This document shows positions 1 through 64,000 of a stretch of 64,000 nt of DNA, piece by piece. The notes beneath the pieces were generated by a model, which had not been told where the DNA came from, did not search any database, and worked only from the letters and a program-made list of their open reading frames with translations. The DNA is from Halorubrum salipaludis. GTDB taxonomy: Archaea > Halobacteriota > Halobacteria > Halobacteriales > Haloferacaceae. The position numbers and the translations under genes are program-made. The stretch is taken from NCBI RefSeq assembly GCF_002286985.1, contig NZ_NSKC01000001.1, positions 496,001 through 560,000 on the forward strand, given 5' to 3'. The first letter of the stretch is position 1; each line of letters begins with the position of its first letter.

Positions 1-255
1 GTCGACGAACAGCGCGTTCTCGCCCATCGCGGCGAACAGGCCGGCCGCCGGGCTCCCGTTCGCGGCGGGCGCGTTCTGAAGGTATCCCGCGGCGTTGAAC
101 TCGCCGCTGAGGACCTTTTCGAGGCCGCTCTGGAAGAAGGCGAGTCCGATCATCAGCCGCAGCGCCAGAATGAACCAGACGCTGAGGGTGTGGAGCCGTC
201 CCTCCACCGATACGCCACCGATCGTGCTTCGCAGCGCGACTTCTTTGGATGACAT
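1..255 (-). CDS. DoxX family membrane protein, N-terminal part (runs off the window)
   Basis: Only the first 85 residues lie in the window; the gene is cut by the left edge. A hydrophobic segment at about residues 24-42 contains WFILALRLMIGLAFF and is followed by QSGLEKVLSGEF, the pattern of the first helix and loop of DoxX / TQO small-subunit proteins. These are small four-helix membrane proteins whose role is often redox-linked but rarely proven. The ATG at 255 is chosen because a TATA-like CATTTTTAATCC lies about 25 bp upstream on the minus strand, in the gap shared with the divergent aldo/keto reductase. Family call from sequence pattern; function not known. Confidence 0.75.
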   Translation of the reverse strand, partial: MSSKEVALRSTIGGVSVEGRLHTLSVWFILALRLMIGLAFFQSGLEKVLSGEFNAAGYLQNAPAANGSPAAGLFAAMGENALFVD

Positions 256-361
256 ACGTCCCTGACTCTCGGAGGAGGATTAAAAATGGACCAGCCTTCT
301 CAGGCGGTGCGATCCGCTCGGAACCGGTACGTTGAGGGCGTCGCCGCCCGCGTGGGAGAAC

Positions 362-1168
362 ATGGCGAACGCCTTCGACAGGCTCGGGTACGGGACGTAC
401 AAGCTGGCCGACGGCGAGGAGTGCGTCTCCGGCGTCGCCCACGCGATCGAGACGGGGTACCGACACGTCGATACGGCGCAGGGGTACGACAACGAGGCGT
501 CGGTGTCTGCGGGGATCGACAGCACCGACGTCGACCGCGACGAGCTGTTCGTCGCGACGAAGCTCTCGACGGACAACCTCTCGTACGACGACGCGACCGC
601 GACCGCGCGGGTGAGCCGCGACCGGCTCGGCGTCGACTCGATCGACCTCCTGTACGTCCACTGGCCGATCAATACCTACGATCCCGAGGAGACCCTCCCC
701 GCGCTCGACGACCTCGTCGACGACGGCGTCGTCGACCGGATCGGGCTCTCGAACTTCCGACCCGACCAGCTCGACGAGGCCATCGACCGGCTGGATCACG
801 ACGTGTTCGCGCATCAGGTGGAGTGCCACCCGCTGCTCCAACAGGAGGAGCTGCGCGAGTACGCGGTCGAGCACGACCACTGGCTCGTGGCCTACTCGCC
901 GATCGCGCGCAACCGCGTCGCCGACGTGGACGTGTTAAAAGAGATCGCCGCGAACCACGACGCGAGCCCGGCGCAGGTGAGCCTCGCGTGGCTGCTCTCG
1001 AAGGAGCGCGTCGCTCCGATCCCGAAGGCGGCCGACGTCGATCACGTCGAAGCCAACTGGGCGGCCCGCGAGATCGACCTGACCGACGAGGAGATCGCGC
1101 GGATCGACGCGCTCGACCGCGGCGAGCGGGTCGTCGACTTCGAGGAGGCGTCGTGGAACCAGGCGTGA
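362..1168 (+). CDS. Aldo/keto reductase
   Basis: A 268-residue cytoplasmic NAD(P)H-dependent oxidoreductase of the aldo/keto reductase superfamily ((beta/alpha)8 barrel), reducing an aldehyde or ketone that cannot be specified from sequence. The catalytic tetrad is visible: Asp37 (HVDTA), Tyr42 (GYDNE), Lys67 (ATKL) and His100 (YVHWP). The C-terminal half has the cofactor-binding PIPKA segment. Length is slightly short of the usual 270-320. The ATG at 362 is preferred to an upstream TTG at 332, because the family fold begins directly with the strand just after it. It is divergent from the DoxX gene. Substrate unknown; the family call is secure. Confidence 0.9.
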   Translation: MANAFDRLGYGTYKLADGEECVSGVAHAIETGYRHVDTAQGYDNEASVSAGIDSTDVDRDELFVATKLSTDNLSYDDATATARVSRDRLGVDSIDLLYVHWPINTYDPEETLPALDDLVDDGVVDRIGLSNFRPDQLDEAIDRLDHDVFAHQVECHPLLQQEELREYAVEHDHWLVAYSPIARNRVADVDVLKEIAANHDASPAQVSLAWLLSKERVAPIPKAADVDHVEANWAAREIDLTDEEIARIDALDRGERVVDFEEASWNQA

Positions 1169-1222
1169 GCGCGCCGCGGAACCGGCGGTGATCCGGCGGT
1201 CCGGACGGTCTCGGGAGGCCGT

Positions 1223-1269
1223 GTATTCCGGGCGATCCCGAGGGGGCGCGTATTCCGGGCGATCCCGAG
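1223..1269. repeat. Two copies of a 20-bp repeat, period 27 bp
   Basis: GTATTCCGGGCGATCCCGAG occurs at 1223-1242 and again, identically, at 1250-1269. It lies between the aldo/keto reductase and a small membrane-protein gene, in a stretch without a convincing ORF. A possible promoter-like AT-rich patch (GTATATAGCC) follows at about 1274. Role unknown. Confidence 0.6.
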
Positions 1270-1356
1270 AGTCCGTATATAGCCGTACGGACCCGTACGG
1301 GTCGCTATACGGCCCTCATAGTCGATTTTACGTGCCGAGCCGTCGATCCCGTACCC

Positions 1357-1518
1357 GTGACCGACACCGAGACCGACTCCCCCGGACGGCCCGTCCTGCT
1401 GGCCGCGACGCCGAGCGCGGAGCGGGTGGAGCGGTGGCTCCGGACGCTGGCGCTCTTGGCCGGCGCGCTCGGCCTGCTGGTCGGGCTGTTCACGCTGGAG
1501 CTCGTCGTCCGGCTGTGA
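1357..1518 (+). CDS. Small single-span membrane protein (53 aa)
   Basis: GTG-initiated frame of 53 residues. The first 30 residues are polar and acidic (MTDTETDSPG...), and residues 31-48 form one hydrophobic stretch (LALLAGALGLLVGLF) that can span the membrane, ending shortly after with LVVRL. Acidic N-terminus and codon use match haloarchaeal genes, and an AT-rich TTTTA element lies about 30 bp upstream (around 1327). No family recognised. It may be a genuine small membrane protein of the kind often missed by annotation; the start and the reality of the gene are inferences. Confidence 0.5.
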   Translation: MTDTETDSPGRPVLLAATPSAERVERWLRTLALLAGALGLLVGLFTLELVVRL

Positions 1519-1657
1519 TCGAGCGCGGGTTCGGGCGCCGCCCGGGCGGAACTGAACGCGCGGACGCACCGAACCGGACCGCAGACGCCGCGTCGACTCG
1601 GGTTTCACTTCCGCTTTCGGGCGCGTTTTTAAAAGGCGTCGGCACGACGAGTCGGGT

Positions 1658-2083
1658 ATGAGCCAGTCCACGTTCGACGACGACGACCTGTTCGGCGAGG
1701 CCGCCGAGGAGACCCGTGCCGAGGTCCGAGAGCACCTGCAGGCCGCGCGCGCGGAGCTTCCCGACGCGGACGCCGTGTGGGAGACGGACGCGGACAACGT
1801 GCTCGGCGCCCTCAACGGGCTGAAGTCGGCGCTTGACGTCGGCGACGCGGTCGACAGCGTCCGCTCGGCGAAGAAGGCGTACGTGCTCGGCGAGCGCGCC
1901 GACGCCTTCGAGGACGCCGAGGATTTGAAAGCGGAGATCGAGGAGCTGGAGTCGCTCGTCGGCGACATCGAGGCCGCCGCGGAGGAGGTCGCCTCGCTCA
2001 CCGGGACCGTCCCCGCGATCCGCGGCGCGCTGCAGGACGCGGCGGAGGCGAGCGAGGACGAGAGCGAGGAAGACGAGGAGTAG
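1658..2083 (+). CDS. DUF5790-like conserved haloarchaeal protein
   Basis: A 141-residue very acidic cytoplasmic protein. It begins MSQSTFDDDDLFGEA, has a predicted helical middle (residues 20-125, with heptad-like spacing around DLKAEIEELESLV) and ends in a Glu/Asp tail. I recognise it as the haloarchaea-restricted family usually labelled DUF5790; no function is established. A textbook TATA box (CGTTTTTAAAAGG, 1624-1636) sits about 30 bp before the ATG, so the mRNA is probably leaderless. Family label from memory, moderate certainty; coding status is secure. Confidence 0.8.
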   Translation: MSQSTFDDDDLFGEAAEETRAEVREHLQAARAELPDADAVWETDADNVLGALNGLKSALDVGDAVDSVRSAKKAYVLGERADAFEDAEDLKAEIEELESLVGDIEAAAEEVASLTGTVPAIRGALQDAAEASEDESEEDEE

Positions 2084-2107
2084 CGCCGCCTCGTTACCTC
2101 CGTTCTT

Positions 2108-2869
2108 TTAAACCGACTCCCGTTCGACGACCGCCGCCGCGAGCTCCGCGAGCGCGTCGCTCGCGAGGTCGAGCAGGATCTCGCCCCGCTCCGCGCCGCC
2201 CGCGCTCGGGTCGCCGACGACGCCGTTGTCGGTGAACTCGTCGGCGTCGTGCGCGAGGTTCACGCCCGAGACCCACTCGCCCCAGCGGTCCGCGGCGCCC
2301 TCGCGGGCGGCCTCGATCCGGTCTTCCCGAACGAGCGCCGGGTTCGTCGCGCGCAGCAGCGCCGTCTCCAGCGGGCCGGCGTGGCCCATGTCGCCCGCGT
2401 GCTCGCCGACCGCCTCGAACCAGGTGAACGCGACCGCGTAGCCGTCGTGAGCGTCGTCGCGGGAGAACCGGCGGGCGACCTCGGCGAGCGCCTCGACGTT
2501 GCCGCCGTGCCCGTTGACGAACACGACGCGGTCGATCCCGTGGTCCGGCAGCGATTCGGCCGCCTCGCGGACGTACGCCCGGAACGTCTCCGGGGAGACC
2601 CACATCGTCCCGTCGAACGCGCGGTGCTCCTCCGCGACGCCGACGGGGATCGGCGGGGCGACGGCGACCGCGGCGGGCTCTCGCTCGTCGCCTCCCCGCT
2701 CCACCGCCTCGTAGGCCGCCGCGCCGGCCTCCGCGACCGCGACCGCGTCGAGCGTGTCGGTCCCGAGGGGCGCGTGCGGGCCGTGCTGTTCGGTGCTGCC
2801 GACGGGGACGAACGCGACGTCGACGTCGGCGTCGCGCACGTCGGTCCAGGTTGCGTCCGCGAGTCGCAT
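2108..2869 (-). CDS. Creatininase-family amidohydrolase (ArfB/MftE-like)
   Basis: A 253-residue metal-dependent amidohydrolase of the creatininase fold. Visible metal-site signatures are Glu27 and His29 in STEQHGPH, Asp38 in GTDT, and the NGHGGN motif near residue 120. Archaeal members include ArfB, the formamide hydrolase (2-amino-5-formylamino-6-ribosylaminopyrimidinone phosphate deformylase) of riboflavin and F420 synthesis, which is the most likely role in an F420-using haloarchaeon; creatinine itself is an unlikely substrate. The ATG at 2869 is supported by a TATA-like GCCTATACGG about 30 bp upstream. The exact reaction is inference. Confidence 0.85.
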   Translation of the reverse strand: MRLADATWTDVRDADVDVAFVPVGSTEQHGPHAPLGTDTLDAVAVAEAGAAAYEAVERGGDEREPAAVAVAPPIPVGVAEEHRAFDGTMWVSPETFRAYVREAAESLPDHGIDRVVFVNGHGGNVEALAEVARRFSRDDAHDGYAVAFTWFEAVGEHAGDMGHAGPLETALLRATNPALVREDRIEAAREGAADRWGEWVSGVNLAHDADEFTDNGVVGDPSAGGAERGEILLDLASDALAELAAAVVERESV

Positions 2870-2926
2870 ACGGGCCGGTCGGCGGGACGCGCCGTATAGG
2901 CGACGGTCCGCAATCGCGACTGCGAG

Positions 2927-2964
2927 GCGTAATCGACCGCGAGCGCAGAGCGTAATCGACCGCG
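2927..2964. repeat. 15-bp direct repeat, period 23 bp
   Basis: GCGTAATCGACCGCG occurs at 2927-2941 and 2950-2964, between the divergent creatininase-family gene and the small DUF5789-like gene. It is too far upstream of either start to be a core promoter; possibly an upstream regulatory site or a chance duplication. Confidence 0.5.
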
Positions 2965-3039
2965 TTCTACGCGAGCCCGGCGGAACGTGTGCTCCGCACG
3001 GGCGGGGGTATTAATCCGACGGGCGATGAGAAACCATCC

Positions 3040-3387
3040 ATGAGCAACGACAACGAGGATCAAGCCCGGGCGTACGGGGTGACGTTCGGACCGTTGAAGC
3101 GGGCGCTCCGCGAGCACCGGTACCCGGTGACGGTCGGCGAGCTGATCGAGCAGTACGGGGGGTTCGAGCTGGAGACCGCGGCGGAGGACCGACGGCTGGA
3201 GGCGGCGCTTCAGGGGTGCGAGGCGACGACGTTCTCCGAGCCGTGGGAGGTCCGGGACGCGATCCTCGACAGGCTCGGCGACGACGCGGTGGTCGGGTAT
3301 CGCGGCGAGCCGGCGGACGGGGAGGGCGACGACCGCGAGGCACCGGAGATCGACCGCGCGGGCAACTGGAGCCGGCTGTCGGAGTAG
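3040..3387 (+). CDS. DUF5789-like conserved haloarchaeal protein
   Basis: A 115-residue acidic protein. The core (residues 12-80) carries YGVTFGPLKRALREH and YPVTVGELIEQYG, with predicted helices. This resembles the small haloarchaeal family labelled DUF5789, related to DUF2795; no biochemical role is known. The ATG at 3040 is chosen over an in-frame upstream start because a TATA-like GGTATTAATCC lies about 30 bp before it. The gene is convergent with the ABC exporter, 18 bp away. Family label moderate, coding status strong. Confidence 0.8.
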   Translation: MSNDNEDQARAYGVTFGPLKRALREHRYPVTVGELIEQYGGFELETAAEDRRLEAALQGCEATTFSEPWEVRDAILDRLGDDAVVGYRGEPADGEGDDREAPEIDRAGNWSRLSE

Positions 3388-3405
3388 CCCGCCGCTCTCG
3401 GCGCC

Positions 3406-5352
3406 TCAGTCGTCGTCGCTCTCGGCGTTCTCGATCAGGCGCGCGGTGCGCTCCTGCGCGCGGTCGATGAACTCCTGCGGGAGCTCGTCGATCTCGCCGG
3501 CCTGCACGCCCCAGAGGTGCGCGTACAGCCCGCCGTTGTCCAACAGCTCCTCGTGGGTGCCGCGCTCGACGACCTCGCCGCCCTCCAACACGAGGATGGT
3601 GTCCGCGTCCTTGATCGTCGAGAGGCGGTGCGCGATCGCGAACGTGGTGCGGTCGGCGGTGAGCCGGTCCAGCGAGCGCTGGATCAGCATCTCCGTCTCG
3701 GTGTCCACGTCCGAGGTCGCCTCGTCGAGGATGAGGAGGTCGGGGTCCTTCAGCACCGCCCGCGCGATGGTGACGCGCTGGCGCTGGCCCCCCGAGAGCT
3801 TCACGCCGCGCTCGCCGACCATCGTGTCGTAGCCGTCGGGGAGGTTCTCGATGAACTCGTGGGCCTCCGCGGCCCGCGCGGCCTCGCGGACCTCCTCGTC
3901 GGTCGCCTCGAAGGTGCCGTAGGTGATGTTCTCGCGGATGGTGCCGTAGAACAGGTACGACGACTGGCCGACGTAGCCGATCGACCGGCGGAGCGACTTC
4001 AGCGTCACGTCGCGCACGTCCTGTCCGTCAATCCGGATGGACCCCTCGTCGACGTCGTACATCCGGAGCAGCAGCTTGAGCACCGTGGACTTCCCGGCGC
4101 CGGTCGGGCCGACTAAGGCGAGGGTCTCGCCGCCCTCGACCTCGAAGTCGATGTCGGAGACGATGGTCTCCTCGTCGTACCCGAAGCTCACGTCGTCGTA
4201 GACCACGTCGCCGTCGCCGACGACGAGGTCCTCGGCGTCGGGGTCCTCGGCGAGCCGCGAGGGCTCGTCCATCAGCCCGAAGATCCGCGCCGAGGAGGCG
4301 CGGGCGCGCTGGTACATGTTGATGATCTGCCCGAACTGCGCCATCGGCCAGATGAACCGCTGCGTGTAGAGGATGAAGACGACGAACATCCCGACCGAGA
4401 GGTCGCCGGTGAACGGGCCCGGCGGCGCGTCCTGGAACACCCACAGCCCGCCGACGATGAACGTGACCACGAAGCCGATACCGGCGAGCACGCGGAGCCC
4501 GGGGAAGAACTTGATCCGGGTCTTGATCGCGTCCCAGTTGGCGTCGAAGTAGTCCATCGACACGTCGTCGACGCGGTCGGACTCGTACGGCTCCGTGTTC
4601 GACGACTTGATCACCTGAATGCCCCCGAGGTTGTTCTCCAGCCGGGAGTTCATCTTCCCGACCGACGACCTGACCTCCGCGTACTTCGGCTGGATCGTCT
4701 TGATGAAGATGTAGGTGAACCCGCCGATGATCGGCACCGGGAGGAGCGCGACCAAGGCGAGCTGCCAGTTGATCCAGAAGAGCAGCACGCCGATGCCGAC
4801 GACCATCACGGACAGCCGGAACAGGGAGTTCATCCCGTCGTTCAGGAACCGTTCGAGGCGGTTCACGTCGTTCGAGAGGATGGACATCATCTCCCCCGTC
4901 TGCTTGTCGGAGAAGAACTCCATGTTGAGCCGCTGCATCTTGTCGTAGGTGTCGGTCCGCACGTCGTGCTGGATGTTCTGCGCGAAGGCGTTGAACCCCC
5001 AGTTGCGGATCCAGTGGAAGGCGGCCCCGATGCCGAACGCGCCGCCGATGACGGCGATGGTGAACCAGAACTGCTCGGTCTGTCCCGTCGGGAGCCACGC
5101 GTCGGGTAAGAGGACGAGCGGGATCTGCTCGCTGAAGGGCGCGTCCTCGTAGAACACGGCGTCGATGGCGATCCCGAGCATGAGCGGCGGGAGGAGGTCC
5201 AGGAGCCGCGCGAAGACGCTGGCGAGGATGCCGACGGTGACCTGCGGGAGGTAGTCGCGACCGTACGCGAGGAACAGCCGTTTCATCGGGTTCTCGATCT
5301 TGTCCCGCTGTTCCTCGAAGGGGTCGTCTTCCTCCCATTCGACGCTACTCAT
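3406..5352 (-). CDS. ABC exporter, fused membrane and ATPase domains
   Basis: A 648-residue half-transporter of the MsbA/MDR type that would export a lipid, peptide or drug as a homo- or heterodimer. Residues about 20-345 hold six membrane helices (ABC_membrane domain). The ATPase domain follows, with Walker A GPTGAGKST near residue 415, Q-loop IGYVGQSSY, signature LSGGQ near 516, Walker B LLILDEAT near 539 and switch His in AIAHR. Length is normal for the family (about 600-650). A TATA-like ACCTATTTGCC lies about 30 bp before the ATG at 5352. Substrate cannot be told from sequence; it stands alone rather than beside a partner half-transporter. Confidence 0.93.
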   Translation of the reverse strand: MSSVEWEEDDPFEEQRDKIENPMKRLFLAYGRDYLPQVTVGILASVFARLLDLLPPLMLGIAIDAVFYEDAPFSEQIPLVLLPDAWLPTGQTEQFWFTIAVIGGAFGIGAAFHWIRNWGFNAFAQNIQHDVRTDTYDKMQRLNMEFFSDKQTGEMMSILSNDVNRLERFLNDGMNSLFRLSVMVVGIGVLLFWINWQLALVALLPVPIIGGFTYIFIKTIQPKYAEVRSSVGKMNSRLENNLGGIQVIKSSNTEPYESDRVDDVSMDYFDANWDAIKTRIKFFPGLRVLAGIGFVVTFIVGGLWVFQDAPPGPFTGDLSVGMFVVFILYTQRFIWPMAQFGQIINMYQRARASSARIFGLMDEPSRLAEDPDAEDLVVGDGDVVYDDVSFGYDEETIVSDIDFEVEGGETLALVGPTGAGKSTVLKLLLRMYDVDEGSIRIDGQDVRDVTLKSLRRSIGYVGQSSYLFYGTIRENITYGTFEATDEEVREAARAAEAHEFIENLPDGYDTMVGERGVKLSGGQRQRVTIARAVLKDPDLLILDEATSDVDTETEMLIQRSLDRLTADRTTFAIAHRLSTIKDADTILVLEGGEVVERGTHEELLDNGGLYAHLWGVQAGEIDELPQEFIDRAQERTARLIENAESDDD

Positions 5353-5500
5353 TAGCCTTTCTTATCGTATCGCGCGGCAAATAGGTTTCCTTCGAACCGA
5401 AATGCATCGGCGGAAATCTCCGGTAACGGGCGCCAGAACGGGAGATCGGAGGATCGAAACGGAGCAACTCCGGGGGGCGGGACGCGGTTTCGGACGCGGG

Positions 5501-5842
5501 TCACACCGCGCGGCGCTCCACGTCCGGGTCGACGCCGGCGGCGTCCAGATCCTCGCGGATGCGCCGCCGGAGGGGGTCGGGAACCCGCTCGCGGGGAACG
5601 GGGGCGGCCGTGGACGTGCCCGCGTCCGAGTCAGTCGCGTCCGAGTCGAGGTCCGCGTCCGGCCCTGCGGTCGGCACCGTCCAGTAGAGGACGCGCTCCG
5701 CGTCGGCGTAGAACTCCACGGCGAACCGGTCGCCCCCGCCGTCGTAGTGGACGCGGGCCGCGTCGCCCTCGGCGCGCCACCCTTCCTGTCCGACCAGCGC
5801 GGCGATCGAGTCGTGCACGGTCGGGTTCGGGTCGGCGGACAC
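5501..5842 (-). CDS. Conserved hypothetical protein (113 aa)
   Basis: An acidic 113-residue protein from a GTG at 5842 (VSADPNPTVHDS...). It has a compact N-terminal alpha/beta part (VHYDGGGDRFAVEFYADAE, then a strand with VLYWTVP), an Asp/Ser/Ala linker and a charged C-terminus with PDPLRRRIRED. No family recognised. It shares an intergenic region with RNase Z, and a symmetric GGTTTACAAACC element at 5922-5933 could serve both directions. An in-frame ATG at 5914 would add 24 Arg-rich residues and lies too near that element for a leaderless start, so the GTG is preferred. Confidence 0.65.
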   Translation of the reverse strand: MSADPNPTVHDSIAALVGQEGWRAEGDAARVHYDGGGDRFAVEFYADAERVLYWTVPTAGPDADLDSDATDSDAGTSTAAPVPRERVPDPLRRRIREDLDAAGVDPDVERRAV

Positions 5843-5921
5843 ATGTCGGTGTCGCCGGCGGCTCGCGGCGATCGGGAGCGTCGCTACTCGCCGGCCTCCC
5901 GGGCGCCCTCTCATCGATACC

Positions 5922-5933
5922 GGTTTACAAACC
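5922..5933. promoter_or_regulatory. Symmetric TATA-like element between RNase Z and its divergent neighbour
   Basis: GGTTTACAAACC reads nearly the same on both strands (arms GGTTT/AAACC). It ends 18 bp before the RNase Z ATG at 5952, the usual archaeal TATA position for a leaderless transcript. On the other strand it lies about 80 bp before the GTG of the small divergent gene. It may be a shared promoter core. Confidence 0.5.
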
Positions 5934-5951
5934 CCGCTCCCACACCCGTGT

Positions 5952-6884
5952 ATGTCCCTTCGCGTCACGTTCCTCGGGACGGGCGGCGCCGTCCCCACCA
6001 CCGAGCGCGCACCGAGCGCACTGTTCGTCAACCGCGAGGGCGACCGCCTCCTGTTCGACTGCGGAGAGGGCACGCAGCGCGGCATGATGCGGCACGGGAC
6101 CGGGTTCGGGATCGACCACCTGTTCGTCTCGCACCTCCACGGCGACCACGTCCTCGGGATTCCGGGGCTGGTCCAGACGCTCGGGTTCAACGACCGGACG
6201 GAGCCCCTGACGATCCACTGCCCGCCGGGGACCGGAGACGACCTCCGCGACCTGGTGCACGCGGTCGGGCACGACCCCGCGTTCCGGATCCGGATCGAGG
6301 AGGTCTCGCCCGGCGAGGTCGCGCTCGACGCCGACGGCTACGAGGTCCGCGCGTTCGAGACGGTCCACCGGACCGTCTCGCAGGGATACGTCCTGGAGGA
6401 GGACGACCGCCCCGGCCGGTTCGACCGGCCGAAGGCCGAGGAACTCGGCGTCCCCGTCGGGCCGAAGTTCGGGCGGCTTCACGCGGGCGAGCCGGTGGAA
6501 GCAGAGGACGGGTCAGTCGTCGAGCCCGACCAGGTGGTCGGGCCGCCGCGGCCCGGCCGGAAGCTCGTCTACACCGCCGATACCCGCCCGCGGGAGGGGA
6601 CCGTCGAGGCCGCGGCGGACGCCGACCTGCTCGTCCACGACGCCACCTTCGCCGACGACATGGCGGACCGCGCCCGCGACACTGCCCACTCAACGGGCCG
6701 GGAGGCCGGATCGGTCGCCGAGCGCGCCGGCGCGAAGCGGCTCGCGTTAGTGCACATCTCCTCGCGGTACGCCGCGGACGCCTCGCCGATCCGCCGCGAG
6801 GCGCGGGAGGCGTTCGACGGCGAGTGTCTCCTCCCCGACGACGGCGACCTGATCGAGGTGCCGTTCCCCGACGTCGAGGGGTGA
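5952..6884 (+). CDS. rnz: Ribonuclease Z (tRNA 3'-end endonuclease)
   Basis: A 310-residue metallo-beta-lactamase-fold enzyme that removes the 3' trailer of precursor tRNAs before CCA addition. The N-terminus VTFLGTGGAVPTTERAPSA and the zinc-binding motif His61-x-His63-x-Asp65-His66 (HLHGDH) are diagnostic. A further metal-ligand region is HDATFADDM, and the C-terminal HISSRY is typical of the family. Full length for the short (RNase Z-S) form. It is a housekeeping gene and stands alone, divergent from a small hypothetical gene. Role well established for the family. Confidence 0.96.
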   Translation: MSLRVTFLGTGGAVPTTERAPSALFVNREGDRLLFDCGEGTQRGMMRHGTGFGIDHLFVSHLHGDHVLGIPGLVQTLGFNDRTEPLTIHCPPGTGDDLRDLVHAVGHDPAFRIRIEEVSPGEVALDADGYEVRAFETVHRTVSQGYVLEEDDRPGRFDRPKAEELGVPVGPKFGRLHAGEPVEAEDGSVVEPDQVVGPPRPGRKLVYTADTRPREGTVEAAADADLLVHDATFADDMADRARDTAHSTGREAGSVAERAGAKRLALVHISSRYAADASPIRREAREAFDGECLLPDDGDLIEVPFPDVEG

Positions 6885-7026
6885 GGGTCCCCTCCGGCGG
6901 GTCGACGAGCGAGGCTCGTCCCGAACGGCATCACCCGGAGGCCGATCCCGAGGGAACGACGGTCTCCCCGGCGTCAACGCTCCTGCCGAGGTTTTTTGTT
7001 TCTGGTCCCGAGACACGAGAGGGATC

Positions 7027-7605
7027 ATGGCGTCACCGGAGACCGCCGACGGCGACTCGACAGACGGGGAGAGGCTCCGTGCGGTCCGGGAGCGGTTCGA
7101 CCGGGTCGACCGCGAGATAACGCGGCGGATGAACCGGCTCGGGATCCCGGCGCTGCGCGTCGCGCTCGGTGTCGTCTTCGTCTGGTTCGGCGGGCTGAAG
7201 GTGATCGGCGGGAGCCCGGCCGCGGACCTCGTCGCCGCGACCGTGTACGTGGTTCCGGCGGAGGTGTTCGTCCCGATCTTGGGCGTCTGGGAGGTGCTCA
7301 TCGGACTGTGCCTGCTGTACCGCCCGCTGATCCGGGTCGGCATCCTGCTCCTGTTCCTCCAGATGCCGGGGACCTTCCTCCCGGTGGTGTTGCTCCCGGA
7401 CGTCGTGTTCGCCACGTTCCCCCACGAACTGACCGTGGAGGGGCAGTACATCGTCAAGAACCTCGTGATCATCGGGGCGGCGCTGGTCGTCGGCGGGACC
7501 GTCCGCGGGGACGAGGAGGAAGGTGAGCAGGAAGGGCAGCAAAAGGAGAAAGAGGGGAAACAGGAGGAGGAACGGAAGCAGGAGAAAGAGAAGGAGGAGA
7601 GGTAG
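7027..7605 (+). CDS. DoxX-like membrane protein with a charged Glu/Lys tail
   Basis: A 192-residue integral membrane protein. Residues 1-35 are charged and helical; residues 36-160 contain four hydrophobic segments with the DoxX-type patterns LRVALGVVFVWFGGLKVIGG and GVWEVLIGLCLLY. From about residue 162 the protein becomes a run of Glu, Lys, Gln and Arg (EEEGEQEGQQKEKEGKQEEE). The DNA encoding this tail (about 7511-7603) is an almost pure purine strand. DoxX proteins have been linked to respiration and redox stress, but no role can be assigned here. The tail is unusual for the family and may have grown by slippage. Confidence 0.8.
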   Translation: MASPETADGDSTDGERLRAVRERFDRVDREITRRMNRLGIPALRVALGVVFVWFGGLKVIGGSPAADLVAATVYVVPAEVFVPILGVWEVLIGLCLLYRPLIRVGILLLFLQMPGTFLPVVLLPDVVFATFPHELTVEGQYIVKNLVIIGAALVVGGTVRGDEEEGEQEGQQKEKEGKQEEERKQEKEKEER

Positions 7606-7715
7606 CCCGCGGGGCGAGCCGGTCGCCGGACCGCGGGCCGCCGCGGGTCGGGCGCCGGACCGCGCTCGCCGCGCGCCGGGAAACCTTGATGGGTCGCGGC
7701 GACGACCCACCGCGT

Positions 7716-8147
7716 ATGTCCGCAGACTGCATCTTCTGTTCGATCGTCGACGGCGACATCCCGGCCCGGACCGTCCACGAGACCGACGACGTGCTGGCGT
7801 TCCTCGACGCCAATCCGCTCGCGCGCGGGCACACCCTCGTGATCCCGAAGTCGCACGCGCAACACGTCGGCGACCTCGACGACGGCCTCGCGAGCGACCT
7901 CTTCGCGGCCGTGACGGAGCTCACGCCGCGCGTGCAGGCCGCCGTCGACGCCGACGGCGCCAACGTCGGGATCAACGACGGCGAGGCGGCCGGACAGGAG
8001 GTCCCGCACGTCCACGTTCACATCATCCCGCGGTTCGAGGGCGACGGCGGCGCGCCCCTCCACGCGGTCGGCGGCGACCGGCCCGACCTCTCCGACGACG
8101 AGCTGGACGCGATCGCGGCGGACGTGTCGGCCGCGCTCGACGGCTGA
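7716..8147 (+). CDS. HIT family nucleotide hydrolase/transferase
   Basis: A 143-residue histidine-triad protein. The catalytic motif HVHVHIIPR is near residue 103, and the N-terminal CIFCSIVDGDIPARTVHE is typical of the Hint/HIT branch, in which paired Cys may bind zinc. Such enzymes cleave nucleoside phosphoramidates or dinucleotides; the substrate here is not known. The ATG at 7716 is chosen over an upstream in-frame TTG at 7686 because the family begins directly at the CIFC block. The region before it is GC-rich with only a weak AACCTTGAT element. Confidence 0.92.
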   Translation: MSADCIFCSIVDGDIPARTVHETDDVLAFLDANPLARGHTLVIPKSHAQHVGDLDDGLASDLFAAVTELTPRVQAAVDADGANVGINDGEAAGQEVPHVHVHIIPRFEGDGGAPLHAVGGDRPDLSDDELDAIAADVSAALDG

Positions 8148-8223
8148 CGGGCACGGCCCCCGGAGGCCCCCGCTCTCGCCGGCCTTCGCGGCCCTTAAGA
8201 ATCGGACGGCGGGAGGCGGGAGC

Positions 8224-9018
8224 ATGCAGGCGACGACGCTCGCGCTCGTCGGGGCGACCGGCGGCGCGGGGACGACGCGAACCGCGGTCGAACTGGCGGC
8301 ACTCGGCGCGCGGGACGGCCGCGACGTGGCGGTCGTCGACGCCGCGTTCACGACGCAGGGCCTCTCCGAGTACGTCTCCGGCCGGATCGGGACCGACCTC
8401 ACGGCGCTCGTCACCGACGAGGCCGGCGCGTCGCTGTCGGCGGCGACCTATCCGATCGCCGCGGACCGCGGGGGCGCCACCGATGCCGACGACACCCCGG
8501 CCCTCCCGGGTCGCGTCGACGCGACCCCGGCCCGCGCGCCCTTCGAGCGGGTCGCGCGGGCGAAGACCGCGGAGGCGGCCCGGAAGCTCGAACGGCGGAT
8601 CGACGAGGCCGCGACGAACTACGACGCCGTGATCGTCGACGCCGCGCCGGTCGGCTCGAACGAGGCTGTCGCGGGAGTCACCGCCGCGGACCGGACGGCG
8701 GCGGTGTTCCCGGCGACGACGCACGGGCGCGACGCCCTCCAGCGGCTCCGCGGCCGCGTCGCCGACGTGGGCGCCGGGGTGGACCGGTCGATCGCGGTGG
8801 CACGGGGCGTCGACGGCGAGGACGGTGAGGCGGGAACGGAGAGCGACGCCGACGTCCGCCTCCCGCCGACCGATCCGGAGGTCGCGAGCGCGCCGACGGC
8901 GGCGACGGGGGAGGGAGAGTACGCGCGCGCCGTCGCGGCGGCGTTCGAGGACGCCTTCGACGCGACGGTCGGGATCGAGTTCGAGGAGCCCGGGCTGGTT
9001 GATCGCCTGACCCCCTGA
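8224..9018 (+). CDS. ParA/MinD-like protein with degenerate P-loop
   Basis: A 264-residue protein with the fold pattern of ParA/MinD ATPases: an N-terminal P-loop region (LVGATGGAGTTRT, residues 8-20), a switch-like VVDAAF, a later NYDAVIVDAAPVGSN and a C-terminal domain. The deviant Walker A consensus is KGGxGKT; here both the signature lysine and the P-loop lysine are Thr (T12 and T17), so ATP hydrolysis is doubtful. Arg19 might substitute. A TATA-like CCCTTAAGAATC lies about 30 bp before the ATG. It neighbours a putative DNA-binding protein (minus strand) and TFB. Role unknown; it could be a structural relative that has lost catalysis. Confidence 0.75.
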   Translation: MQATTLALVGATGGAGTTRTAVELAALGARDGRDVAVVDAAFTTQGLSEYVSGRIGTDLTALVTDEAGASLSAATYPIAADRGGATDADDTPALPGRVDATPARAPFERVARAKTAEAARKLERRIDEAATNYDAVIVDAAPVGSNEAVAGVTAADRTAAVFPATTHGRDALQRLRGRVADVGAGVDRSIAVARGVDGEDGEAGTESDADVRLPPTDPEVASAPTAATGEGEYARAVAAAFEDAFDATVGIEFEEPGLVDRLTP

Positions 9019-9074
9019 GCGGGGCGGAGAGAAACGGAGAGGAAGCGAGGAGAAACGGCGGAAGAGCGCGCCAC

Positions 9075-9626
9075 TCAGCGGAGCCCGTCGGGCGATCCGA
9101 GCGCGCCGCCGAGCGCGTCATCGTCGCCGCGGGCGGATCCGGCCGAGCCGGTGGAGCCGCCGGAGCCGCCGAGCGGGGCGGAGCCGGCGACGTGGGCGTC
9201 GACTGCCTCGGCGACGGCGGCGGGCGGGTCGTGCGTCTCGACGTACGTCGCCAGCGCGAACTCCGCCTCATCGCCGCCCGCGAGCGCGACCGCCTCGCTG
9301 CGTGCGAGCCGACCGTCCAGCCAATCGCGGACCGCGCCCCGGCGGCTCGGCGCGAGGGGACAGACGCCCTCGACGCCGCAGCGGTGGAGCGCCTTCGCGC
9401 CCGTCATCGGCGTCACGCCGGCCTCGCGGGCGGCGTCGCCGACGCTCCGGCCGGCGGTGTAAGCGTCGACGAGCGTGGCCGTCGCCTCGGGCGTGCACGG
9501 GAGGTCGTCCGCGTGCTCCGCGAGCCGGTCGGCGAGCGGCGTCTCCGTGTCGTCCGCGACGGCGACCCCGCGGTCGCGCTGGCTCGCGGTCACTTCGAGG
9601 CCGTCCGCGATCTCCGACAGCGTCAT
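9075..9626 (-). CDS. Conserved haloarchaeal protein with helix-turn-helix-like segment
   Basis: A 183-residue acidic protein from an ATG at 9626 (MTLSEIADGLEVT). Residues 45-85 look like a resolvase/sigma-type HTH (TATLVDAYTAGRSVGDAAREAGVTP, read in two pieces), followed by KALHRCGVEGVCPL. The C-terminus is a Gly/Ser-rich flexible tail. I recall similar haloarchaeal proteins but no function. A TATA-like GGTTTTAACC lies about 30 bp upstream on the minus strand, which decides against longer in-frame starts. A DNA-binding regulator is a reasonable inference, not shown. Confidence 0.65.
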   Translation of the reverse strand: MTLSEIADGLEVTASQRDRGVAVADDTETPLADRLAEHADDLPCTPEATATLVDAYTAGRSVGDAAREAGVTPMTGAKALHRCGVEGVCPLAPSRRGAVRDWLDGRLARSEAVALAGGDEAEFALATYVETHDPPAAVAEAVDAHVAGSAPLGGSGGSTGSAGSARGDDDALGGALGSPDGLR

Positions 9627-9789
9627 GCGAACACCTCGCTTGTCCGAGTGGTTAAAACCACCGTACTGCAGCAGGGTAATCTCAAAAACCACCGATCGGT
9701 TACCGGTCGGTTCGAGCGCGCCGATCCGGCCAATCGACCCCGAATTCTCCCGGGTTTAAGTAAGGCATCGGGCCCGAGTTCGACGTGTG

Positions 9790-10818
9790 ATGAGTGAGGC
9801 ACGCTCGACCCAGACCCGTTCGCCCCGCGCCGAGACCGACGACGCCGCGACCGCGGACCGCGCCGCGACCGCGGACCGCGCCGAAACGGCCGACCGAACC
9901 GAAACCGCCGACCGCGCCGCAGCGACCGACGCGGACGAGACCGCGGCCGTCGACGAGACCGCCGCCCGCGAGACCTGTCCCGAGTGCGGCGGTCGGACCC
10001 GCGCCGACAGCGCGGAGCGCGTCTGCACCGACTGCGGGCTCGTCGTCGAGGCCGACCGGATCGACCACGGTCCCGAGTGGCGGTCGTTCGCCGACGACGA
10101 CACGAACCCCAAGCGCACCGGCGCGCCGCTGACGCGCTCGCGCCACGACCGCGGGCTCTCGACGGAGATCGGTCGGTCGACGAAGGTGAAGGGGCGCAAG
10201 CGCCGGCGGCTCGCCCGGATGCGGACCCAGCACAACCGCGCGCAGATCTCGACGAAGCGCGACCGCAACAAGGTGTACGCGTACACTGAGATCCGGCGGC
10301 TCACCGGCGCCTTGGGGCTTCCCGACAGCGTCCGGGACACGGCCTGCACGCTGTTCGACTCCGCGCAGGAGGAGAGCCTGCTCCGCGGCCGGTCGCTGGA
10401 GGGCTTCGCGGCCGCCTGCCTGTACGTCGCCTGCCGCACCGCCGACGTGGCCCGGACCGTCGGCGAGATCTGCGCCGAGGCGAAGGCGACGGAGGACGAG
10501 CATCAGGCCGCCTTCGACGCGATGAACCGGGAGCTCGGGCTACCGATCGCGCCGACCGGCCCGGCCGAATACCTCCCGCGGTTCGCCAGCGACCTCGACT
10601 GCGGCGCCGACGTGGAGCGCCGCGCCGGCGAGCTGGCCGAGCGCGCCGTCGAGGAGGGGATCGCGAACGGCCGCAACCCGGTCGGGGTCGCCGCCGCCTG
10701 CCTGTACACCGCGGCCCGCGAGCTTGGCGCGGAGTGCACCCAGCAGGAGGCCGCCGACGCCGCCGACGTGACGCCCGTGACCGTCCGCCGGACGTACGTG
10801 GACCTGACCGACGAGTGA
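9790..10818 (+). CDS. tfb: Transcription initiation factor IIB (TFB)
   Basis: A 342-residue archaeal TFB, which bridges TBP bound to the TATA box with RNA polymerase. Residues about 1-55 are an Asp/Arg/Ala/Thr low-complexity extension with repeats of the type TADRAA and TADRAE. The zinc ribbon follows (CPECGG...CTDCG, with WRSF after it), then the B-reader region with RTGAPLTRSRHD, and two cyclin-like repeats (about residues 150-245 and 250-340). The TATA-like GGTTTAAGTAAGG at about 9753 is placed for a leaderless mRNA. Haloarchaea carry several TFB paralogues with different promoter preferences; which one this is cannot be said. Confidence 0.96.
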   Translation: MSEARSTQTRSPRAETDDAATADRAATADRAETADRTETADRAAATDADETAAVDETAARETCPECGGRTRADSAERVCTDCGLVVEADRIDHGPEWRSFADDDTNPKRTGAPLTRSRHDRGLSTEIGRSTKVKGRKRRRLARMRTQHNRAQISTKRDRNKVYAYTEIRRLTGALGLPDSVRDTACTLFDSAQEESLLRGRSLEGFAAACLYVACRTADVARTVGEICAEAKATEDEHQAAFDAMNRELGLPIAPTGPAEYLPRFASDLDCGADVERRAGELAERAVEEGIANGRNPVGVAAACLYTAARELGAECTQQEAADAADVTPVTVRRTYVDLTDE

Positions 10819-10906
10819 GACCGGAGATCGACCCGACCGTGGAGTGATCGGAGCGATCGTCAGCTTCTGTACCGCGAGTCGAAACCGACGAGCGCGAGCT
10901 ATCGGT

Positions 10907-11896
10907 CTACCGATCGGACCGTGAGGCGTCGAAACCGGCCGTCCACCGGCCTCTGACCGCGAGGTGGACCTGCGAGATGACGCCCAAGAGCGGCAGTTCG
11001 AGCAGCGGCCCGATCACGAGCGCCAGCGCGATCAACGGCTCGTTCGGGAACGCGACGACGGCGATGGCGAGCGCGGTGGGCGAGTTCCGCGAGAGGATTG
11101 TGTTGTTGAAACAGACCAACTCGCCGTACGAGAAGTCGAGCAGGCGGCCGGCGGCGAACCCGACCCCGAGGTTGATCGCGTAGAACAGCGCGACCGGGAC
11201 CGCCATCAGCGCCAACAGGCGGGGGTTCTCGACGATCACCCCGCCCTGCGACGCGAACATCGCCCCGATAGCGAGCGCCAGAAAGACCATCTGGACCGGG
11301 CTCAGCCGCGGCAGGAATCGCTCCCTGAACCACGTCTCCCCCTTCGCCCGGGTGAGGCCCCGGCGGGCGACGCCGCCGAGAAGGAGCGGGACGACGAGGA
11401 CGAGCAGGACGCTCTCCGCGAGGAGGGCGAGCGGCAGGTCGACGAGCGCCCCCGCGAAGGCGTAGAGGTACACCGGGAGCAACACCAGTTGGAGGACGAG
11501 GTTGTACGGCAGCAGGGAGGTCGCGAGCGGCACGTCGCCGTCGGCGAGGTCGGTGAACACGAGGTACCAGTCGGTACACGGCGTCACGAGGAGCATGATG
11601 AGCCCGACCCAGAGCGCGGGCTGATCGCGGAGGAAAACCGCGCCGAGCCCGACCGCGAGCAGGGGACTCCACACGAAGTTGACGAGTAAGCTCGACCCCG
11701 CGACCCGGCGGTTCCCGAACGCCTCCCGGAGCCGGGACAGCGGGATCCCCACGAACGCGGCGAACAGCATGACCATCAGGAACGGGACGATGAGCCGGTC
11801 CGCGACGGGCGCGACGCCGTCGATCTGTCCGGCCGCGACCCCGACCGCGACGGCGGCGAGGACGAGGGCCGACTGGTACTTCTCGACGGCGTCCAT
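10907..11896 (-). CDS. ACR3/ArsB-like arsenite or bile-acid-type transporter
   Basis: A 329-residue membrane protein with about ten hydrophobic segments. LIMLLVTPCTDWYLVFTDLA (split family motif with Cys in the fourth helix) and the second-half SRNSPTALAIAV resemble the BART superfamily, close to the ACR3 arsenite efflux branch (COG0798). The Cys in the TPCTDW segment matches the conserved Cys of ACR3 transporters. No arsR or arsC lies nearby, so arsenic resistance is only an inference; another anion or organic acid is possible. A TATA-like AGGCTTAGC lies about 30 bp before the ATG at 11896. Confidence 0.75.
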   Translation of the reverse strand: MDAVEKYQSALVLAAVAVGVAAGQIDGVAPVADRLIVPFLMVMLFAAFVGIPLSRLREAFGNRRVAGSSLLVNFVWSPLLAVGLGAVFLRDQPALWVGLIMLLVTPCTDWYLVFTDLADGDVPLATSLLPYNLVLQLVLLPVYLYAFAGALVDLPLALLAESVLLVLVVPLLLGGVARRGLTRAKGETWFRERFLPRLSPVQMVFLALAIGAMFASQGGVIVENPRLLALMAVPVALFYAINLGVGFAAGRLLDFSYGELVCFNNTILSRNSPTALAIAVVAFPNEPLIALALVIGPLLELPLLGVISQVHLAVRGRWTAGFDASRSDR

Positions 11897-12290
11897 CGTT
11901 TCCGTCCTGCGTCGGCGGCGTGCTAAGCCTGTGGGTTCGCGTCGGCGGGGCGGCGAGTAGAAAACGGGAACGCAACGCGAGAACGACGGCGAAGCCGCCG
12001 TTTCGTGACGGTCCGCGGGCGAGCGCGGCGGCGTCAGCGGGGGCCGCCGGTGGGGAACCCGACGGCGGCGACGCCGACGGCGATCGACCGTCGCCGAGGG
12101 GGCGACGACGGCCGGTGACCGACGGCGGGCGAGAGGGAGGGCGCGGAGGGCAGAGGGAGTGCCGCGACCGCCCGGCGGGCGTCACGCGTCTGGATCGAGG
12201 GGCGATTCCCGTTTCTACGTTAGCCGTGTATAGTCCGGATAAAGCGTACAATTCGTTCCGGTCTGAGGAACCGCAACGCGCGTGCTGCGC
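11897..12290. other. 394-bp intergenic stretch without a supported gene
   Basis: It contains the promoter of the leftward ACR3-like gene near 11925-11935 and otherwise GC-rich sequence with no ORF of convincing composition. An AT-richer patch at about 12222-12256 (GTGTATAGTCC, then GATAAAGCG) resembles a TATA region, but no start codon with a believable frame follows on the plus strand. Confidence 0.6.
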
Positions 12291-13139
12291 TCACTCCCCG
12301 CCGAGCTTGTGCTGGAACGCGAAGAAGACGCGGCGGCCGGTCTCCGTGAGCCGGACGGTGTCCGATCGGCCCACGTCCTCCAGCTCGACGTAGCCGCGGT
12401 CGCGGAGGGGCGAGAGCACGTGCGTCTCCAGCGCGCGGTACTTCGCCGTCCGGCTCGCGCCCGCCTCGCGGAGGAACGCGAGGTCGCGCTCGCGCGCCCA
12501 CTCGATCAGGTTCCACTTGTCGGTCGTCACGTTGTCGTCGTCGCGGTCGAGGAGCCGGCCGAGCACCGCGACCTGGTCGGTCGTCGGCGCGTCCATCGGG
12601 TATAAGGGGAGGTCGACGGTGCGCTCGACGCCCTCGGTGAGCGGCTCCTCGCGCACGTCGTGGCGGTGGCGCTCGGGCTCGACGCTGTAGGGGCGGGCGC
12701 CGACGATCATACACGCCATCGCGACGCCGACGGCGGCGATCCGAGGTCCCGTCGAGACGTTGGCGAACAGCCGGTCGCCGTCGTCCTCGCCGGCGCCGTG
12801 GCGGGCGGCGACCGTCGTCGTCACGCCGAGCACGTCGTACACGTCGGCGAGCTCGACGGGGAGCGCGCGGACCGACGCGAACTCGGCGGCCGCGGTCCAG
12901 GCGTCGCGCTGGTAGTCGGTGAGCCGGTCGAGGTCGACGCGGGTGTCGGCCGGGTCCGCGGCGTTAGCCGCCTCGAAGTCCACGGCCCCCCGGGCGGCCT
13001 CGCGACCGGGGGCGTCCGCGAGCAGGTAGACCACGTCCGCGCCGTGGCGGCGGAGGGGCTCGACGATCCGGTCGCGCTCGTGGCCGAGCGGCGCGACGTG
13101 AACGCGCCGTTCGGCGACGCTGGGGACCGATGTGTCCAT
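12291..13139 (-). CDS. HFX_2341-type transcriptional regulator (CARF-like domain plus winged helix)
   Basis: A 282-residue protein of the haloarchaeal HFX_2341 family (DUF6293). The N-terminal half (to about residue 150) has a Rossmann-like pattern: HVAPLGHERDRIVEPL, then a VVYLL strand, and the NVSTGPRIAAVG loop typical of ligand-binding CARF-like domains. The C-terminal part (about 180-280) reads as a winged helix (TTDKWNLIEWARERDLAFL, SRTAKYRALE, YVELEDVGRSDTVRLTETG). CARF domains in CRISPR regulators such as Csa3 bind cyclic oligoadenylates, but no CRISPR locus is in this window. A TATA-like CCCTTTAAGCG lies about 30 bp before the ATG at 13139. Ligand and targets unknown. Confidence 0.85.
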   Translation of the reverse strand: MDTSVPSVAERRVHVAPLGHERDRIVEPLRRHGADVVYLLADAPGREAARGAVDFEAANAADPADTRVDLDRLTDYQRDAWTAAAEFASVRALPVELADVYDVLGVTTTVAARHGAGEDDGDRLFANVSTGPRIAAVGVAMACMIVGARPYSVEPERHRHDVREEPLTEGVERTVDLPLYPMDAPTTDQVAVLGRLLDRDDDNVTTDKWNLIEWARERDLAFLREAGASRTAKYRALETHVLSPLRDRGYVELEDVGRSDTVRLTETGRRVFFAFQHKLGGE

Positions 13140-13200
13140 ACAGCCGTTCCCTCCGGCGATCGCTTAAAGGGTGCGTCGCGGGCGCGTTCATGCGGGAAGC

Positions 13201-13242
13201 GGGGAGCGGTCCGGACGGGAGGAGCCGTCCGGACCGCTCCCC
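13201..13242. repeat. Perfect 18-bp inverted repeat with 6-nt loop
   Basis: GGGGAGCGGTCCGGACGG at 13201-13218 is exactly complementary to 13225-13242, with loop GAGGAG. It lies between the divergent HFX_2341-type regulator (ATG at 13139) and the GTPBP1-type GTPase (ATG at 13321), so it is not a terminator of either. If transcribed it would form a very stable hairpin. Confidence 0.85.
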
Positions 13243-13320
13243 ATTCCTCGGTACCGATCACGTGACGTGGGGACCCATAGCACGAAAACCGTTAAGCACG
13301 GCTGTCGCCTACGAGCGGGT

Positions 13321-15039
13321 ATGAGCGCTGACCGGTCCGCCCTCCGGCGGGCCATCGAGCGCGGCGAACGGGACGGCGGCGAGATCGAGTTCAAGGAGCG
13401 GCTGACACGCGAGGTCCACCTGGCTGAGGGCCGGATGGAGTCGCTCGTGGCCCAGCTCCGCCACCGCGTGCTCTCCGGCGACGGGGAGGCGACCTACGTC
13501 CTCGGCGTCACCGACGACGGCGGCCTGGCCGGGATCTCCCCCGACGCCTTCTCCGAGACGATGGACGTGCTCTCGCTTCTGGCAGACGAGGCGGACGCCC
13601 ACATCGCCGACGTGGAGACGTGGAGCGCCGGCTCCGACGGGAACGGGAGCGCCGCGGGGCTCGTCGGACTCGCCACCCTCCGCGACGGCGGGATGTTCGA
13701 GACGGACGACGACCACCTCGTGATCGGCACGGCCGGCCACGTCGACCACGGGAAGTCGACGCTCGTCGGCACGCTCGTCACCGGTCGGGCCGACGACGGG
13801 CAGGGCGGCACGCGCGGCTTCCTCGACGTCCAGCCGCACGAGGTCGAGCGGGGGCTCTCGGCCGACCTCTCGTACGCCGTCTACGGGTTCGAAGACGGCG
13901 GCGCCGAGCCGGTCCGGATGGACAACCCGCACCGCAAGTCCGACCGCGCGCGGATCGTCGAGGAGGCCGACCGGCTGGTCTCGTTCGTCGACACGGTCGG
14001 CCACGAGCCGTGGCTGCGGACGACGATCCGCGGGCTCGTCGGGCAGAAGCTCGACTACGGGCTCCTCGTCGTCGCCGCGGACGACGGCCCGACGAAGACC
14101 ACTCGCGAGCACCTCGGGATCCTGCTGGCGACGGAGCTGCCGACGATCGTCGCGATCACGAAGGCGGACGCCGTGACCGACGAGCGGCTCGCCGAGGTCG
14201 AGCGCGAGGCCGAGTCGATGCTGCGAGACGCCGGCCAGACGCCGCTTTTGGTCGACCGTCACGGGATCGACACGGCGGTCGCGGAGGTCGGCGACGGCGT
14301 CGTTCCCCTGCTCCGGACCAGCGCGGTGACGAAGGCGGGGATCGAGACGCTCGACCGGCTGTTCGAGGCGCTCCCGAAGCGGGCGACGCCCGACCGAGAG
14401 GCGTTCCGGATGTACGTCGACCGCAGCTACAAAGTGACCGGCGTCGGCGCGGTGGCGTCCGGCACGGTCAACTCCGGCACGGTGGAGGCCGGCGACGAGC
14501 TCCTCCTCGGGCCGATGGCCGACGGCTCCTTCCGCGAGGTCGAGGTCAGATCGATCGAGATGCACTACCACCGGGTCGACAAGGCGACGGCCGGCCGGAT
14601 CGTCGGGATCGCATTGAAGGGCGTCGACGAGGCGGAGATCGAGCGGGGGATGGCCCTGGTGCCCCGCGGGAGCGACCCCCGGCCGGTCCGCGAGTTCGAG
14701 GCCGAGGTGATGGTGCTGAACCACCCCACGCGGATCCAAGAGGGGTACGAGCCCGTCGTCCACGTCGAGACCGTCTCCGAGGCGGCCGTCTTCGCCCCCG
14801 AGGGGGGGCGGCTCCTCCCCGGCGACACGGGACGGACCGCGGTCCGGTTCAAGTTCCGCCCGTACCTGATCGAGGAGGGCCAGCGGTTCGTCTTCCGCGA
14901 GGGGTCGAGCAAGGGGGTCGGGACCGTCCGGTCGATCGGGGGGGACGGCGGGAACGAGGGCGACGAGAATCAGGACACCGGGAACCGAGACGGCGGGAAC
15001 GAGGGCGGCGTCCGCGACGGAATCGGCTCCGAGGAGTGA
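13321..15039 (+). CDS. GTPBP1-family translational GTPase (COG5258)
   Basis: A 572-residue GTP-binding protein of the archaeal/eukaryotic GTPBP1 family, related to EF-Tu and implicated in translation or RNA quality control. Residues 1-130 form the family N-terminal domain (EIEFKERLT...LGVTDDGGLAG). The G domain follows: G1 GHVDHGKST near residue 140, G3 DTVGHE, G4 TKAD. Two beta-barrel domains then contain VTGVGAVASGTV and RFKFRPYLIEEGQRFVFREG. The last 40 residues are a Gly/Asn/Glu-rich tail. ATG at 13321 with a GTTAAGC TATA element about 30 bp upstream. Its precise archaeal role is not established. Confidence 0.9.
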   Translation: MSADRSALRRAIERGERDGGEIEFKERLTREVHLAEGRMESLVAQLRHRVLSGDGEATYVLGVTDDGGLAGISPDAFSETMDVLSLLADEADAHIADVETWSAGSDGNGSAAGLVGLATLRDGGMFETDDDHLVIGTAGHVDHGKSTLVGTLVTGRADDGQGGTRGFLDVQPHEVERGLSADLSYAVYGFEDGGAEPVRMDNPHRKSDRARIVEEADRLVSFVDTVGHEPWLRTTIRGLVGQKLDYGLLVVAADDGPTKTTREHLGILLATELPTIVAITKADAVTDERLAEVEREAESMLRDAGQTPLLVDRHGIDTAVAEVGDGVVPLLRTSAVTKAGIETLDRLFEALPKRATPDREAFRMYVDRSYKVTGVGAVASGTVNSGTVEAGDELLLGPMADGSFREVEVRSIEMHYHRVDKATAGRIVGIALKGVDEAEIERGMALVPRGSDPRPVREFEAEVMVLNHPTRIQEGYEPVVHVETVSEAAVFAPEGGRLLPGDTGRTAVRFKFRPYLIEEGQRFVFREGSSKGVGTVRSIGGDGGNEGDENQDTGNRDGGNEGGVRDGIGSEE

Positions 15040-15048
15040 CCCGGTCGG

Positions 15049-15615
15049 TCAGGCGCCGCCGTCGTCCGGGGCGTCAGCGACGGTGGCGACGCTCGTAGCG
15101 GCGTCCTTGTTCGGCGGCGCGACGAGGGGCTCGAACTCCTCGTAGCGGAACCGCCCGAGAGTCTCTCCAGAGATGGTCTTGAAGTGGCTGTACAGCGCGC
15201 CCTCGTCGAGGGCGGACTGCGTCATCCCCTCCGCCATCGTCATGTCGTACTTACACGGGACGAGGATCGACCGCTCTTCCTCCGGGTCGATCAGCTCGAT
15301 GGCGACGTACATCACCCCGTCGATGGCGTCCCCGTACACGAGGTACTCGGAGAACGCCTCCTCGTCGTACGCCTCGACGAACGCGTCGGCGTAGTTGTTC
15401 GGGACCACGTGCATCAGCCCGAACCGGTCGTGCTCTTTCATGTCCCGGCTGACCGTGTCGGTGTGGGGGACCATGACGACGGTCGTCTCCCACCCGTCCT
15501 CGCGGCGTTCCTCCGCGAGTAGGTCGGTCTCTTCGAGCGTCTGCTCCCACGCGGTGATGTGCTCCTCGCCGAACCGCTGTCGCTGACGGACGAAGGCGTC
15601 CTCCTCGGGGTCCAT
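15049..15615 (-). CDS. Conserved haloarchaeal protein of unknown function (188 aa)
   Basis: An acidic cytoplasmic protein with no signal or membrane segment. Conserved-looking blocks are RQRQRFGEEHITAWE, TTVVMVPHTDTVSR, GLMHVVPNNYADAF, YLVYGDAIDGVMYVAIEL and SILVPCKYD; the C-terminus is flexible. I recognise it as a family widespread in haloarchaea but cannot assign a function. It lies 9 bp downstream of the convergent GTPBP1-type gene and 49 bp after a small membrane-protein gene on the same strand, and could be the last cistron of the peptide-transporter operon, though an ACTCTTTTCG stretch might act as a promoter or terminator in between. Confidence 0.7.
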   Translation of the reverse strand: MDPEEDAFVRQRQRFGEEHITAWEQTLEETDLLAEERREDGWETTVVMVPHTDTVSRDMKEHDRFGLMHVVPNNYADAFVEAYDEEAFSEYLVYGDAIDGVMYVAIELIDPEEERSILVPCKYDMTMAEGMTQSALDEGALYSHFKTISGETLGRFRYEEFEPLVAPPNKDAATSVATVADAPDDGGA

Positions 15616-15663
15616 TGCTGTGTGCGACTGGTCGGGGGAGGAAGATAACTCTTTTCGACCCGC

Positions 15664-16068
15664 TCAGGCGACGCCGAAGACCGTTTCCATCAGAAGCGAG
15701 CCCACGAGCGTGACGACGCCCGCGAGGAACACCTTTCCGGCGACGCGGACCCGCTCCGGCGGCGCCGGGAGCCGGATCCATCGGACCGGCGGAACCGCAC
15801 GCACGAGCCCCTCGAGCCGCGTGCCCCGCGCGCTCACCGCCGGTCCGTCGAGGTCGTCGACGGAGGTCGGCCACAGCCGCACCGTGGCGTAGCCGACGAG
15901 GAGCCATCCGGCGACGAACGCCAGGAACTTCCCGCGGACGAACCCGCCGCCGGTCGCGAGCCCGAGCGCCACCGCCCCGAGCGTCGCGGCGCCCGCCAGC
16001 GCCAGCGCGTACGCGAGCGCGTCGAGCCACGCGCGGGCGCGAAGCGAGAGCGACCGGGGAACACCCAT
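15664..16068 (-). CDS. Small three-span membrane protein at the end of the dpp-type operon
   Basis: A 134-residue protein with hydrophobic stretches at about residues 16-38, 44-64 and 110-131 and a basic, Pro/Arg-rich loop between the second and third (VPPVRWIRLPAPPERV). The ATG at 16068 lies 2 bp beyond the TAG of the upstream ATPase gene, so it is almost certainly co-transcribed with the ABC transporter. No family recognised. It may be an accessory component or merely a read-through passenger. Confidence 0.7.
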   Translation of the reverse strand: MGVPRSLSLRARAWLDALAYALALAGAATLGAVALGLATGGGFVRGKFLAFVAGWLLVGYATVRLWPTSVDDLDGPAVSARGTRLEGLVRAVPPVRWIRLPAPPERVRVAGKVFLAGVVTLVGSLLMETVFGVA

Positions 16069-16070
16069 CG

Positions 16071-17435
16071 CTAGCTGCGGTCGTCGAGCACGGCCGCCGT
16101 CTCTCGGTGCTCGTCGGCGTGGCGGTGACAGTAGCTCAGACGGCCGCTGTCGCTCACTTCGTAGTACTCGGGCTCGACGGGGTCGCCGTCGCCGTCCGGA
16201 CCGACGCCGTCACAGACGCTCCCGAACTCGGCGTTGAGCCGGTCGAGCGCCTCGCGTTCCTCGTGGGCGCCCGCGGCGTCGGTGACCTCGGAGAGGACGC
16301 GCTCGACGTCGTCAGGCACCGCGAGGCCGCCGAACAGCTCGTCGTACGTCTCGTCGATCGTGGCGAAACGGGTCTCCAGCCCGAACCGCTCGCGGACCCG
16401 CTCCCGGATCGAGCGGTCGGCGCGCATGCGCTCGCGGATGATCTCGCGGAGCCCGTTGATCCCCGTCCAGATCTCGTCGTCGAGGCCCTCGTACTCGTCG
16501 GGCCGGATGCGGACCGGACACCGCGTGCTGAACGGACAGCCCGTCGGCGGGTACCGCGGGTTCGGCGGCGTCCCGTGGAGCGTGATCCGGTCGCGGCTCG
16601 CGGTCGGATCGGGCTTCGGGATCGCCGAGAGGAGCGCGTGCGTGTACGGGTTCGCGGGGTCGGTGAACAGCTCCTCGGTCGGACCGATCTCCATGATGTT
16701 GCCGAGGTACATCACCGCGACCCGGTCGCAGATGTGCCGGACGACCGAGAGGTCGTGCGCGATGAACAGGTACGTCAGGTCGAACTCGTCTTGGAGCTCC
16801 TCGAGGAGGTTGATGATCTCGGCCTGCACCGAGACGTCGAGCGCGCTCACCGGCTCGTCGAGCACGATGAACTCGGGGTTCAACGCGAGCGTCCGGGCGA
16901 TACCGATCCGCTGGCGCTGTCCGCCCGAGAACTGGTGCGGGTACCGGTAGTAGTGCTCGGGCGAGAGCCCGACCTCGTCCAACAGGGACTTGACGCGCTT
17001 CCGGCGGTCGGCGGGCGTCTTCCAGTCGTGGACGTCGAGGGGCTCCCGGATGATCTCGCCGATCGTCATCCGGTCGTTGAGGCTGGAGTCCGGGTCTTGG
17101 AACACCATCTGGGCGTTCCGACGCCACTCGTAGAGCTGGTCGCCGCGAAGCTCCGTGATGTCGGTGCCGTCGAACAGGACCTCGCCGTCCGTCGCCTCCT
17201 CCAGTTGGATGAGGGTCCGACCGAGGGTGGTCTTCCCGCAGCCGGACTCGCCGACGAGCCCCAGCGTCTCGCCCCGCTTGATGTCGAAGCTGACGCCGTC
17301 GACGGCCTTGACGGGACGGTCGCTGAGCAGGCCGCCGGTGTCGTAGTACGTCTTCAGGTCCCGCACCTTCACCATCGTGTCGGACGCGGTCGTCGCCTCA
17401 TCGCCGGTCGTCGTCGAAGCTGCGTTCTGGCTCAT
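16071..17435 (-). CDS. Oligopeptide/dipeptide ABC transporter ATPase (DppF/OppF-like)
   Basis: A 454-residue ATPase powering import through the two permeases upstream. Walker [10 protein letters not shown] is near residue 60, the Q-loop [11 protein letters not shown] follows, then signature FSGGQRQR, Walker [12 protein letters not shown], and His in FIAHDLS. The C-terminal oligopeptide-transporter domain normally carries four closely spaced Cys that hold an iron-sulfur cluster. Here GCPFSTRCP is separated from the later Cys (SVCDG, SYCHRH) by an insertion of about 85 acidic, helical residues, which explains the length (usual about 330). Its start overlaps the upstream ATPase stop by 4 bp (ATGA). 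Confidence 0.93.
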
Positions 17436-18796
17436 TCTCGATCACCTCGTCGGTCGCGTCCCCGATGACGCGCGACGGCTTCCTCGGTCGAGACGTCGTC
17501 GGGGTACAACAGGCACGCCGCCGTGTGGTCGTCCGTCTCCTCGTCGACCGGCGTCGGGACCGGGTGGACCGACTCGCACTCGTCGAACGCCTTGGGGCAC
17601 CGGGGCGCGAACCGGCAGTACGTCGCCGGCTCGTTCGGCGTCGGAACGTTGCCGTCGATCGTCGACAGCTTGTCGCCGACCTGTCCGCCCGGGATCGAGT
17701 CGAGGAGCCCGTTCGTGTACGGGTGTTTCGGGTCCGCGAACAGCGGCTCCACGTCCGCGGACTCGACGATCTCGCCGGCGTACATCACGTTGACTCGGTC
17801 GGAGACGTCGGCGATCACGCCCATGTCGTGGGTGATGAACATCACCGCCACGTCCCGCGACTCCTGGATCTCCGCGATCAGGTCCAGGATCTGCGCCTGG
17901 ATCGTCACGTCGAGCGCGGTGGTCGGCTCGTCGCAGATCAGCATGTCTGGCTCGCAGGCCAGCGCCATCGCGATGACGGCGCGCTGACGCATCCCCCCGG
18001 AGAACTGGTGCGGGTACTCGTTGACCCGCCGCCGGGCGTCCGGGATCCCGACCGCTTCGAGCAGCTCCGCGGCCTCCTGCGTCGCCGCCTTCCCGGAGAG
18101 CCCCTGGTGGAGCTCCAGCGCCTCCTCGATCTGGTTGCCGACGGTGTACACCGGATTGAGGCTGGTCAGGGGGTCCTGGAACACCATCGCGATCCGGCCG
18201 CCCCGAATCTTGCGCTGGGCCTCACCTGAGAGCCGAGTGATCTCGACGAACCCGTCGCGGATCGACTCGGGCGAGCCGGCGTCGCCGTCGAGGACGAAGA
18301 CGCACTCGTCGCCGTCCGTGAGCCCGACCTCGTCGGTGTAGCCGGCCGCGGCCACGTCGACCACGGGCACGTCGGCGGGGTCGGCGTAGCCGAACTCCTC
18401 GGGGGTCGCGTCGGTCCGGCCGAACACCTCCGCGGGGTCGTACCGCTCGGCGAGGTCCGCGACGGCGACCGTTCGCTTCGCGAACGTCCGGGCGAACTCG
18501 CGGACCGCGTCGAGGTCGCGGTAGCGGACGCTACTCCCGCGGAGCACGCGCCCGGGCGACTCGATCAGCCCCATCAGCGAGCGGGCGGTGACGCTTTTCC
18601 CGCTCCCGCTCTCGCCGACGATGCCGACCGTCTGGCCGGAGTCGATCGAGAAGTCGATCCCGTCGACGGCGCGGATCGTCTCCTTGTCGGTGAAGAAGGC
18701 GGTCTGGAGGTTCCGAACGTCGATGAGGGGATCGTCGTCGCGAGCCCCGTCGGTCGCCGCGGCCGCGGACGCGGACCGCTCGTCGGCGGCCATCAC
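17432..18796 (-). CDS. Oligopeptide/dipeptide ABC transporter ATPase (DppD/OppD-like) with insertion
   Basis: A 454-residue ATPase, partner of the DppF-like subunit. Walker A GESGSGKS is near residue 62, but the Q-loop MVFQDPLTS comes only near residue 204. The usual gap is about 40 residues, so roughly 100 residues are inserted (about 85-190: charged, with FVLDGDAGSPESI). Signature FSGGMRQR, Walker B LICDEPTTALD and FITHDMG are intact. The C-terminal Cys set (TYCRFAPRCP, DECES, AACLLY) fits the 4Fe-4S oligopeptide-transporter domain. It overlaps both neighbours by 4 bp, which implies translational coupling. Confidence 0.93.
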   Translation of the reverse strand: MMAADERSASAAAATDGARDDDPLIDVRNLQTAFFTDKETIRAVDGIDFSIDSGQTVGIVGESGSGKSVTARSLMGLIESPGRVLRGSSVRYRDLDAVREFARTFAKRTVAVADLAERYDPAEVFGRTDATPEEFGYADPADVPVVDVAAAGYTDEVGLTDGDECVFVLDGDAGSPESIRDGFVEITRLSGEAQRKIRGGRIAMVFQDPLTSLNPVYTVGNQIEEALELHQGLSGKAATQEAAELLEAVGIPDARRRVNEYPHQFSGGMRQRAVIAMALACEPDMLICDEPTTALDVTIQAQILDLIAEIQESRDVAVMFITHDMGVIADVSDRVNVMYAGEIVESADVEPLFADPKHPYTNGLLDSIPGGQVGDKLSTIDGNVPTPNEPATYCRFAPRCPKAFDECESVHPVPTPVDEETDDHTAACLLYPDDVSTEEAVARHRGRDRRGDRE

Positions 18797-20535
18797 GCAC
18801 CACCTCCGGTGGCGGCGGCCTCGCTCTCGTCGACGTCGGCCTCCGGATCGATCGCGTCGCGGATCGCGTCACCGAGCGCGTTGAACGCGACGACGACCAG
18901 GACGATCGCGATGCCCGGGATCGTCGCGACGTGCCACGAGGAGGTGGAGACGTACGACTGCCCGCCGTCGATGAGCCGTCCCCACTCGGGGGTCGGCGGG
19001 TTGATCCCCAGTCCGAGGAAGGTCAGCGCGGCGGTCGAGATGATGACGCCGCCGATCAGCAGCGATCCGTAGATCAGGATGTAGCCGGCGATGTAGGGTG
19101 CCATGTGTTTGCGCATCGTCTGTAAGGGCGTCTGGCCGTAGCTCTTCGCGGCGTCGACCCACTCCTGTTCGGACACCTGCAGCGAGGGGCCGCGTATCGA
19201 GCGCCACATCCCCGGCCAGTAGGCGAACGCGAAGATGAGCGCCAACAGGAGGCCGCCGTCGAGCGGCTGTGCGATCGGGTGGTTCGCCTCCTGGAAGACG
19301 ACGGAGACGAGCATGATGAGCAGCAGCGCCGGGACGGCCTGGATGGTGTCGCTCGCCATCACCGTCACGATGTCGGTGATCCCCTTGTAGTACGACGAGA
19401 GGAGCGAGAGGACGACCGCGATGAGCGCCCCGAGCCCGATCGCCGTGATCCCGATGACCAGCGAGGTCCGAGCGCCGTACGAGAGGTGCGTCATCATGTC
19501 TTGCCCCCTGTTCGTCGTCCCCAACGGCGCCCACCGGTTGTAGTCGTCGTAGCTCATCGGTCCGATCGTGTTCTGCCCGTCGGAGCGGCTGTCGAGGTTA
19601 GCGAACACGTGCGTGGTCGAGGTCACCTCGCCGTTCTCGTCGAGGTACTGGAACTCGTGAGAGTTGGGCTCGTAGATGTTGTGTTGCGCCTCGACCGGGC
19701 TCACGGCCGGGGCCCACAGCGCCATCACGACGAACAGGAAGACGATCGCGAAGCCGAACAGCCCCCAGTAGTTGTTCCGGAACCGGCGGACCGTGTCGTC
19801 TCGCGGCGTCCAGTCGGCGAGCCGGTAGTGGGTCCGGTAGACGTCGAAGCCGCGCCACAGCCAGACGAGGACCGTCGTCGCGTACGCGAAGACGAGCCCG
19901 GTCCGGATCGCCCACGCGGCGGCCGGCGAGAGGCCGAGGAACGTCCCCTCCCAGCCGCCCTCGGGCAGCCGGTGCCCCGCGTTCGGGATCAGTTCCCGGC
20001 TCGTGATCGACGGGAGCGAGGAGGCGAGCGCGTCGACGCCGCCGGTGATCGCGCCGATCAGCGCGGAGAACGCGCCGCCGACCGGGGTGTACGCGACGAG
20101 CCCCGCGGCGGCGACGACGACGAACGTCAGTTCGGCGCGTTTCGCCCACCGGTGACCCCGCCGGGAGAGGTCGAGGCCGAGGATGTCGACCGCGGCGTCC
20201 GGCACGCTCGCGGAGACGGGGACCGTGACCGCGAACGCCATCAGGACCGCCGTGATCGCAGTCGCGACGAACCCGGCCGCGGAGCCGAGCGTCCCCGCCA
20301 CGTTATCGCCGACGGAGGTCGGGATGCCCGCGAGGAGCTCGACGGTGAACCCGACGATCCCGAACGCCTGGCCGACGCCGGCGAACACGCGTCCGATCTC
20401 GAGCAGGAGCAGGAACGCGAGCCCGGCGAGCCACACCATCGCCGGCCGCGGGTTCTCCCGGACGCGGTCGCGGAGCAGCTTGTCGTCGTCCGGTTCCTCG
20501 AGTCCGTCCGTGGAATCGCGCTGTCTCGTGCTCAT
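18793..20535 (-). CDS. Oligopeptide/dipeptide ABC transporter permease (DppC/OppC-like), extended
   Basis: A 580-residue permease. The C-terminal 330 residues are a normal DppC: YWGLFGFAIVF helix, extracytoplasmic loop, then BPD_transp_1 helices with the EAA-type loop WVDAAKSYGQTPLQT and a final GDAIRDAIDP. The first 260 residues are an extra membrane region with about five helices (LAGLAFLLLLEIGRVF, then further stretches) not present in bacterial DppC (about 300 residues). Such long forms occur in haloarchaea; the function of the extension is unknown. It overlaps its neighbours by 4 bp on each side. Confidence 0.92.
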   Translation of the reverse strand: MSTRQRDSTDGLEEPDDDKLLRDRVRENPRPAMVWLAGLAFLLLLEIGRVFAGVGQAFGIVGFTVELLAGIPTSVGDNVAGTLGSAAGFVATAITAVLMAFAVTVPVSASVPDAAVDILGLDLSRRGHRWAKRAELTFVVVAAAGLVAYTPVGGAFSALIGAITGGVDALASSLPSITSRELIPNAGHRLPEGGWEGTFLGLSPAAAWAIRTGLVFAYATTVLVWLWRGFDVYRTHYRLADWTPRDDTVRRFRNNYWGLFGFAIVFLFVVMALWAPAVSPVEAQHNIYEPNSHEFQYLDENGEVTSTTHVFANLDSRSDGQNTIGPMSYDDYNRWAPLGTTNRGQDMMTHLSYGARTSLVIGITAIGLGALIAVVLSLLSSYYKGITDIVTVMASDTIQAVPALLLIMLVSVVFQEANHPIAQPLDGGLLLALIFAFAYWPGMWRSIRGPSLQVSEQEWVDAAKSYGQTPLQTMRKHMAPYIAGYILIYGSLLIGGVIISTAALTFLGLGINPPTPEWGRLIDGGQSYVSTSSWHVATIPGIAIVLVVVAFNALGDAIRDAIDPEADVDESEAAATGGGA

Positions 20536-21602
20536 TGGTCGTACCCCACGCGGGGATCGATGACGGTGTACAGGAAGTCTTGGAGGATGTTGAGTCCCAG
20601 AATGATCAGCGTGAAGAGGAACAGCAGGGCCCCGGCCATCGGCAGGTCACCCTGCGTGAGCGCCTGGAAGAAGATCCGCCCGAGCCCGTTGATGTTGAAG
20701 ATCTGCTCGACGATCACGGAGCCGCCGATGAGCAGGAACGCCTCGCTCGTGATCACCGGCAGCAGGGGAATGAGGGCGTTCCGGAAGATGTGCTTCCAGA
20801 CGATCACGCGGTCGGGGAGTCCCTTCGCCTTCGCGGTCTCGACGAAGTTCGAGTTGACCGTCTCTAACATTGCGGTCCGCCCGATCCGAAGCTCCGCCGC
20901 CATCGAGGCCGAGCCGAGGATGATCGCCGCCGGGAGGATGAGCTTGATGTCGATCGCGAGCGCGGTCCAGTCGCTGACGTACGGTACCGGAAGGAACAGG
21001 ATGTCGGTGGTCGAGAACCACTCGAGGCTCGGGGTGCCGGTGATGCTGAGGTTCCGAGACGCGAAGTCCGGACCGAACGCGTACCAGTCGAAGCCGAACG
21101 GTCCGCCGCCGTTGCGGGTCCGGCGGAGCACCGCCAGCGCGATCACGCACAGCCAGAAGTTCGGCAGCGCCTGCCAGATGATGCCGCCGAGGGAGGCCGT
21201 GTAGTCGCCGAGGGTGTTGGGGTTGAGCCCGGCGTAGAAGCCGAGCGGGATCCCGATGAAAAGCGGCAGGAGGATCGCCCAGAAGCCCAGCCAGAGCGTC
21301 GCCGGCGCGGCGTTGATGGCGATGTCGAGGATGTCCCGCTCGGCCTGGACCACCCACGACTGACCGAAGTTGAACGTGATGAAGTCGGTGATGAAGTCCA
21401 CGTACTGTTCCCACAGCGGATCGTTGAGGCCCAGCCGCTCCCGGAGCTGCGCCCGGTCCGCGGCGCCCGCTTGGGGGCCGAGCCGCGCGGCGACCGGATC
21501 GATCGGTCCCGCCCGGAGCATGACGAACAGGAAGGTCAGTACGGCGAACAACACCGGGACGGTGAGCAGTAACCGCTTGACGAAATATTGCCAGCGGCTC
21601 AT
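20532..21602 (-). CDS. Oligopeptide/dipeptide ABC transporter permease (DppB/OppB-like)
   Basis: A 356-residue inner-membrane permease with six predicted helices. It begins RWQYFVKRLLLTVPVLFAVL, the classic DppB start, then GPIDPVAARLG, and carries the EAA loop FVETAKAKGLPDRVIVWKH. It pairs with the extended DppC-like subunit to form the solute channel. A periplasmic-side loop of about 40 residues (near 200-240) is longer than in bacterial forms. It starts 105 bp after the binding-protein gene ends, leaving room for an RNA processing site or extra promoter. Confidence 0.94.
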   Translation of the reverse strand: MSRWQYFVKRLLLTVPVLFAVLTFLFVMLRAGPIDPVAARLGPQAGAADRAQLRERLGLNDPLWEQYVDFITDFITFNFGQSWVVQAERDILDIAINAAPATLWLGFWAILLPLFIGIPLGFYAGLNPNTLGDYTASLGGIIWQALPNFWLCVIALAVLRRTRNGGGPFGFDWYAFGPDFASRNLSITGTPSLEWFSTTDILFLPVPYVSDWTALAIDIKLILPAAIILGSASMAAELRIGRTAMLETVNSNFVETAKAKGLPDRVIVWKHIFRNALIPLLPVITSEAFLLIGGSVIVEQIFNINGLGRIFFQALTQGDLPMAGALLFLFTLIILGLNILQDFLYTVIDPRVGYDQ

Positions 21603-21707
21603 GGTATCTTACGGTCTCTTGGGGTCGTGGTGGGCATGGATCGACTCGATATGAGAGGGTTTCTCGTTCGGTAACTAAATGCTTCGATAACGGGAGGCCG
21701 AGCGGGT

Positions 21708-23564
21708 CTACTCGGCTTCTTCGTTGAGCGCGGTCTGCCAGTCGAGGTAGAACCCGTTGGTCTCGTTGGGCATCGTCGACGTCCGCGTGTTGAGCGGTTC
21801 GAGCTGGAACATCCCGTACGGAACGGCGGGCCAGCTCCAGATCCACCCGAGACTGTACATCTCGAGGTCACCGTCCTCCCCGCGGCCCTGCAGGACGGAG
21901 AACTGCGACGTCTCGAGCGACATGTTGATCCCGGTCCCGGAGATCAGGTCGCGGATGAGCTCGCCGGCCGTCTGGAACACCTCGCTCTCGTAGGTGGTGA
22001 GCGTGATGTCGACCGGGTTGTCGGACGAGATGCCCGCCTCTTCGAGGACGGACTGCGCGCCCTGCGGGTCGCTCTCCCCGCGGCTGTACGGGTAGTCGTC
22101 GAGGAAGTCGTTGTAGCCGTCGTTCCCGGTGGGCCAGATGGCCGGCGGGAGGAAGCTGTATGCCGGGGTGCCGCGGCCGGCGAACACCTCTTCGACGATC
22201 TGCTCTTTGTTCATCACGTACGCGATCGCCTGACGGACCGCGCGGTCCGTGTTCGCGGCGTTGAACGCGAAGTAGAACGTGCTGATCTCGGAGAGGCCGA
22301 GATAGTTGACTTCTTCCTCCAGTTCTCCCGCCGGACCGTACGTCCCGACGTCGCGGCCGCGGTCGTCGGCCTCGGCGTCGATGGCGTCCGCCTCGTAGGC
22401 GAACGTCGGCATCTCGAACCGGTCGGCGTTCTGCTCGAGGGCGTAGGTCCACGCCGCCTGGGAGTCCTCGATGATCTCCCAGTTGACGGCGTCGACGCTC
22501 GCGACCTCGCCGTAGTAGTCGTCGTTGCGGACGACCGTGACGTCCTCGTCGACGTTGAACACGTCGAGCTCGAAGGGACCGGTCCCGTTCGCGACTTCGG
22601 TCGAGAACTCCTGGTGGGTGACCTCGCCGTCGTACCCCTCGATGTCGCCGACGTACCCCTCGGGAATGACCGAGAAGCTGGAGTACGCGATGACGTCGAG
22701 CACGTCCGGGTTCGGACCGGTGAGCTGGATCTCGATGGTGTAGTCGTCGATGACTTCGACCGCCAGCGAGTCGGGGACGACGTTCCCATCGTCGTCCGTC
22801 TCGGCGTCGATGCCGAGCCCGACGGGCTGATTGAGGGTGAAGCCCGCGCGCTCGGAGTTCTCCGACTCGACGGTGCGGCGCCAGGAGTACTTCACGTCCT
22901 GGGCCGTCATCTCGGTGCCGTCGTGGAACTGGACGTCGTCGCGGAGCGTGAACGTCCACGTGGTGCCGTCCTCAGAGACCTCGAACTCCTCTAAGAGCTG
23001 GTTTTCGATCTCCGGGACGCCGTTGGGGAACGCCGTCAGGTTCTCGTAGATCTGGGTGATGACGATCGACGACGCCGTGTCGGTCGACATGATCGGGTCC
23101 AGCTCGTCGAAGGTGCTGTTGATCAGGTTGAGGTCGCTCTTCCCTTCGACGGTCGTCGTGTTGAGCTGCTGCCAGTGCTTGCCGAGCGCACCGGTCAGCG
23201 GCACGTCGACGTAGTCGTACCAGAACAGCTCGGTGAGGCCGTGATACAGCGGGATGAGCACGGCGTCGTCGCGGGCCGCCTCTTCCATCTCGATGTACGC
23301 CTCCTGACGGAGCTCCTCGTCCTCCGGGAGGGGGTTGTCGACGGCGCGTTCCCAAGCGGCCTGCGCCTTGTCGGCGTTGGTGGGCCCCTGGTCTTCGCCG
23401 TCTTCGCCGTCCATTCCGTCTTCGCCGTCTTCGCCGTCACTGCCGTCGGAGGGCTCCTGATCGGAACAGCCGGCGAGGCTTACCGCCGCCCCGCCGCCGA
23501 GGAGGCCGAGGAGGCGCCGTCGCTTCGTGCTCTCAACTGCCTCACCATTTGCTGGATCGGGCAT
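21708..23564 (-). CDS. Solute-binding lipoprotein of the dpp-type transporter, apparently circularly permuted
   Basis: A 618-residue SBP_bac_5-type lipoprotein. KRRRLLGLLGGGAAVSLAGC is a Tat signal with a lipobox Cys at residue 33; an acidic tether rich in GEDGEDG follows. Residues about 70-145 (AYIEMEEAARDDAVLIPLYH, then LTELFWYDYVDV) resemble what normally forms the extreme C-terminus of this family. Only afterwards come the usual N-terminal blocks (LDPIMSTDTASSIVI, YENLTAFPNG, WTFTLRDDVQFHDG). The protein stops at DWQTALNEEAE, where other members would continue into the missing segment. This suggests circular permutation. First gene of the operon, with an inverted-repeat operator before its ATG. 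Confidence 0.92.
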   Translation of the reverse strand: MPDPANGEAVESTKRRRLLGLLGGGAAVSLAGCSDQEPSDGSDGEDGEDGMDGEDGEDQGPTNADKAQAAWERAVDNPLPEDEELRQEAYIEMEEAARDDAVLIPLYHGLTELFWYDYVDVPLTGALGKHWQQLNTTTVEGKSDLNLINSTFDELDPIMSTDTASSIVITQIYENLTAFPNGVPEIENQLLEEFEVSEDGTTWTFTLRDDVQFHDGTEMTAQDVKYSWRRTVESENSERAGFTLNQPVGLGIDAETDDDGNVVPDSLAVEVIDDYTIEIQLTGPNPDVLDVIAYSSFSVIPEGYVGDIEGYDGEVTHQEFSTEVANGTGPFELDVFNVDEDVTVVRNDDYYGEVASVDAVNWEIIEDSQAAWTYALEQNADRFEMPTFAYEADAIDAEADDRGRDVGTYGPAGELEEEVNYLGLSEISTFYFAFNAANTDRAVRQAIAYVMNKEQIVEEVFAGRGTPAYSFLPPAIWPTGNDGYNDFLDDYPYSRGESDPQGAQSVLEEAGISSDNPVDITLTTYESEVFQTAGELIRDLISGTGINMSLETSQFSVLQGRGEDGDLEMYSLGWIWSWPAVPYGMFQLEPLNTRTSTMPNETNGFYLDWQTALNEEAE

Positions 23565-23591
23565 AGTGTACCGATTTTGGTAGGGTACACT
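23565..23591. promoter_or_regulatory. Inverted repeat at the start of the dpp-type operon
   Basis: AGTGTACC (23565-23572) and GGTACACT (23584-23591) form a perfect 8-bp inverted repeat around an 11-bp spacer, directly before the binding-protein ATG (read leftward). A TATA-like GACTTTAGTG overlaps its distal arm. A regulator bound here would block both promoter and a leaderless start; the identity of the regulator is unknown. Confidence 0.65.
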
Positions 23592-23648
23592 AAAGTCTTC
23601 CTCAAAGTTCCTTACAGACTCAGGGAGAATCGCAACTTGAGTAAACAG

Positions 23649-24026
23649 TTAATTAGTTGTGCCGCTCCCGTCGGTAGCCTCCGACTCACCCTCGACTGCG
23701 ACCAGCTCCATCAGCGGGTACCCGTCCCGCATCGCCATCCGGGTGCGGACCGTCACGCCCTCGTAGTCGATCCGCATCTCGACGTCCATCAGCGAGCCGG
23801 TGAGCTCCGTGTAGCCGTTCTCGTGGTCGATCGCGTCGGCGACGCGGTCGTCGCGGATCTCGACGGTCACCGACTCGCAGTACGGCTGGTTCTCGATCGC
23901 CTCCGCCATCGCCGCCTCCAGACTACGCGTGCTCGCCGGGCTGACCGGGGTCCCCGCGAACTGGTGGTACAGCGACCCGAACTTGATCCCGGCCTCGAAA
24001 CACGCCTGCTGGGCGTCGGTTGCCAT
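23649..24026 (-). CDS. mptD: Archaeal dihydroneopterin aldolase, MptD family
   Basis: A 125-residue protein of the archaeal MptD (former DUF381) family, which cleaves dihydroneopterin to 6-hydroxymethyl-dihydropterin for pterin or folate synthesis. Family features seen are FEAGIKFGSLYHQF and GTPVSP near the start, a central ESVTVEIRDD strand and NGYTELTGSLMDVEMRIDYEG in the second half. Length fits the family (about 110-125). It is encoded just upstream of the transporter operon on the same strand, but the 84-bp gap with its own operator argues for separate transcription. Family call is from memory of the conserved blocks. Confidence 0.8.
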   Translation of the reverse strand: MATDAQQACFEAGIKFGSLYHQFAGTPVSPASTRSLEAAMAEAIENQPYCESVTVEIRDDRVADAIDHENGYTELTGSLMDVEMRIDYEGVTVRTRMAMRDGYPLMELVAVEGESEATDGSGTTN

Positions 24027-24156
24027 GGGCGGACCTCCGGCGGCGGCGGGGAAAGAACGTTCGGAGGCGGAGGGGCCGAGAGCGGCTCCCCCGACCGAAC
24101 GGTCCGCGTCGCTCCCGAACGGAAGGCGTTAGGTCCGCCCGCCGGAACCGGGTGGT

Positions 24157-25494
24157 ATGAACGCGCTTCGCGTGACGGGCGGCCGGGTGCTCCGACCCGA
24201 CGGCCGCGTGACCGAGTCGGACGTGACGATCGACCGCGACGCCGGGACGATTGCCGCGGTGGGTGACGAGACGGTGAGCGGCGAGAGGGCGGACGACGCC
24301 GACGCGGACCTCCCGTCGACCGCCGACGAGACCCTCGACGCCGACGGCGGGCTCGTGATCCCGGGGCTCGTCAACGCCCACACGCACGTCGCGATGACGC
24401 TCCTCCGCGGGTACGCCGACGACAAGCCGCTCGACCCGTGGCTGCGCGAGGACATCTGGCCGGCCGAGGCCGAGCTCACGCCGAACGACATCGAGGCCGG
24501 CGCCGAGCTCGGCGTCCTAGAGATGATCCGGTCGGGGACGACCGCGTTCGCGGACATGTACTTCGCGATGGACCGCGTCGCGGACGTGGTCGATCGCGCG
24601 GGCGTGCGGGCCCGGCTCGGCCACGGCGTCGTCACCGTGGGCAAAGACGACGCGGACGCCCGCGCCGACGTCGAGGAGAGCCTGGCGGTCGCGAAAGAGC
24701 TCGACGGCGCCGCGGACGGGCGGATCCGGACCGCCTTCATGCCCCACTCGCTGACGACGGTCGGCGAGGCGTTCCTCCGCGAGGGCGTCGCCGAGGCCCG
24801 CGAGGCGGACATTCCGATCCACCTCCACGCCAACGAGACGACCGACGAGGTCGACCCGATCGTCGACGAGCGCGGGGAGCGACCGATCGCGTACGCCGAG
24901 GAGTTGGGCGCGCTCGGCGCGGACGACTTCTTCGCGCACGGCGTTCACCTCGACGGCTCGGAGATCGACCGGCTCGCCGACGCCGGGACCGCCGTCGTCC
25001 ACTGCCCGGCCTCGAACATGAAGCTCGCGAGCGGGATGGCCCCGGTCCAGCGCCTCCGCGACGCGGGCGTCACGGTCGCGCTCGGCACGGACGGGGCGGC
25101 CTCGAACAACGACCTAGACGTGTTCGACGAGATGCGCGACGCCGCAATGCTCGGGAAGCTCGCCGCGGACGACGCGAGCGCGGTGCCCGCCGCGGCGGTC
25201 GTGGAGATGGCGACCGCCGGCGGCGCGGACGCCCTCGGGCTCCCCGGCGGGCGGATCGAGCCCGGCGCGGCCGCCGACCTCGCGGTCGTCGACCTCGACG
25301 CCCCGCACCTCACGCCGGTCCACGACCCCGTCTCGCACCTCGCGTACGCGGCGCGCGGGAGCGACGTGCGTCACACCGTCTGCGACGGCGAGGTCCTCAT
25401 GCGCGACCGCGAGGTCCTGACGCTCGACGCCGACGCGGTCCGAGAACGGGCGGCGGCGGCCGCGAACGACCTCGTCGACCGGGTCGGCGAGTAG
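24157..25494 (+). CDS. mtaD: 5-methylthioadenosine/S-adenosylhomocysteine (or 5'-deoxyadenosine) deaminase
   Basis: A 445-residue amidohydrolase-superfamily enzyme that deaminates MTA, SAH or 5'-deoxyadenosine to the inosine analogues. Metal and catalytic signatures in order are NAHTHVAMTLLRG, HLHANET, the later HGVHLDG, HCPASNMKLASG and GTDGAASNND. The N-terminal and C-terminal strands form the small beta-sandwich typical of the family (RIEPGAAADLAVVDLD). Archaeal relatives in methanogens (DadD) prefer 5'-deoxyadenosine, so substrate choice is open. Adenosylhomocysteinase is encoded 8 kb downstream. A TATA-like GGCGTTAGG lies about 30 bp before the ATG. Confidence 0.88.
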   Translation: MNALRVTGGRVLRPDGRVTESDVTIDRDAGTIAAVGDETVSGERADDADADLPSTADETLDADGGLVIPGLVNAHTHVAMTLLRGYADDKPLDPWLREDIWPAEAELTPNDIEAGAELGVLEMIRSGTTAFADMYFAMDRVADVVDRAGVRARLGHGVVTVGKDDADARADVEESLAVAKELDGAADGRIRTAFMPHSLTTVGEAFLREGVAEAREADIPIHLHANETTDEVDPIVDERGERPIAYAEELGALGADDFFAHGVHLDGSEIDRLADAGTAVVHCPASNMKLASGMAPVQRLRDAGVTVALGTDGAASNNDLDVFDEMRDAAMLGKLAADDASAVPAAAVVEMATAGGADALGLPGGRIEPGAAADLAVVDLDAPHLTPVHDPVSHLAYAARGSDVRHTVCDGEVLMRDREVLTLDADAVRERAAAAANDLVDRVGE

Positions 25495-25596
25495 AGCGCC
25501 GGGGGGCGGGACGACCGCGGGCGACGGCGGGAGAGCGCGACGCGAATCGCCGGCCTGGTCGGTTTAAATGGTTCCGCACGGTTCGCAAGATCTGTT

Positions 25597-25640
25597 TATA
25601 AATAGTGGCGGACACCTCTCGTGTCCCCCTATAAATAGTG
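25597..25640. promoter_or_regulatory. Two identical TATA-like boxes flanking a small hairpin
   Basis: TATAAATAGTG occurs at 25597-25607 and 25630-25640, period 33 bp. Between them GGACAC (25610-25615) and GTGTCC (25621-25626) form a 6-bp stem with loop CTCTC. The region lies between two convergent genes, where no promoter is needed for any annotated gene. A transcript in either direction would be antisense to the 3' end of a neighbour. Confidence 0.6.
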
Positions 25641-25681
25641 CCGGCGGCGAGAGGCCGTTCGACGTTCGGGCCGGACCGCCC

Positions 25682-26470
25682 TCAGAACCGTCGCAGCCGC
25701 TCTTCGAGACAGACGGTCGCGATCGACTTCGCGATGGCGGCGCCGCCCTCGATCGGGTCGAGCTTCGTCTCCCCCAGCCGCTCGGCGTACTCGATCGGCT
25801 CCTCGCGCACGTCGTAGCCGCGCATCAGCGGGCGGATCAGCAGCTCGGCGGAGAGGCCCGTGTTCTCGGTCCACCCGATGTCCTGCACGACCTCCCGACG
25901 ATACGCGCGCATCCCAGTCGTGGTGTCGTGGACGCGCTCGCCCATGAGGACGGACGCGAGCGCCGCGAACGCGTGGTTTCCGAACCGGTTGAACGCCGGC
26001 ATCGCGTCCGCGCCGTGGTAGAGCCGGTCGCCGCTGACCACGTCGGCCCCGTCGTTGATCTCGGCGAGGAACTCGGGCAGCGCCTCCATCGGATAGGTGT
26101 CGTCGCAGTCGGTCGTGACGACGACCGGGCGGTCGGGCGTCAGGACGGCCTCTCGGACGGCGACGCCGTACCCCTGCGGCTCCTGTTCGATCACGGTCGC
26201 GCCGCGCTCGCGGGCGATCTCCGGCGTCCGGTCCGAGGAGCCGTCGACGCAGACGACCTCCGCCTTCCCGTCGGTGACGCGCTCGACGTCGTCGAGGACG
26301 GTCGCGATCGCCTCCTCCTCGTTGTACGTCCCCATGACGACGCTGAGGTCGTCGAAGGTGTACTCGTCGTCCGTGTCGGTACTCCCGTCGTCGCCCCGCG
26401 CGGTCGCGTCGACGTCGACGGAGTCGGCTCCGTCGGTCGCCTCGTCGTCGGGCGCCGTGATCGAACTCAT
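25682..26470 (-). CDS. Glycosyltransferase family 2 (dolichyl-phosphate hexosyltransferase-like)
   Basis: A 262-residue GT-A fold transferase without C-terminal membrane helices. After an acidic 40-residue N-terminus it shows LSVVMGTYNEEEAI, the VCVDGSSDRTPEIA nucleotide-sugar segment, VVVTTDCDDTYP with the Asp-rich metal motif and HDTTTGMRAYRREV. These match enzymes that load dolichyl phosphate with glucose or mannose, used in haloarchaeal N-glycosylation, but the sugar is unknown. It sits 57 bp after the GMC oxidoreductase on the same strand, and that gap holds a TTTAGG-N4-CCTAAA palindrome, so it may be independently iron-regulated. Confidence 0.88.
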   Translation of the reverse strand: MSSITAPDDEATDGADSVDVDATARGDDGSTDTDDEYTFDDLSVVMGTYNEEEAIATVLDDVERVTDGKAEVVCVDGSSDRTPEIARERGATVIEQEPQGYGVAVREAVLTPDRPVVVTTDCDDTYPMEALPEFLAEINDGADVVSGDRLYHGADAMPAFNRFGNHAFAALASVLMGERVHDTTTGMRAYRREVVQDIGWTENTGLSAELLIRPLMRGYDVREEPIEYAERLGETKLDPIEGGAAIAKSIATVCLEERLRRF

Positions 26471-26503
26471 TACCTCCGAGGTGCCGCCCCACCCACTTGA
26501 GTT

Positions 26504-26519
26504 TTTAGGTTTGCCTAAA
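26504..26519. promoter_or_regulatory. Iron-box-like palindrome upstream of the glycosyltransferase
   Basis: TTTAGG-TTTG-CCTAAA is a perfect 6-4-6 inverted repeat, 34-49 bp before the glycosyltransferase ATG (read leftward), where the TATA region is expected. It has the same arms as the site at 28755-28770. The form resembles DtxR/IdeR-type operators; the regulator is inferred. Confidence 0.65.
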
Positions 26520-26526
26520 GCGTTTG

Positions 26527-28152
26527 TTAGAGCCCCTCTCGAACGTCGTCGGCCACGCGAAGCGCGAGCGCGGCGATCGTCAGCGTGGGGTTCATCGCGC
26601 CGCCCGTGGGGAAGACGCTGCTCGAGGCGATCCAGCAGTTGTCCAGGTCGTGGGTCCGGCAGTCGGCGTCGACGACGCCGGCGTCGGGGTCGGCGCTCAT
26701 CCGGGTCGTGCCCATGTGGTGGTAGGCAGGCCCGGTCGCGTCGGGGCCGGCGACCCATTCGATCTCCGCGCCCAGCTCCTCGAGGACCGACCGCTGGATC
26801 TCGTTGGCGCGCTCGATCGTCCGGAGGGCTCGCTCGTCGACGTTCCAGTGGATCTCGGGGACCGGGTTCCCGCGGTCGTCGGTGCGGTCGGGATGGAGGG
26901 TCACGTAGCTGTCCGACCGGGGGAGCTGTTCGACCAGCCCGCCCATGGCGACGTGAGTGCCGTAGCCGTCGCGGAGCCGCCCTAACAGGTCGTCGCCCCA
27001 GTCGTCGCCGGTGAGGGCCATCTCGACCGGCGAGGGGCCGGCGTAGTTGAGGAACTCCAGCTTGAACGGGCCGACCGCCTCGTCCGCCTCGTCGTAGAAC
27101 TGGTCGCACGCGCTCGTGTAGAACCCGACGTGGTTCTGGCGGGTGGGCTCGTCGAGGGTGCCGCCGACGCCCGCGAACAGGTGGTCCATGAAGAACTTCC
27201 CGACCGTCCCGCTGGAGTTGGCGAGGCCGTCGGGGTACTCCTCCGAGTCTGACATGAGGAGGAGCCGCGGCGTCTCCACCCCGCCGCAGGCGACGACGAA
27301 GGCGTCGGCGGTCTGTCGGTGCTCCTCGCCGTCCGGGGTCGCGTACACCGCCGCGGTGACGCGGTCCGCGTCGTGTTCGAGCCGCTGGACCGGGGCCCGA
27401 TCGATGACGGTCGCGCCCCGCTCCTCCGCGCGCTCGACGTGGACCGTCGCGTCGTACTTCGCCCCGGCCGGACAGACGGGCTGGCAGGTGCCGTAGCCGA
27501 CGCAGGCGGACCGACCGTCGTACGCCTCGGAGTTGCGCGCGTTCGGCACCGAGTGCATGTCGATCCCGAGCTCCTCGCACGCCTCGGCGAACAGCGAGTC
27601 GCTGTGGGAGGGCTCGAACGCGGGCATCGGGTGCGGCTCCTCGCGCGGCGGCGCGTAGGGGTTATCGGAGGCGCCCGCGACGCCCAGCTCGCGCTCCGCC
27701 TCGGCGTAGTACGGCCGGAGGTCGGCGTAGTCGATCGGCCAGTCCGGGCCGACCCCCCGCGCGCTCCCCGAGTTGAAGTCGTCCTCGTGGAGCCGCATCA
27801 CCATCCCCTGCCAGTGGAGCGTCGACCCGCCGACCCCCTTCACGCGGGCGTGGTTCAGTGGGTAGAACCGCTCGCCGGAGTTGGCGTGCGCGTCGCGCTC
27901 GCCGCCCCCGTCCCACACGTCGGGGCGGTCGTAGCTCGGGCGGATCGACCGCTCCTGTCGCGCGAGTCGGTCCGCGGGGTCGAACCGGGGGCCCGCGTCG
28001 AGGACGACCACCTCGCGGTCGTCGGCCAGCCGGTCGGCGACGAGGGCGCCCGCCGGTCCCGCGCCCACCACGCAGACGTCCGCGTCCGGGACGGGAGCGC
28101 GGTCGACCCCGTCGTCGCCGCGGGTCGGGCCGGCGCTCTCCGCGCCGCTCAT
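26527..28152 (-). CDS. GMC-type FAD-dependent oxidoreductase
   Basis: A 541-residue flavoprotein. The FAD-binding VCVVGAGPAGALVADRLA lies near residue 26, the GMC signature VKGVGGSTLHWQGM near 105, a Cys-rich CVGYGTCQPVCPAGAKYD near 215, and the C-terminal HHMGTTRM...NPTLTIAALALR carries the active-site His region. It matches the large subunit of membrane gluconate/alcohol/aldose dehydrogenases. Its ATG overlaps the stop of the upstream Tat-exported small subunit by 4 bp, so the two form a heterodimer gene pair; the large subunit has no signal of its own and may be carried out by hitch-hiking. Substrate unknown, a sugar or polyol is likely. Confidence 0.9.
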   Translation of the reverse strand: MSGAESAGPTRGDDGVDRAPVPDADVCVVGAGPAGALVADRLADDREVVVLDAGPRFDPADRLARQERSIRPSYDRPDVWDGGGERDAHANSGERFYPLNHARVKGVGGSTLHWQGMVMRLHEDDFNSGSARGVGPDWPIDYADLRPYYAEAERELGVAGASDNPYAPPREEPHPMPAFEPSHSDSLFAEACEELGIDMHSVPNARNSEAYDGRSACVGYGTCQPVCPAGAKYDATVHVERAEERGATVIDRAPVQRLEHDADRVTAAVYATPDGEEHRQTADAFVVACGGVETPRLLLMSDSEEYPDGLANSSGTVGKFFMDHLFAGVGGTLDEPTRQNHVGFYTSACDQFYDEADEAVGPFKLEFLNYAGPSPVEMALTGDDWGDDLLGRLRDGYGTHVAMGGLVEQLPRSDSYVTLHPDRTDDRGNPVPEIHWNVDERALRTIERANEIQRSVLEELGAEIEWVAGPDATGPAYHHMGTTRMSADPDAGVVDADCRTHDLDNCWIASSSVFPTGGAMNPTLTIAALALRVADDVREGL

Positions 28153-28748
28153 CGCGGCCCCCGCCGGTAGCTCTCGGTCCCGCCGGGGTGGCCCTGCGGG
28201 TTCTCCAGCCCGACCAGCTCGCCGCCGGTCGGCGAGGCGTACAGCGCTAAGAGGAGCTCGTTGACCACGTAGTACCGCACCCGCTCGGCGAGGGTTCCGT
28301 CAGGGTCCTCGTCGGCGGTGTCGGCGCCGAGCTCGCGGAGGAGCCGGTCCCGGTCGCCCTCGGACAGCTCGGCGACCGGCGCCCCGTACCAGTCGCGGGC
28401 CGCCTCGTCGACCTCGCCCGCCGTCGCGCGGACCCCGTCGGCGTGGGGCGACCCGTCCAGCCGGCCGTCGAGGAACTCGTCGACGAACGCCTCGACGCCG
28501 TCGACCGCCTCCGGGTAGAGGACGGTCGCGACCGCGGCCATCGACGCGCGGACGGCCGCGTCGTCTAGGGGGCGCTCGGTCCCGCCGCCGTCTCCGCCGC
28601 CGTCTCCGCTACCGTCCTCCTCGCCGTCCGCGCCCCCGGCGGCGTCGGAGTCGTTCCCGCGACCCGATCGGCGGGCGGCGAGGGCGACGCCGCCGGTCGC
28701 GCCGAGGGCCGCCAGCGCGGCCGCCGCGTCGCGCCGCGTCAGTTCCAT
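28149..28748 (-). CDS. Tat-exported gluconate 2-dehydrogenase subunit 3-like protein
   Basis: A 199-residue small subunit of a GMC dehydrogenase. The start MELTRRDAAAALAALGATGG is a Tat signal with twin Arg. A Gly/Asp/Glu-rich linker follows (about 35-60), then the family domain with AVATVLYPEAVDGVEAFVDEF, DWYGAPVAEL and RVRYYVVNELLLALYASPTGG. Such subunits chaperone or export the large subunit. The ATG at 28748 is chosen because on the minus strand a TATA-like GGATATAATAG and then the TTTAGG-N4-CCTAAA operator lie directly upstream, a leaderless arrangement. Confidence 0.85.
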   Translation of the reverse strand: MELTRRDAAAALAALGATGGVALAARRSGRGNDSDAAGGADGEEDGSGDGGGDGGGTERPLDDAAVRASMAAVATVLYPEAVDGVEAFVDEFLDGRLDGSPHADGVRATAGEVDEAARDWYGAPVAELSEGDRDRLLRELGADTADEDPDGTLAERVRYYVVNELLLALYASPTGGELVGLENPQGHPGGTESYRRGPR

Positions 28749-28754
28749 GCCCGG

Positions 28755-28770
28755 TTTAGGCTTCCCTAAA
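28755..28770. promoter_or_regulatory. Iron-box-like palindrome between oxidoreductase operon and iron-type permease
   Basis: TTTAGG-CTTC-CCTAAA, a perfect 6-4-6 inverted repeat, lies 7-22 bp before the leftward Tat-protein ATG and next to its TATA-like element (28771-28781). It is also 94 bp upstream of the rightward iron-type permease ATG at 28864. Position over a transcription start fits a repressor. DtxR-like regulators are the obvious candidates, by analogy only. Confidence 0.7.
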
Positions 28771-28863
28771 CTATTATATCCGTCGGACCCGGATCGCCGA
28801 CCGAATCGCAACTGCTAACGGTCGGTGCCGCCTTCCCCCGCCAAGACCCTCCCGCACCGGATC

Positions 28864-30474
28864 ATGAGCCTGACACAGCGGATCCGCGACCTCCTGACGG
28901 ACGGCGACGGCCGACTACCCCTCGGGCTGACGCTGCTCTCGGCCGCCATCGCCGGGACGCTGGTGTTCCCGCTGGCGTGGCTGGTGATCGAGGCGGTCAC
29001 CGTCGACCGGGCGCGGGCGACGGAGCTGCTGTTCAGTCCGGGAACCGCCGAGATCCTGGCGAACAGCCTGCTGCTGATGGGCGGCGTCACCGCGCTCTCG
29101 GTCCTGATCGGGGTTCCGCTGGCGTACCTGACGGCCCGGACCGACCTTCCGTTCCGCCGGTTCTGGTCGATCGCGGTCGCGCTCCCGCTCGTCGTGCCGA
29201 GCTACGTCGGCGCGTTCTCCTTCGTCTCGGCGTTCGGCCCCCGCGGCGAGTTCCACGACCTGCTCGCGCCGCTGGGGATCGAGCGGATTCCCGAGATCTA
29301 CGGGCTCCCGGGAACGATCCTCGTCATCACCCTCTACACGTACCCGTACGTCTACCTGACCACCCGCGCCGCGCTCCTCTCGCTCGACACGACGCTCATC
29401 GAGGCGGCGCGGACGCTGAACCACGGGCGGATCGCGGCGTTCCGGCGCGTGACGCTCCCCGTGATCCGGCCGGCGATCGCCGCCGGCTCGCTGCTCGCGG
29501 CGCTGTACGCGGTGTCCGACTTCGGGACGCCGACGATCATGCGGCTCCCCGTCTTCACCCGCCAGATCTACGTCGAGTACAACTCCTTCGGCCGGGACTA
29601 CGCCGCCCTCCTCTCGCTGCAGCTGCTTGCCGTGGTACTCGTGGTGCTCGCGCTGGAGTGGCTCGTCCGCTCCGACCGCACCGCCCACGGCGACGACGCG
29701 GGCAACACCGACCGGCTCGTCGGGCTGGGGCGGTGGCGCTGGCCGGCGACGCTGCTGCCCGCGTCGGTGTCCGCGGTCGCGCTCCTCGTCCCCCTCTGGA
29801 TCCTCTTCCTGTGGCTCGTCCGCACCGACGCGGGCCGCCGCCCGTCGATGGCGTTCGAGTGGGTCCAGGCGCTCAACTCGGTGTCCGTGGCCGGGGCGGC
29901 CGCGGTCGTCGCCGCGCTGGCGGCGCTCCCGGTCGCGTACTTCGCCGCGAACCACGACTCTCCGCTGTCGACGCTGTTCGAGCGGACGACCTACGTCGGG
30001 TTCGCGGTCCCCGGGATCGTGTTGGCGCTCGCCTTGGTCTACTTCGGGTCCAGCTACCTCCCGTGGCTCTACCAGACGCTCCCGCTGCTGGTGTTCGCGT
30101 ACGTCGTCCGGTTCCTGCCGCAGGTCGTCGGGTCGACGCGGACCTCGATCCTGGGGGTCGACCCGCGGCTGGTCGAGGCGAGCCGGGCGCTCGGCGAGTC
30201 GTCGGTGGGGTCGTTCCGGCGCGTGACCTTCCCCCTCGTTCGGTCCGGGATCGTCGCCGGCGCCGCCCTCGTGTTCCTCACGACGATGAAGGAGCTCCCG
30301 GTCACGCTCATCCTCCGCCCCTCTGGCTTCGAGACGATCGTCACGCAGATCTGGCGCGCACAGGAGTCCGGCCTCTACCAGTACGCCGTCGTCCCCACCC
30401 TCCTTCTGTTGTGCATCTCCGGGCTCTCGATGGTCGTCATGCTCGCGCAGGAGGGCGGCGAGGAGGGGCTCTGA
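28864..30474 (+). CDS. Iron(III)-type ABC transporter permease (FbpB/ThiP-like)
   Basis: A 536-residue fused permease with two BPD_transp_1 halves and about twelve helices. EAA loops are visible in both halves: EAARTLNHG near residue 180 and EASRALGES near 440. It matches the COG1178 group, which imports ferric iron or thiamine; an iron-box-like palindrome upstream favours iron. The binding protein and ATPase are not adjacent, so partners must be elsewhere. An in-frame GTG at 28825 would add 13 residues; the ATG is chosen because MSLTQRIRDLL begins the typical cytoplasmic lead-in. A TATA-like CTATTATATCC lies at 28771-28781. Confidence 0.88.
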   Translation: MSLTQRIRDLLTDGDGRLPLGLTLLSAAIAGTLVFPLAWLVIEAVTVDRARATELLFSPGTAEILANSLLLMGGVTALSVLIGVPLAYLTARTDLPFRRFWSIAVALPLVVPSYVGAFSFVSAFGPRGEFHDLLAPLGIERIPEIYGLPGTILVITLYTYPYVYLTTRAALLSLDTTLIEAARTLNHGRIAAFRRVTLPVIRPAIAAGSLLAALYAVSDFGTPTIMRLPVFTRQIYVEYNSFGRDYAALLSLQLLAVVLVVLALEWLVRSDRTAHGDDAGNTDRLVGLGRWRWPATLLPASVSAVALLVPLWILFLWLVRTDAGRRPSMAFEWVQALNSVSVAGAAAVVAALAALPVAYFAANHDSPLSTLFERTTYVGFAVPGIVLALALVYFGSSYLPWLYQTLPLLVFAYVVRFLPQVVGSTRTSILGVDPRLVEASRALGESSVGSFRRVTFPLVRSGIVAGAALVFLTTMKELPVTLILRPSGFETIVTQIWRAQESGLYQYAVVPTLLLLCISGLSMVVMLAQEGGEEGL

Positions 30475-30550
30475 CGGCGCGGCTCCCGCTCCCCGCGAGC
30501 CGCGACGCGTTTCCACACCTACTTACCCGACACCGCCCCAGGGGTCGGGT

Positions 30551-31483
30551 ATGGACCTCACCGATTCGACCGCGCTCGTCACCGGCGGCGCGGGGCTCGT
30601 CGGGAGCCACCTCGCGCGGGCGCTCCGCGACCGCGGCGCCGCGGTCCGCGTCGCGGACGACCTCTCGAAGGGGACCCGCGACCGCGTCCCGGACGGCGTC
30701 GACTTCGTCGAGGCCGACCTCACCGATCCGGAGGACGTCGCCGAGGCGGTCACCGGCGACCTCGACGTCGTCTTCCACTTCGCCGCGTACACCGACACGA
30801 ACTACGACGACGACCGGGAGCTGTTCGAGGCCAACACGGCGATGACGTACAACGTTATCGAGCGCATGCGCGAGGTCGGCGTCGACCGGCTCGCATTCAC
30901 CTCCTCCTCGACGGTGTACGGCGAGGCCCCGCGGCCGACGCCGGAGGATTACGGTCCCTTGGAGCCCATCTCCATCTACGGCTCCTCGAAGCTCGCCGAC
31001 GAGGCGCTGATCTCGACGCACGCGCACTCCTATGACCTCACCGCGTGGGTGTTCCGGTTCGCGAACATCGTCGGCCCGCGCCAGCGCGGCAACGTGATCC
31101 CCGACTTCGTCCAGAAGCTCGACGCCGACCCGACCGAGCTGGAGATCCTCGGCGACGGCCGCCAGGAGAAGTCGTACATGCACGTCACCGAGTGCGTCGA
31201 CGCCATCCAGCACGTGGTCGAGCACGCGGACGAGGACCTGAACGTCTACAACCTCGGGACGCGGACGACGACCTCCGTGACGCGGATCGCCGACATCGTC
31301 AGCGAGGAGCTCGGCGTCGACCCCGAGTACAGCTACACCGGCGGCGACCGCGGCTGGACCGGCGACGTGCCGCGGATGCGACTGTCGATCGAGCGGCTCG
31401 CCGACCTCGGCTGGGAGCCGTCGATCGAGAGCGACGAGGCTGTCCGCCGGAGCGCGCGCGAACTGATCGACGAGATTGTCTGA
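30551..31483 (+). CDS. NAD-dependent epimerase/dehydratase (UDP-sugar 4-epimerase-like)
   Basis: A 310-residue extended short-chain dehydrogenase. The NAD-binding VTGGAGLVGSHLARAL is at residues 10-25, VFHFAAYTDT near 77, the catalytic Ser-Tyr-Lys set is in TSSSTVYGE and YGSSKLADE near 140, and RFANIVGPRQ follows. It fits UDP-glucose/N-acetylglucosamine 4-epimerases or dTDP-sugar dehydratases used for surface glycans; the exact sugar is unknown. A TATA-like CCTACTTACCC lies about 30 bp before the ATG. The 3' end of the gene (DEIV plus stop) is duplicated as a 22-bp tandem array just downstream. Confidence 0.9.
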   Translation: MDLTDSTALVTGGAGLVGSHLARALRDRGAAVRVADDLSKGTRDRVPDGVDFVEADLTDPEDVAEAVTGDLDVVFHFAAYTDTNYDDDRELFEANTAMTYNVIERMREVGVDRLAFTSSSTVYGEAPRPTPEDYGPLEPISIYGSSKLADEALISTHAHSYDLTAWVFRFANIVGPRQRGNVIPDFVQKLDADPTELEILGDGRQEKSYMHVTECVDAIQHVVEHADEDLNVYNLGTRTTTSVTRIADIVSEELGVDPEYSYTGGDRGWTGDVPRMRLSIERLADLGWEPSIESDEAVRRSARELIDEIV

Positions 31484-31559
31484 GACGGTCGACGAGTTCG
31501 TCTGAGACGGTCGACGAGTTCGTCTGAAACGGTCGACGAGATCGTCTGAAACGGTCCTT
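31472..31559. repeat. Four tandem 22-bp repeats over the stop codon of the epimerase gene
   Basis: Units start at 31472, 31494, 31516 and 31538, consensus GAGTTCGTCTGARACGGTCG followed by AC. Unit 1 carries the last codons and the TGA; each later unit repeats the TGA in the same frame position (period 22, so the frame shifts). Copies differ by one to four bases, which suggests an older expansion. Possible roles: slippage product or RNA 3'-end signal. Confidence 0.8.
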
Positions 31560-31830
31560 CGGACGCGCCGCCGCGGCAAGTCGTTCTCCGAACGTACCCC
31601 GTCGCGTCCGGGCCGTTTCCCGTCACGCCCGAGCCGCTCTCCGCTGCGCCCGAGCCGCAGATCGATCGCCGCCGGGCGTGGCTCGCCGGCGATCCCGGCC
31701 GATCGGCCGCCGGATCCCGCCCGCTTGCCGAATCGTGGAGAGGGCGCCGTTAACCCGGATAAAATCCGGATTAAACCGGCTTAACGGAGATACCTTTTTA
31801 TACGGTAACGGCGCCACGGCCCGGACGCAC
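31484..31830. other. 347-bp intergenic stretch: tandem repeat, then surface-protein promoter
   Basis: After the 22-bp array comes GC-rich sequence without a gene, then an AT-rich promoter zone at about 31750-31803 with CCGG-centred repeats and a TATA-like CTTTTTATACGG about 30 bp before the ATG at 31831. Confidence 0.6.
31755..31769. promoter_or_regulatory. Palindrome upstream of the surface-protein promoter
   Basis: CCGGAT-AAA-ATCCGG is a perfect inverted repeat placed about 22 bp before the TATA-like element, where archaeal activators or BRE-proximal regulators bind. It is embedded in a run of related half sites (CCGGATTAA and CCGGCTTAA) ending near 31783. Confidence 0.5.
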
Positions 31831-33189
31831 ATGAGCAAACGCACGATTGGCCTGCTGTTGATCGCGGTCGTCGCGCTCGGCGCGATGACCGGCGTCGCGG
31901 CCGCCGACGGACACCTCGAAGTGGCCGTCGAACAGGACGCGGACGGAACGTCGACGGTCACGGTGACCGAGAACGACAGCGCGGTGGAGAACGCCACGGT
32001 GCTCGTCGAGGTCGCCGACCCCGAGAACGAGTCGTACGCGGGCGCCGGCGAGTACGAGACCGACGCGAACGGCACCGTCGACCTCCCCGCCCCCGAGGAG
32101 GACGTGACCGTTGACGTGACCGCGAGCGACGGGAACGAGACCGCCTCGACCACGGCCGATCTCGAAGCCCCCGACGGGCTCGAGCTCACCGTGGAGAACA
32201 CCGACGGCGAGCCGGTCGTCACGGTGACCGACAACGACACCGCGGTCGAGAACGCCTCGGTGAACGTCACCGCCGCCGACGCCGAGAACGAGTCGTACGT
32301 CGGCGCGGGCGACTACGAGACCGACGCGAACGGCACCGTCACCCTCGCCGCCGCGGAAGAGGACGTGACGGTCGACGTGACCGCCGAGTACGAGAACGAC
32401 TCCGTCTCGACGACCGTCGACCTCGTGGCCCCCGAGGGGCTCGCGCTCGACGTGTCGAACACCGGCGGCGAGCCGGTCGTCACGGTGACCGACGACGGCG
32501 AGGGCGCGGAGAACGCCTCGGTGAACGTCACCACCGCCGACGGACAGAACGTCAGCTACGTCGGCGAGGGCGAGTACACGACCGACGAGAACGGCACCGT
32601 CACCCTCCCCGACGCCGAGGAGAACGTCACGGTCGACGTGACGGTCGAGTACGAGGGCGAGTCCGTCTCCGCGACCGTCGACCTGACCGCGGACGGCGAG
32701 GAGGCCGCGGACCAGCCCTTCGGCCAGCTCGTGCAGGACTTCATCGACCGCCTGGAGGACCGTGAGGGCGGCATCGGCGCCGCCGTCTCGGACTTCGTGA
32801 CGGAGAACAACCCGGGGAACGCCCCGGACCACGCGGGGAGTCCGGGCGGCCCGGACGACGCGGGTAACGGGAGCGACGCGGGCAACGCGAGCGACGGCCC
32901 CGGTAACGCGCCCGACCACGCCGGTCAGGGCAACGGGAACGGCGGCGAGCAGGGACCGCCGGACCACGCCGGGCCGGGCGGTGACGACGACGCGAACGAG
33001 AGCGACGACGACCGTGGACCGCCGAGCGACGCCGGTCCGGACGGTGACGACGACGCCGACGAGGACGACGCCGAAGAAGACGACACCGAAGAAGACGACG
33101 AGGACGATGATGGCGACGAGGACGATGACGACGACGCCGGGAGCGGCCCGGGCAACGGCAACGGACAGGGCAACGGGCCCAACAACTGA
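31831..33189 (+). CDS. Secreted surface protein with three Ig-like repeats and acidic tail
   Basis: A 452-residue exported protein. A Sec signal peptide (KRTIGLLLIAVVALGAMTG) ends near residue 28 (VAAADG). Three tandem domains of about 88 residues follow, each with VTVTxND/DG, ENASVxV, YxGAGxYETDANGTV and EEDVTVDVTA; they look like Ig/CNA-B-type beta-sandwiches. Many NxS/T sequons suggest N-glycosylation. After a short helix (QLVQDFIDRLED) comes a disordered tail of Gly, Asn, Asp and Pro with PDHAG repeats and a long Asp/Glu run. No membrane anchor or PGF signal is seen, so it is either released or bound non-covalently. Function unknown; an adhesive or envelope role is inferred. Confidence 0.8.
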   Translation: MSKRTIGLLLIAVVALGAMTGVAAADGHLEVAVEQDADGTSTVTVTENDSAVENATVLVEVADPENESYAGAGEYETDANGTVDLPAPEEDVTVDVTASDGNETASTTADLEAPDGLELTVENTDGEPVVTVTDNDTAVENASVNVTAADAENESYVGAGDYETDANGTVTLAAAEEDVTVDVTAEYENDSVSTTVDLVAPEGLALDVSNTGGEPVVTVTDDGEGAENASVNVTTADGQNVSYVGEGEYTTDENGTVTLPDAEENVTVDVTVEYEGESVSATVDLTADGEEAADQPFGQLVQDFIDRLEDREGGIGAAVSDFVTENNPGNAPDHAGSPGGPDDAGNGSDAGNASDGPGNAPDHAGQGNGNGGEQGPPDHAGPGGDDDANESDDDRGPPSDAGPDGDDDADEDDAEEDDTEEDDEDDDGDEDDDDDAGSGPGNGNGQGNGPNN

Positions 33190-33290
33190 CGGCGCAGCGC
33201 GCGCCGATCCGGTTCGCGATCGCTGACGCTCTTTTTCGGGACGCACTCGGTGTCGGCAGGGTTTAGTGCGCCGTGAGCGAAGCGAGGCGT

Positions 33291-34580
33291 ATGAGCGAGA
33301 CTTCGTATCCGCCGGTGTCACAGCACCTCTCGGACGTCGAGACGGCCCGCGAGGAGGGGCGCCGGAAGATGGACTGGGCGCTCCAGCACATGCCGATCCT
33401 GAACGCCCTCCGCGAGGAGTTCGCCGACGAGCAGCCGCTCGCCGGCGAGACGATCGCGATGGCGATGCACGTCGAGGCGAAGACGGCGAACCTCGTCGAG
33501 CTGCTCGCTGAGGGCGGCGCCGAGGTCGCGATCACCGGCTGTAACCCGCTGTCGACCCACGACGACGTGTCGGCCGCGCTCGACACCCACGAGTCGATCA
33601 CCTCCTACGCGGTCCGGGGCGTCGACGACGAGGAGTACTACGACGCGATGCACGCCTGCATCGCCCACGAGCCCACCATCACCGTCGACGACGGGATGGA
33701 CATGGTGAAGCTCGTCCACGAGGAGTACCCCGACCTGATCGACTCCATCGTCGGCGGCGCCGAGGAGACGACCACCGGCGTCGACCGCCTGCGCGCGATG
33801 GACGCCGACGGCGAGCTCCACTACCCCGTCTTCGCCGTGAACGACACGCCGATGAAACAGCTGTTCGACAACGTCCACGGCACGGGCGAGTCGTCGCTCG
33901 CGACCATCGCGATGACGACGAACCTCTCGTGGGCCGGTAAGAACGTCGTCGTCGGCGGGTACGGCCAGTGCGGGAAGGGCGTCGCGAAGAAGGCCTCGGG
34001 CCAGAACGCGAACGTCATCGTCTGCGAGGTCGACCCCCGGAAGGCGCTGGAGGCCCACATGGAGGGGTACGAGGTGCTCCCGATGCGGGAGGCCGCGAAG
34101 AAGGGCGACGTGTTCATCACGACGACGGGCAACCGCGACGTGATCACCCGCGAGCACTTCGCGGAGATGCAGGACGGCGTGCTCCTCGCGAACGCCGGCC
34201 ACTTCGACGTCGAGGTGAACCTCGACGACCTCGACGACCTGGCCGTGGACCGCTACGAGGTCCGCGACGGCGTCGAGGGCTACGAGATGAAAGACGGTCG
34301 CGTCCTCAACGTCATCGCCGAGGGGCGGCTCGTCAACCTCGCCGCCCCCATCGCGCTCGGTCATCCGGTCGAGGTGATGGATCAGAGCTTCGGGGTGCAG
34401 GCGGTCGTCGTCCGCGAACTGGCGGCAAACGGCGAGGAGTACGAGGCCGGCGTCCACGACGTGCCCGACGAGCTCGACCGCGAGGTCGCGGATATCAAGC
34501 TCGCCGCCGAGGGCGTCGAGTACGACGACCTCAGCGATGAACAGCGCGAGTACATGGACAGCTGGGAGCACGGGACGTAA
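33291..34580 (+). CDS. ahcY: Adenosylhomocysteinase (S-adenosylhomocysteine hydrolase)
   Basis: A 429-residue NAD-dependent enzyme splitting S-adenosylhomocysteine into adenosine and homocysteine, relieving inhibition of methyltransferases. Signatures are ITGCNPLSTHDDV, the catalytic block MKQLFDN, the NAD-binding VVVGGYGQCGKGVAKKASG near residue 220, VFITTTGNRDVI and NAGHFDVEV. It is shorter than bacterial forms, as in other archaea. The ATG at 33291 is preferred to an in-frame GTG at 33273 since a TATA-like GGTTTAGTG at 33259-33267 then sits correctly for a leaderless mRNA. Confidence 0.97.
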   Translation: MSETSYPPVSQHLSDVETAREEGRRKMDWALQHMPILNALREEFADEQPLAGETIAMAMHVEAKTANLVELLAEGGAEVAITGCNPLSTHDDVSAALDTHESITSYAVRGVDDEEYYDAMHACIAHEPTITVDDGMDMVKLVHEEYPDLIDSIVGGAEETTTGVDRLRAMDADGELHYPVFAVNDTPMKQLFDNVHGTGESSLATIAMTTNLSWAGKNVVVGGYGQCGKGVAKKASGQNANVIVCEVDPRKALEAHMEGYEVLPMREAAKKGDVFITTTGNRDVITREHFAEMQDGVLLANAGHFDVEVNLDDLDDLAVDRYEVRDGVEGYEMKDGRVLNVIAEGRLVNLAAPIALGHPVEVMDQSFGVQAVVVRELAANGEEYEAGVHDVPDELDREVADIKLAAEGVEYDDLSDEQREYMDSWEHGT

Positions 34581-35012
34581 GCGACGACTAGCCGACGACG
34601 CTCCACTACACGAACGGTCGGCGCGCGCCTCCGAGGCCGCATCGCGGCCGAGGAGCGTCGCGCGAGGGACGCGGCGACCGTAGGGAGCCGCGAGGCTGGG
34701 GAGGTGTGAGGTGCGGTGCTGTGCGGGGCGGGACTCGAAGGGGCAGTCGCGAGGCGGGCGCAGGCGACGTAAGCACCACAGCGAAGGAGCGACAGCGACT
34801 GAGCGAGGAGCGAAGCGAGCGTGCGCCCGCCTCGCGACTGGGGCTTCGGTGGTGGTCGTGTCGCCCAGCGATTTATAAACAGTATCATCGTCCAGCCGAG
34901 CGGTTGGGGCTTCGGCTGTCTCGGTCGCGATCGGTCAGACGGTCCCGAGCGCCCCCCGATCGTCTCCGTCGTTCTCACACCCTTTTTGAGCGACAATCAC
35001 GTACGGATCGCA
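34581..35012. other. 432-bp gene-free stretch with a repeat element
   Basis: It holds a 27-bp inverted repeat (34736-34848), purine-biased GAGCGA-type low-complexity sequence between the arms, a strong TATA-like GATTTATAAACAG at 34870-34882, and the 11-bp TGGGGCTTCGG at 34839-34849 and 34905-34915. The NucS promoter (CCTTTTTGAG, about 34981) ends the stretch. No coding frame is credible. Confidence 0.6.
34736..34848. repeat. Inverted-repeat element, 27-bp arms, 59-bp centre
   Basis: Arms 34736-34762 and 34822-34848 match at 24 of 27 positions; the inner 19 bp (CAGTCGCGAGGCGGGCGCA and its complement) are perfect. The centre is a GAGCGAAGCGAG-type low-complexity run. I believe similar sequence recurs between genes in Halorubrum-type genomes, which suggests a non-autonomous dispersed repeat; only one copy is in this window. 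Confidence 0.6.
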
Positions 35013-35822
35013 GTGACAGTCACGAGCGTCCACGACCCGAGCCACCGCGAGGCCCTCTGGGAGCTTGAGGACGCGTTCGAGCGCGGCGACCTGATAAGCG
35101 TGTTCGGTCGCTGCACCGTCAGCTACGAGGGCCGCGCCGCCTCCGATCTGGGCGCCGGCGACCGCCTGCTCGTGTTGAAGCCGGACGGCGCCGCCCTCGT
35201 CCACACCGACGAGGGGCGCCAGCCCGTCAACTGGCAGCCGCCGGGGTCGGAACACCGCGCCGCGGTCCGCGAGGGGCGGCTTCGCGTCGTCTCGACGCGG
35301 ACCAGCCCCGCCGAGACGCTGACGGTCCGCTTTTCCGACGTGCACCAGCTCTCCGCGATGGCCGTCACGGGCGGGCGCGACCTCACGCTCCACGGGAGCG
35401 AGGAGGACCTCCGGACCAGAATCTTGGAACGGCCGGAGCTCGTCGAGCCGGGGTTCGAACCGCGCGAGACCGAGCGCCCGTCCAGCGCCGGCCCGATGGA
35501 CGTGTTCGGCGTCGACGCCGACGGGACCCCCGTGATCGTCGAACTGAAACGGCGGCGGGTCGGTCCGGATGCGGTCGGCCAGCTCGCGCGGTACGTGCGG
35601 GCGCTCCGGGAGGAGCTGGGCGCGGAGGGCGGGGGCGGCGGTTCCGACGCCGGCGATTCGGAGGAGAGCGATTCCAGGGATAGCGATTCCGACGCCGACG
35701 GCGGCGGCGCCCCGACCGTCCGGGGCGTCCTCGTCGCGCCCTCGGTCACCGACCGGGCCGCGGAGCGGCTCGCGGACCGCGGGTTCGACCACGTCGCGCT
35801 CGACCCGACGCCGGAGGAGTGA
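35013..35822 (+). CDS. nucS: Endonuclease NucS
   Basis: A 269-residue ssDNA-flap and mismatch endonuclease of the NucS/EndoMS family, acting with the sliding clamp in DNA repair. The N-terminal half is the DNA-binding beta-barrel (GRCTVSYEGRAASDLGAGDR, HTDEGRQPVNWQPPG). The C-terminal nuclease domain has DVFGVDADGTPVIVELKRRR with the Asp and Glu-x-Lys active site near residues 163-176. An acidic Gly/Ser/Asp linker (EGGGGGSDAGDSEES) lies late in the domain. The GTG at 35013 is chosen since upstream in-frame starts fall in the inverted-repeat element. A TATA-like CCTTTTTGAG lies about 30 bp before it. Confidence 0.93.
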   Translation: MTVTSVHDPSHREALWELEDAFERGDLISVFGRCTVSYEGRAASDLGAGDRLLVLKPDGAALVHTDEGRQPVNWQPPGSEHRAAVREGRLRVVSTRTSPAETLTVRFSDVHQLSAMAVTGGRDLTLHGSEEDLRTRILERPELVEPGFEPRETERPSSAGPMDVFGVDADGTPVIVELKRRRVGPDAVGQLARYVRALREELGAEGGGGGSDAGDSEESDSRDSDSDADGGGAPTVRGVLVAPSVTDRAAERLADRGFDHVALDPTPEE

Positions 35823-35991
35823 TCGGGCGGCGCGAAGCGGCCGGTGACGTGAGGTGGCGCCCGAGCGAGTGGCGTGCCAACACGCGACTCGATCGGGTCG
35901 AGAGCCGGCGTTGACCCCCGAGAGGCCGACGACGACGCCTCGCTATCGAAGGCTTTATCGCCGCAGCGCGGGCTACATCGGACAAGTAGCC

Positions 35992-36522
35992 ATGTCTGAC
36001 AAACCCGCCTCTATGTATCGGACGATCGACAAGCCGTCGTACACCCGCCGCGAATACATCACGGGCATTCCCGGCTCGAAGATCGCCCAGCACAACATGG
36101 GCGACCTCTCCGCGGAGCCGGACGACTACCCCGTCCAGATCAGCCTCCGCGTCGAGGAGGAGCTCCAGATCCGACACGGCTCGCTCGAGAGCGCGCGCCT
36201 CTCGGCGAACCGCCACCTCATCAAGGAGCTCGGCGAGGGCAACTACAAGATGACGCTCCGCAAGTTCCCCCACCAGGTCATCCGGGAGAACAAGCAGGCG
36301 ACCGGCGCCGGCGCGGACCGCGTCTCCGACGGGATGCGGCAGGCGTTCGGGAAGCCGGTCGGGACGGCCGCACGACTCAACAAGGACGACGTCGTCTTCA
36401 CGGCCTACTGCGACGTCGACCAGGCCCCCGTCGTGAAGGAGGCGTTCCGCCGGGCGTACAACAAGCTCTCGCCGCCGTGCCGGATCACGGTCGAGCGCGG
36501 CGAGAAGCTGCTCGTCTCGTAG
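35992..36522 (+). CDS. rpl10e: 50S ribosomal protein L10e (uL16)
   Basis: A 176-residue ribosomal protein of the L16/L10e family, located near the peptidyl-transferase centre. Diagnostic blocks are [41 protein letters not shown] and [20 protein letters not shown]. The internal [23 protein letters not shown] holds the family loop. The ATG at 35992 fits the family start; a TATA-like AAGGCTTTATCG is about 40 bp upstream. It stands alone, as is usual for this gene in haloarchaea. Confidence 0.98.
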
Positions 36523-36660
36523 AGCCAACCGACCCCCGTCCGTTCGAGGCGGGTCCTTCTCCGCGCGATCGCGTCACTGAGCCGCGGCGCCGCGCGCACG
36601 GCTCCGGCGTCACGCGCCGAGCCGAACACCTGAAATACCTCGATCGCGTACCGAACGGCA

Positions 36661-38715
36661 GTGTCACAGCAGTTGGCCGAGGTCGAGACGCTGTTCCTCC
36701 ACGAGGCGCGGAGCGACTACACCGTCGTCGCGAACCGCGACGGCAACCGGGTGCTCCGCGGGCGGCTCGAACTCAAGGAGACCTCCGCGGGGCCGCGACC
36801 GGGCAAGTTCCGGGTGATCCGCGACGGCGAGGACCACCCCCGCCAGCCCGACGAGTTCGTCGACCTCGCCCGCGCGGCCGGTCGGATCCGGATCTCCGAG
36901 CAGACCGCCCCCGAGAACCGGCAGCGACTGAAGGAGATGCTCGACGGCTACCAGCTGGAGGCGACGGCGGTCCGGACCTGCCGGCGCTGCGCGAGTGACG
37001 GGCGGTACGGCCCCATCACGAGCGAGAGCGCGATCGAGCACAACGGCGAGCTGATCTGCCGCGACTGCGCGCGCCGGGAGTTAGAGCGCGAGCTGTCGTA
37101 CAAAGGCGAATTCACGGGCGCCGCCGAGGAGCGGCTCGAAGAGCTCCTCTACGAGTCCGGCGACTTAGACCGGATCGTCAACCTCCTGCAGGGCGGGCTC
37201 GACCCCGACCTCACGAAGTACGACGAGGTCTCCGCGAACGTCGACGACATCTCGCCGGTCCGGACCGAGGACCTCGATCTGCATCCCGATCTCTCCGCGC
37301 ACCTCCAGGGACGCTTCGAGGAGCTGCTGCCGGTCCAGAGCCTCTCCGTGCGGAACGGCCTCTTGGAGGGAAACGACCAGCTCGTCGTGAGCGCGACCGC
37401 GACCGGGAAGACGCTGGTCGGCGAGCTGACGGGGATCGACCGGGCGCTGAAGGGGGACGGGAAGCTCCTCTTTCTGGTCCCGCTCGTCGCGCTCGCCAAC
37501 CAGAAGCACGAGGACTTCGAGGACCGCTACGGCGACCTGCTGAACGTCTCGATCCGCGTCGGCTCCTCGCGCGTGAACGACGACGGCAACCGGTTCGACC
37601 CGAACGCCGACGTGATCGTCGGCACCTACGAGGGGATCGACCACGCGCTCCGGACGGGCAAGGACTTAGGCGACGTGGGGACCGTCGTCATCGACGAGGT
37701 CCACACCCTGAAGGAAGGCGAGCGCGGCCACCGGCTCGACGGGCTCATCTCGCGGCTGAAGCACTACAGCGAGAAGCGGATGGAGACGCATTCGGGGTAC
37801 GACGGCACCCAGTTCGTCTACCTCTCCGCGACCGTCGGCAACCCCGAGTGGCTCGCCGAGAAGCTCCGGGCGACGCTGATCGAGTTCGAGGAGCGCCCCG
37901 TCCCCATCGAGCGCCACGTCACCTTCGCGGACAGCCGGGAGAAGGCGCAGATCGCCGACAAGCTCGTGAAACGCGAGTTCGACACGAAGTCGTCGAAGGG
38001 GTACCGCGGGCAGACGATCATCTTCACGAACTCCCGGCGGCGGTGCCACGAGATCAGCCGGAAGCTCCGGTACGACTCCGCGCCGTACCACGCCGGCCTC
38101 GACTACAAGCGCCGGAAGAAGGTGGAACGGCAGTTCGGGAACCAGGACCTCTCCGCGGTCGTCACCACCGCGGCGCTGGCCGCCGGCGTCGACTTCCCCG
38201 CCTCGCAGGTGATCTTCGACTCGCTGGCGATGGGGATCGAGTGGCTCTCCGTCCAGGAGTTCTCCCAGATGCTCGGCCGGGCCGGGCGACCGGACTACCA
38301 CGACCGCGGCCGCGTCTACCTCCTCGTCGAGCCCGACGGCGTCTACCACAACTCCATGGACCGCACGGAGGACGAGGTCGCCTTCACGCTCCTGAAAGGC
38401 GAGATGGAGGACGTGGCGACCCACTACGACGAGACCGCCGCGGTCGAGGAGACCCTCGCGAACGTCGTCGTCGCGGGCAAGAAGGCCAAGCGGCTCAACG
38501 ACCGAATGATCGGCGAGGTGCCGACGAAACACGCGGTCGGCAAACTGTTGGAGTGGGAGTTCATCGACGGCTTTGAGCCGACGCCGCTCGGTCGGGGGAT
38601 CACGAGGCACTTCCTCGCACCTGACGAGGCCTTCTTCATGCTCGACGCGATCCGGAAGGGGACCGACCCCTACCAGATCGTCGCCGACCTCGAACTGCGC
38701 GACGACGAGGAGTGA
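36661..38715 (+). CDS. COG1202 archaeal DEAD/DEAH-type superfamily II helicase with zinc finger
   Basis: A 684-residue helicase. Residues 1-105 are a family-specific N-terminal domain. A four-Cys zinc finger follows (CRRCASDGRYG...CRDCARRE, about 103-137). The helicase core has motif I SATATGKT near residue 245, motif II IDEVHTLKEG, motif III YLSATVGNP, FTNSRRRCHE, TTAALAAGVDFP and motif VI MLGRAGRPDYHD. A C-terminal winged-helix-like region ends the protein. Members are archaea-specific and thought to act in DNA or RNA metabolism, related to Hel308/Ski2-like enzymes; the precise role is not established. GTG start at 36661 with a TGAAATACC element about 30 bp upstream. Confidence 0.9.
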   Translation: MSQQLAEVETLFLHEARSDYTVVANRDGNRVLRGRLELKETSAGPRPGKFRVIRDGEDHPRQPDEFVDLARAAGRIRISEQTAPENRQRLKEMLDGYQLEATAVRTCRRCASDGRYGPITSESAIEHNGELICRDCARRELERELSYKGEFTGAAEERLEELLYESGDLDRIVNLLQGGLDPDLTKYDEVSANVDDISPVRTEDLDLHPDLSAHLQGRFEELLPVQSLSVRNGLLEGNDQLVVSATATGKTLVGELTGIDRALKGDGKLLFLVPLVALANQKHEDFEDRYGDLLNVSIRVGSSRVNDDGNRFDPNADVIVGTYEGIDHALRTGKDLGDVGTVVIDEVHTLKEGERGHRLDGLISRLKHYSEKRMETHSGYDGTQFVYLSATVGNPEWLAEKLRATLIEFEERPVPIERHVTFADSREKAQIADKLVKREFDTKSSKGYRGQTIIFTNSRRRCHEISRKLRYDSAPYHAGLDYKRRKKVERQFGNQDLSAVVTTAALAAGVDFPASQVIFDSLAMGIEWLSVQEFSQMLGRAGRPDYHDRGRVYLLVEPDGVYHNSMDRTEDEVAFTLLKGEMEDVATHYDETAAVEETLANVVVAGKKAKRLNDRMIGEVPTKHAVGKLLEWEFIDGFEPTPLGRGITRHFLAPDEAFFMLDAIRKGTDPYQIVADLELRDDEE

Positions 38716-38793
38716 GGACCAGAGGGGAAACCGGGGCGTACCCCGCCCGCGCAACGAAACGCTTTACCGGCCGATGCGGGTACGTATGGGTGC

Positions 38794-38864
38794 GGGGCCG
38801 TGGGGTAGTGGTATCCTCGCTGCCTTGGGTGCAGTGGACCTGAGTTCGACTCTCAGCGGCCCCA
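38794..38864 (+). tRNA. tRNA-Pro (anticodon TGG)
   Basis: A 71-nt cloverleaf. Acceptor GGGGCCG (38794-38800) pairs with CGGCCCC (38857-38863) plus discriminator A. The anticodon stem GCTGC/GCAGT closes the loop CTTGGGT with anticodon TGG, and the T-arm is CTGAG-TTCGACT-CTCAG. The D-loop AGTGGTA carries the invariant GG. CCA is not encoded beyond the A. A TATA-like ACGCTTTACC lies about 30 bp upstream. It abuts a low-GC island that starts within 5 bp of its 3' end. Confidence 0.93.
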
Positions 38865-38868
38865 TCCG

Positions 38869-39072
38869 TTATTCTTGGCCGTTACAGACAACCTGTTCGA
38901 GTTCTGCATGAAGATCGGGATGGTGTTTCCTGAGAACCTCTACGTCAGTTTGGAGTTCTTCGTGAATTCGATTTCGGATTCGTGATACGGCTTGATACTG
39001 ATTCGGACCGGTGTTCTTCGATCGGAGATGTTCACGCTCGGTTTCAGTAAGGAGAGCACGTGTTCGTGCCAT
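38869..39072 (-). CDS. Small conserved haloarchaeal protein (67 aa) at the island edge
   Basis: A 67-residue mostly helical protein: MARTRALLTETEREHLRSK, then YQAVSRIRNRIHEEL, DVEVLRKHHPDL and a Cys near the end (VVCNGQE). I recognise similar 60-70 residue proteins in many haloarchaea, often with RYxAxSRVRxRI-type cores, but no function is established; size and charge would suit a DNA-binding or regulatory role. Its stop lies 5 bp from the tRNA-Pro 3' end, on the opposite strand. The ATG at 39072 is preceded by a pair of direct repeats holding GTGTACAC, a likely control site. Confidence 0.8.
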   Translation of the reverse strand: MARTRALLTETEREHLRSKNTGPNQYQAVSRIRNRIHEELQTDVEVLRKHHPDLHAELEQVVCNGQE

Positions 39073-39077
39073 GGTTT

Positions 39078-39122
39078 GTGTACACATCTGTCTGGTAAGT
39101 GTACACTGCATCTGTCTGGTAA
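39078..39122. promoter_or_regulatory. Paired direct repeats with GTGTACAC palindromes upstream of the 67-aa gene
   Basis: GTGTACAC occurs at 39078-39085 and 39099-39106, and CATCTGTCTGGTAA at 39085-39098 and 39109-39122. The two composite units lie 6-50 bp before the leftward ATG at 39072, so they can hold a cooperative regulator over its promoter. A further AT-rich TTTGCAAATATACAAATG at about 39146-39163 could be the TATA region. Confidence 0.65.
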
Positions 39123-39205
39123 CGGTTCGACGCTGTCCGATCAGTTTGCAAATATACAAATGTGAGTGGGAGGATCTACAAACCGGATAACGAATCACGA
39201 CAGAT

Positions 39206-40351
39206 ATGGAGTCACACAGGTAAGGGGGTCTCACCGAGCAAATTGTCATCACAGAGCTGAAAAAGCGTAATATTAGCGTGTCAACGCCAGTAGGCGACAA
39301 CGAACGATACGATCTCGTCTTGGAAAAGCCGGATGGCGATCTGTTGCGTGCACAGATCAAAACAGGGCGGGTGAAAGACGGAGTCGTCCGATTCAAGGGG
39401 GTAAGCCAGCACACGAACTCGTCTGGGCACGTGTACAAGCAGTACGGCGACGATGTCGACTGTTTTCTCGTACACTCCAACGAAACAGAGGAAACCTATT
39501 TCGTCGATTCTGAAGAGGTTGGGACCTCGATGCACTTGCGTATCGATCCGCCTGCTCAGAAAACCAGTCAGATCAATTGGGCCGAAGAGTACCACCTCGA
39601 GCAACAATGGCCGCCCACCGACCACAGCAAAAGAGACTCGACAGTTACTGCGGTTATCGACGCGCTCGAAAGCGTAGAAGGCACTGTATATATTGATCCG
39701 ACCAGAGAAGGCGATCAGGTCTTATTGTTTGTCGACGCAGACGACGAAACACATCGAATTGGAGCCAAGACCGGATGGATTGTGAATGGCCGAGTCCGGT
39801 TCACCCCGAGTGAAGCCGCAGAGTATCATCTCGTATACTGTGATGAGTTAGACGATTTGCTGTCTGTACATTCTGATGAATTTAACGAGTCCATCTCCTT
39901 CCGAGTAGACAGCGAGAATACTCGAGAGGGCACAAATCCAGTAGACAAGTATACGTTCGAGAATAACTGGCCGCCATCCATTGTCGGGACTTCACCGACA
40001 GATCCAACGCCGGAACTGACCCGGTTCATCAGTAGACTGGAAGACAAACAGATGGCGTATAACCGTGTAGAATACGACGGTAAAAGGGAGGTAGAAGTGT
40101 ATTGTGGAGGATCTTATTTTCGAATCCGTGTCGAATCGGCATGGATCGAGAACGGACTGATCCGATTCAATGCGAACGGAAACAACGTCGATTACTATTC
40201 ATTTGAGAATCCTGAGAAAGAGGAATGGTATCTCGTATCGGACGATTCGTTTGGTAGTTCGATCTCACTTCGAGTAGATCCACCGGAAAAAGAAGATTAT
40301 CGGATTAATTTTGCAAAAGATTATCTACTAGAAAGAATGTGGCCAGTGTGA
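39206..40351 (+). pseudogene. Triple PD-(D/E)XK-like domain protein, interrupted by an early in-frame TAA
   Basis: The frame starts ATG GAG TCA CAC AGG at 39206 and hits TAA at 39221, then stays open to 40351. The usual N-terminal helix of this family (LTEQIVITELKKRNI) lies after the stop and before a GTG at 39278, the first usable restart, which would give 357 residues. Domain 1 matches the group I intron-associated PD-(D/E)XK_5 nuclease: GDNERYDLV and RAQIKTG, with Asp12 and Gln26-x-Lys28 (GTG numbering). Two further domains (about 121-230 and 240-357) repeat its layout but have RIGAKTG and RIRVESA at the catalytic site. Base composition is clearly AT-richer than the neighbours, a sign of transfer. 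It may be a pseudogene or a shortened active protein. Confidence 0.75.
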
Positions 40352-40403
40352 GCTGACTATTTGCCGAAAGTTATTCCGAGTGTCAAATCACCGAGGACGG
40401 TCC

Positions 40404-41363
40404 TCACCGCTCCAGCACCGTCCCGCTGGCGCCGACGACGTAGTCGCGGTCGCCGTCGAACGCCGCGACGGCGCGGAGGTTCTGTCCGGAAGGCGTGTCG
40501 ACGACGGTCCAGTCGCCGTCCTCGCGCTCGACGACGGTGCCGCTCCCGCCGACGGCGACCCCGCCGGCGCCACCGGTGATCACGTCCTTGAGGCCGGCCT
40601 CGGCGATCCGGTCCGACCGCCACTCGACGCCGTCGTAGACGTAGAGCGAGCCGCTCCCGCCGACGACGGTCACGTCGTCGGGGGCGTCGGCGTCGAGCCC
40701 GGCGAAGGTGGTGTCCGCGTCCTCGATGCCGAACGGCTCCCACGTGGTGCCGTCGTCGGTGGCGAACACCTTCCCGTTCGTGTCGATGAGGGTCCCCGCG
40801 CGGGCGCCGTAGAAGTCGACGGCGGGGATGCCGGCGCCGGAGCCGGGCGTGAGGTAGTTCCAAGTGCCCTCCTCGCCGTTCTCGAAGCTGTAGTACACCA
40901 GCCCGGAGTCGTCGACCACGTACACGTCCGCGTCGCCCGCGGGGCCCGTGACCGCGACGGAGTTGAACTGGTTGGAGGCGTCGTTCGGCTGCGACCGGTC
41001 GACCAGGTTGCCGGTGGTCACGTCGTACTCACCGACGGCGCCGCTGTTGCCGACCATCCAGAGGCGCTCGCCGTCGTCGGTGACCGCGGCGCCGCGGAGC
41101 CCGTTGCCGTTGCCGGAGACGCCGCCGCGGAACACCGTCTCCCAGCCGGCCGCCGTCCGCTCGATCAGCACGCCGCCCGCCCCGACCGCGTGCGGGTTCG
41201 CGGCGGTGTACCGAACGTCGTGGAGGGTCCCGTCGACCGGGGTCTTCGCGGCGGTCCAGTCGGAGGCCGACTCATCCGCCGCCGACACGACGCCGGGGAC
41301 CGCGGCGGCCGCGACCGATGCACCTGCGAGCTTCACGACCGAACGTCGAGTGTGTCGGGTCAT
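40404..41363 (-). CDS. Tat-exported beta-propeller-like protein
   Basis: A 319-residue protein with a Tat signal (TRHTRRSVVKLAGASVAAAA, cleavage near VSAAD, residue 30). The mature part has repeated short strands with Gly-Asp turns (GAAVTDDGERLWMVGNSGAV, SVAVTGPAGDADVYVVDDSG, GGSGSLYVYDGVEW, VVGASGTVLER), as in photosynthesis-system HCF136/BNR-type or other beta-propellers. No lipobox Cys. The ATG at 41363 has a GGTTTTTACC element about 30 bp upstream on the minus strand. GC content is back to normal here, so the low-GC island ends before it. Ligand or enzymatic role unknown. Confidence 0.8.
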   Translation of the reverse strand: MTRHTRRSVVKLAGASVAAAAVPGVVSAADESASDWTAAKTPVDGTLHDVRYTAANPHAVGAGGVLIERTAAGWETVFRGGVSGNGNGLRGAAVTDDGERLWMVGNSGAVGEYDVTTGNLVDRSQPNDASNQFNSVAVTGPAGDADVYVVDDSGLVYYSFENGEEGTWNYLTPGSGAGIPAVDFYGARAGTLIDTNGKVFATDDGTTWEPFGIEDADTTFAGLDADAPDDVTVVGGSGSLYVYDGVEWRSDRIAEAGLKDVITGGAGGVAVGGSGTVVEREDGDWTVVDTPSGQNLRAVAAFDGDRDYVVGASGTVLER

Positions 41364-41667
41364 CGCATCTGGTCGGTGTGCCGGAAGGGTGGTAAAAACC
41401 GGAAACCGTGGCGGTGAATTGAACCGATTTCGGGCGACTTGAACGGAGTTGATCGGGTCAACGAACGGTGCTTTCAAGTAAGCGATCGAAACGGCCGATG
41501 CTTTGAAGTGAAGAATCGAATCGAGCCGCGGTGCCGGTCTCGATCGCGTTCGAGGCGGCGCCGAGCGAGGCCGCGCGCGCGGACGACGGCGGGGCGACGC
41601 GACGCGCCGACCCGGTCGCCGCCTTTCGAAATCCTTTTGTCTCGAATCGGCGTTGGTCAGATTGCGA
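41364..41667. other. 304-bp gene-free stretch before tRNA-Phe
   Basis: It holds the leftward promoter of the propeller-like gene (about 41395) and the tRNA promoter (GAAATCCTTTTGTC at about 41628-41641). Between them there are short imperfect repeats of GCTTTGAAGTGA and GCTTTCAAGTAA type (41470-41515). No credible coding frame. Confidence 0.55.
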
Positions 41668-41741
41668 GCCGCCTTAGCTCAGACTGGGAGAGCACTCGAC
41701 TGAAGATCGAGCTGTCCCCCGTTCAAATCGGGGAGGCGGCA
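41668..41741 (+). tRNA. tRNA-Phe (anticodon GAA)
   Basis: A 74-nt cloverleaf: acceptor GCCGCCT (41668-41674) with AGGCGGC (41734-41740) and discriminator A, anticodon stem CTCGA/TCGAG around CTGAAGA (anticodon GAA), T-arm CCCCC-GTTCAAAT-CGGGG. D-loop contains GG in AGACTGGGA. A T-run (CTTTTTG) follows directly and may terminate transcription. Partial copies of the 3' half lie downstream. Confidence 0.96.
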
Positions 41742-41774
41742 TGGCTTTTTGACACGGTTTAGATTCGGGAGTTT

Positions 41775-42005
41775 CGACTGAAGATCGAGCTGTCCCCCGT
41801 CCCCGCGAGCGCGGCGAGCGGGGGCTCGGAAGACGAGCGCAGCGAAGTCTTCCGGCGTTCAAATCGGGGAGGCGGCATATTCTGAACCCGCGAGCGCAGC
41901 GAGCGGGTAAAGAAACGACGCCGAGCCGATTTGAGCACGGAAGTCGCAGCGCGCGAACGAAGTGAGCGCGACCGTCTTCCGGCGTTCAAATCGGGGAGGC
42001 AGCAT
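41775..42005. repeat. Partial copies of the tRNA-Phe 3' half (probable integration scars)
   Basis: 41775-41800 repeats 26 bp from the anticodon arm to the T-stem of tRNA-Phe exactly. 41857-41878 repeats the last 22 bp (GTTCAAATCGGGGAGGCGGC plus AT). 41984-42005 repeats it again with one mismatch. Between the copies are hairpin-forming GCGAGCGCAGCGAGCG-type runs and CGGAAGAC...GTCTTCCG (41827-41854). None of the copies has a 5' half, so they are not tRNA genes. Such arrays are what repeated integration and excision at a tRNA attachment site leave behind. Confidence 0.8.
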
Positions 42006-42027
42006 CGGTAGACGCGGACAGCCCGAC

Positions 42028-43110
42028 CTAGTTTTCGGACACCACGGGACAGTTGACGCGTGCCGCGCCGGACGCGAGGATCGCCGCGTCGAGCGCCGAG
42101 TCGAGGTCGGAGACGGAGTCGAAGTCGGCGTTGTCGTAGATGTTCACGTCCCACAGCGGCGAGTACGCCGCGTCGCTCGGCACCGTCGAGGTGACGTTGT
42201 GGGTCTGGTCGTTGCCCGCCTCGGTCGCGAACCCGGACTGCGGACCGCCGCCCTCTTGGCCGGGGTTCGTGTTGAACGAGACGTAGATCGGGGAGAGCGG
42301 GACCTCGCCGTCGGAGGGTTCCAGCGCCCGCTCCTCGAAGAGGAAGTAGTAGACGATCTCGCCGTCGTACCACCCCTCGACGAGGTCGGCGGCGCTCTCG
42401 TCGGCGCCGTGGCGTCGTTCAGCCGTCGACCCGTCGGGGACGACGGGACAGTTCTTGATCGTGTCGGTGGCCTCGACCTCGAAGTCGCCGCCGAGGACGC
42501 CCTCGACGCCGGTCACCGTGTTGGCAACGTACTCGTCCGAGACGGTCACCCTGTGGACGTGCCAGAAGTCGTTGTAGCCGTCGTCGCCGGGAACGACGCC
42601 GACGACGTTCCGCTGTCCCTCGACGGGGTCGCCGTTCTCGCGGACGAACGCGTAGATCGGTGCCGGGGCGGTCGGCTGAACGTCGAAGTCGTAGTACCGG
42701 ACGCGCTGCCCGTCGGGGCCGAACCCGTCGACGAGGAAGCGCTCGTCGAAGTCGACGGGGTCGCCGGCAGCCGGCAGGTCGTTGTCCGAACCCCGGACGT
42801 GGAGGGTGCCGGCGGCCTCGCTGAATCGGTCGATGGTCGTGCGGGGAGCCTCGTCGGGGTCGGTCGGCTCCGCTTCCATCCCCTCGCCTTCCATCCCGCC
42901 GTCCGACTCCTCCTCCATTCCGCCGTCGGATTCGTTCTCCATCCCGCCGTCCGACTCGCCTTCCATCCCGCCGTCCGACTCCTCCTCCATCCCGCCGTCG
43001 GATTCGTCGCCGGAGTCGCCACCGAGACAGCCGGCCAACCCCATCAGGGCCGCACTGCCGCCGGCAGTCAGGACGCGTCGTCGCGTTTCGTCGGTCAATT
43101 GTTTCGACAT
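42028..43110 (-). CDS. Tat lipoprotein with SDGGMEEE tandem repeats
   Basis: A 360-residue exported lipoprotein. DETRRRVLTAGGSAALMGLAGC is read as a Tat signal (in two pieces: TRRRVLTAGG and LMGLAGC) with the lipobox Cys near residue 27. Residues about 35-75 are five tandem copies of an eight-residue unit (SDGGMEEE, with GE or NE variants). The globular part has HVRGSDNDLPAAGDPV, VPGDDGYNDFWHVHRVTV and CPVVPDG, with a final CPVVSEN. I do not recognise the family; the paired CPVV motifs and His-rich WHVHR could bind a metal, which is only a guess. It lies between tRNA-Phe scars and a degenerate copy at 43237. Confidence 0.8.
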   Translation of the reverse strand: MSKQLTDETRRRVLTAGGSAALMGLAGCLGGDSGDESDGGMEEESDGGMEGESDGGMENESDGGMEEESDGGMEGEGMEAEPTDPDEAPRTTIDRFSEAAGTLHVRGSDNDLPAAGDPVDFDERFLVDGFGPDGQRVRYYDFDVQPTAPAPIYAFVRENGDPVEGQRNVVGVVPGDDGYNDFWHVHRVTVSDEYVANTVTGVEGVLGGDFEVEATDTIKNCPVVPDGSTAERRHGADESAADLVEGWYDGEIVYYFLFEERALEPSDGEVPLSPIYVSFNTNPGQEGGGPQSGFATEAGNDQTHNVTSTVPSDAAYSPLWDVNIYDNADFDSVSDLDSALDAAILASGAARVNCPVVSEN

Positions 43111-43419
43111 CACTAACGGACACGTGAGACCGTCTAAAGGCAATTTTTCAACATCCGATCGTGGTTCGCCGAAAGTCCGTTCAAATTTCGTCCGTGATTC
43201 GTTGCGACTTCGGGTCGCCGGTGCCCGAGGTGCCTCGTTCGAATCGGGGAGACGGGCCTTCGACGCCGCCCCCCGTTCGAAGTCGAGTCGCGTTCGACGG
43301 CGACCCGCGTTCGACGGCGATCCGCTTTCGATGGCGACGACCGGTGATCGAGTCGACCGTCGCGATCCGCGCCGAGAGCGGGAGGAACGCTCATTAGCCG
43401 GCCGTCGCTATCCACGCGG
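43111..43419. other. 309-bp gene-free stretch with 17-bp repeats and a tRNA-like T-arm fragment
   Basis: At 43237-43257 GTTCGAATCGGGGAGACGGG resembles the tRNA-Phe 3' end. At 43289-43338 three near-identical 16-17 bp units occur (CGCGTTCGACGGCGACC, CGCGTTCGACGGCGATC, CGCTTTCGATGGCGAC). The promoter of the next gene (CTCATTAGCC) is near 43390. Confidence 0.55.
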
Positions 43420-43911
43420 GTGAGCGACGACGGAGACGACCTCGACGACCCCGACGACGGACCGCTCGCCCGGCGGAAGCGCCCGCTTCGCTACGCGATG
43501 AGCGCGGCGTACGTGACCGCGGGGATCGCACATTTCCTGGCCCCGAAGGCGTTCGCACGGGTTGTCCCGCCCGGGCTTCCGAGACCGCGCGCCCTCGTCT
43601 ACCTCTCCGGGATCGCGGAGATCGGGCTGGGGCTCGGCGTCGCCTGCGATCGGACGCGGCGCGGGTCGGCGTGGGGGATCATGGCCCTGCTCGGCGCGGT
43701 CTTCCCCGCGAACGTGTACATGGCGACCGACGACGTGGCGGCCGAGTTCGCCCCGGACCGCCTCTCGGGCGTCGCCCGCGCGGCGGCGTGGGCGCGGCTC
43801 CCGCTACAGGGCGTGCTGCTGCTGTGGGCGTGGTGGTACACCCGGCCCGACGCGGTCGACGACGAGGGTCACCCGCCGGGCGGGAGCGGCGACGCGCAGC
43901 GGCGGCAGTAG
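43420..43911 (+). CDS. DoxX-like four-helix membrane protein
   Basis: A 163-residue protein from a GTG at 43420. After an acidic 20-residue lead it shows four hydrophobic stretches, with YAMSAAYVTAGIAHFLAP and YLSGIAEIGLGLGVA as in DoxX-type membrane proteins of the MauE/DoxX clan, then MALLGAVFPANVYMA and LPLQGVLLLWAWW. The C-terminal 25 residues are polar. Its 3' end overlaps the convergent zinc-ribbon gene by 43 bp. Function unknown. Confidence 0.8.
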   Translation: MSDDGDDLDDPDDGPLARRKRPLRYAMSAAYVTAGIAHFLAPKAFARVVPPGLPRPRALVYLSGIAEIGLGLGVACDRTRRGSAWGIMALLGAVFPANVYMATDDVAAEFAPDRLSGVARAAAWARLPLQGVLLLWAWWYTRPDAVDDEGHPPGGSGDAQRRQ

Positions 43912-44180
43912 TCGAACGCGGCGTCGTTGTCGGCCCCGCAGTGCGGGCACGGCGTCGAGGTCGCTCCGTCTCCGTCGCCGTCGCCGCCCTCGGTCGGATC
44001 CCGGTGGACCCGATCGTACTCCTCGTCTTTCGTGTACCGCTCCAGCTCGCCGGATCGGCGCTTGCGGTGGCGCTCGCGCGCCTCGCCGACGACGTCGCGG
44101 AGCACGCGGATCCCGACGCCGAGGGCGACGAGCAGGAGCGTGCCCGTGATCGCGACGTAGAGGATCCCGAGATCGACCAT
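43869..44180 (-). CDS. Membrane-anchored zinc-ribbon protein
   Basis: A 103-residue protein: one N-terminal membrane helix (LGILYVAITGTLLLVALGVG), a basic coiled segment (EARERHRKRRSGELERY), an acidic linker and a C-terminal zinc ribbon CPHCGADND...YCRRCASPL. The ATG at 44180 has an ACAATATCTCC TATA element about 30 bp upstream. Such anchored zinc ribbons are common in haloarchaea without a known role. It overlaps the convergent DoxX-like gene by 43 bp at the 3' ends. Confidence 0.8.
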   Translation of the reverse strand: MVDLGILYVAITGTLLLVALGVGIRVLRDVVGEARERHRKRRSGELERYTKDEEYDRVHRDPTEGGDGDGDGATSTPCPHCGADNDAAFDYCRRCASPLPPGG

Positions 44181-44270
44181 ACGACCCGTACGGACCGCAG
44201 CGGGAGATATTGTGGGGTGATCGCACGCCACAAGATCAGTGGTGAAAGCGGTGAAAAGCGGTAGAAGCGC

Positions 44271-44786
44271 TCAGTACCGCAGCGTGGCGTCGAGGATGCC
44301 CGCCGTCTGCCCGGCGCCGACGACCGCGAGCGCGACCGCGGTCCACGCCGCCGAGGGCGCCAGCGCGACGCCGACCGCGCCGGCGACGCAGCAGCCGGCG
44401 CCGAGGTCGTAGATCCGCGTCCCCGACTCGACGCGGCCCCGAGTGGCGACGAATCCGGCGGCCGGGAGGAGCGCCCAGCCGTACAGCGAGACCGCGAGCA
44501 GGGCCGTCGGCGGGACGTCCAGCGATCCGCCGAGCGCGAGGAACCCCGCGACGCCCGCGAGCGTCACGGGCGTGCCCGCGGCGATGACGAGCTTCCACGT
44601 CCGGAGCACGCCGCTCGCCATCTCGCGCCGCGAGGCGGCGACGAACGCGACCAGCAGGACGCTCATGACGACGTGCGCGACAAACAGCGCGTGCGTCGAG
44701 ACGGCGCCGAGCGCGGTCGCGGCGGCGACGAGCCACGCCGCCGGCACGAGCAGGGCCGGCCCGTTCTCGCGGAGGGGTCGGAGCAC
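44271..44786 (-). CDS. Integral membrane protein (171 aa)
   Basis: A hydrophobic protein from a GTG at 44786 with about five to six membrane segments (LLVPAAWLVAAATALGAV, HALFVAHVVMSVLLVAFVA, VTLAGVAGFLALGG, LLAVSLYGWALLPAAGFVA and two near the C-terminus). No conserved motif is recognised. The gene upstream on this strand is more than 900 bp away (the ferredoxin), so it is probably transcribed alone. Function unknown. Confidence 0.7.
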   Translation of the reverse strand: MLRPLRENGPALLVPAAWLVAAATALGAVSTHALFVAHVVMSVLLVAFVAASRREMASGVLRTWKLVIAAGTPVTLAGVAGFLALGGSLDVPPTALLAVSLYGWALLPAAGFVATRGRVESGTRIYDLGAGCCVAGAVGVALAPSAAWTAVALAVVGAGQTAGILDATLRY

Positions 44787-45016
44787 GACCGAGCGGTTCG
44801 GCGCGACGGGGGATAAGCGTCGGGGCGACCGAATCTCGGTGTCGGCGCGTTTTCGGCGCGGAACCGCCGGATCGGTCGGGCTCTCCGCGCGAGCCCGCGT
44901 GTACGGTCACCGATCGTCTCGATAGTCGCTAGAAACAGGAACGATTGTCCGGATACACTCGTGGTAACTGTACACTCGCAATCCTTATCTTCCGAGGGGG
45001 CGTCCGTTAGGATGCA

Positions 45017-45211
45017 ATGGCGACCGGAAAGGTTGATTTCTTCAACGACACTGGCGGCTACGGATTTATTGAGACTGACGACGCTGACGACGACGTGTTC
45101 TTCCACATGGAAGACGTCGAAGGGCCGGACCTCGAAGAGGGCCAGGAGCTCGAGTTCGACATCGAGTCCTCGCCCAAGGGGCCGCGCGCGTCCAACGTCG
45201 TTCGGCAGTAA
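45017..45211 (+). CDS. cspA: Cold-shock domain protein (CspA family)
   Basis: A 64-residue single OB-fold domain that binds single-stranded RNA or DNA. RNP1-like GGYGFIET and RNP2-like DVFFHMED motifs are both present, with the start ATGKVDFFND typical of haloarchaeal CspA. Notably acidic, as expected at high salt. A TATA-like ATCCTTATC lies about 35 bp upstream. Haloarchaea keep several paralogues; specific conditions of expression are unknown. Confidence 0.95.
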   Translation: MATGKVDFFNDTGGYGFIETDDADDDVFFHMEDVEGPDLEEGQELEFDIESSPKGPRASNVVRQ

Positions 45212-45436
45212 GCCGATCCGATACGGTGGGTCGGTCCGGCTGACGCCGAACGCGACTCTGACACGCGACAACGAGACTTCTGCCCGCCCCCGGATTCACG
45301 TCCGACGCGGGTTCTTATTACGACACTGAGCGTCGCTGCCGCCGATCCCGACGGAACGGAAGGATCGGTGGCGCGCGGCGACAAGCGGTAGCGCCGGCCC
45401 GCTTCGGATTGGACAATGAGCGGCGTAACGGCCGAC

Positions 45437-45751
45437 TCAGACGTGCTGTCCGAACAGCCCGCGTCCCTTCGTCACCTCGACGTCTCCCTCGACGCGGACT
45501 TGGCAGGCGAGGCGCACGTCGTGGCTCGGGTGGTGCGGCGGGGCCCAGAGACGGAGCTTCTCCTTTTTGCCGGGTTCGCTGACCTCGCCGTCGACCTGGA
45601 CGGCGCAGGACCCACACGACCCCGCCCCCCGGCAGTTGAGCTGCTTCATCTTGCCGTTGTACACGGAGAGGCCGGCCTCTTTGAGCACGTCGCGGAGGAT
45701 CGCCCCTTCCTCGCACTCGATCTCCTCGCCTTGGTAGGATACGGTCGGCAT
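45437..45751 (-). CDS. 2Fe-2S ferredoxin
   Basis: A 104-residue plant-type ferredoxin fold protein carrying one 2Fe-2S cluster for electron transfer. Cluster Cys are in NCRGAGSCGSCAVQVDG and the distant LACQVRVEG. The ATG at 45751 (MPTVSYQGEEIECEEG) is the natural fold start; upstream in-frame codons give an Arg/Ser-rich, uncharacteristic extension. It lacks the large acidic insertion of the main halophilic ferredoxin. Electron partner unknown. Confidence 0.9.
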   Translation of the reverse strand: MPTVSYQGEEIECEEGAILRDVLKEAGLSVYNGKMKQLNCRGAGSCGSCAVQVDGEVSEPGKKEKLRLWAPPHHPSHDVRLACQVRVEGDVEVTKGRGLFGQHV

Positions 45752-45895
45752 GGACGATCGAGTGGTACGCGAGCGAACCACAAAGAATCGTCGGGAGCGG
45801 CGACGGGAGGGTAGCGACCCGCCTCGGCTCCCGTCTGCCGGGCGTCGGACGCCGGACGGGGCGTTTTTTACCCTCGGAACCGCAGGTGAAGCGTA

Positions 45896-47050
45896 ATGGG
45901 ACTCAGGTGTCTGCTCGGGCACGATTTCGACGAGCCCGAACTACGGCGCGAGCGCGAGGAGGACGGGAACGAGGTCGTCACCACCGTCACCGAGGTGAAG
46001 ACCTGCGCTCGCTGCGGCGAGACGCAGGTGGTCAGCGAGAACACCGAGGTCACGACGATGGAGCAGCTGACCGACGAGGCCGCCGCCGCCGGCGACGAGC
46101 CGACGGCGCCCGACACCGGCCCCGAGCGCGAGACGCCCGGACCCGGCGTCGGTGAGGGCGGCTCCGACGGCGTCGAAGTCGGACCCGACGCGGGGACCGC
46201 GGCCGCGGTCGGGCTCGACGACGGAGACGGAATCGGCGACGACGGGGACGATATCGACGACGCCGTGATCATCGACGACGACGTCGGGGGCGCCGACGAG
46301 GCGCCCGGCGGTTCCGCGCCCGGGTCGGCCGACGCCGAGCCCGCGGCGACGGAAGCGGACCTCGACGCGGGCGCGTCCGCCGAGGGCGACGACGCGGAGC
46401 TGATCGGCGGCGGTCCGTCGGCCGACGACGCCGGGGACCGAGAGGGCGACCGTGGCGACGGCGACGGCCTCGAACGCGACGAGGGCGAGTACGCGGCCTA
46501 CCCGGAGGCCGAGACCGCGGACGCGCCCGCCGACGAGGAGCGCGCGGAGACCGACGACGGCGTGATCCTCGACGAGGAGGGAGACGACGCGGACGACCGC
46601 GAGCGCGGCGCGTGGCCCGACGTGGACGAGTCGGACGAGGGCGACGGCGAGGCGACCCCGTGGCCCGAACACGGCGGCGAGGACGAGGGGTTCAGCGCCG
46701 AGGTCGGCGAGGGCGGCGCGGGCGACGTGGAGTTCGGCGGCGGGCTCACGCCGGAGGCGGCCGACGCGCCGGCAGACGACGAGGACGCGGAGTACGTCGA
46801 GGCGCCGGCGCGGACGGCGGGCGGGTCCGGCGGGATCGACGACCCGGAGGAGACCGGCGGGGCGGTCGACGAGGGGACCGGAATCACCCGCGGCGAGAGC
46901 CCCGATCTCGAGACGTCGAGCTCGGAGGTGACGACGGAGTACTACTGTCCCGAGTGCGAGATGACCCGCGCCGCCGACGGTAACTCCATGCGCGCCGGCG
47001 ACATCTGTCCCGAGTGCAAGCGCGGCTACGTCGACGAGCGACCGCTCTGA
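45896..47050 (+). CDS. DUF7093-like protein: two zinc ribbons joined by an acidic linker
   Basis: A 384-residue protein. The N-terminus GLRCLLGHDFDEPEL and the CARCGETQVVSENTEV block form one zinc-binding unit. The C-terminus YYCPECEMTRAADGNSMRAG plus CPECKRGYVDE forms a second zinc ribbon. Between them about 270 residues are Asp, Glu, Gly and Ala with no predicted fold. I recall this layout as a haloarchaeal family (DUF7093). Nucleic-acid or protein binding by the ribbons is likely, not shown. A TATA-like GCGTTTTTTACCC lies about 30 bp before the ATG. Confidence 0.8.
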   Translation: MGLRCLLGHDFDEPELRREREEDGNEVVTTVTEVKTCARCGETQVVSENTEVTTMEQLTDEAAAAGDEPTAPDTGPERETPGPGVGEGGSDGVEVGPDAGTAAAVGLDDGDGIGDDGDDIDDAVIIDDDVGGADEAPGGSAPGSADAEPAATEADLDAGASAEGDDAELIGGGPSADDAGDREGDRGDGDGLERDEGEYAAYPEAETADAPADEERAETDDGVILDEEGDDADDRERGAWPDVDESDEGDGEATPWPEHGGEDEGFSAEVGEGGAGDVEFGGGLTPEAADAPADDEDAEYVEAPARTAGGSGGIDDPEETGGAVDEGTGITRGESPDLETSSSEVTTEYYCPECEMTRAADGNSMRAGDICPECKRGYVDERPL

Positions 47051-47188
47051 GCGCGGACCCCGCGAGTTCTCCCGTCCCCGAGCGCCCCTCCCCGAGCGCC
47101 CGTCGACCGGTTCGCTCGATCCCCCGGCGAACCGGGCGAAGACCCCGTGACGAAACTGGTTTACGGCCCCCTGTCGAACGAACGCGGC

Positions 47189-47572
47189 ATGAAGGAGTAC
47201 AAGATGCGCCGCGGCGAGCATCTGGACGACCGCATGCCGGACCTGAAAGGCTCCATCGAGGAGTACTTCGGCGAGGTCACCGGCACCGAAGAGTGGGAGG
47301 GCCACGAACTGTACGTCGTCGAGGACCCGGACAACCCCGTGTTCGACCGCATCGTCGCCGGCGCGGCCGAGTACGGCAGCAAGAAGGACAAGCTCGCGGT
47401 CCACTTCGAGGAGCGCCCCGCCGAGGACGTGATCGCGGAGGGGAACGCTGACGCCGCCGCCGACGCGGTCGACGCGAAAAACGAGTTCCTCTTGGAGGCG
47501 ACCGGCCGCGACGCGAAGTCCCGCCGCGACTCGCTGAAGCGCGAAGTCGAGGACGACGCGCCCGACTACTGA
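47189..47572 (+). CDS. DUF5611-like conserved haloarchaeal protein
   Basis: A 127-residue acidic protein starting MKEYKMRRGEHLDDR, with YFGEVTGTEEWEGHELYVVED, a central AVHFEERP strand and a long C-terminal helix. I recognise it as the haloarchaeal DUF5611 family of unknown function. The ATG at 47189 is chosen over an in-frame start at 47147 because a TATA-like CTGGTTTACGG lies about 32 bp before it. Coding status secure; role unknown. Confidence 0.8.
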   Translation: MKEYKMRRGEHLDDRMPDLKGSIEEYFGEVTGTEEWEGHELYVVEDPDNPVFDRIVAGAAEYGSKKDKLAVHFEERPAEDVIAEGNADAAADAVDAKNEFLLEATGRDAKSRRDSLKREVEDDAPDY

Positions 47573-47723
47573 GGGGAGACGCCCGGTTTTCGGCGATTTT
47601 CGACGCCTCGCGAGCCGCGGCTCCGCCGATCGGGCGAGTGTCAGGATCGATCGGTGAGAAAGTTTATTCGGAATCGAGTAAATTGTTCGGAGGTTTTAAG
47701 CCGTCGAGGGGACAAGGAGAGGT

Positions 47724-48179
47724 ATGAGCATCGAGACAGTCGTGTTGGCGGTCGGAACAGAAGACGAAGAGCGGGCCGAGCGGCTCGCGGAGGAGGCCAT
47801 CGCGGTGGCCGAGCCCGCGGGCGCGGAGATCGTGTTGACCCACGTGTTCAGCGACGAGGAGTTCGAGGGGGTCAAGTCCCGGTTGGGTATCGAGGAGACG
47901 AGCGAGAAGTCGACTCCCGACGCCGTCGCCGAGCGGCACACGACCACGCGGGAGCTCTCGATGGCGCTCGACGAGGCCGGCGTGTCGCACACGATCCGCG
48001 GCGCGGTCGGCGACCACGCCGACGAGGTCGTCGAGGCGGCGTCGGCGGTCGACGCGGATCGGGTCGTCGTCGGCGGACGCCGCCGGTCGCCGACCGGGAA
48101 GGCCGTCTTCGGGAGCGTCGCCCAGGAGGTCATCCTCTCGTCGCCGTGTCCGGTGACGTTCGTGCGTTCGGCGTCGTAG
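47724..48179 (+). CDS. Universal stress protein (UspA family)
   Basis: A 151-residue UspA-fold protein: strand TVVLAVGTED, helix with RAERLAEEAIAVAE, VLTHVFSDEEFEGV, a SHTIRGAVGDHADEVVEAA region and the nucleotide-binding VVVGGRRRSPTGKAVFGSVAQEVI loop near residues 112-135. The G-2x-G-9x-G-S/T type loop suggests ATP binding. A strong TATA box (AGGTTTTAAGCC) is about 30 bp before the ATG. One of many paralogues expected in a haloarchaeon; its specific stress is unknown. Confidence 0.93.
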   Translation: MSIETVVLAVGTEDEERAERLAEEAIAVAEPAGAEIVLTHVFSDEEFEGVKSRLGIEETSEKSTPDAVAERHTTTRELSMALDEAGVSHTIRGAVGDHADEVVEAASAVDADRVVVGGRRRSPTGKAVFGSVAQEVILSSPCPVTFVRSAS

Positions 48180-48297
48180 TCGGGGAATCGTCTTTTCGAG
48201 GCGTGAAGCGCACGTCAGCGATATGGGAAGCGGTCCCCCGCGGCGCGTGTCCTCCGAAGCGTCCCGCTTAAGTGACACCGGTCCGCGCGTTTATCCG

Positions 48298-49278
48298 ATG
48301 TACTACGTGGGCGTCGACCTCGGAGCGACGAACGTCCGAGCGGTCGTCGGCGACGAGACCGCGACCATTCTCGGGTCCGACTCGCGAGGGACCCCGCGCG
48401 GCCCGAACGGGATCGCGGTCACCGAGGCCGTCCTCGGCGTGGTCCGGGGCGCGTGCGATGCCGCCGGGATCGACCCGACCGCAGCCGTCGCGGCCGGGAT
48501 CGGGTCGATCGGTCCGCTCGACCTCGCGGCCGGCGTCGTGCAGGGGCCGGCGAACCTCCCGGACACCGTCGAGCGGATCCCCCTCGTCGGGCCGGTGTCG
48601 CAGCTGTTGGAGACCGACGAGGTCCACCTCCACAACGACACCATCGCGGGCGTCATCGGCGAGCGGTTCCACTCCGAGCGCAACCCCGACGACATGGTGT
48701 ATCTCACCATCTCCTCGGGGATCGGCGCGGGCGTCGCCGTCGACGGCAACGTGCTCTCGGGCTGGGACGGCAACGCCGGGGAGGTCGGACACATGACCGT
48801 CGACCCGCACGGGTTCATGACCTGCGGCTGCGGGCTCGACGGCCACTGGGAGGGGTACTGCTCGGGGAACAACATCCCGAAGTACGCGCGCGAGCTCCAC
48901 GAGGAGGACCCGATCGAGACCTCGCTGCCGATCGAGGACCCCGACTTCTCCGCGGTCGACGTGTTCGAGGCGGCCGGCGAGGACACCTTCGCCGACCACG
49001 TGATCGAGCAGGTCGCCCACTGGAACGCGATGGGCGTCGCCAACGTCATCCACGCGTACGCCCCGCTGGTCGTGACGATCGGCGGCGCGGTCGCGCTCAA
49101 CAACCCCGATCGGGTGCTCGACCCGATCCGCGAGAAGCTCGCGGACATGGTGTTCATCAACGTCCCCGAGGTGCGCCTCACCGAGCTCGGCGACGAGGTG
49201 GTGGTGAAGGGGGCGCTCGCGAGCGCGCTCACCGGCGGCACGGGCGACCGGTCGCGGGTGGAGTCGCCCCCGGGGTGA
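48298..49278 (+). CDS. ROK-family sugar kinase (glucokinase-like)
   Basis: A 326-residue ROK protein. The ATP-binding start YYVGVDLGATNVRAVVGD, the catalytic VHLHNDT, ISSGIGAGV, and the ROK zinc motif CGCGLDGHWEGYCSG near residue 178 are all present. ROK kinases in archaea phosphorylate glucose or related sugars; a glucokinase role would fit the alpha-glucan hydrolases encoded 4 and 13 kb downstream. No HTH, so it is not a ROK repressor. The ATG at 48298 is selected over upstream in-frame starts by a CGCTTAAGTGAC TATA element about 30 bp before it. Confidence 0.9.
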   Translation: MYYVGVDLGATNVRAVVGDETATILGSDSRGTPRGPNGIAVTEAVLGVVRGACDAAGIDPTAAVAAGIGSIGPLDLAAGVVQGPANLPDTVERIPLVGPVSQLLETDEVHLHNDTIAGVIGERFHSERNPDDMVYLTISSGIGAGVAVDGNVLSGWDGNAGEVGHMTVDPHGFMTCGCGLDGHWEGYCSGNNIPKYARELHEEDPIETSLPIEDPDFSAVDVFEAAGEDTFADHVIEQVAHWNAMGVANVIHAYAPLVVTIGGAVALNNPDRVLDPIREKLADMVFINVPEVRLTELGDEVVVKGALASALTGGTGDRSRVESPPG

Positions 49279-49317
49279 GCGGGGGAGTCGGAAGCGACGG
49301 ATCAGCAGCGACCCCGA

Positions 49318-50328
49318 TCAGTCCTCGAACTCGGTCATTTCGGGCTCGAACTCCGGATCGATCGCGTCGCGCGTCTCGACGTACGCGTCCCGGTACCGGC
49401 GGAGCTTCCGCACGAGGACGTACCCGAACGCCCCCTGGAAGAGGAGCACGAAGACGAACAGGGAGACGACCTGCGGCAGCCCGGTCGCCAGCGAGAGCAC
49501 CGTGGTGACCGGGCCGACGAGCGAGTTGTACAGCGCGTGGATCGCGGCGGCGATGACGAGCCCCTTCACGACGATCGGCCCGCGGTGCTCCGGGTTGAAC
49601 TTGGCGAGCCCGAGGTAGTACCCCGCGAACGCGGAGTAGATGACGTGGCCCGGCCCGGCGAGCGCCCGGAGCGCGGCGATCCCGTCTCCCGCCCCCAGCA
49701 CGGCGACGCCGAGCGTCAGCTCTCCGAGCTCGACGTTCTGTGCGATGTACACCAGGTTCTCGATGACGACGAAGCCGAGCCCGGCGATGGCGCCGTACAC
49801 GGCCCCGTCGATGACGGCGTCGAACCGGGCGTCGGTGTACGCGTACAGCCGCACCGCGAGCAGCTTCACCGACTCCTCGACGGGGCCGACGATCAGGAAG
49901 AAGAAGAGCACGAGGCCGGGGAAGCCGAGCGGGTTGAAGAAGGGTTGGAGCTCGCTGTTGAGGACCGCCGCGAACGTCGCGGTCAGGATCGACAGCAGGA
50001 ACGTCGCCACCAGGAGCGAGAGCGGCTCCCCGGTCGTCACGTCGGACACGTACACGTACGCGGCGAGCCCGAGCGCCGGGACCGCGGAGAGCCCGACGAG
50101 CATCGCGACCGCCGGGTCGAAGACGAGCCCGAGCCCGAACGAGCCGAGGATCGCGAGGAGCCCTAAGAGTGCGACGAACACGACGAGCGCCTTCGCCGAC
50201 CGGGTGATGAGCCAGTGGAGCGCGACGGAGAGCCCGTCGAGGGAGGTTCGCTCCTCCCACGTGGCGATGTCGTAGAGGTCGCGGTCGTCGTCGGCGCGCG
50301 ACTCGACCGGGTCCGACCGAGATGGCAT
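49318..50328 (-). CDS. PrsW-family intramembrane metalloprotease
   Basis: A 336-residue membrane protein with about eight helices. Its PrsW signatures are PVEESVKLLAVRLYA (the EExxK metal site) and GPGHVIYSAFAGYYLG, with AAIHALYNSLVG in the third conserved block. Family members cleave membrane-bound substrates, such as anti-sigma factors in Bacillus; no substrate is suggested here. A soluble acidic N-terminus of about 45 residues precedes the first helix. The ATG at 50328 has a GGCTTAAGTCC element about 30 bp upstream, in the gap shared with the divergent DUF/FAU-1 pair. Confidence 0.88.
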   Translation of the reverse strand: MPSRSDPVESRADDDRDLYDIATWEERTSLDGLSVALHWLITRSAKALVVFVALLGLLAILGSFGLGLVFDPAVAMLVGLSAVPALGLAAYVYVSDVTTGEPLSLLVATFLLSILTATFAAVLNSELQPFFNPLGFPGLVLFFFLIVGPVEESVKLLAVRLYAYTDARFDAVIDGAVYGAIAGLGFVVIENLVYIAQNVELGELTLGVAVLGAGDGIAALRALAGPGHVIYSAFAGYYLGLAKFNPEHRGPIVVKGLVIAAAIHALYNSLVGPVTTVLSLATGLPQVVSLFVFVLLFQGAFGYVLVRKLRRYRDAYVETRDAIDPEFEPEMTEFED

Positions 50329-50473
50329 GCCCCGAGGTTCGGACCGGGGGGACTTAAGCCGTGGCGGGAGTCGGGGCCAGGGCGGTCGCGAGCGCCCGGT
50401 CGCGATCGCACGGTCGCGTTGCCCCGACGCGACGACCCGACAGGATTGAAACCGCGGCGACCGAAGGGGCGGT

Positions 50474-50914
50474 ATGCACTTCGATTCACGGACCCAGCGG
50501 GCCCTCCGCGAGGCGGGCCTCGACGCGGACGCGATCGCGTCCGCGTCCGACCGGGTCACCGAGCTCGTCGACGAGGACGCCGACCGGCTCCGGGCGTTCT
50601 TCGCGCCGGACGGACCCTACTACTCCGACATGGAGATGGCCCACAGCACCGCCGAGACGCAGGAGCACGCGACCGCCGACGTCGACCTGTTCACCCACGG
50701 GAGCGACCTCCGCGGCTACCTCTCGCTCGACGGGTGGGGCGTCCCGGTCGAGGGCGGGCGGGTGTTGCGGACGGCGGAGGCGGGAGGCGACGACGCGGTA
50801 GGGGGAGACAGCAAGGAGGACGGCGGCGACGAGATGCCCGTCCTCATCGAACTCTCGCTCGGCGCGACCGTCCACGACCGCGTCCGGTTCGCGCGCGATC
50901 GCGACGAGCTATGA
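50474..50914 (+). CDS. Conserved haloarchaeal protein, partner gene of FAU-1
   Basis: A 146-residue acidic protein beginning MHFDSRTQRALREAGLD. Conserved-looking blocks are PYYSDMEMAHSTAETQEHA and DLFTHGSDLRGYLSLDGWGV, and a C-terminal VLIELSLGATVHDRVRFA; a short Gly/Asp-rich loop interrupts the last part. I have seen this family in haloarchaea next to fau-1 but know no function. Its stop overlaps the FAU-1 start by 4 bp (ATGA at 50911-50914), so the two are translationally coupled and likely act together in RNA metabolism (inference). Confidence 0.8.
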   Translation: MHFDSRTQRALREAGLDADAIASASDRVTELVDEDADRLRAFFAPDGPYYSDMEMAHSTAETQEHATADVDLFTHGSDLRGYLSLDGWGVPVEGGRVLRTAEAGGDDAVGGDSKEDGGDEMPVLIELSLGATVHDRVRFARDRDEL

Positions 50915-52374
50915 AGGCCCGCGTACGCGGCATCTACGCGACGGCGCTCACCGAAGTCCTGCTCGACGCGGGCCACGAGGTCGTCGACGCCTCGCCGCCG
51001 ATCCGACGGCGCTTCGACGCCGAGTTCGGAAGCGACCCGCCGGACGCGCGGATCGCGACGACAGAGGACCGGCAGGGTGTCGGCGCGCACGGCGACCCCG
51101 AGGCGGTGGCGGCCCTCCGCGACCTCCTGACCGGTGCGGGGCTCGACGCGCTGGCGTGGGCCGATCCGACCCCGCCCGGAACCGTCCTCGACGGCGAGGT
51201 GACCGAGACGCTCGGCGGCGGGGCGGCCGTGCGGCTTCGCGTCGGCGGGAGCGAAAGCGGCGACGGCGCCGGAGAGACCGCCGAGGGATACCTCCCGTAC
51301 GGGAGCGTCGACGACCGGGTCGAGACGGGCGATTCGGTCCGGGTGCAGGTCCGCGAGTCCGCGGCGCCGTGGACGGACCGCCGCCCGGAGCTGGACGGGT
51401 CGCTCCGGGCGGGCGGCGGGCTCGTCGCGCTCGAACCCGGCTCGGGCACCCGCGTCGACGTGCGGAACGACGAGGCCGCCCGGGAGCTGTCGGGGATGCT
51501 CGACCTGCTCGGGTTGGAGCCGCCGGACGGGTGGCGCGCCGTCTGGAAGCCGCCCGCGGTCGACGCGGACACCGAGGCGCTCGAGGCCGGGCTCGACCGG
51601 GCGGTCGCGGCCGCGGAGGGGCTCGACGACGCCGTCGACGCGGCGGGCGGCGCCGGCGTCCTCGACGGCTCGGACCTCGTCCGCGAGGCGCCGCTGGCGA
51701 CCCCGAACGCCGGCGTCTGGGTGTGGTTCGGGCGCGAGAGCCGGTTCGCGCTCGACGACCGGCGCCGCGAGGTGGCCGCGACGATGCCGGGCCACCACCG
51801 CGTGAAGGCGGGGTCGGCGGACGCGTCCGCGGGCGTCGACCTCGCTGAGGCGCTCTGCGAGCCCGACCCGGACGCCGCGTTCCCGTTCGGGGTCGTGACG
51901 GACGCGTTCGGGCCGGCCGAGGGCGACGCGCTCCGCCTCGAACACGGCAAGCCAGACGGGCGGCTGATCACGCTCGGCGAGGCGACGGTGACCGCGGTCG
52001 ACGCCGACGGGTCGGTGACGGTCGAACGGGAGATGACCGGCGGCGGCACCTACGACGGGCTGGACGTGCCCCGTGAGGCCGGCGACGTCGCCGAGACGAG
52101 CCTGAAGGAGGGCCGGTGGTGGTACCCGACCACGTACCGCGGGCGCGACGGGGCGGTGCGCGGGACCTACGTCAACGTCTGCACTCCGGTCGAGGTGTTC
52201 CCGAACGCCGCCCGCTACGTGGACCTCCACGTCGACGTGGTGAAGCGCCCGGACGGGAGCGTCGAGCGCGTCGACGACGACGAGCTGCGAGAGGCGGAGG
52301 CGGCCGGCGAGGTGCCGGAACCGCTCGCGGAGAAGGCGCGGAGCGTGGCGTCGGCGCTGGAGAACGCGCTGTAG
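50911..52374 (+). CDS. fau-1: Ribonuclease FAU-1 (RNase E/G-like, AU-rich RNA-binding)
   Basis: A 487-residue archaeal FAU-1 homologue. The N-terminal half contains an S1-like RNA-binding region (VLDGEVTETLGGGAAVRLRVG, EGYLPYGSVDDRVETGDSVRVQV). The C-terminal half has the DUF402-type block (KEGRWWYPTTYRGRDGAVRG, YVNVCTPVEVFP, YVDLHVDVVKRPDG). Biochemically characterised Pyrococcus FAU-1 binds AU-rich RNA and degrades rRNA precursors. Second gene of a two-gene unit with the protein just upstream, overlapping by 4 bp. Length fits the family. Confidence 0.9.
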   Translation: MKARVRGIYATALTEVLLDAGHEVVDASPPIRRRFDAEFGSDPPDARIATTEDRQGVGAHGDPEAVAALRDLLTGAGLDALAWADPTPPGTVLDGEVTETLGGGAAVRLRVGGSESGDGAGETAEGYLPYGSVDDRVETGDSVRVQVRESAAPWTDRRPELDGSLRAGGGLVALEPGSGTRVDVRNDEAARELSGMLDLLGLEPPDGWRAVWKPPAVDADTEALEAGLDRAVAAAEGLDDAVDAAGGAGVLDGSDLVREAPLATPNAGVWVWFGRESRFALDDRRREVAATMPGHHRVKAGSADASAGVDLAEALCEPDPDAAFPFGVVTDAFGPAEGDALRLEHGKPDGRLITLGEATVTAVDADGSVTVEREMTGGGTYDGLDVPREAGDVAETSLKEGRWWYPTTYRGRDGAVRGTYVNVCTPVEVFPNAARYVDLHVDVVKRPDGSVERVDDDELREAEAAGEVPEPLAEKARSVASALENAL

Positions 52375-52530
52375 GCGGCCGACGCGTCGGCGGCGGACAC
52401 GGCGGAGACGGACGCGTCGAAGCCAGACGCACGGTAGGGCCGCTACGTCGAAGACGGAGACCGCGTCGCGAGCGGCCCCGGTACGCGATTTCGACTCGAT
52501 CGTTTCGAAATCCAATCACATCAGATCCTT

Positions 52531-52546
52531 ACAATAACATTATTGT
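52531..52546. promoter_or_regulatory. Palindrome in the GH97 gene promoter
   Basis: ACAATAA-CA-TTATTGT is a perfect 7-bp inverted repeat. It ends 24 bp before the GH97 ATG at 52571, so it overlaps the expected TATA position. It may be both the TATA element and an operator; the binding protein is unknown. Confidence 0.6.
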
Positions 52547-52570
52547 TCACCGTATTCACGTGTCGGTAGG

Positions 52571-55500
52571 ATGCGTGAGAAAGAATCACAGCAAACGTTT
52601 GGCGAATCGACGCGGCGAGGGTTCCTCGGGGGCGTGGGGGCGCTCGTGGCCGCGGCCGCCTACTCGCGGGACGTGTCGGCCGACGACGCGGCGCGGGTCG
52701 CAAACGGGGACGACGACCCGGTTCAGACCGTCTCGTCGCCGGACGGGTCGATCGCGGTGACGGTCGACGTCGCCGACGGGATCCCGACCTACGAGGTCGC
52801 CCGCGGCGGGACGACCTACGTCGAGCCGTCGGCGCTCGGGTTCGACTTCCGGAACCAGCCGGCGTTCGGGGCGTCGGCGGCCGGCGGCGGGGAGGGGGAG
52901 GGAGACGTTCCCCTGACCGTCACCGGCACCGAGCGCGAGACGGCGACCGAGGCGTGGGAGCCCGTCTGGGGCGCGTTCGACGAGGTGTCCGCGGCGTACG
53001 AACAGCTCAGCGTCGGGCTCGCGGAAGCGGGCGGTGAGGGTGAGTCCGGCGGCGAGAGCGAGACGGAGACCGACGGGCGTAGCGCCACCCTCCAGATCCG
53101 CGTCTTCGACGACGGGATCGGGCTGCGGGTCGTCCTCGGTGAGGGGTTCGCGAGCAACCAGGATCGGGCGGTGATCGAGGCGGAGAACACGGGCGTGGCG
53201 TTCGCGGACGACTACGACGCGTGGTGGATCGCGAACGAGGTGACCAACCCGCGGTTCGAACAGGAGTACGCGGAGACGCCCCTCTCGGAGATACCGGGCG
53301 GGACCCGAGAGACGCGGCCGACCGGGACGCCGATCCGGACGGGCGCGCACACGCCCCTCACCGTCGACGCCAGCGGCGACGGCGACGGCGCGTACCTGAG
53401 CGTCCACGAGGCGAACCTCGACGACTACGCCGCGGCGACGCTCGCCCCCCGCGGCGGCGACGGCGGGACCGCCTTCGGTACCGAGCTCACTCCCCTTCCC
53501 GACGGGACGAAGGCGTCGCTGGAACTGCCGGCGACCACGCCGTGGCGGACGATCCAGCTCGTCGACCGGCCGGGCGAGCTGATCGAGTCGCAGCTCGTCC
53601 CCCTGCTCTCCGACCCCCTCGACGAGTCGGCGCTGCCGGCGGTGGGGGGCGAGGCGGACACGAGCTGGATCGAGCCCCGGAAGTACGTCGGCATCTGGTG
53701 GACGATGATCGCCGGGTCGGCCAACTGGGAGTACAGGTCGGACGACGCGATCGCGGGCGAGGGGGGCAATCCGGCGGCCTACACCCACGGCGCCCGGACC
53801 GAGCGGATGAAGCGGTACATGCGGTTCGCGAGCGAGAACGGCATCGACAGCGTGCTCGTCGAGGGGTGGAACGAGGGGTGGGACACCTACCCCGGCGACG
53901 GGAGCGGGTTCGGGTTCGGCGTCGGCGACTCGTACCCGGACTTCGACGTACCCGAGGTGACCGGCTTCGGCGCCGCCCTGTCCGACCCGGTCGAGATGAC
54001 GATCCACAACGAGACCGCCGGGAACCTCCCGCAGTACGAGTCCGCGGTCGTCGACGAGGACGTGTTCGCGGGGTACGAGAGCCAGGGGATCGGCTCGATC
54101 AAGAACGGCTACGTCTCCGACCCCGGGCTCGGGATCGACGGCGACGGCGCCGAGCCGACCCACAACCAGCACAACCAGCTCGCGGTGAACCACCACCGGC
54201 TGGTGATCCGCGAGGCCGCCGCGAACCGCCAGCTGCTGGAGATCCACGAGGGGATCAAGCCGACCGGCGAGATCCGCACCTACCCGAACGTGGCCAACCG
54301 CGAGGTGGTGAAGGCCCAGGAGTACGACGGGTTCGGCCAGCTCGGGTCGAACGTCGGCCGCGACCACCACGTCACGCTTCCGTTCACGCGAAACCTCGCG
54401 GGGCCGGTGAGCTTCCAGCCGGGCATCTTCGACATCACCTTCGGCGACGACCGCGGCGACCAGGTCCAGACGACCCGCGCGAAGCAGCTCGCGATGTACC
54501 CGACCTACCTCAGCGGGCTCCAGATGGCCGCCGACCGCATCGAGGCGTACGTCGACGAGACGTTCGAGGTCGGCGAAGCGCTCCAGGCCGCTGCCGGCGA
54601 GCTCGACGGACTCGTCACCGACGACTCGTGGCGGAACGCGTTCGGGACCAACTTCGTCGCGGTCGACCCCAACCGCGCGCCGAGCGGGTCGTCGGTCTCC
54701 TTCACGGTCCGCGACGTGCCGGCGGCGGGGACCTACGACCTCCACCTCCGGTACGCGAGCGCCCCGGAGGAGAACGCGGGACGGGTGATCGGCGCGGGCG
54801 GCCCCCGCGCGACGCTGCGTGTCAACGACGGCAGCCGGACGATCGAGCCCGAGTTCACCGACTACTGGGACGACTGGGACGTGTTCACGACCGAGGTCGA
54901 GTTGACCGCGGGCGACAACGAGATTGCGATCGAACTCGACTACGCGGAGGACGAGAACGGGTTCACCGGTGACGTCGGCGGCTTCAACCTCAACGCGGTC
55001 GCGGTCACGGAGTCGGGCGAGCCCTCCCCGGTCCCGGCAGAGTACGAGGGGTACGAGCCCGACAGCGAGAACTTCGACGCCGAGCCGGAGTTCGGGTTCA
55101 TCGAGTCGGTCCCGGCGGCCGGCTGGGACGAGACCCGCGTCGTCGGCTCCGCGATCGGCGAGTACCTCGCGATCGCGCGCCGATACGGCGACGAGTGGTA
55201 CCTCGGGGTCATGACCGACGGCGACGGCCGGGCGGTCGACGTGCCGCTTGATTTCCTCGCGCCCGGGAACTCGGGCGGGAAGGGGAACCGAGACGGCGGA
55301 AACGGCAACGGGGGTGGGAAGGGACGCGGCAACGGCGACGGGCAGGGACGCGGAAACGGCAATGGGCGGGGACGCGGCGACGGAAACGCCGGCAACGGGA
55401 GGGGCCGAAACGGTCCGAAGTACGTCGCCGAGATCCACTCCGACGCGCTCGGCGCCGGCGTCGACGCTGACCCGACCGGGGTCCGCATCGACGAGGCGGT

Positions 55501-56563
55501 CGTCACGCCGAGTTCGACCCTGTTGGCGTCGCTGGCGCCGAGCGGCGGGACCGCGGTGAAACTGCGCCCGGCGCGGGGCCGCGAGATCAACCGGCTCCCG
55601 GAGTACGAGCGACCGGAACAGACGATCTCCGTGTCGATCGCCGACGAGGCCGACCTCGGGGAGTCGTTTATCACCGGGACCGGCTCCAACGACGCGCCCT
55701 TCGTCGGCGGGACCACGGTCGAGGTCGTCGTCGACGGCGAGGTCGCCGCGCTCGACAACGTCCGGCTCCCGCCGAACGCGACCGACGAGACGGTGGACCT
55801 CGGCTTCAACATCTCGCGGATCGGGACCTTCGACGTGGCGGTCCGCGAGGCTGACGGCGGCACCGAACTGGCGTCCGAGAGCGTGACGATCGCCCCCGGC
55901 GACCTCGTCTCGGAGCTCACCGATCCCGCCGGCGACGACCACGGCCCCGGCGAGTACGTCTACCCCACGAGTGGAGATTTCCAAGAGGGCGCGTTCGACC
56001 TGCGCTCGTTCCGGGTGCTGGAGACGGACGAGGAGTACCGATTCGCGTTCGAGGTCGAGAACCTGTACGACACGTTCGGCGGCGACTTCTCGCCGCACTA
56101 CTTCCTCGTGTACCTGCGCGATCCCGAGGCGGACGGGGGACGGACGGACGCGCTCGACGACATCGGACTCACCGCCGAGTTCGCCGACCCGTGGCAGTAC
56201 CGGATCGACGCGAGTGGGTTCGGGAGGGGGATCGCCGACGCCGACGGGGCGAGCCTCGGCACGCCGGAGGTGTTCGTCAGCTTCGAGTCGAACGTCGCGG
56301 TCCTCTCCGTTCCGAAGTCCGCGCTCGGCGGCGCGGACCTCTCCGACTGGGAGGTCCTCCCGGTCGTGGGCTCGGAGGACCGCGGCAGCCTCCGGCCGGT
56401 CGCGGTCGACGCGAAGAACTACGTCTTCGGCGGCGCCCGCGAGGGCGCGGCCGACAACGCCCCGCGGGTGATCGACCTGATCACACCCGACGGTGTCTCG
56501 CAGGCGGACGCGCTCGATTACGGCGCCGATACCCTCGCGACGCTCCCGTTCACGTCGCTGTAG
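52571..56563 (+). CDS. Secreted GH97 alpha-glucosidase with CBM35-like and glucodextranase C-like domains
   Basis: A 1330-residue exported glycosidase. The Tat signal has STRRGFLGGVGALVAAAA (residues 13-30). GH97_N (about 50-370) is followed by the TIM-barrel catalytic domain (about 375-690) with LVEGWNEGWDTY near 430, IHEGIKPTGE near 560 and VKAQEYDGF. The last two keep Glu where the inverting SusB-type enzymes have theirs. A CBM35-like module (about 694-815) is inserted before the GH97 C-terminal sandwich (WDETRVVGSAIGEYLAIARR), itself split by a Gly/Asn/Arg-rich linker (about 900-950). The final 220 residues (DPAGDDHGPGEYVYPTSGDF, FLVYLRDPEADGG) match glucodextranase C-type domains. Likely releases glucose from starch-type glucans; specificity is inferred. 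Confidence 0.9.
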   Translation: MREKESQQTFGESTRRGFLGGVGALVAAAAYSRDVSADDAARVANGDDDPVQTVSSPDGSIAVTVDVADGIPTYEVARGGTTYVEPSALGFDFRNQPAFGASAAGGGEGEGDVPLTVTGTERETATEAWEPVWGAFDEVSAAYEQLSVGLAEAGGEGESGGESETETDGRSATLQIRVFDDGIGLRVVLGEGFASNQDRAVIEAENTGVAFADDYDAWWIANEVTNPRFEQEYAETPLSEIPGGTRETRPTGTPIRTGAHTPLTVDASGDGDGAYLSVHEANLDDYAAATLAPRGGDGGTAFGTELTPLPDGTKASLELPATTPWRTIQLVDRPGELIESQLVPLLSDPLDESALPAVGGEADTSWIEPRKYVGIWWTMIAGSANWEYRSDDAIAGEGGNPAAYTHGARTERMKRYMRFASENGIDSVLVEGWNEGWDTYPGDGSGFGFGVGDSYPDFDVPEVTGFGAALSDPVEMTIHNETAGNLPQYESAVVDEDVFAGYESQGIGSIKNGYVSDPGLGIDGDGAEPTHNQHNQLAVNHHRLVIREAAANRQLLEIHEGIKPTGEIRTYPNVANREVVKAQEYDGFGQLGSNVGRDHHVTLPFTRNLAGPVSFQPGIFDITFGDDRGDQVQTTRAKQLAMYPTYLSGLQMAADRIEAYVDETFEVGEALQAAAGELDGLVTDDSWRNAFGTNFVAVDPNRAPSGSSVSFTVRDVPAAGTYDLHLRYASAPEENAGRVIGAGGPRATLRVNDGSRTIEPEFTDYWDDWDVFTTEVELTAGDNEIAIELDYAEDENGFTGDVGGFNLNAVAVTESGEPSPVPAEYEGYEPDSENFDAEPEFGFIESVPAAGWDETRVVGSAIGEYLAIARRYGDEWYLGVMTDGDGRAVDVPLDFLAPGNSGGKGNRDGGNGNGGGKGRGNGDGQGRGNGNGRGRGDGNAGNGRGRNGPKYVAEIHSDALGAGVDADPTGVRIDEAVVTPSSTLLASLAPSGGTAVKLRPARGREINRLPEYERPEQTISVSIADEADLGESFITGTGSNDAPFVGGTTVEVVVDGEVAALDNVRLPPNATDETVDLGFNISRIGTFDVAVREADGGTELASESVTIAPGDLVSELTDPAGDDHGPGEYVYPTSGDFQEGAFDLRSFRVLETDEEYRFAFEVENLYDTFGGDFSPHYFLVYLRDPEADGGRTDALDDIGLTAEFADPWQYRIDASGFGRGIADADGASLGTPEVFVSFESNVAVLSVPKSALGGADLSDWEVLPVVGSEDRGSLRPVAVDAKNYVFGGAREGAADNAPRVIDLITPDGVSQADALDYGADTLATLPFTSL

Positions 56564-56593
56564 GGGGAGGAGGGCGGGGTCGGCCCGCCGCGC

Positions 56594-56929
56594 TCAGAAG
56601 TGGTTCGCGGACTCGGTCTCGTGTTTCAGCTCCCCGCCGCGGCCGCCCTCGACGGTGGAGGCGCCCTGGTCGCCGGAGGAGGCGGTCCGCACCGTCACGT
56701 TCTCCACCTCGTCGAAGTCCATGATCAGGTCGCGGCGGATGTTGTCGGCGGTGATGTTCGAGATTCCGCAGCCGGAGCAGGTGCCGCCGAGCTCGACGAC
56801 GACCTCGCCGGTCTCGGCGTCCGCCTCGCGCACGACGCTCGTGCCGCCGTGCATCTGGATGATCGGCATCTGTCCGACCATCCACTCCTCGACCCGGTCC
56901 GCGAGGCTTTCGTCGCTCTCGTCGCTCAT
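56594..56929 (-). CDS. NifU-like C-terminal domain protein (Fe-S scaffold/carrier)
   Basis: A 111-residue protein with the NifU C-terminal (Nfu) domain: [14 protein letters not shown] and the cluster-binding [16 protein letters not shown] with the CxxC pair, which holds a bridging 4Fe-4S cluster between two monomers. It delivers clusters to apoproteins. Acidic N-terminus ([12 protein letters not shown]). The C-terminal 25 residues are Gly-rich. It is convergent with the GH97 gene, 30 bp apart. Confidence 0.92.
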
Positions 56930-57030
56930 TACCACGCCTTCGCGGCCGAACCTATGGAAGCTTGCGGTTTGCGAGCACGGCGAAAGCGAGAAAGGAACTG
57001 TGTCACCGTCGATCCTGCGGGAGAGACCGG

Positions 57031-57357
57031 TCACTCCTCGGGCGGATCCCGTCGGTCTCCGTCGTTCGGGAGCCGAGTGGGGTCCGCGGGGTCGTCGCCG
57101 TGCATCGAGTCGTCGCGTTCGAGGAGATAGAGGAGGGGCCCCAAGGCCGCGATCACGAGCACGCCGGGAATCGGCGCGTCGGGGACGAGGAGGACGGTGG
57201 TCGCGGCGACGCCGGACGTGACGAGGACGAAGGCGGCCCACAGGCCCGGCGATCCGAGGTCGACGCCGACCGCCTCGGCGTCGCGGTAGACGAGCGCGGC
57301 CGCGACCGCGGCGAGGGCCGCGGCGATCCCGGCGCCGAGGACCGTGGTGAGGGACAT
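57031..57357 (-). CDS. Small membrane protein (108 aa)
   Basis: Three hydrophobic segments ([59 protein letters not shown]) are followed by a polar 30-residue C-terminus with [10 protein letters not shown]. The ATG at 57357 has a CCTTTTTCGCC TATA element about 30 bp upstream. No family recognised. The gene is followed leftward by a 101-bp gap to the NifU-like start. Confidence 0.7.
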
Positions 57358-57524
57358 ACCGATCGTTCGGTCGAGAGGCGAAAAAGGGTGTCGCGAGCGG
57401 ACGGGAGAGTGCGTGAGACGGAAAGCGAATCGGAGGGATGGAAGAGAGAGGAAGAAAGGGAGAGAGGGGAGAGGGAGAAGAGGAAAGAGAAAAGCCCCGC
57501 GGACCGCGGCGGAGAGCGCGACGA

Positions 57525-58130
57525 CTACGGCGCCTCGCCCGTCTCGATGGAGAACGAATCGCGGGGGTACGCGACGCAGGTCAGGGTGTAGCCGTCGTCG
57601 ATCTCGGCCTCCTCGAGCATCTGCTGGTTGTCGTGCTCGACGTAGTCCTCCGAGGGGCCGTCCGTGATGTGGCCGGCACAGGAGACGCACTGGCCCTGAC
57701 GGCAGGCGTACGGGAGGTCCCACCCCTCGTCTTCGCCCTGCTCTAAGATCGGCTGGTCGTTGGAGAGCTCGACGGTCTCGCCCTGCTTGACGAACTCGAC
57801 CTCGAAGTACTCGACCTCGTCTTCGGGGATGTCGCCGGGACCGGAGCCGCCGGCCTCGCCGTCCTCCAGTTCGCCCCCTTCGCCCTCGGCGCCCCCGGCG
57901 GGGATCGCCCCGCCGCCACCGCCGCCGCCGATGGCGCGGTTCCCGGGCTCGGGGAACTCGGTCTCGGGGACCGCGGACGCCCGGCGTTCGAGCACCTCGT
58001 CCGAGATGTCGGTCGCGGGCTCCCACCCTGTCCCCTTCAGGCTGCTGACGAAAACGACCAGCAGCGTCGCGATCGCCCCGAGAACGATCGCGGGCGTGTT
58101 CGCGACGTTCGCAATGAGCGGGTTGAGCAT
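57525..58130 (-). CDS. Membrane-anchored 2Fe-2S ferredoxin
   Basis: A 201-residue protein: one N-terminal membrane helix ([20 protein letters not shown]), a Gly/Glu-rich linker (about 65-105, with a run of seven Gly), then a plant-type 2Fe-2S domain with [15 protein letters not shown] and the later [10 protein letters not shown]. It would pass electrons at the membrane surface; partner unknown. A TATA-like GGCCTTAAACC is about 30 bp before the ATG at 58130. The 170-bp region downstream is largely a homopurine strand. Confidence 0.88.
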
Positions 58131-58234
58131 ACGAACGGATTAGAAGAGGTGGTTTAAGGCCGTTTTGATCGGTCCAACCGCGCGAGCGGGCTCGGCACCG
58201 GGATGTCGCCGGGGGGTCACCGGGGCGTCGACGG

Positions 58235-58324
58235 GGCGTCACCGGGCCGTCGCCGTGGCGTCACCGGGCCGTCGCCGTGGCGTCCGGACGTCTATCCCGG
58301 GCGTCTGGACGTCGATCCCGGGCG
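58235..58324. repeat. Short tandem repeats upstream of the PUA-domain gene
   Basis: GGCGTCACCGGGCCGTCGCC plus GT occurs twice in tandem (58235-58256 and 58257-58278), and GGACGTCKATCCCGGGCG occurs at 58286-58303 and 58307-58324. The stretch is gene-free and ends at the TATA region (CCATTTATCGG, about 58342) of the next gene. Confidence 0.65.
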
Positions 58325-58374
58325 ACCGCCGACGGAGCGGTCCATTTATCGGCCGAGCGGTCGACTTGACCCGC

Positions 58375-58857
58375 ATGGAAGTGAAATCGCGGCACCACCT
58401 CCGGAGCGACGACATCGCGGCGATCCGCGAGGCGGTCGCCGACCACCTCGGCGTCGACATCGACGGGGACGCCTTCGAGCTCGTCGAGTTCGTGGACGCG
58501 GACGTCGAGCTCGTGTTAGTCGACGGCGAGCCGGCGGTCTTCTACGTCGACGACGACGAGCCGTTCCTCACCGTGCGGGGCGCGAACGACTACGAGCCGG
58601 AGACCGGCATCGTCACCGTCGACTCCGGCGCCATCTCGTTCGTCTCCGACGGTGCCGACGTGATGCGTCCCGGCATCGTCGAGGCCGACGCGGCGATCCG
58701 CGAGGGCGACCTCGTCGTGATCGCGGAGGAGACCCACGGGAAGGTGCTCGCGGTCGGCCGCGCGATGGTCGACGGCGACGAGATGGTCGGCGACAGCGGG
58801 AAGGTCGTCGAGTCGATCCACCACGTCGGCGACGAGCTGTACGAGTTCTCGGCGTGA
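58375..58857 (+). CDS. PUA-domain RNA-binding protein
   Basis: A 160-residue protein with an N-terminal archaeal pre-PUA-like half (SRHHLRSDDIAAIREAVAD, FELVEFVDADVELVLVDGEP, AVFYVDDDEPFLTV) and a C-terminal PUA domain (about 78-155: VTVDSGAISFVSDGADVMRPGI, EGDLVVIAEETHGKVLAVGRA). This matches the archaeal MCT-1/DENR-like or Tma20-type PUA proteins thought to bind tRNA or the ribosome. A TATA-like CCATTTATCGG lies about 30 bp before the ATG. Role inferred from domains only. Confidence 0.87.
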   Translation: MEVKSRHHLRSDDIAAIREAVADHLGVDIDGDAFELVEFVDADVELVLVDGEPAVFYVDDDEPFLTVRGANDYEPETGIVTVDSGAISFVSDGADVMRPGIVEADAAIREGDLVVIAEETHGKVLAVGRAMVDGDEMVGDSGKVVESIHHVGDELYEFSA

Positions 58858-58945
58858 ACGCGGCCGAACGGGAGATTCGCTTATAAACGGGTGGGGGCAT
58901 CGATCCGGCCGGGACACCGAAGGCGGCCGAACTGGAGGGACGGTT

Positions 58946-60280
58946 TTACTCCCCCTCGCTGTACGTCTCGACCAGTTCACAGGCGGACTCGAAGACGGCG
59001 TCCGCCCGCTCGGGGTCGCGTGCCTCGGCGGTGACCCGGATGCGAGGCTCCGTTCCGCTCGCGCGCACGAGGAACCACGCGTCTCCGAGATCGACCCGGA
59101 CGCCGTCGAGGGTGTCGACGTCCTCGTAGTCGGCCTCGACGGCGTCGCCGATCCGCTCCATGACCGCCGCTTTCTCGCGAACCTCGAAGGTGGTTCTGCG
59201 GATTGGGTACCGCTCGATGTCGGCGACCTGCTCCGCGAGGGGCCCCGCGTCGGAAACGAGTTCGACCAGCTTCGCCGCCGCCAGCGGGCCGTCCGGACAG
59301 AGCGTGTCCTCGGGGAAGATCCACGCTCCGCTGGGCTCGCCGCCGAAGACGACGCCCTCCTCCGTGGTTCGCTCGGCGACGTACACGTCGCCGACGCGCG
59401 TCCGAACGACCTCCGCGCCGACTTCGGCGAGCGCGTCGGCCACGAGGAGGCTCGTGTCGACGGGGACGGCGACACGGTCCCCCGGACCGGCGGCGTCCCG
59501 GGCGAACAGCGCCAACAGGACGTCCCCCGGAACGAACTCCCCCTCGCCGGTGACGGCCATCATGCGGTCGGCGTCGCCGTCGTGGGCGATCCCGAGGTCG
59601 GCGTCGGTCGAGCCGACGGTCGCGGCGAGCGTCGAGCAGTTCTCCGCGGTCGGCTCGCTGGGTCGCCCCGGGAACCGCCCGTCCGGCTGGGCGTTGAGCG
59701 TCTCGACCGAACAGCCGATCGCCCCGAGCGCGTCGACGCTGACGCCCCCCGCCCCGTTGCCGAGGTCGACGACGACCGACGGCGGGTCCGCGACCTCGAC
59801 CGCGTCGGCGATCGCCTCGGCGTGGGCCGCCCGCGCCTCCGTCCGCGTCGACCGCGTGCCGAGGGCGTCCCAGGGCTGCCGGTCGAAGTCGGCGGCCCGG
59901 ATCCGCTCGACGAGGCGGTCCTGTCCGGACTGGTCGTACGCCTGTCCGGAGGGCTGCCACAGCTTGAGGCCGTTGTCCTGCGGGGGGTTGTGCGAGGCGG
60001 TCACCGCCACGCCGGCGTCGGCGTCCCACGTCGCGATCGCGCGGGCGACGGTCGGGGTCGAGGCGACGCCGACGTCGATCACGTCCGTCCCGCACTCGGT
60101 CAACCCCGCCGCCAGCGCGTCCACGAGCGTCGGGCCGCTGGTGCGCGCGTCCCGTCCGACGACGACCCGATCGGTCTCGCCCGCCAGCGCGCGCCCGACC
60201 GTCAGGGCGAGGTCGGCGTCGACCTCCTCGCCGACGCGCCCCCTGATACCGCTGGTTCCGAAGTACTCTCGCTCGGTCAT
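58946..60280 (-). CDS. glmM: Phosphohexomutase (phosphoglucosamine/phosphomannomutase type)
   Basis: A 444-residue alpha-D-phosphohexomutase that shifts phosphate between C6 and C1 of glucosamine, glucose or mannose phosphates. Diagnostic are YFGTSGIRGRVGE at the start, the phosphoserine loop VTASHNPPQDNG near residue 92, the metal loop AHDGDADRMMAV near 235, the sugar loop FGGEPSGAWIF near 320 and the phosphate-binding RASGTEPRIRV near 410. Archaeal enzymes are often bifunctional, so glmM is a family label. The ATG at 60280 has a CCATTTATACG TATA element about 30 bp upstream. It could link glucose-phosphate to surface-glycan precursors. Confidence 0.92.
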   Translation of the reverse strand: MTEREYFGTSGIRGRVGEEVDADLALTVGRALAGETDRVVVGRDARTSGPTLVDALAAGLTECGTDVIDVGVASTPTVARAIATWDADAGVAVTASHNPPQDNGLKLWQPSGQAYDQSGQDRLVERIRAADFDRQPWDALGTRSTRTEARAAHAEAIADAVEVADPPSVVVDLGNGAGGVSVDALGAIGCSVETLNAQPDGRFPGRPSEPTAENCSTLAATVGSTDADLGIAHDGDADRMMAVTGEGEFVPGDVLLALFARDAAGPGDRVAVPVDTSLLVADALAEVGAEVVRTRVGDVYVAERTTEEGVVFGGEPSGAWIFPEDTLCPDGPLAAAKLVELVSDAGPLAEQVADIERYPIRRTTFEVREKAAVMERIGDAVEADYEDVDTLDGVRVDLGDAWFLVRASGTEPRIRVTAEARDPERADAVFESACELVETYSEGE

Positions 60281-60400
60281 CGTCCGCCAATGCGGAAGCG
60301 CCTCGTATAAATGGTCACCACCGATGCGTCCGAGAGGCGACGCCTCCAAGCGGCGGTCGCCCGGAGCCCGTCCGCGGCGGGCTCGGTCGCGCGACTCGTC

Positions 60401-60613
60401 TCACTCTCCGTCGGTCTGCATGTACCCGTACACGGCCGCGCCGGTGGCGACGGTCGCGGACCCGACTCCGAGGACGACCAACAACACCACCTCGTCCACC
60501 ACGTCCGCGGCCGACAACACCATGAAGAGCGTCGAGGCGACGGCGACGCCGATCAGCAGGGCTCCGACGAGGGCACCCGCCCGGGAGAGGGACCTGATCC
60601 AGCGTCGGATCAT
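60401..60613 (-). CDS. Small two-span membrane protein (70 aa)
   Basis: A 70-residue protein: basic start MIRRWIRSLSRAG, a first helix (LVGALLIGVAVASTLFMVL), a short polar loop (SAADVVDEV), a second helix (VVLLVVLGVGSATVATGAAVYG) and a polar end. A clear TATA-like GTATTTATTC lies about 35 bp before the ATG at 60613. No family recognised. The shape suits a small membrane regulator or a subunit of a larger complex, without evidence for either. Confidence 0.65.
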   Translation of the reverse strand: MIRRWIRSLSRAGALVGALLIGVAVASTLFMVLSAADVVDEVVLLVVLGVGSATVATGAAVYGYMQTDGE

Positions 60614-60747
60614 CGTTATTTCTCCGGTTTCGATATGAATAGAATAAATACGACGGAATATGTCTCGCGATTTCGTGGGAAAGAAACCTGGATTTGGGGC
60701 CGAAAAGGCACTCACGGTGCCGATCCGCTCTTTCGTCTCGGGGTCGG

Positions 60748-61692
60748 TTACGCAGAGCGGCAGAACCGCCGCCAGAACGAGTGCGCGAACAGCTCGGCGG
60801 TCGTCCGGTCGCGAACGGCCCGGAGCCGGTCGGGGGTCGGCGTGGCGGTGCCGGCGAACGAGCGGAACGGCGCCGGCACGGCCCCGGGAAACGTCTGAAC
60901 GAAGTCCGTCCACGCCACGCCGCCCGGCCAGCGTCCGGCCTTGAGCACCCTCGAATTGAGCAGGTCGGCTGTCGGTATCTCCCCCTCGACGAGGGCGGCG
61001 AACGCCTCGTCGTCGACGACGCCGAACCCGGACGGCGTCCGCGGGAGGGGCGCGTGCCAGTCGAGTTCCGGCAGCAGCGGCACGTCGTACTCCCGGGCGT
61101 ACGCCCGGATCGGACGGGCGGTGTGTCGCCCGCGAGCCAGGGCGTTCAACGCGGCCGGATAGCCGGTCGTGTACCCGAGCGCGACGCCGAACGGCTCCCC
61201 CTCGACGCGTTCGAGGAAGCGACGGAGCCGCTCGTCGGGAAACCCGAGCCCCGGGAACAGCGGGTGAGCGGGCGCGACCCACGCGGCCTCCCGAGCGAGG
61301 GCACAGAGCTCGTCGAGCGAGCAGGCCCGCGCCGGCGGGCGGTCCTCGATTGGGAGTCCGCAGACCGTCACGTGGCTGTCGTCGGTCTCCACGGAGGTCT
61401 CGACCCCGTTGATGACCGCCCCGCGGCTGCCGCCCACCTCGAAGACGACGTGGGAGTCGAACCGATCGACCGCGCCGTCGCGGGCGGCGACGCGCTCGGC
61501 CAGGCGATCGAACCGGGCCGGGTCCGCCTGCCAGTGTTCGGTCCGAGTGAAGATCACGTCGAGGTTCGGCGGGGCGGCGCCGACCGTCGAGACGTAGTCC
61601 GCGTGATGGATCCCGTTGGTGTGTCCCCTGACCTCGCGTTCGGCCCGGTTCGAGTCCGCCGTGTGAGTGTGGTGACAGAGGATCGTCGGCAC
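60748..61692 (-). CDS. Putative PHP-like metal-dependent protein
   Basis: A 314-residue protein of uncertain family. The start PTILCHHTHTADS gives a clustered His motif as in PHP phosphoesterases. Later VINGVETSVETDDSHVTVCG and AAWVAPAHPLFPGLGF match the third and fourth PHP blocks (a Glu, then AHP), and LLPELDWHAPLPRTPSGFG could be the last Asp-x-His block. The C-terminal 60 residues are Arg/Ala-rich and helical. If PHP, it would hydrolyse a phosphoester; the substrate cannot be predicted. It is encoded divergently from the GH15 gene. Confidence 0.6.
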   Translation of the reverse strand: MPTILCHHTHTADSNRAEREVRGHTNGIHHADYVSTVGAAPPNLDVIFTRTEHWQADPARFDRLAERVAARDGAVDRFDSHVVFEVGGSRGAVINGVETSVETDDSHVTVCGLPIEDRPPARACSLDELCALAREAAWVAPAHPLFPGLGFPDERLRRFLERVEGEPFGVALGYTTGYPAALNALARGRHTARPIRAYAREYDVPLLPELDWHAPLPRTPSGFGVVDDEAFAALVEGEIPTADLLNSRVLKAGRWPGGVAWTDFVQTFPGAVPAPFRSFAGTATPTPDRLRAVRDRTTAELFAHSFWRRFCRSA

Positions 61693-61800
61693 GGCTGTGC
61701 TCCCGTTCTCTCACGTTGCGACGGGGGTGGACATAACCCTACCCCTAGCGGAACGCCCTTAGCGGAACGCTTTTTGAGCGGTTGCGCGTTGAGGCCGGTG

Positions 61801-61851
61801 ATGACACTTCGGCGTGGACGGGGGGCCTCCCGTCCGGAGAGACGGCGATGA
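61801..61851 (+). other. Possible 16-codon leader ORF overlapping the GH15 start
   Basis: ATG ACA CTT CGG begins at 61801, about 30 bp after a TATA-like CTTTTTGAGCGG, the spacing used for leaderless starts in this window. The frame codes for an Arg-rich 16-residue peptide and ends in TGA at 61849-61851, which overlaps the GH15 ATG (61848-61850) as ATGA. This would couple translation; it may also be chance. Confidence 0.35.
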
Positions 61852-63902
61852 CGGGGCCGAACGGGTCGTTCTCTCTCCGTCCGAGCGACAAAGACGCCAT
61901 CGTGAGTGCGCCGTTCGGCGGCGGTCGAAACGTGCTCGCGGCGGTCAACAAGTATCCCGGGGCCGGCTACCGGGGGTGGAACGGGACGCTGATCGAGGAG
62001 GTGTCGGCGTTTCGACTCGACGTCGAGCAGCTGTACGACATCCACGTGCTGTTGAGCCGGACCGATTCGGGGACCGTCCTCGACGTACGGAACGACGCCG
62101 TCGCGAGCACCGCCGGTTACGGCTCGAGCCGCGTTCCGGAGATCGAGATCCGCAACGAGTTCCGATTCCCCGACGGCGAGGCGGCGATCCTCGACCAGCG
62201 GGTGCTCGTCAGCCCGACCGCCCCGGCGCTTTTGATCGACAACCGTGCCCGCTTCGCGGACGAACGGGGCCACTCCCTCTTCACGCTCGCCAGCCTCGGC
62301 ATGGACGACCCCCGGACCGGCGACGACGTCGAGGAAGCGGTCCGCCGACACGAGGACGGCTACGACTTCGTCGTCGCGCACGACGGGGCCCGGTACCTGG
62401 CGATCGCTCAGCGCAACCCCGAGACCGGGCAGACCACCTTCGACGGCCAGCGGATCGGCCTCCAAGGCGTCGACTCCGGCCCCGACCGCAGCGCGTGGCA
62501 GGACCTCTACGTCGACGGCGACGGGAGCCTCACCGAGACGACCCGCCGCGAGGGGAAGGTCGACGCCGCGATCGGGCTCCACGCGGGGGCCGACACCGAC
62601 GTCCGGTGGACGACCGGCATCGGCTTCGGCGGGAGCGAGCGGGAGGCGATCGACAACGTCCGCTGGCCGTTGGACGCCGGGTACGAGCGTGAACGGACCA
62701 CGTTCGAGGCGTTCTGGGAGTCGTGGCACGAGACCCTCTCGAGTTCGCCCCCCGCGGACGCGACCGCCCGGGAGCTGTACGAGCTCTCCGTGACGAGCCT
62801 GAAGTGCGCACAGGACCGCCGCGGCGGCATCATCGCCGGGGCGTTCAAGCCGGAGCACTTCTCGTACCGCTACATCTGGCCGCGGGACCTCGTGATCATG
62901 ATACAGGCGCTCGCCGCGGTCGGAGCGACGCCCGAGGCCCGCCGCGCGCTCGACTGGCTCGACCACGTCCAGATCGACGACCACGCGACCGACGAGCGGG
63001 GGACCGACCGCTACGGCACGTGGTGGCAGAACTACTACGCGGACGGGAGCGACCACTGGCGGGAGCTCCAGCTCGACCAGGTCGGGGGGCCGATCTACGC
63101 CCACTGGCTCCTCTACGAGGAGACCGGAGACGACGCGCTCTTGGAGGCGCACTACCCCATGAGCCGCCGGGCGGCCGACTTCCTCCTCTCGTGGGACGAC
63201 GGCGGCTTCCCGAAGCGTCACCAGGACCCGTGGGAGGAGATCTGGGGCCACACCACCGAGGGCTCGGCGGCGGCGATCGCCGGCCTCCGATCGATGGCCG
63301 AGCTCGCCGAGGCGGCCGGCGACGACGCGTACGCCGAGCGCTGTCGCGAGCGCGCCGACGCGTGGGCGAGCAACTTCCGAGCGTACTGCTTCGAGGAAGA
63401 CGGGCTGTTGGGCGCCCACTACGTCACGGCGAGCGACCCCGAGTACGCGGACTCCCCGGCGGCGGACCGCCGCCCGGACGGGGCCGTTTTCATGGCGTAC
63501 TGGCCGTGGAACGTCGTTGCGGCCGACGACGAGACGATGCGCTCGACGCTCGAGCACGCCGACGGCCCGCCCTGGCGGGCCAAACGGACCCCGTGTCTGG
63601 GGCGGTACCCCGGCGACGACTACACGCCGACCGGCGTCGACGAGGACGGCGGCTGGCCCATCTGCGAGGCGTACGCCGACGTGGTCCGCTGGCAGGGCGG
63701 TCACGACCCGGACGCCGTCGCCGACTACCTCCACCACCACGCCCCCGAGTGGGCGACGAGCGCGAACCTGCTCCCCGAGCGCGTCGACGGGGCGGGTCGG
63801 TCGCGCTGGAACGCCAACCTGCTCTGGAGCCAAGCGGCCTACGTGCTGCTCGCCGAGAGCCTCCGGCGCGGCGAGCCGTACGGGATGGCGCCCGGCAAGT
63901 GA
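61848..63902 (+). CDS. Glycoside hydrolase family 15 (glucoamylase/trehalase type)
   Basis: A 684-residue GH15 enzyme without signal peptide, so cytoplasmic. The N-terminal 270 residues form the beta-sandwich found in prokaryotic glucoamylases (VLAAVNKYPGAGYRGWNGT). The (alpha/alpha)6 barrel has FSYRYIWPRDLVIMI near 345, general acid in DPWEEIWGHTTEG near 462, WPWNVVAAD and catalytic base in NLLPERVDG near 642. It would cut glucose from oligosaccharides or trehalose. The ATG at 61848 is chosen over an in-frame TTG at 61782; the only ATG at the leaderless position (61801) is out of frame. Probable partner of the secreted GH97 enzyme. Confidence 0.9.
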   Translation: MTGPNGSFSLRPSDKDAIVSAPFGGGRNVLAAVNKYPGAGYRGWNGTLIEEVSAFRLDVEQLYDIHVLLSRTDSGTVLDVRNDAVASTAGYGSSRVPEIEIRNEFRFPDGEAAILDQRVLVSPTAPALLIDNRARFADERGHSLFTLASLGMDDPRTGDDVEEAVRRHEDGYDFVVAHDGARYLAIAQRNPETGQTTFDGQRIGLQGVDSGPDRSAWQDLYVDGDGSLTETTRREGKVDAAIGLHAGADTDVRWTTGIGFGGSEREAIDNVRWPLDAGYERERTTFEAFWESWHETLSSSPPADATARELYELSVTSLKCAQDRRGGIIAGAFKPEHFSYRYIWPRDLVIMIQALAAVGATPEARRALDWLDHVQIDDHATDERGTDRYGTWWQNYYADGSDHWRELQLDQVGGPIYAHWLLYEETGDDALLEAHYPMSRRAADFLLSWDDGGFPKRHQDPWEEIWGHTTEGSAAAIAGLRSMAELAEAAGDDAYAERCRERADAWASNFRAYCFEEDGLLGAHYVTASDPEYADSPAADRRPDGAVFMAYWPWNVVAADDETMRSTLEHADGPPWRAKRTPCLGRYPGDDYTPTGVDEDGGWPICEAYADVVRWQGGHDPDAVADYLHHHAPEWATSANLLPERVDGAGRSRWNANLLWSQAAYVLLAESLRRGEPYGMAPGK

Positions 63903-64000
63903 GCGCAGGCGACGACGGGTCAGCCGAGGCAGGTGGGCGCGGGCGGCGAGGCGGCCGAGGCCGACCGCTATCGCGCCCGCCGGGCGAACAGCCGCGACAC
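63903..64000. other. Right edge of the window, no gene supported
   Basis: The last 98 bp are GC-rich with no start codon in good context on the plus strand. A leftward gene could end here (a possible stop at 63920-63922), but too little is visible to call it. Confidence 0.4.

Follow-up and report, generated by a model that had tools for sequence, protein, structure and literature searches.

A tRNA-Pro-linked gene with three PD-(D/E)XK domains in Halorubrum salipaludis is a probable free-standing homing endonuclease gene

Background

To our knowledge, what is understood of PD-(D/E)XK homing endonucleases comes essentially from one studied enzyme, I-Ssp6803I, whose catalytic residues we take to be the Glu/Asp/Gln-x-Lys set also present in the first domain of the protein described here, and whose tetramer, according to its structure paper, reportedly reads one long site. 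Within the LAGLIDADG fold, single-chain duplicated homing endonucleases have put a multi-subunit grip on DNA into one chain by repeat fusion. I-Ssp6803I is located in a tRNA-fMet gene and was reported to be specific to the anticodon region (PMC1995217), and the enzyme is a tetramer (PMC3943268). LAGLIDADG endonucleases are also encoded in archaea, in the introns of structural RNA genes (PMC6125680). SegB of phage T4, a free-standing nuclease of a tRNA region, spreads by intronless homing (PMC2988022), and in engineered Cleave-and-Rescue elements a nuclease is linked to its essential target in a recoded version that it cannot cut (PMC7951863).

The window analysed here is a stretch of 64,000 nucleotides from Halorubrum salipaludis. 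It contains a gene that, with a probability of roughly three in four, would be a free-standing PD-(D/E)XK homing endonuclease gene (PF11645, I-Ssp6803I-like) targeting the adjoining tRNA-Pro(TGG) gene and accompanied by a cleavage-resistant tRNA; both target and resistance are deduced from association. This interpretation draws on the shared fold, the linkage to tRNA genes, the patchy presence with an empty site, and the constant partner allele in Halorubrum.

Results

The nuclease gene occupies positions 39206 to 40351 of the forward strand, as judged by alignment with six open-frame Halorubrum relatives. PF11645 (PDDEXK_5) is the sole significant Pfam family in the protein, scoring 142 bits for the whole and 111 for domain 1 against a curated cut-off of 26.1, and no GIY-YIG catalytic domain was found. 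A sequence-only reading had pointed out three segments alike in layout (RAQIKTGRVKDGVVRF, RIGAKTGWIVNGRVRF and RIRVESAWIENGLIRF), with an SxxxRxD-like strand and WPP or WPV after each, and this layout agrees with three domains on the forward strand: D1 (39224 to 39616), D2 (39617 to 39991) and D3 (39992 to 40348). All three match PF11645 to some degree (E=6e-32, 0.0011 and 5e-5, respectively); D2 and D3 singly score under the cut-off, yet they match by profile-profile comparison, with hhalign probabilities of 98.4 for D1-D2, 98.8 for D1-D3 and 99.3 for D2-D3. AlphaFold2 predicted the same fold for each, with one order of elements repeated three times (mean pLDDT 79), and a pTM of 0.39 means that the arrangement of the domains in this model is not reliable. 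In a Foldseek search the four chains of I-Ssp6803I (2OST) ranked first and EcoRV was also among the matches; searching the PDB by sequence likewise put 2OST first, and it is the closest solved structure (E 1e-8). The full triplet is also found in homologues elsewhere (L003-L008, L162 and L166), and D2 and D3 are predicted to share the fold of D1, so neither finding that would speak against tandem domains was made.

The full catalytic set is found in D1 alone, as the sequence-only reading had noted for Gln-x-Lys and the upstream Asp. The codons start at 39236 (Glu), 39311 (Asp), 39353 (Gln) and 39359 (Lys) on the forward strand, and the four residues are invariant in 24/24 aligned proteins. Nothing of Glu/Asp/Gln-x-Lys is kept as a conserved set in D2 or D3 (alignments A1 and A2), which bears out the loss of the active site from the second and third copies. 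The finer claim, that D2 had lost Gln and only D3 Lys as well, does not extend beyond the window, since D2 of the relatives also lacks the Lys (VETG, IERA and IQRA) and the Lys of the window is therefore not a conserved feature. Tandem duplication of one PDDEXK_5 domain followed by loss of the active site is likewise upheld, but free decay of the copies is not: pairwise dN/dS was 0.07-0.16 for D1, 0.15-0.31 for D2 and 0.10-0.35 for D3, well below 1 in all, and purifying selection acts on D2 and D3 across eight relatives from Halorubrum. The low dN/dS indicates that the catalytically dead domains are retained for something, and this selection, together with the tetrameric state of I-Ssp6803I, is compatible with the suggestion that they are DNA-reading modules beside one nuclease.

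The open reading frame first reported began at GTG 39278 and ran to 40351 on the forward strand. This start was rejected, since all relatives begin at the upstream ATG (39206 in the window), with MESHRRGDLTEQ or MESHRQGDLTEQ in six Halorubrum relatives, whose frames are open through codon 6. At that codon the window has a premature TAA (39221 to 39223, forward strand), overlooked in the sequence-only reading, where relatives have CGA, CGG or CAA, giving an N-terminus of MESHR-stop-GGLTEQ. Translation from GTG 39278 would leave out two elements encoded further 5', helix 1 and the catalytic Glu (39236-39238). With codon 6 a stop and the restart skipping the Glu, the window copy is probably inactive; to judge from its sequence it is most likely a gene that was inactivated recently, and a sequencing error at 39221 is a possible cause of the TAA. 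Broken copies occur across the family, with stops in L026, L050, L116, L121 and others, which fits the decay expected of homing genes once they are fixed. The copies in L026, L050 and the window are three separate ones stopped within about the first ten codons.

The window copy could instead still work as a shortened DNA-binding protein from GTG 39278, for example as a repressor of intact copies. This explanation concerns the window copy only and is compatible with homing; beyond the stop the frame stays open, and dN/dS against relatives gives no sign of relaxed selection. With helix 1 and the Glu missing, the upstream ATG used by all relatives and stop-broken copies found across the family, it is considered rather unlikely.

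Immediately upstream of the nuclease locus is tRNA-Pro(TGG) (38794 to 38864, forward strand, ARAGORN), in the form termed allele A below and probably the target gene in a resistant, rewritten state. Comparison by blastn with L178, a Halorubrum locus from genome G300 that carries allele B, aligned 38000-38867 at 90.8% and then 40406-41742 at 91.6%. L178 is thus an empty site, as the extra 38868 to 40405 of the window (no strand assigned) falls between sides about 91% identical. The GC content of this inserted segment is 48% and that of its flanks 68%. The low-GC patch had been taken for a generic hotspot of defence and mobile-element genes beside a tRNA; the patch is the element itself, and the tRNA is its likely target.

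Two further features of the segment lie 5' of the nuclease gene. A small divergent ORF of 67 aa (MARTRALLTETEREHL..., 38869 to 39072, reverse strand) belongs to a family that accompanies tRNA-Pro nucleases, being present at every Halorubrum locus with the nuclease and at some of the two-domain loci; Pfam and PADLOC searches with it gave nothing significant, and it is possibly a regulator. An AT-rich TTTG..AATATACAAATG box (39144 to 39162, forward strand), conserved about 45-60 nt 5' of the ATG and present upstream of L003-L008 as well as in the window, may serve as a promoter-like element.

The predicted neighbourhood of defence or mobile-element genes was not encountered. The surrounding genes are those of a conserved DEAD-box helicase, the tRNA-Pro, a weakly WD/tectonin-like protein and a tRNA-Phe, and neither a defence system nor an integrase was seen at the locus. 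A piece of the tRNA-Phe is repeated just 3' of that gene (41774-41800), possibly as an old integration scar, and similar 3' tRNA fragments occur in L178, L143, L153 and L078. PADLOC matched no core genes of anti-phage defence at the locus; the conserved helicase gave generic helicase matches, and the only match of the nuclease was a weak one to 'HEase homing endonuclease' (E 5e-4). A group I intron around the nuclease gene was ruled out, as Rfam found only the tRNA in the window locus (L160).

To place the gene in its family, 292 haloarchaeal genomes were scanned for PF11645, and the loci listed were fetched and then searched for tRNA genes. The family is present in 138/292 genomes. A same-strand tRNA gene lies within 1.2 kb of 146 of the 151 domain-1 sequences that could be placed in a tree, a count that includes a few uncertain tRNA calls with odd intron predictions, and within 400 nt of 136 (median 128 nt). 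The partner tRNA tracks the nuclease tree, needing 11 changes where shuffling gave a mean of 69, and the partners are tRNA-Asp, which is the commonest, tRNA-Pro, tRNA-Asn, tRNA-Lys and smaller groups. All 26 tRNA-Pro members fall in one clade (support 98). The multi-domain forms belong to this tRNA-Pro(TGG) clade, where two-domain proteins are found in several families and the three-domain proteins make up one subclade confined to Halorubrum; a few single-domain members also lie within it, so the gains and losses of domains are not fully ordered. L155, L157 and L158 form a separate divergent branch that has no tRNA neighbour and may serve another role. The genome of the window has a second, single-domain relative with an open frame (L002, G000:C1:137958-138563), which sits between an intron-bearing tRNA-Asn and tRNA-Met. 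Three other single-domain nucleases (L047, L052 and L072) have complete, identical tRNA-Asp genes on both sides. Outside the class Halobacteria the phylum sample held no PF11645 match above the curated cut-off, and plasmid records gave no match. No description of the linkage to tRNA genes was found in the literature searched, which left many subscription papers outside.

Relatives also adjoin tRNA genes in tailed viruses of haloarchaea, Synechococcus, Pectobacterium, Enterococcus and Pseudoalteromonas and in kutterviruses (L321, L322, L324, L325, L326, L327, L328 and L329), for example tRNA-Asn in Haloferacalesviruses; HATV-2 is an exception. These viruses bear on the alternative of a restriction-like defence nuclease, in which D2 and D3 read foreign DNA and D1 cuts it, for instance in incoming elements with tRNA-derived attachment sites. 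The PD-(D/E)XK fold also occurs in restriction enzymes, as the EcoRV match recalls, and halovirus attachment sites are tRNA fragments (PMC7230728). Such a function is nevertheless very improbable, given that the gene has no methylase or defence partners, that its single weak PADLOC match names a homing endonuclease, and that haloviruses and phages themselves bear such nucleases by their own tRNA genes.

Among the Halorubrum genomes typed, tRNA-Pro(TGG) comes 3' of the same helicase gene and exists as two alleles, A and B, that differ at 18/71 bases; they share the anticodon loop, and their stems are re-paired. The tRNA of the window shows 0 differences from that of other nuclease-bearing Halorubrum and the full 18/71 from allele B. 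The body of allele A closely matches tRNA-Pro(GGG), with 1 difference 5' and 1 difference 3' of the anticodon arm, and the arm is that of TGG. A split such as that between A and B is unusual, as the neighbouring tRNA-Phe and the exons of tRNA-Asn are nearly invariant within Halorubrum. In 44 genomes, allele A occurred with the nuclease in 9 and without it in 7, and allele B occurred without it in 28 and with it in 0 (Fisher 1.6e-5, with shared ancestry ignored); the 9 include G224, in which domain 1 is eroded, and the window genome with its stop. Only 3 phylogenetically independent pairs were supported for nuclease against allele, too few for significance, and part of the association will come from linkage alone, since about 350 bp separate the nuclease from the tRNA. 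Mapped onto a tree built from the upstream helicase region, the alleles required 14 changes, no fewer than shuffled labels, and 5' flanks were near-identical across alleles, those of G000 (A) and G295 (B) being identical over 40 nt. Alleles scattered on the tree behind the same flanks point to repeated allele replacement. A search for nuclease remnants in allele-A genomes without the nuclease recovered nothing beyond part of the small ORF in G072. Displaced halves of an old tRNA were sought 3' of the tRNA-Pro nuclease genes, and none were found.

The window locus combines a conserved adjoining gene as candidate target, patchiness among close relatives, an empty site in a relative and an altered target in the bearer, as looked for in free-standing homing endonuclease genes. 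Alteration of the partner tRNA was also observed elsewhere. In other families, the anticodon arm of tRNA-Pro was more than 2 nt off the common sequence in 21/26 nuclease-bearing cases versus 8/25 without the nuclease (p 6e-4; 0.007 with Halorubrum collapsed); the anticodon stems of the former were varied, whereas the nuclease-free ones mostly had one sequence. One rewritten tRNA-Pro has the same sequence in families f2 and f3, which points to transfer. In Halorubrum, the anticodon loop of tRNA-Asn was interrupted by an intron of about 34-37 nt in 20/23 genomes with an apparently intact nuclease, in 0/3 with a broken one and in 3/24 with none (Fisher 2.6e-7, from a tally that ignores shared ancestry). 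Exceptions to the rule of an altered target are three Halorubrum genomes in which an apparently intact nuclease adjoins an intronless tRNA-Asn, and L124, in which an intact-looking nuclease adjoins an ordinary tRNA-Pro anticodon arm. The rule is not claimed for the tRNA-Asp branch, because the tRNA-Asp genes are much alike with and without the nuclease and no allele difference was apparent.

At L077, a PDDEXK_5 ORF (1933-2459) fills a 451-nt intron of tRNA-Lys(TTT). The pre-tRNA folds as a cloverleaf with a bulge-helix-bulge-like junction, and Rfam detected no group I intron there; judged from its sequence, this is an archaeal tRNA intron encoding a PD-(D/E)XK endonuclease. Introns occur in the tRNA genes beside several members, and the linkage to particular tRNAs is extreme, as might be expected of an enzyme that acts on the tRNA itself, in processing, splicing or anticodon cleavage, and is encoded in cis with its substrate. 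Action on the tRNA is highly unlikely: the sole relative to have been characterised is an endonuclease of DNA (PMC1995217), allele A occurs in some genomes without the nuclease, and a tRNA needed by all contrasts with a nuclease held by 138 genomes in 292.

A further alternative is that the gene encodes an ordinary accessory nuclease and lies in a hotspot flanking a tRNA gene, where the tRNA is a mere landing site and allele A hitch-hikes by linkage. Haloarchaeal tRNA genes are common integration sites (PMC8651126), the nuclease is close to its tRNA, and 3' tRNA fragments are found downstream of several such tRNAs, adjoining some of the tRNA-Asn and tRNA-Lys partners. A generic hotspot would not, however, predict one particular tRNA per nuclease clade across families; the element has no integrase, the alleles differ over the whole tRNA body and not in the 5' flank, and one anticodon-loop region is altered differently in different partners. 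The hotspot explanation has little chance of being correct.

Discussion

Homing is the explanation preferred for this locus. The enzyme would cut the anticodon-arm region of an ordinary allele-B tRNA-Pro gene wherever a cell or genome copy has no nuclease gene, and repair off the donor would copy in the nuclease gene along with a rewritten, functional and uncuttable tRNA, allele A. D2 and D3 may assume, within one chain, the DNA-reading role of the extra subunits of the I-Ssp6803I tetramer; a single-chain substitute for those subunits is the simplest idea suggested by the analogy. The window copy would represent the decay stage of the cycle, with a nonsense codon near its start and the resistant allele still present.

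Roughly half of the sampled haloarchaeal genomes have PF11645 relatives, nearly all by a specific tRNA gene. If homing is true, selfish nucleases account for sharply different tRNA alleles or introns among close species, and the old question of why archaeal tRNA introns so often lie in the anticodon loop could be tested as one of protection from cleavage. The series of one-, two- and three-domain proteins would offer a route to building a multi-subunit DNA grip in one chain.

I-Ssp6803I (PDB 2OST, from a group I intron of Synechocystis tRNA-fMet) resembles the window protein in fold, in family-level similarity and in its placement at a tRNA gene. It is single-domain, tetrameric and encoded in a group I intron, whereas the window gene is free-standing and archaeal, has three domains per chain and is without such an intron. 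SegB shares with it the free-standing state and the tRNA region, but has a GIY-YIG fold and is phage-borne, and we know of no rewritten tRNA that travels with SegB. The duplicated LAGLIDADG enzymes differ in fold and in that both halves feed active sites, whereas two of the three domains here have lost theirs; the LAGLIDADG endonucleases of archaeal introns, also of another fold, reside in rRNA rather than tRNA genes. Cleave-and-Rescue is synthetic, while the window element is natural and would replace its target at the target's own locus. It is about an even chance that the three-domain nuclease and the fully rewritten tRNA-Pro form a natural cleave-and-rescue unit that has repeatedly replaced the Halorubrum tRNA-Pro(TGG) gene, and that the tRNA-linked haloarchaeal PF11645 proteins are tRNA-gene parasites, each with its own route to uncuttability, by rewritten stems or by an anticodon-loop intron.
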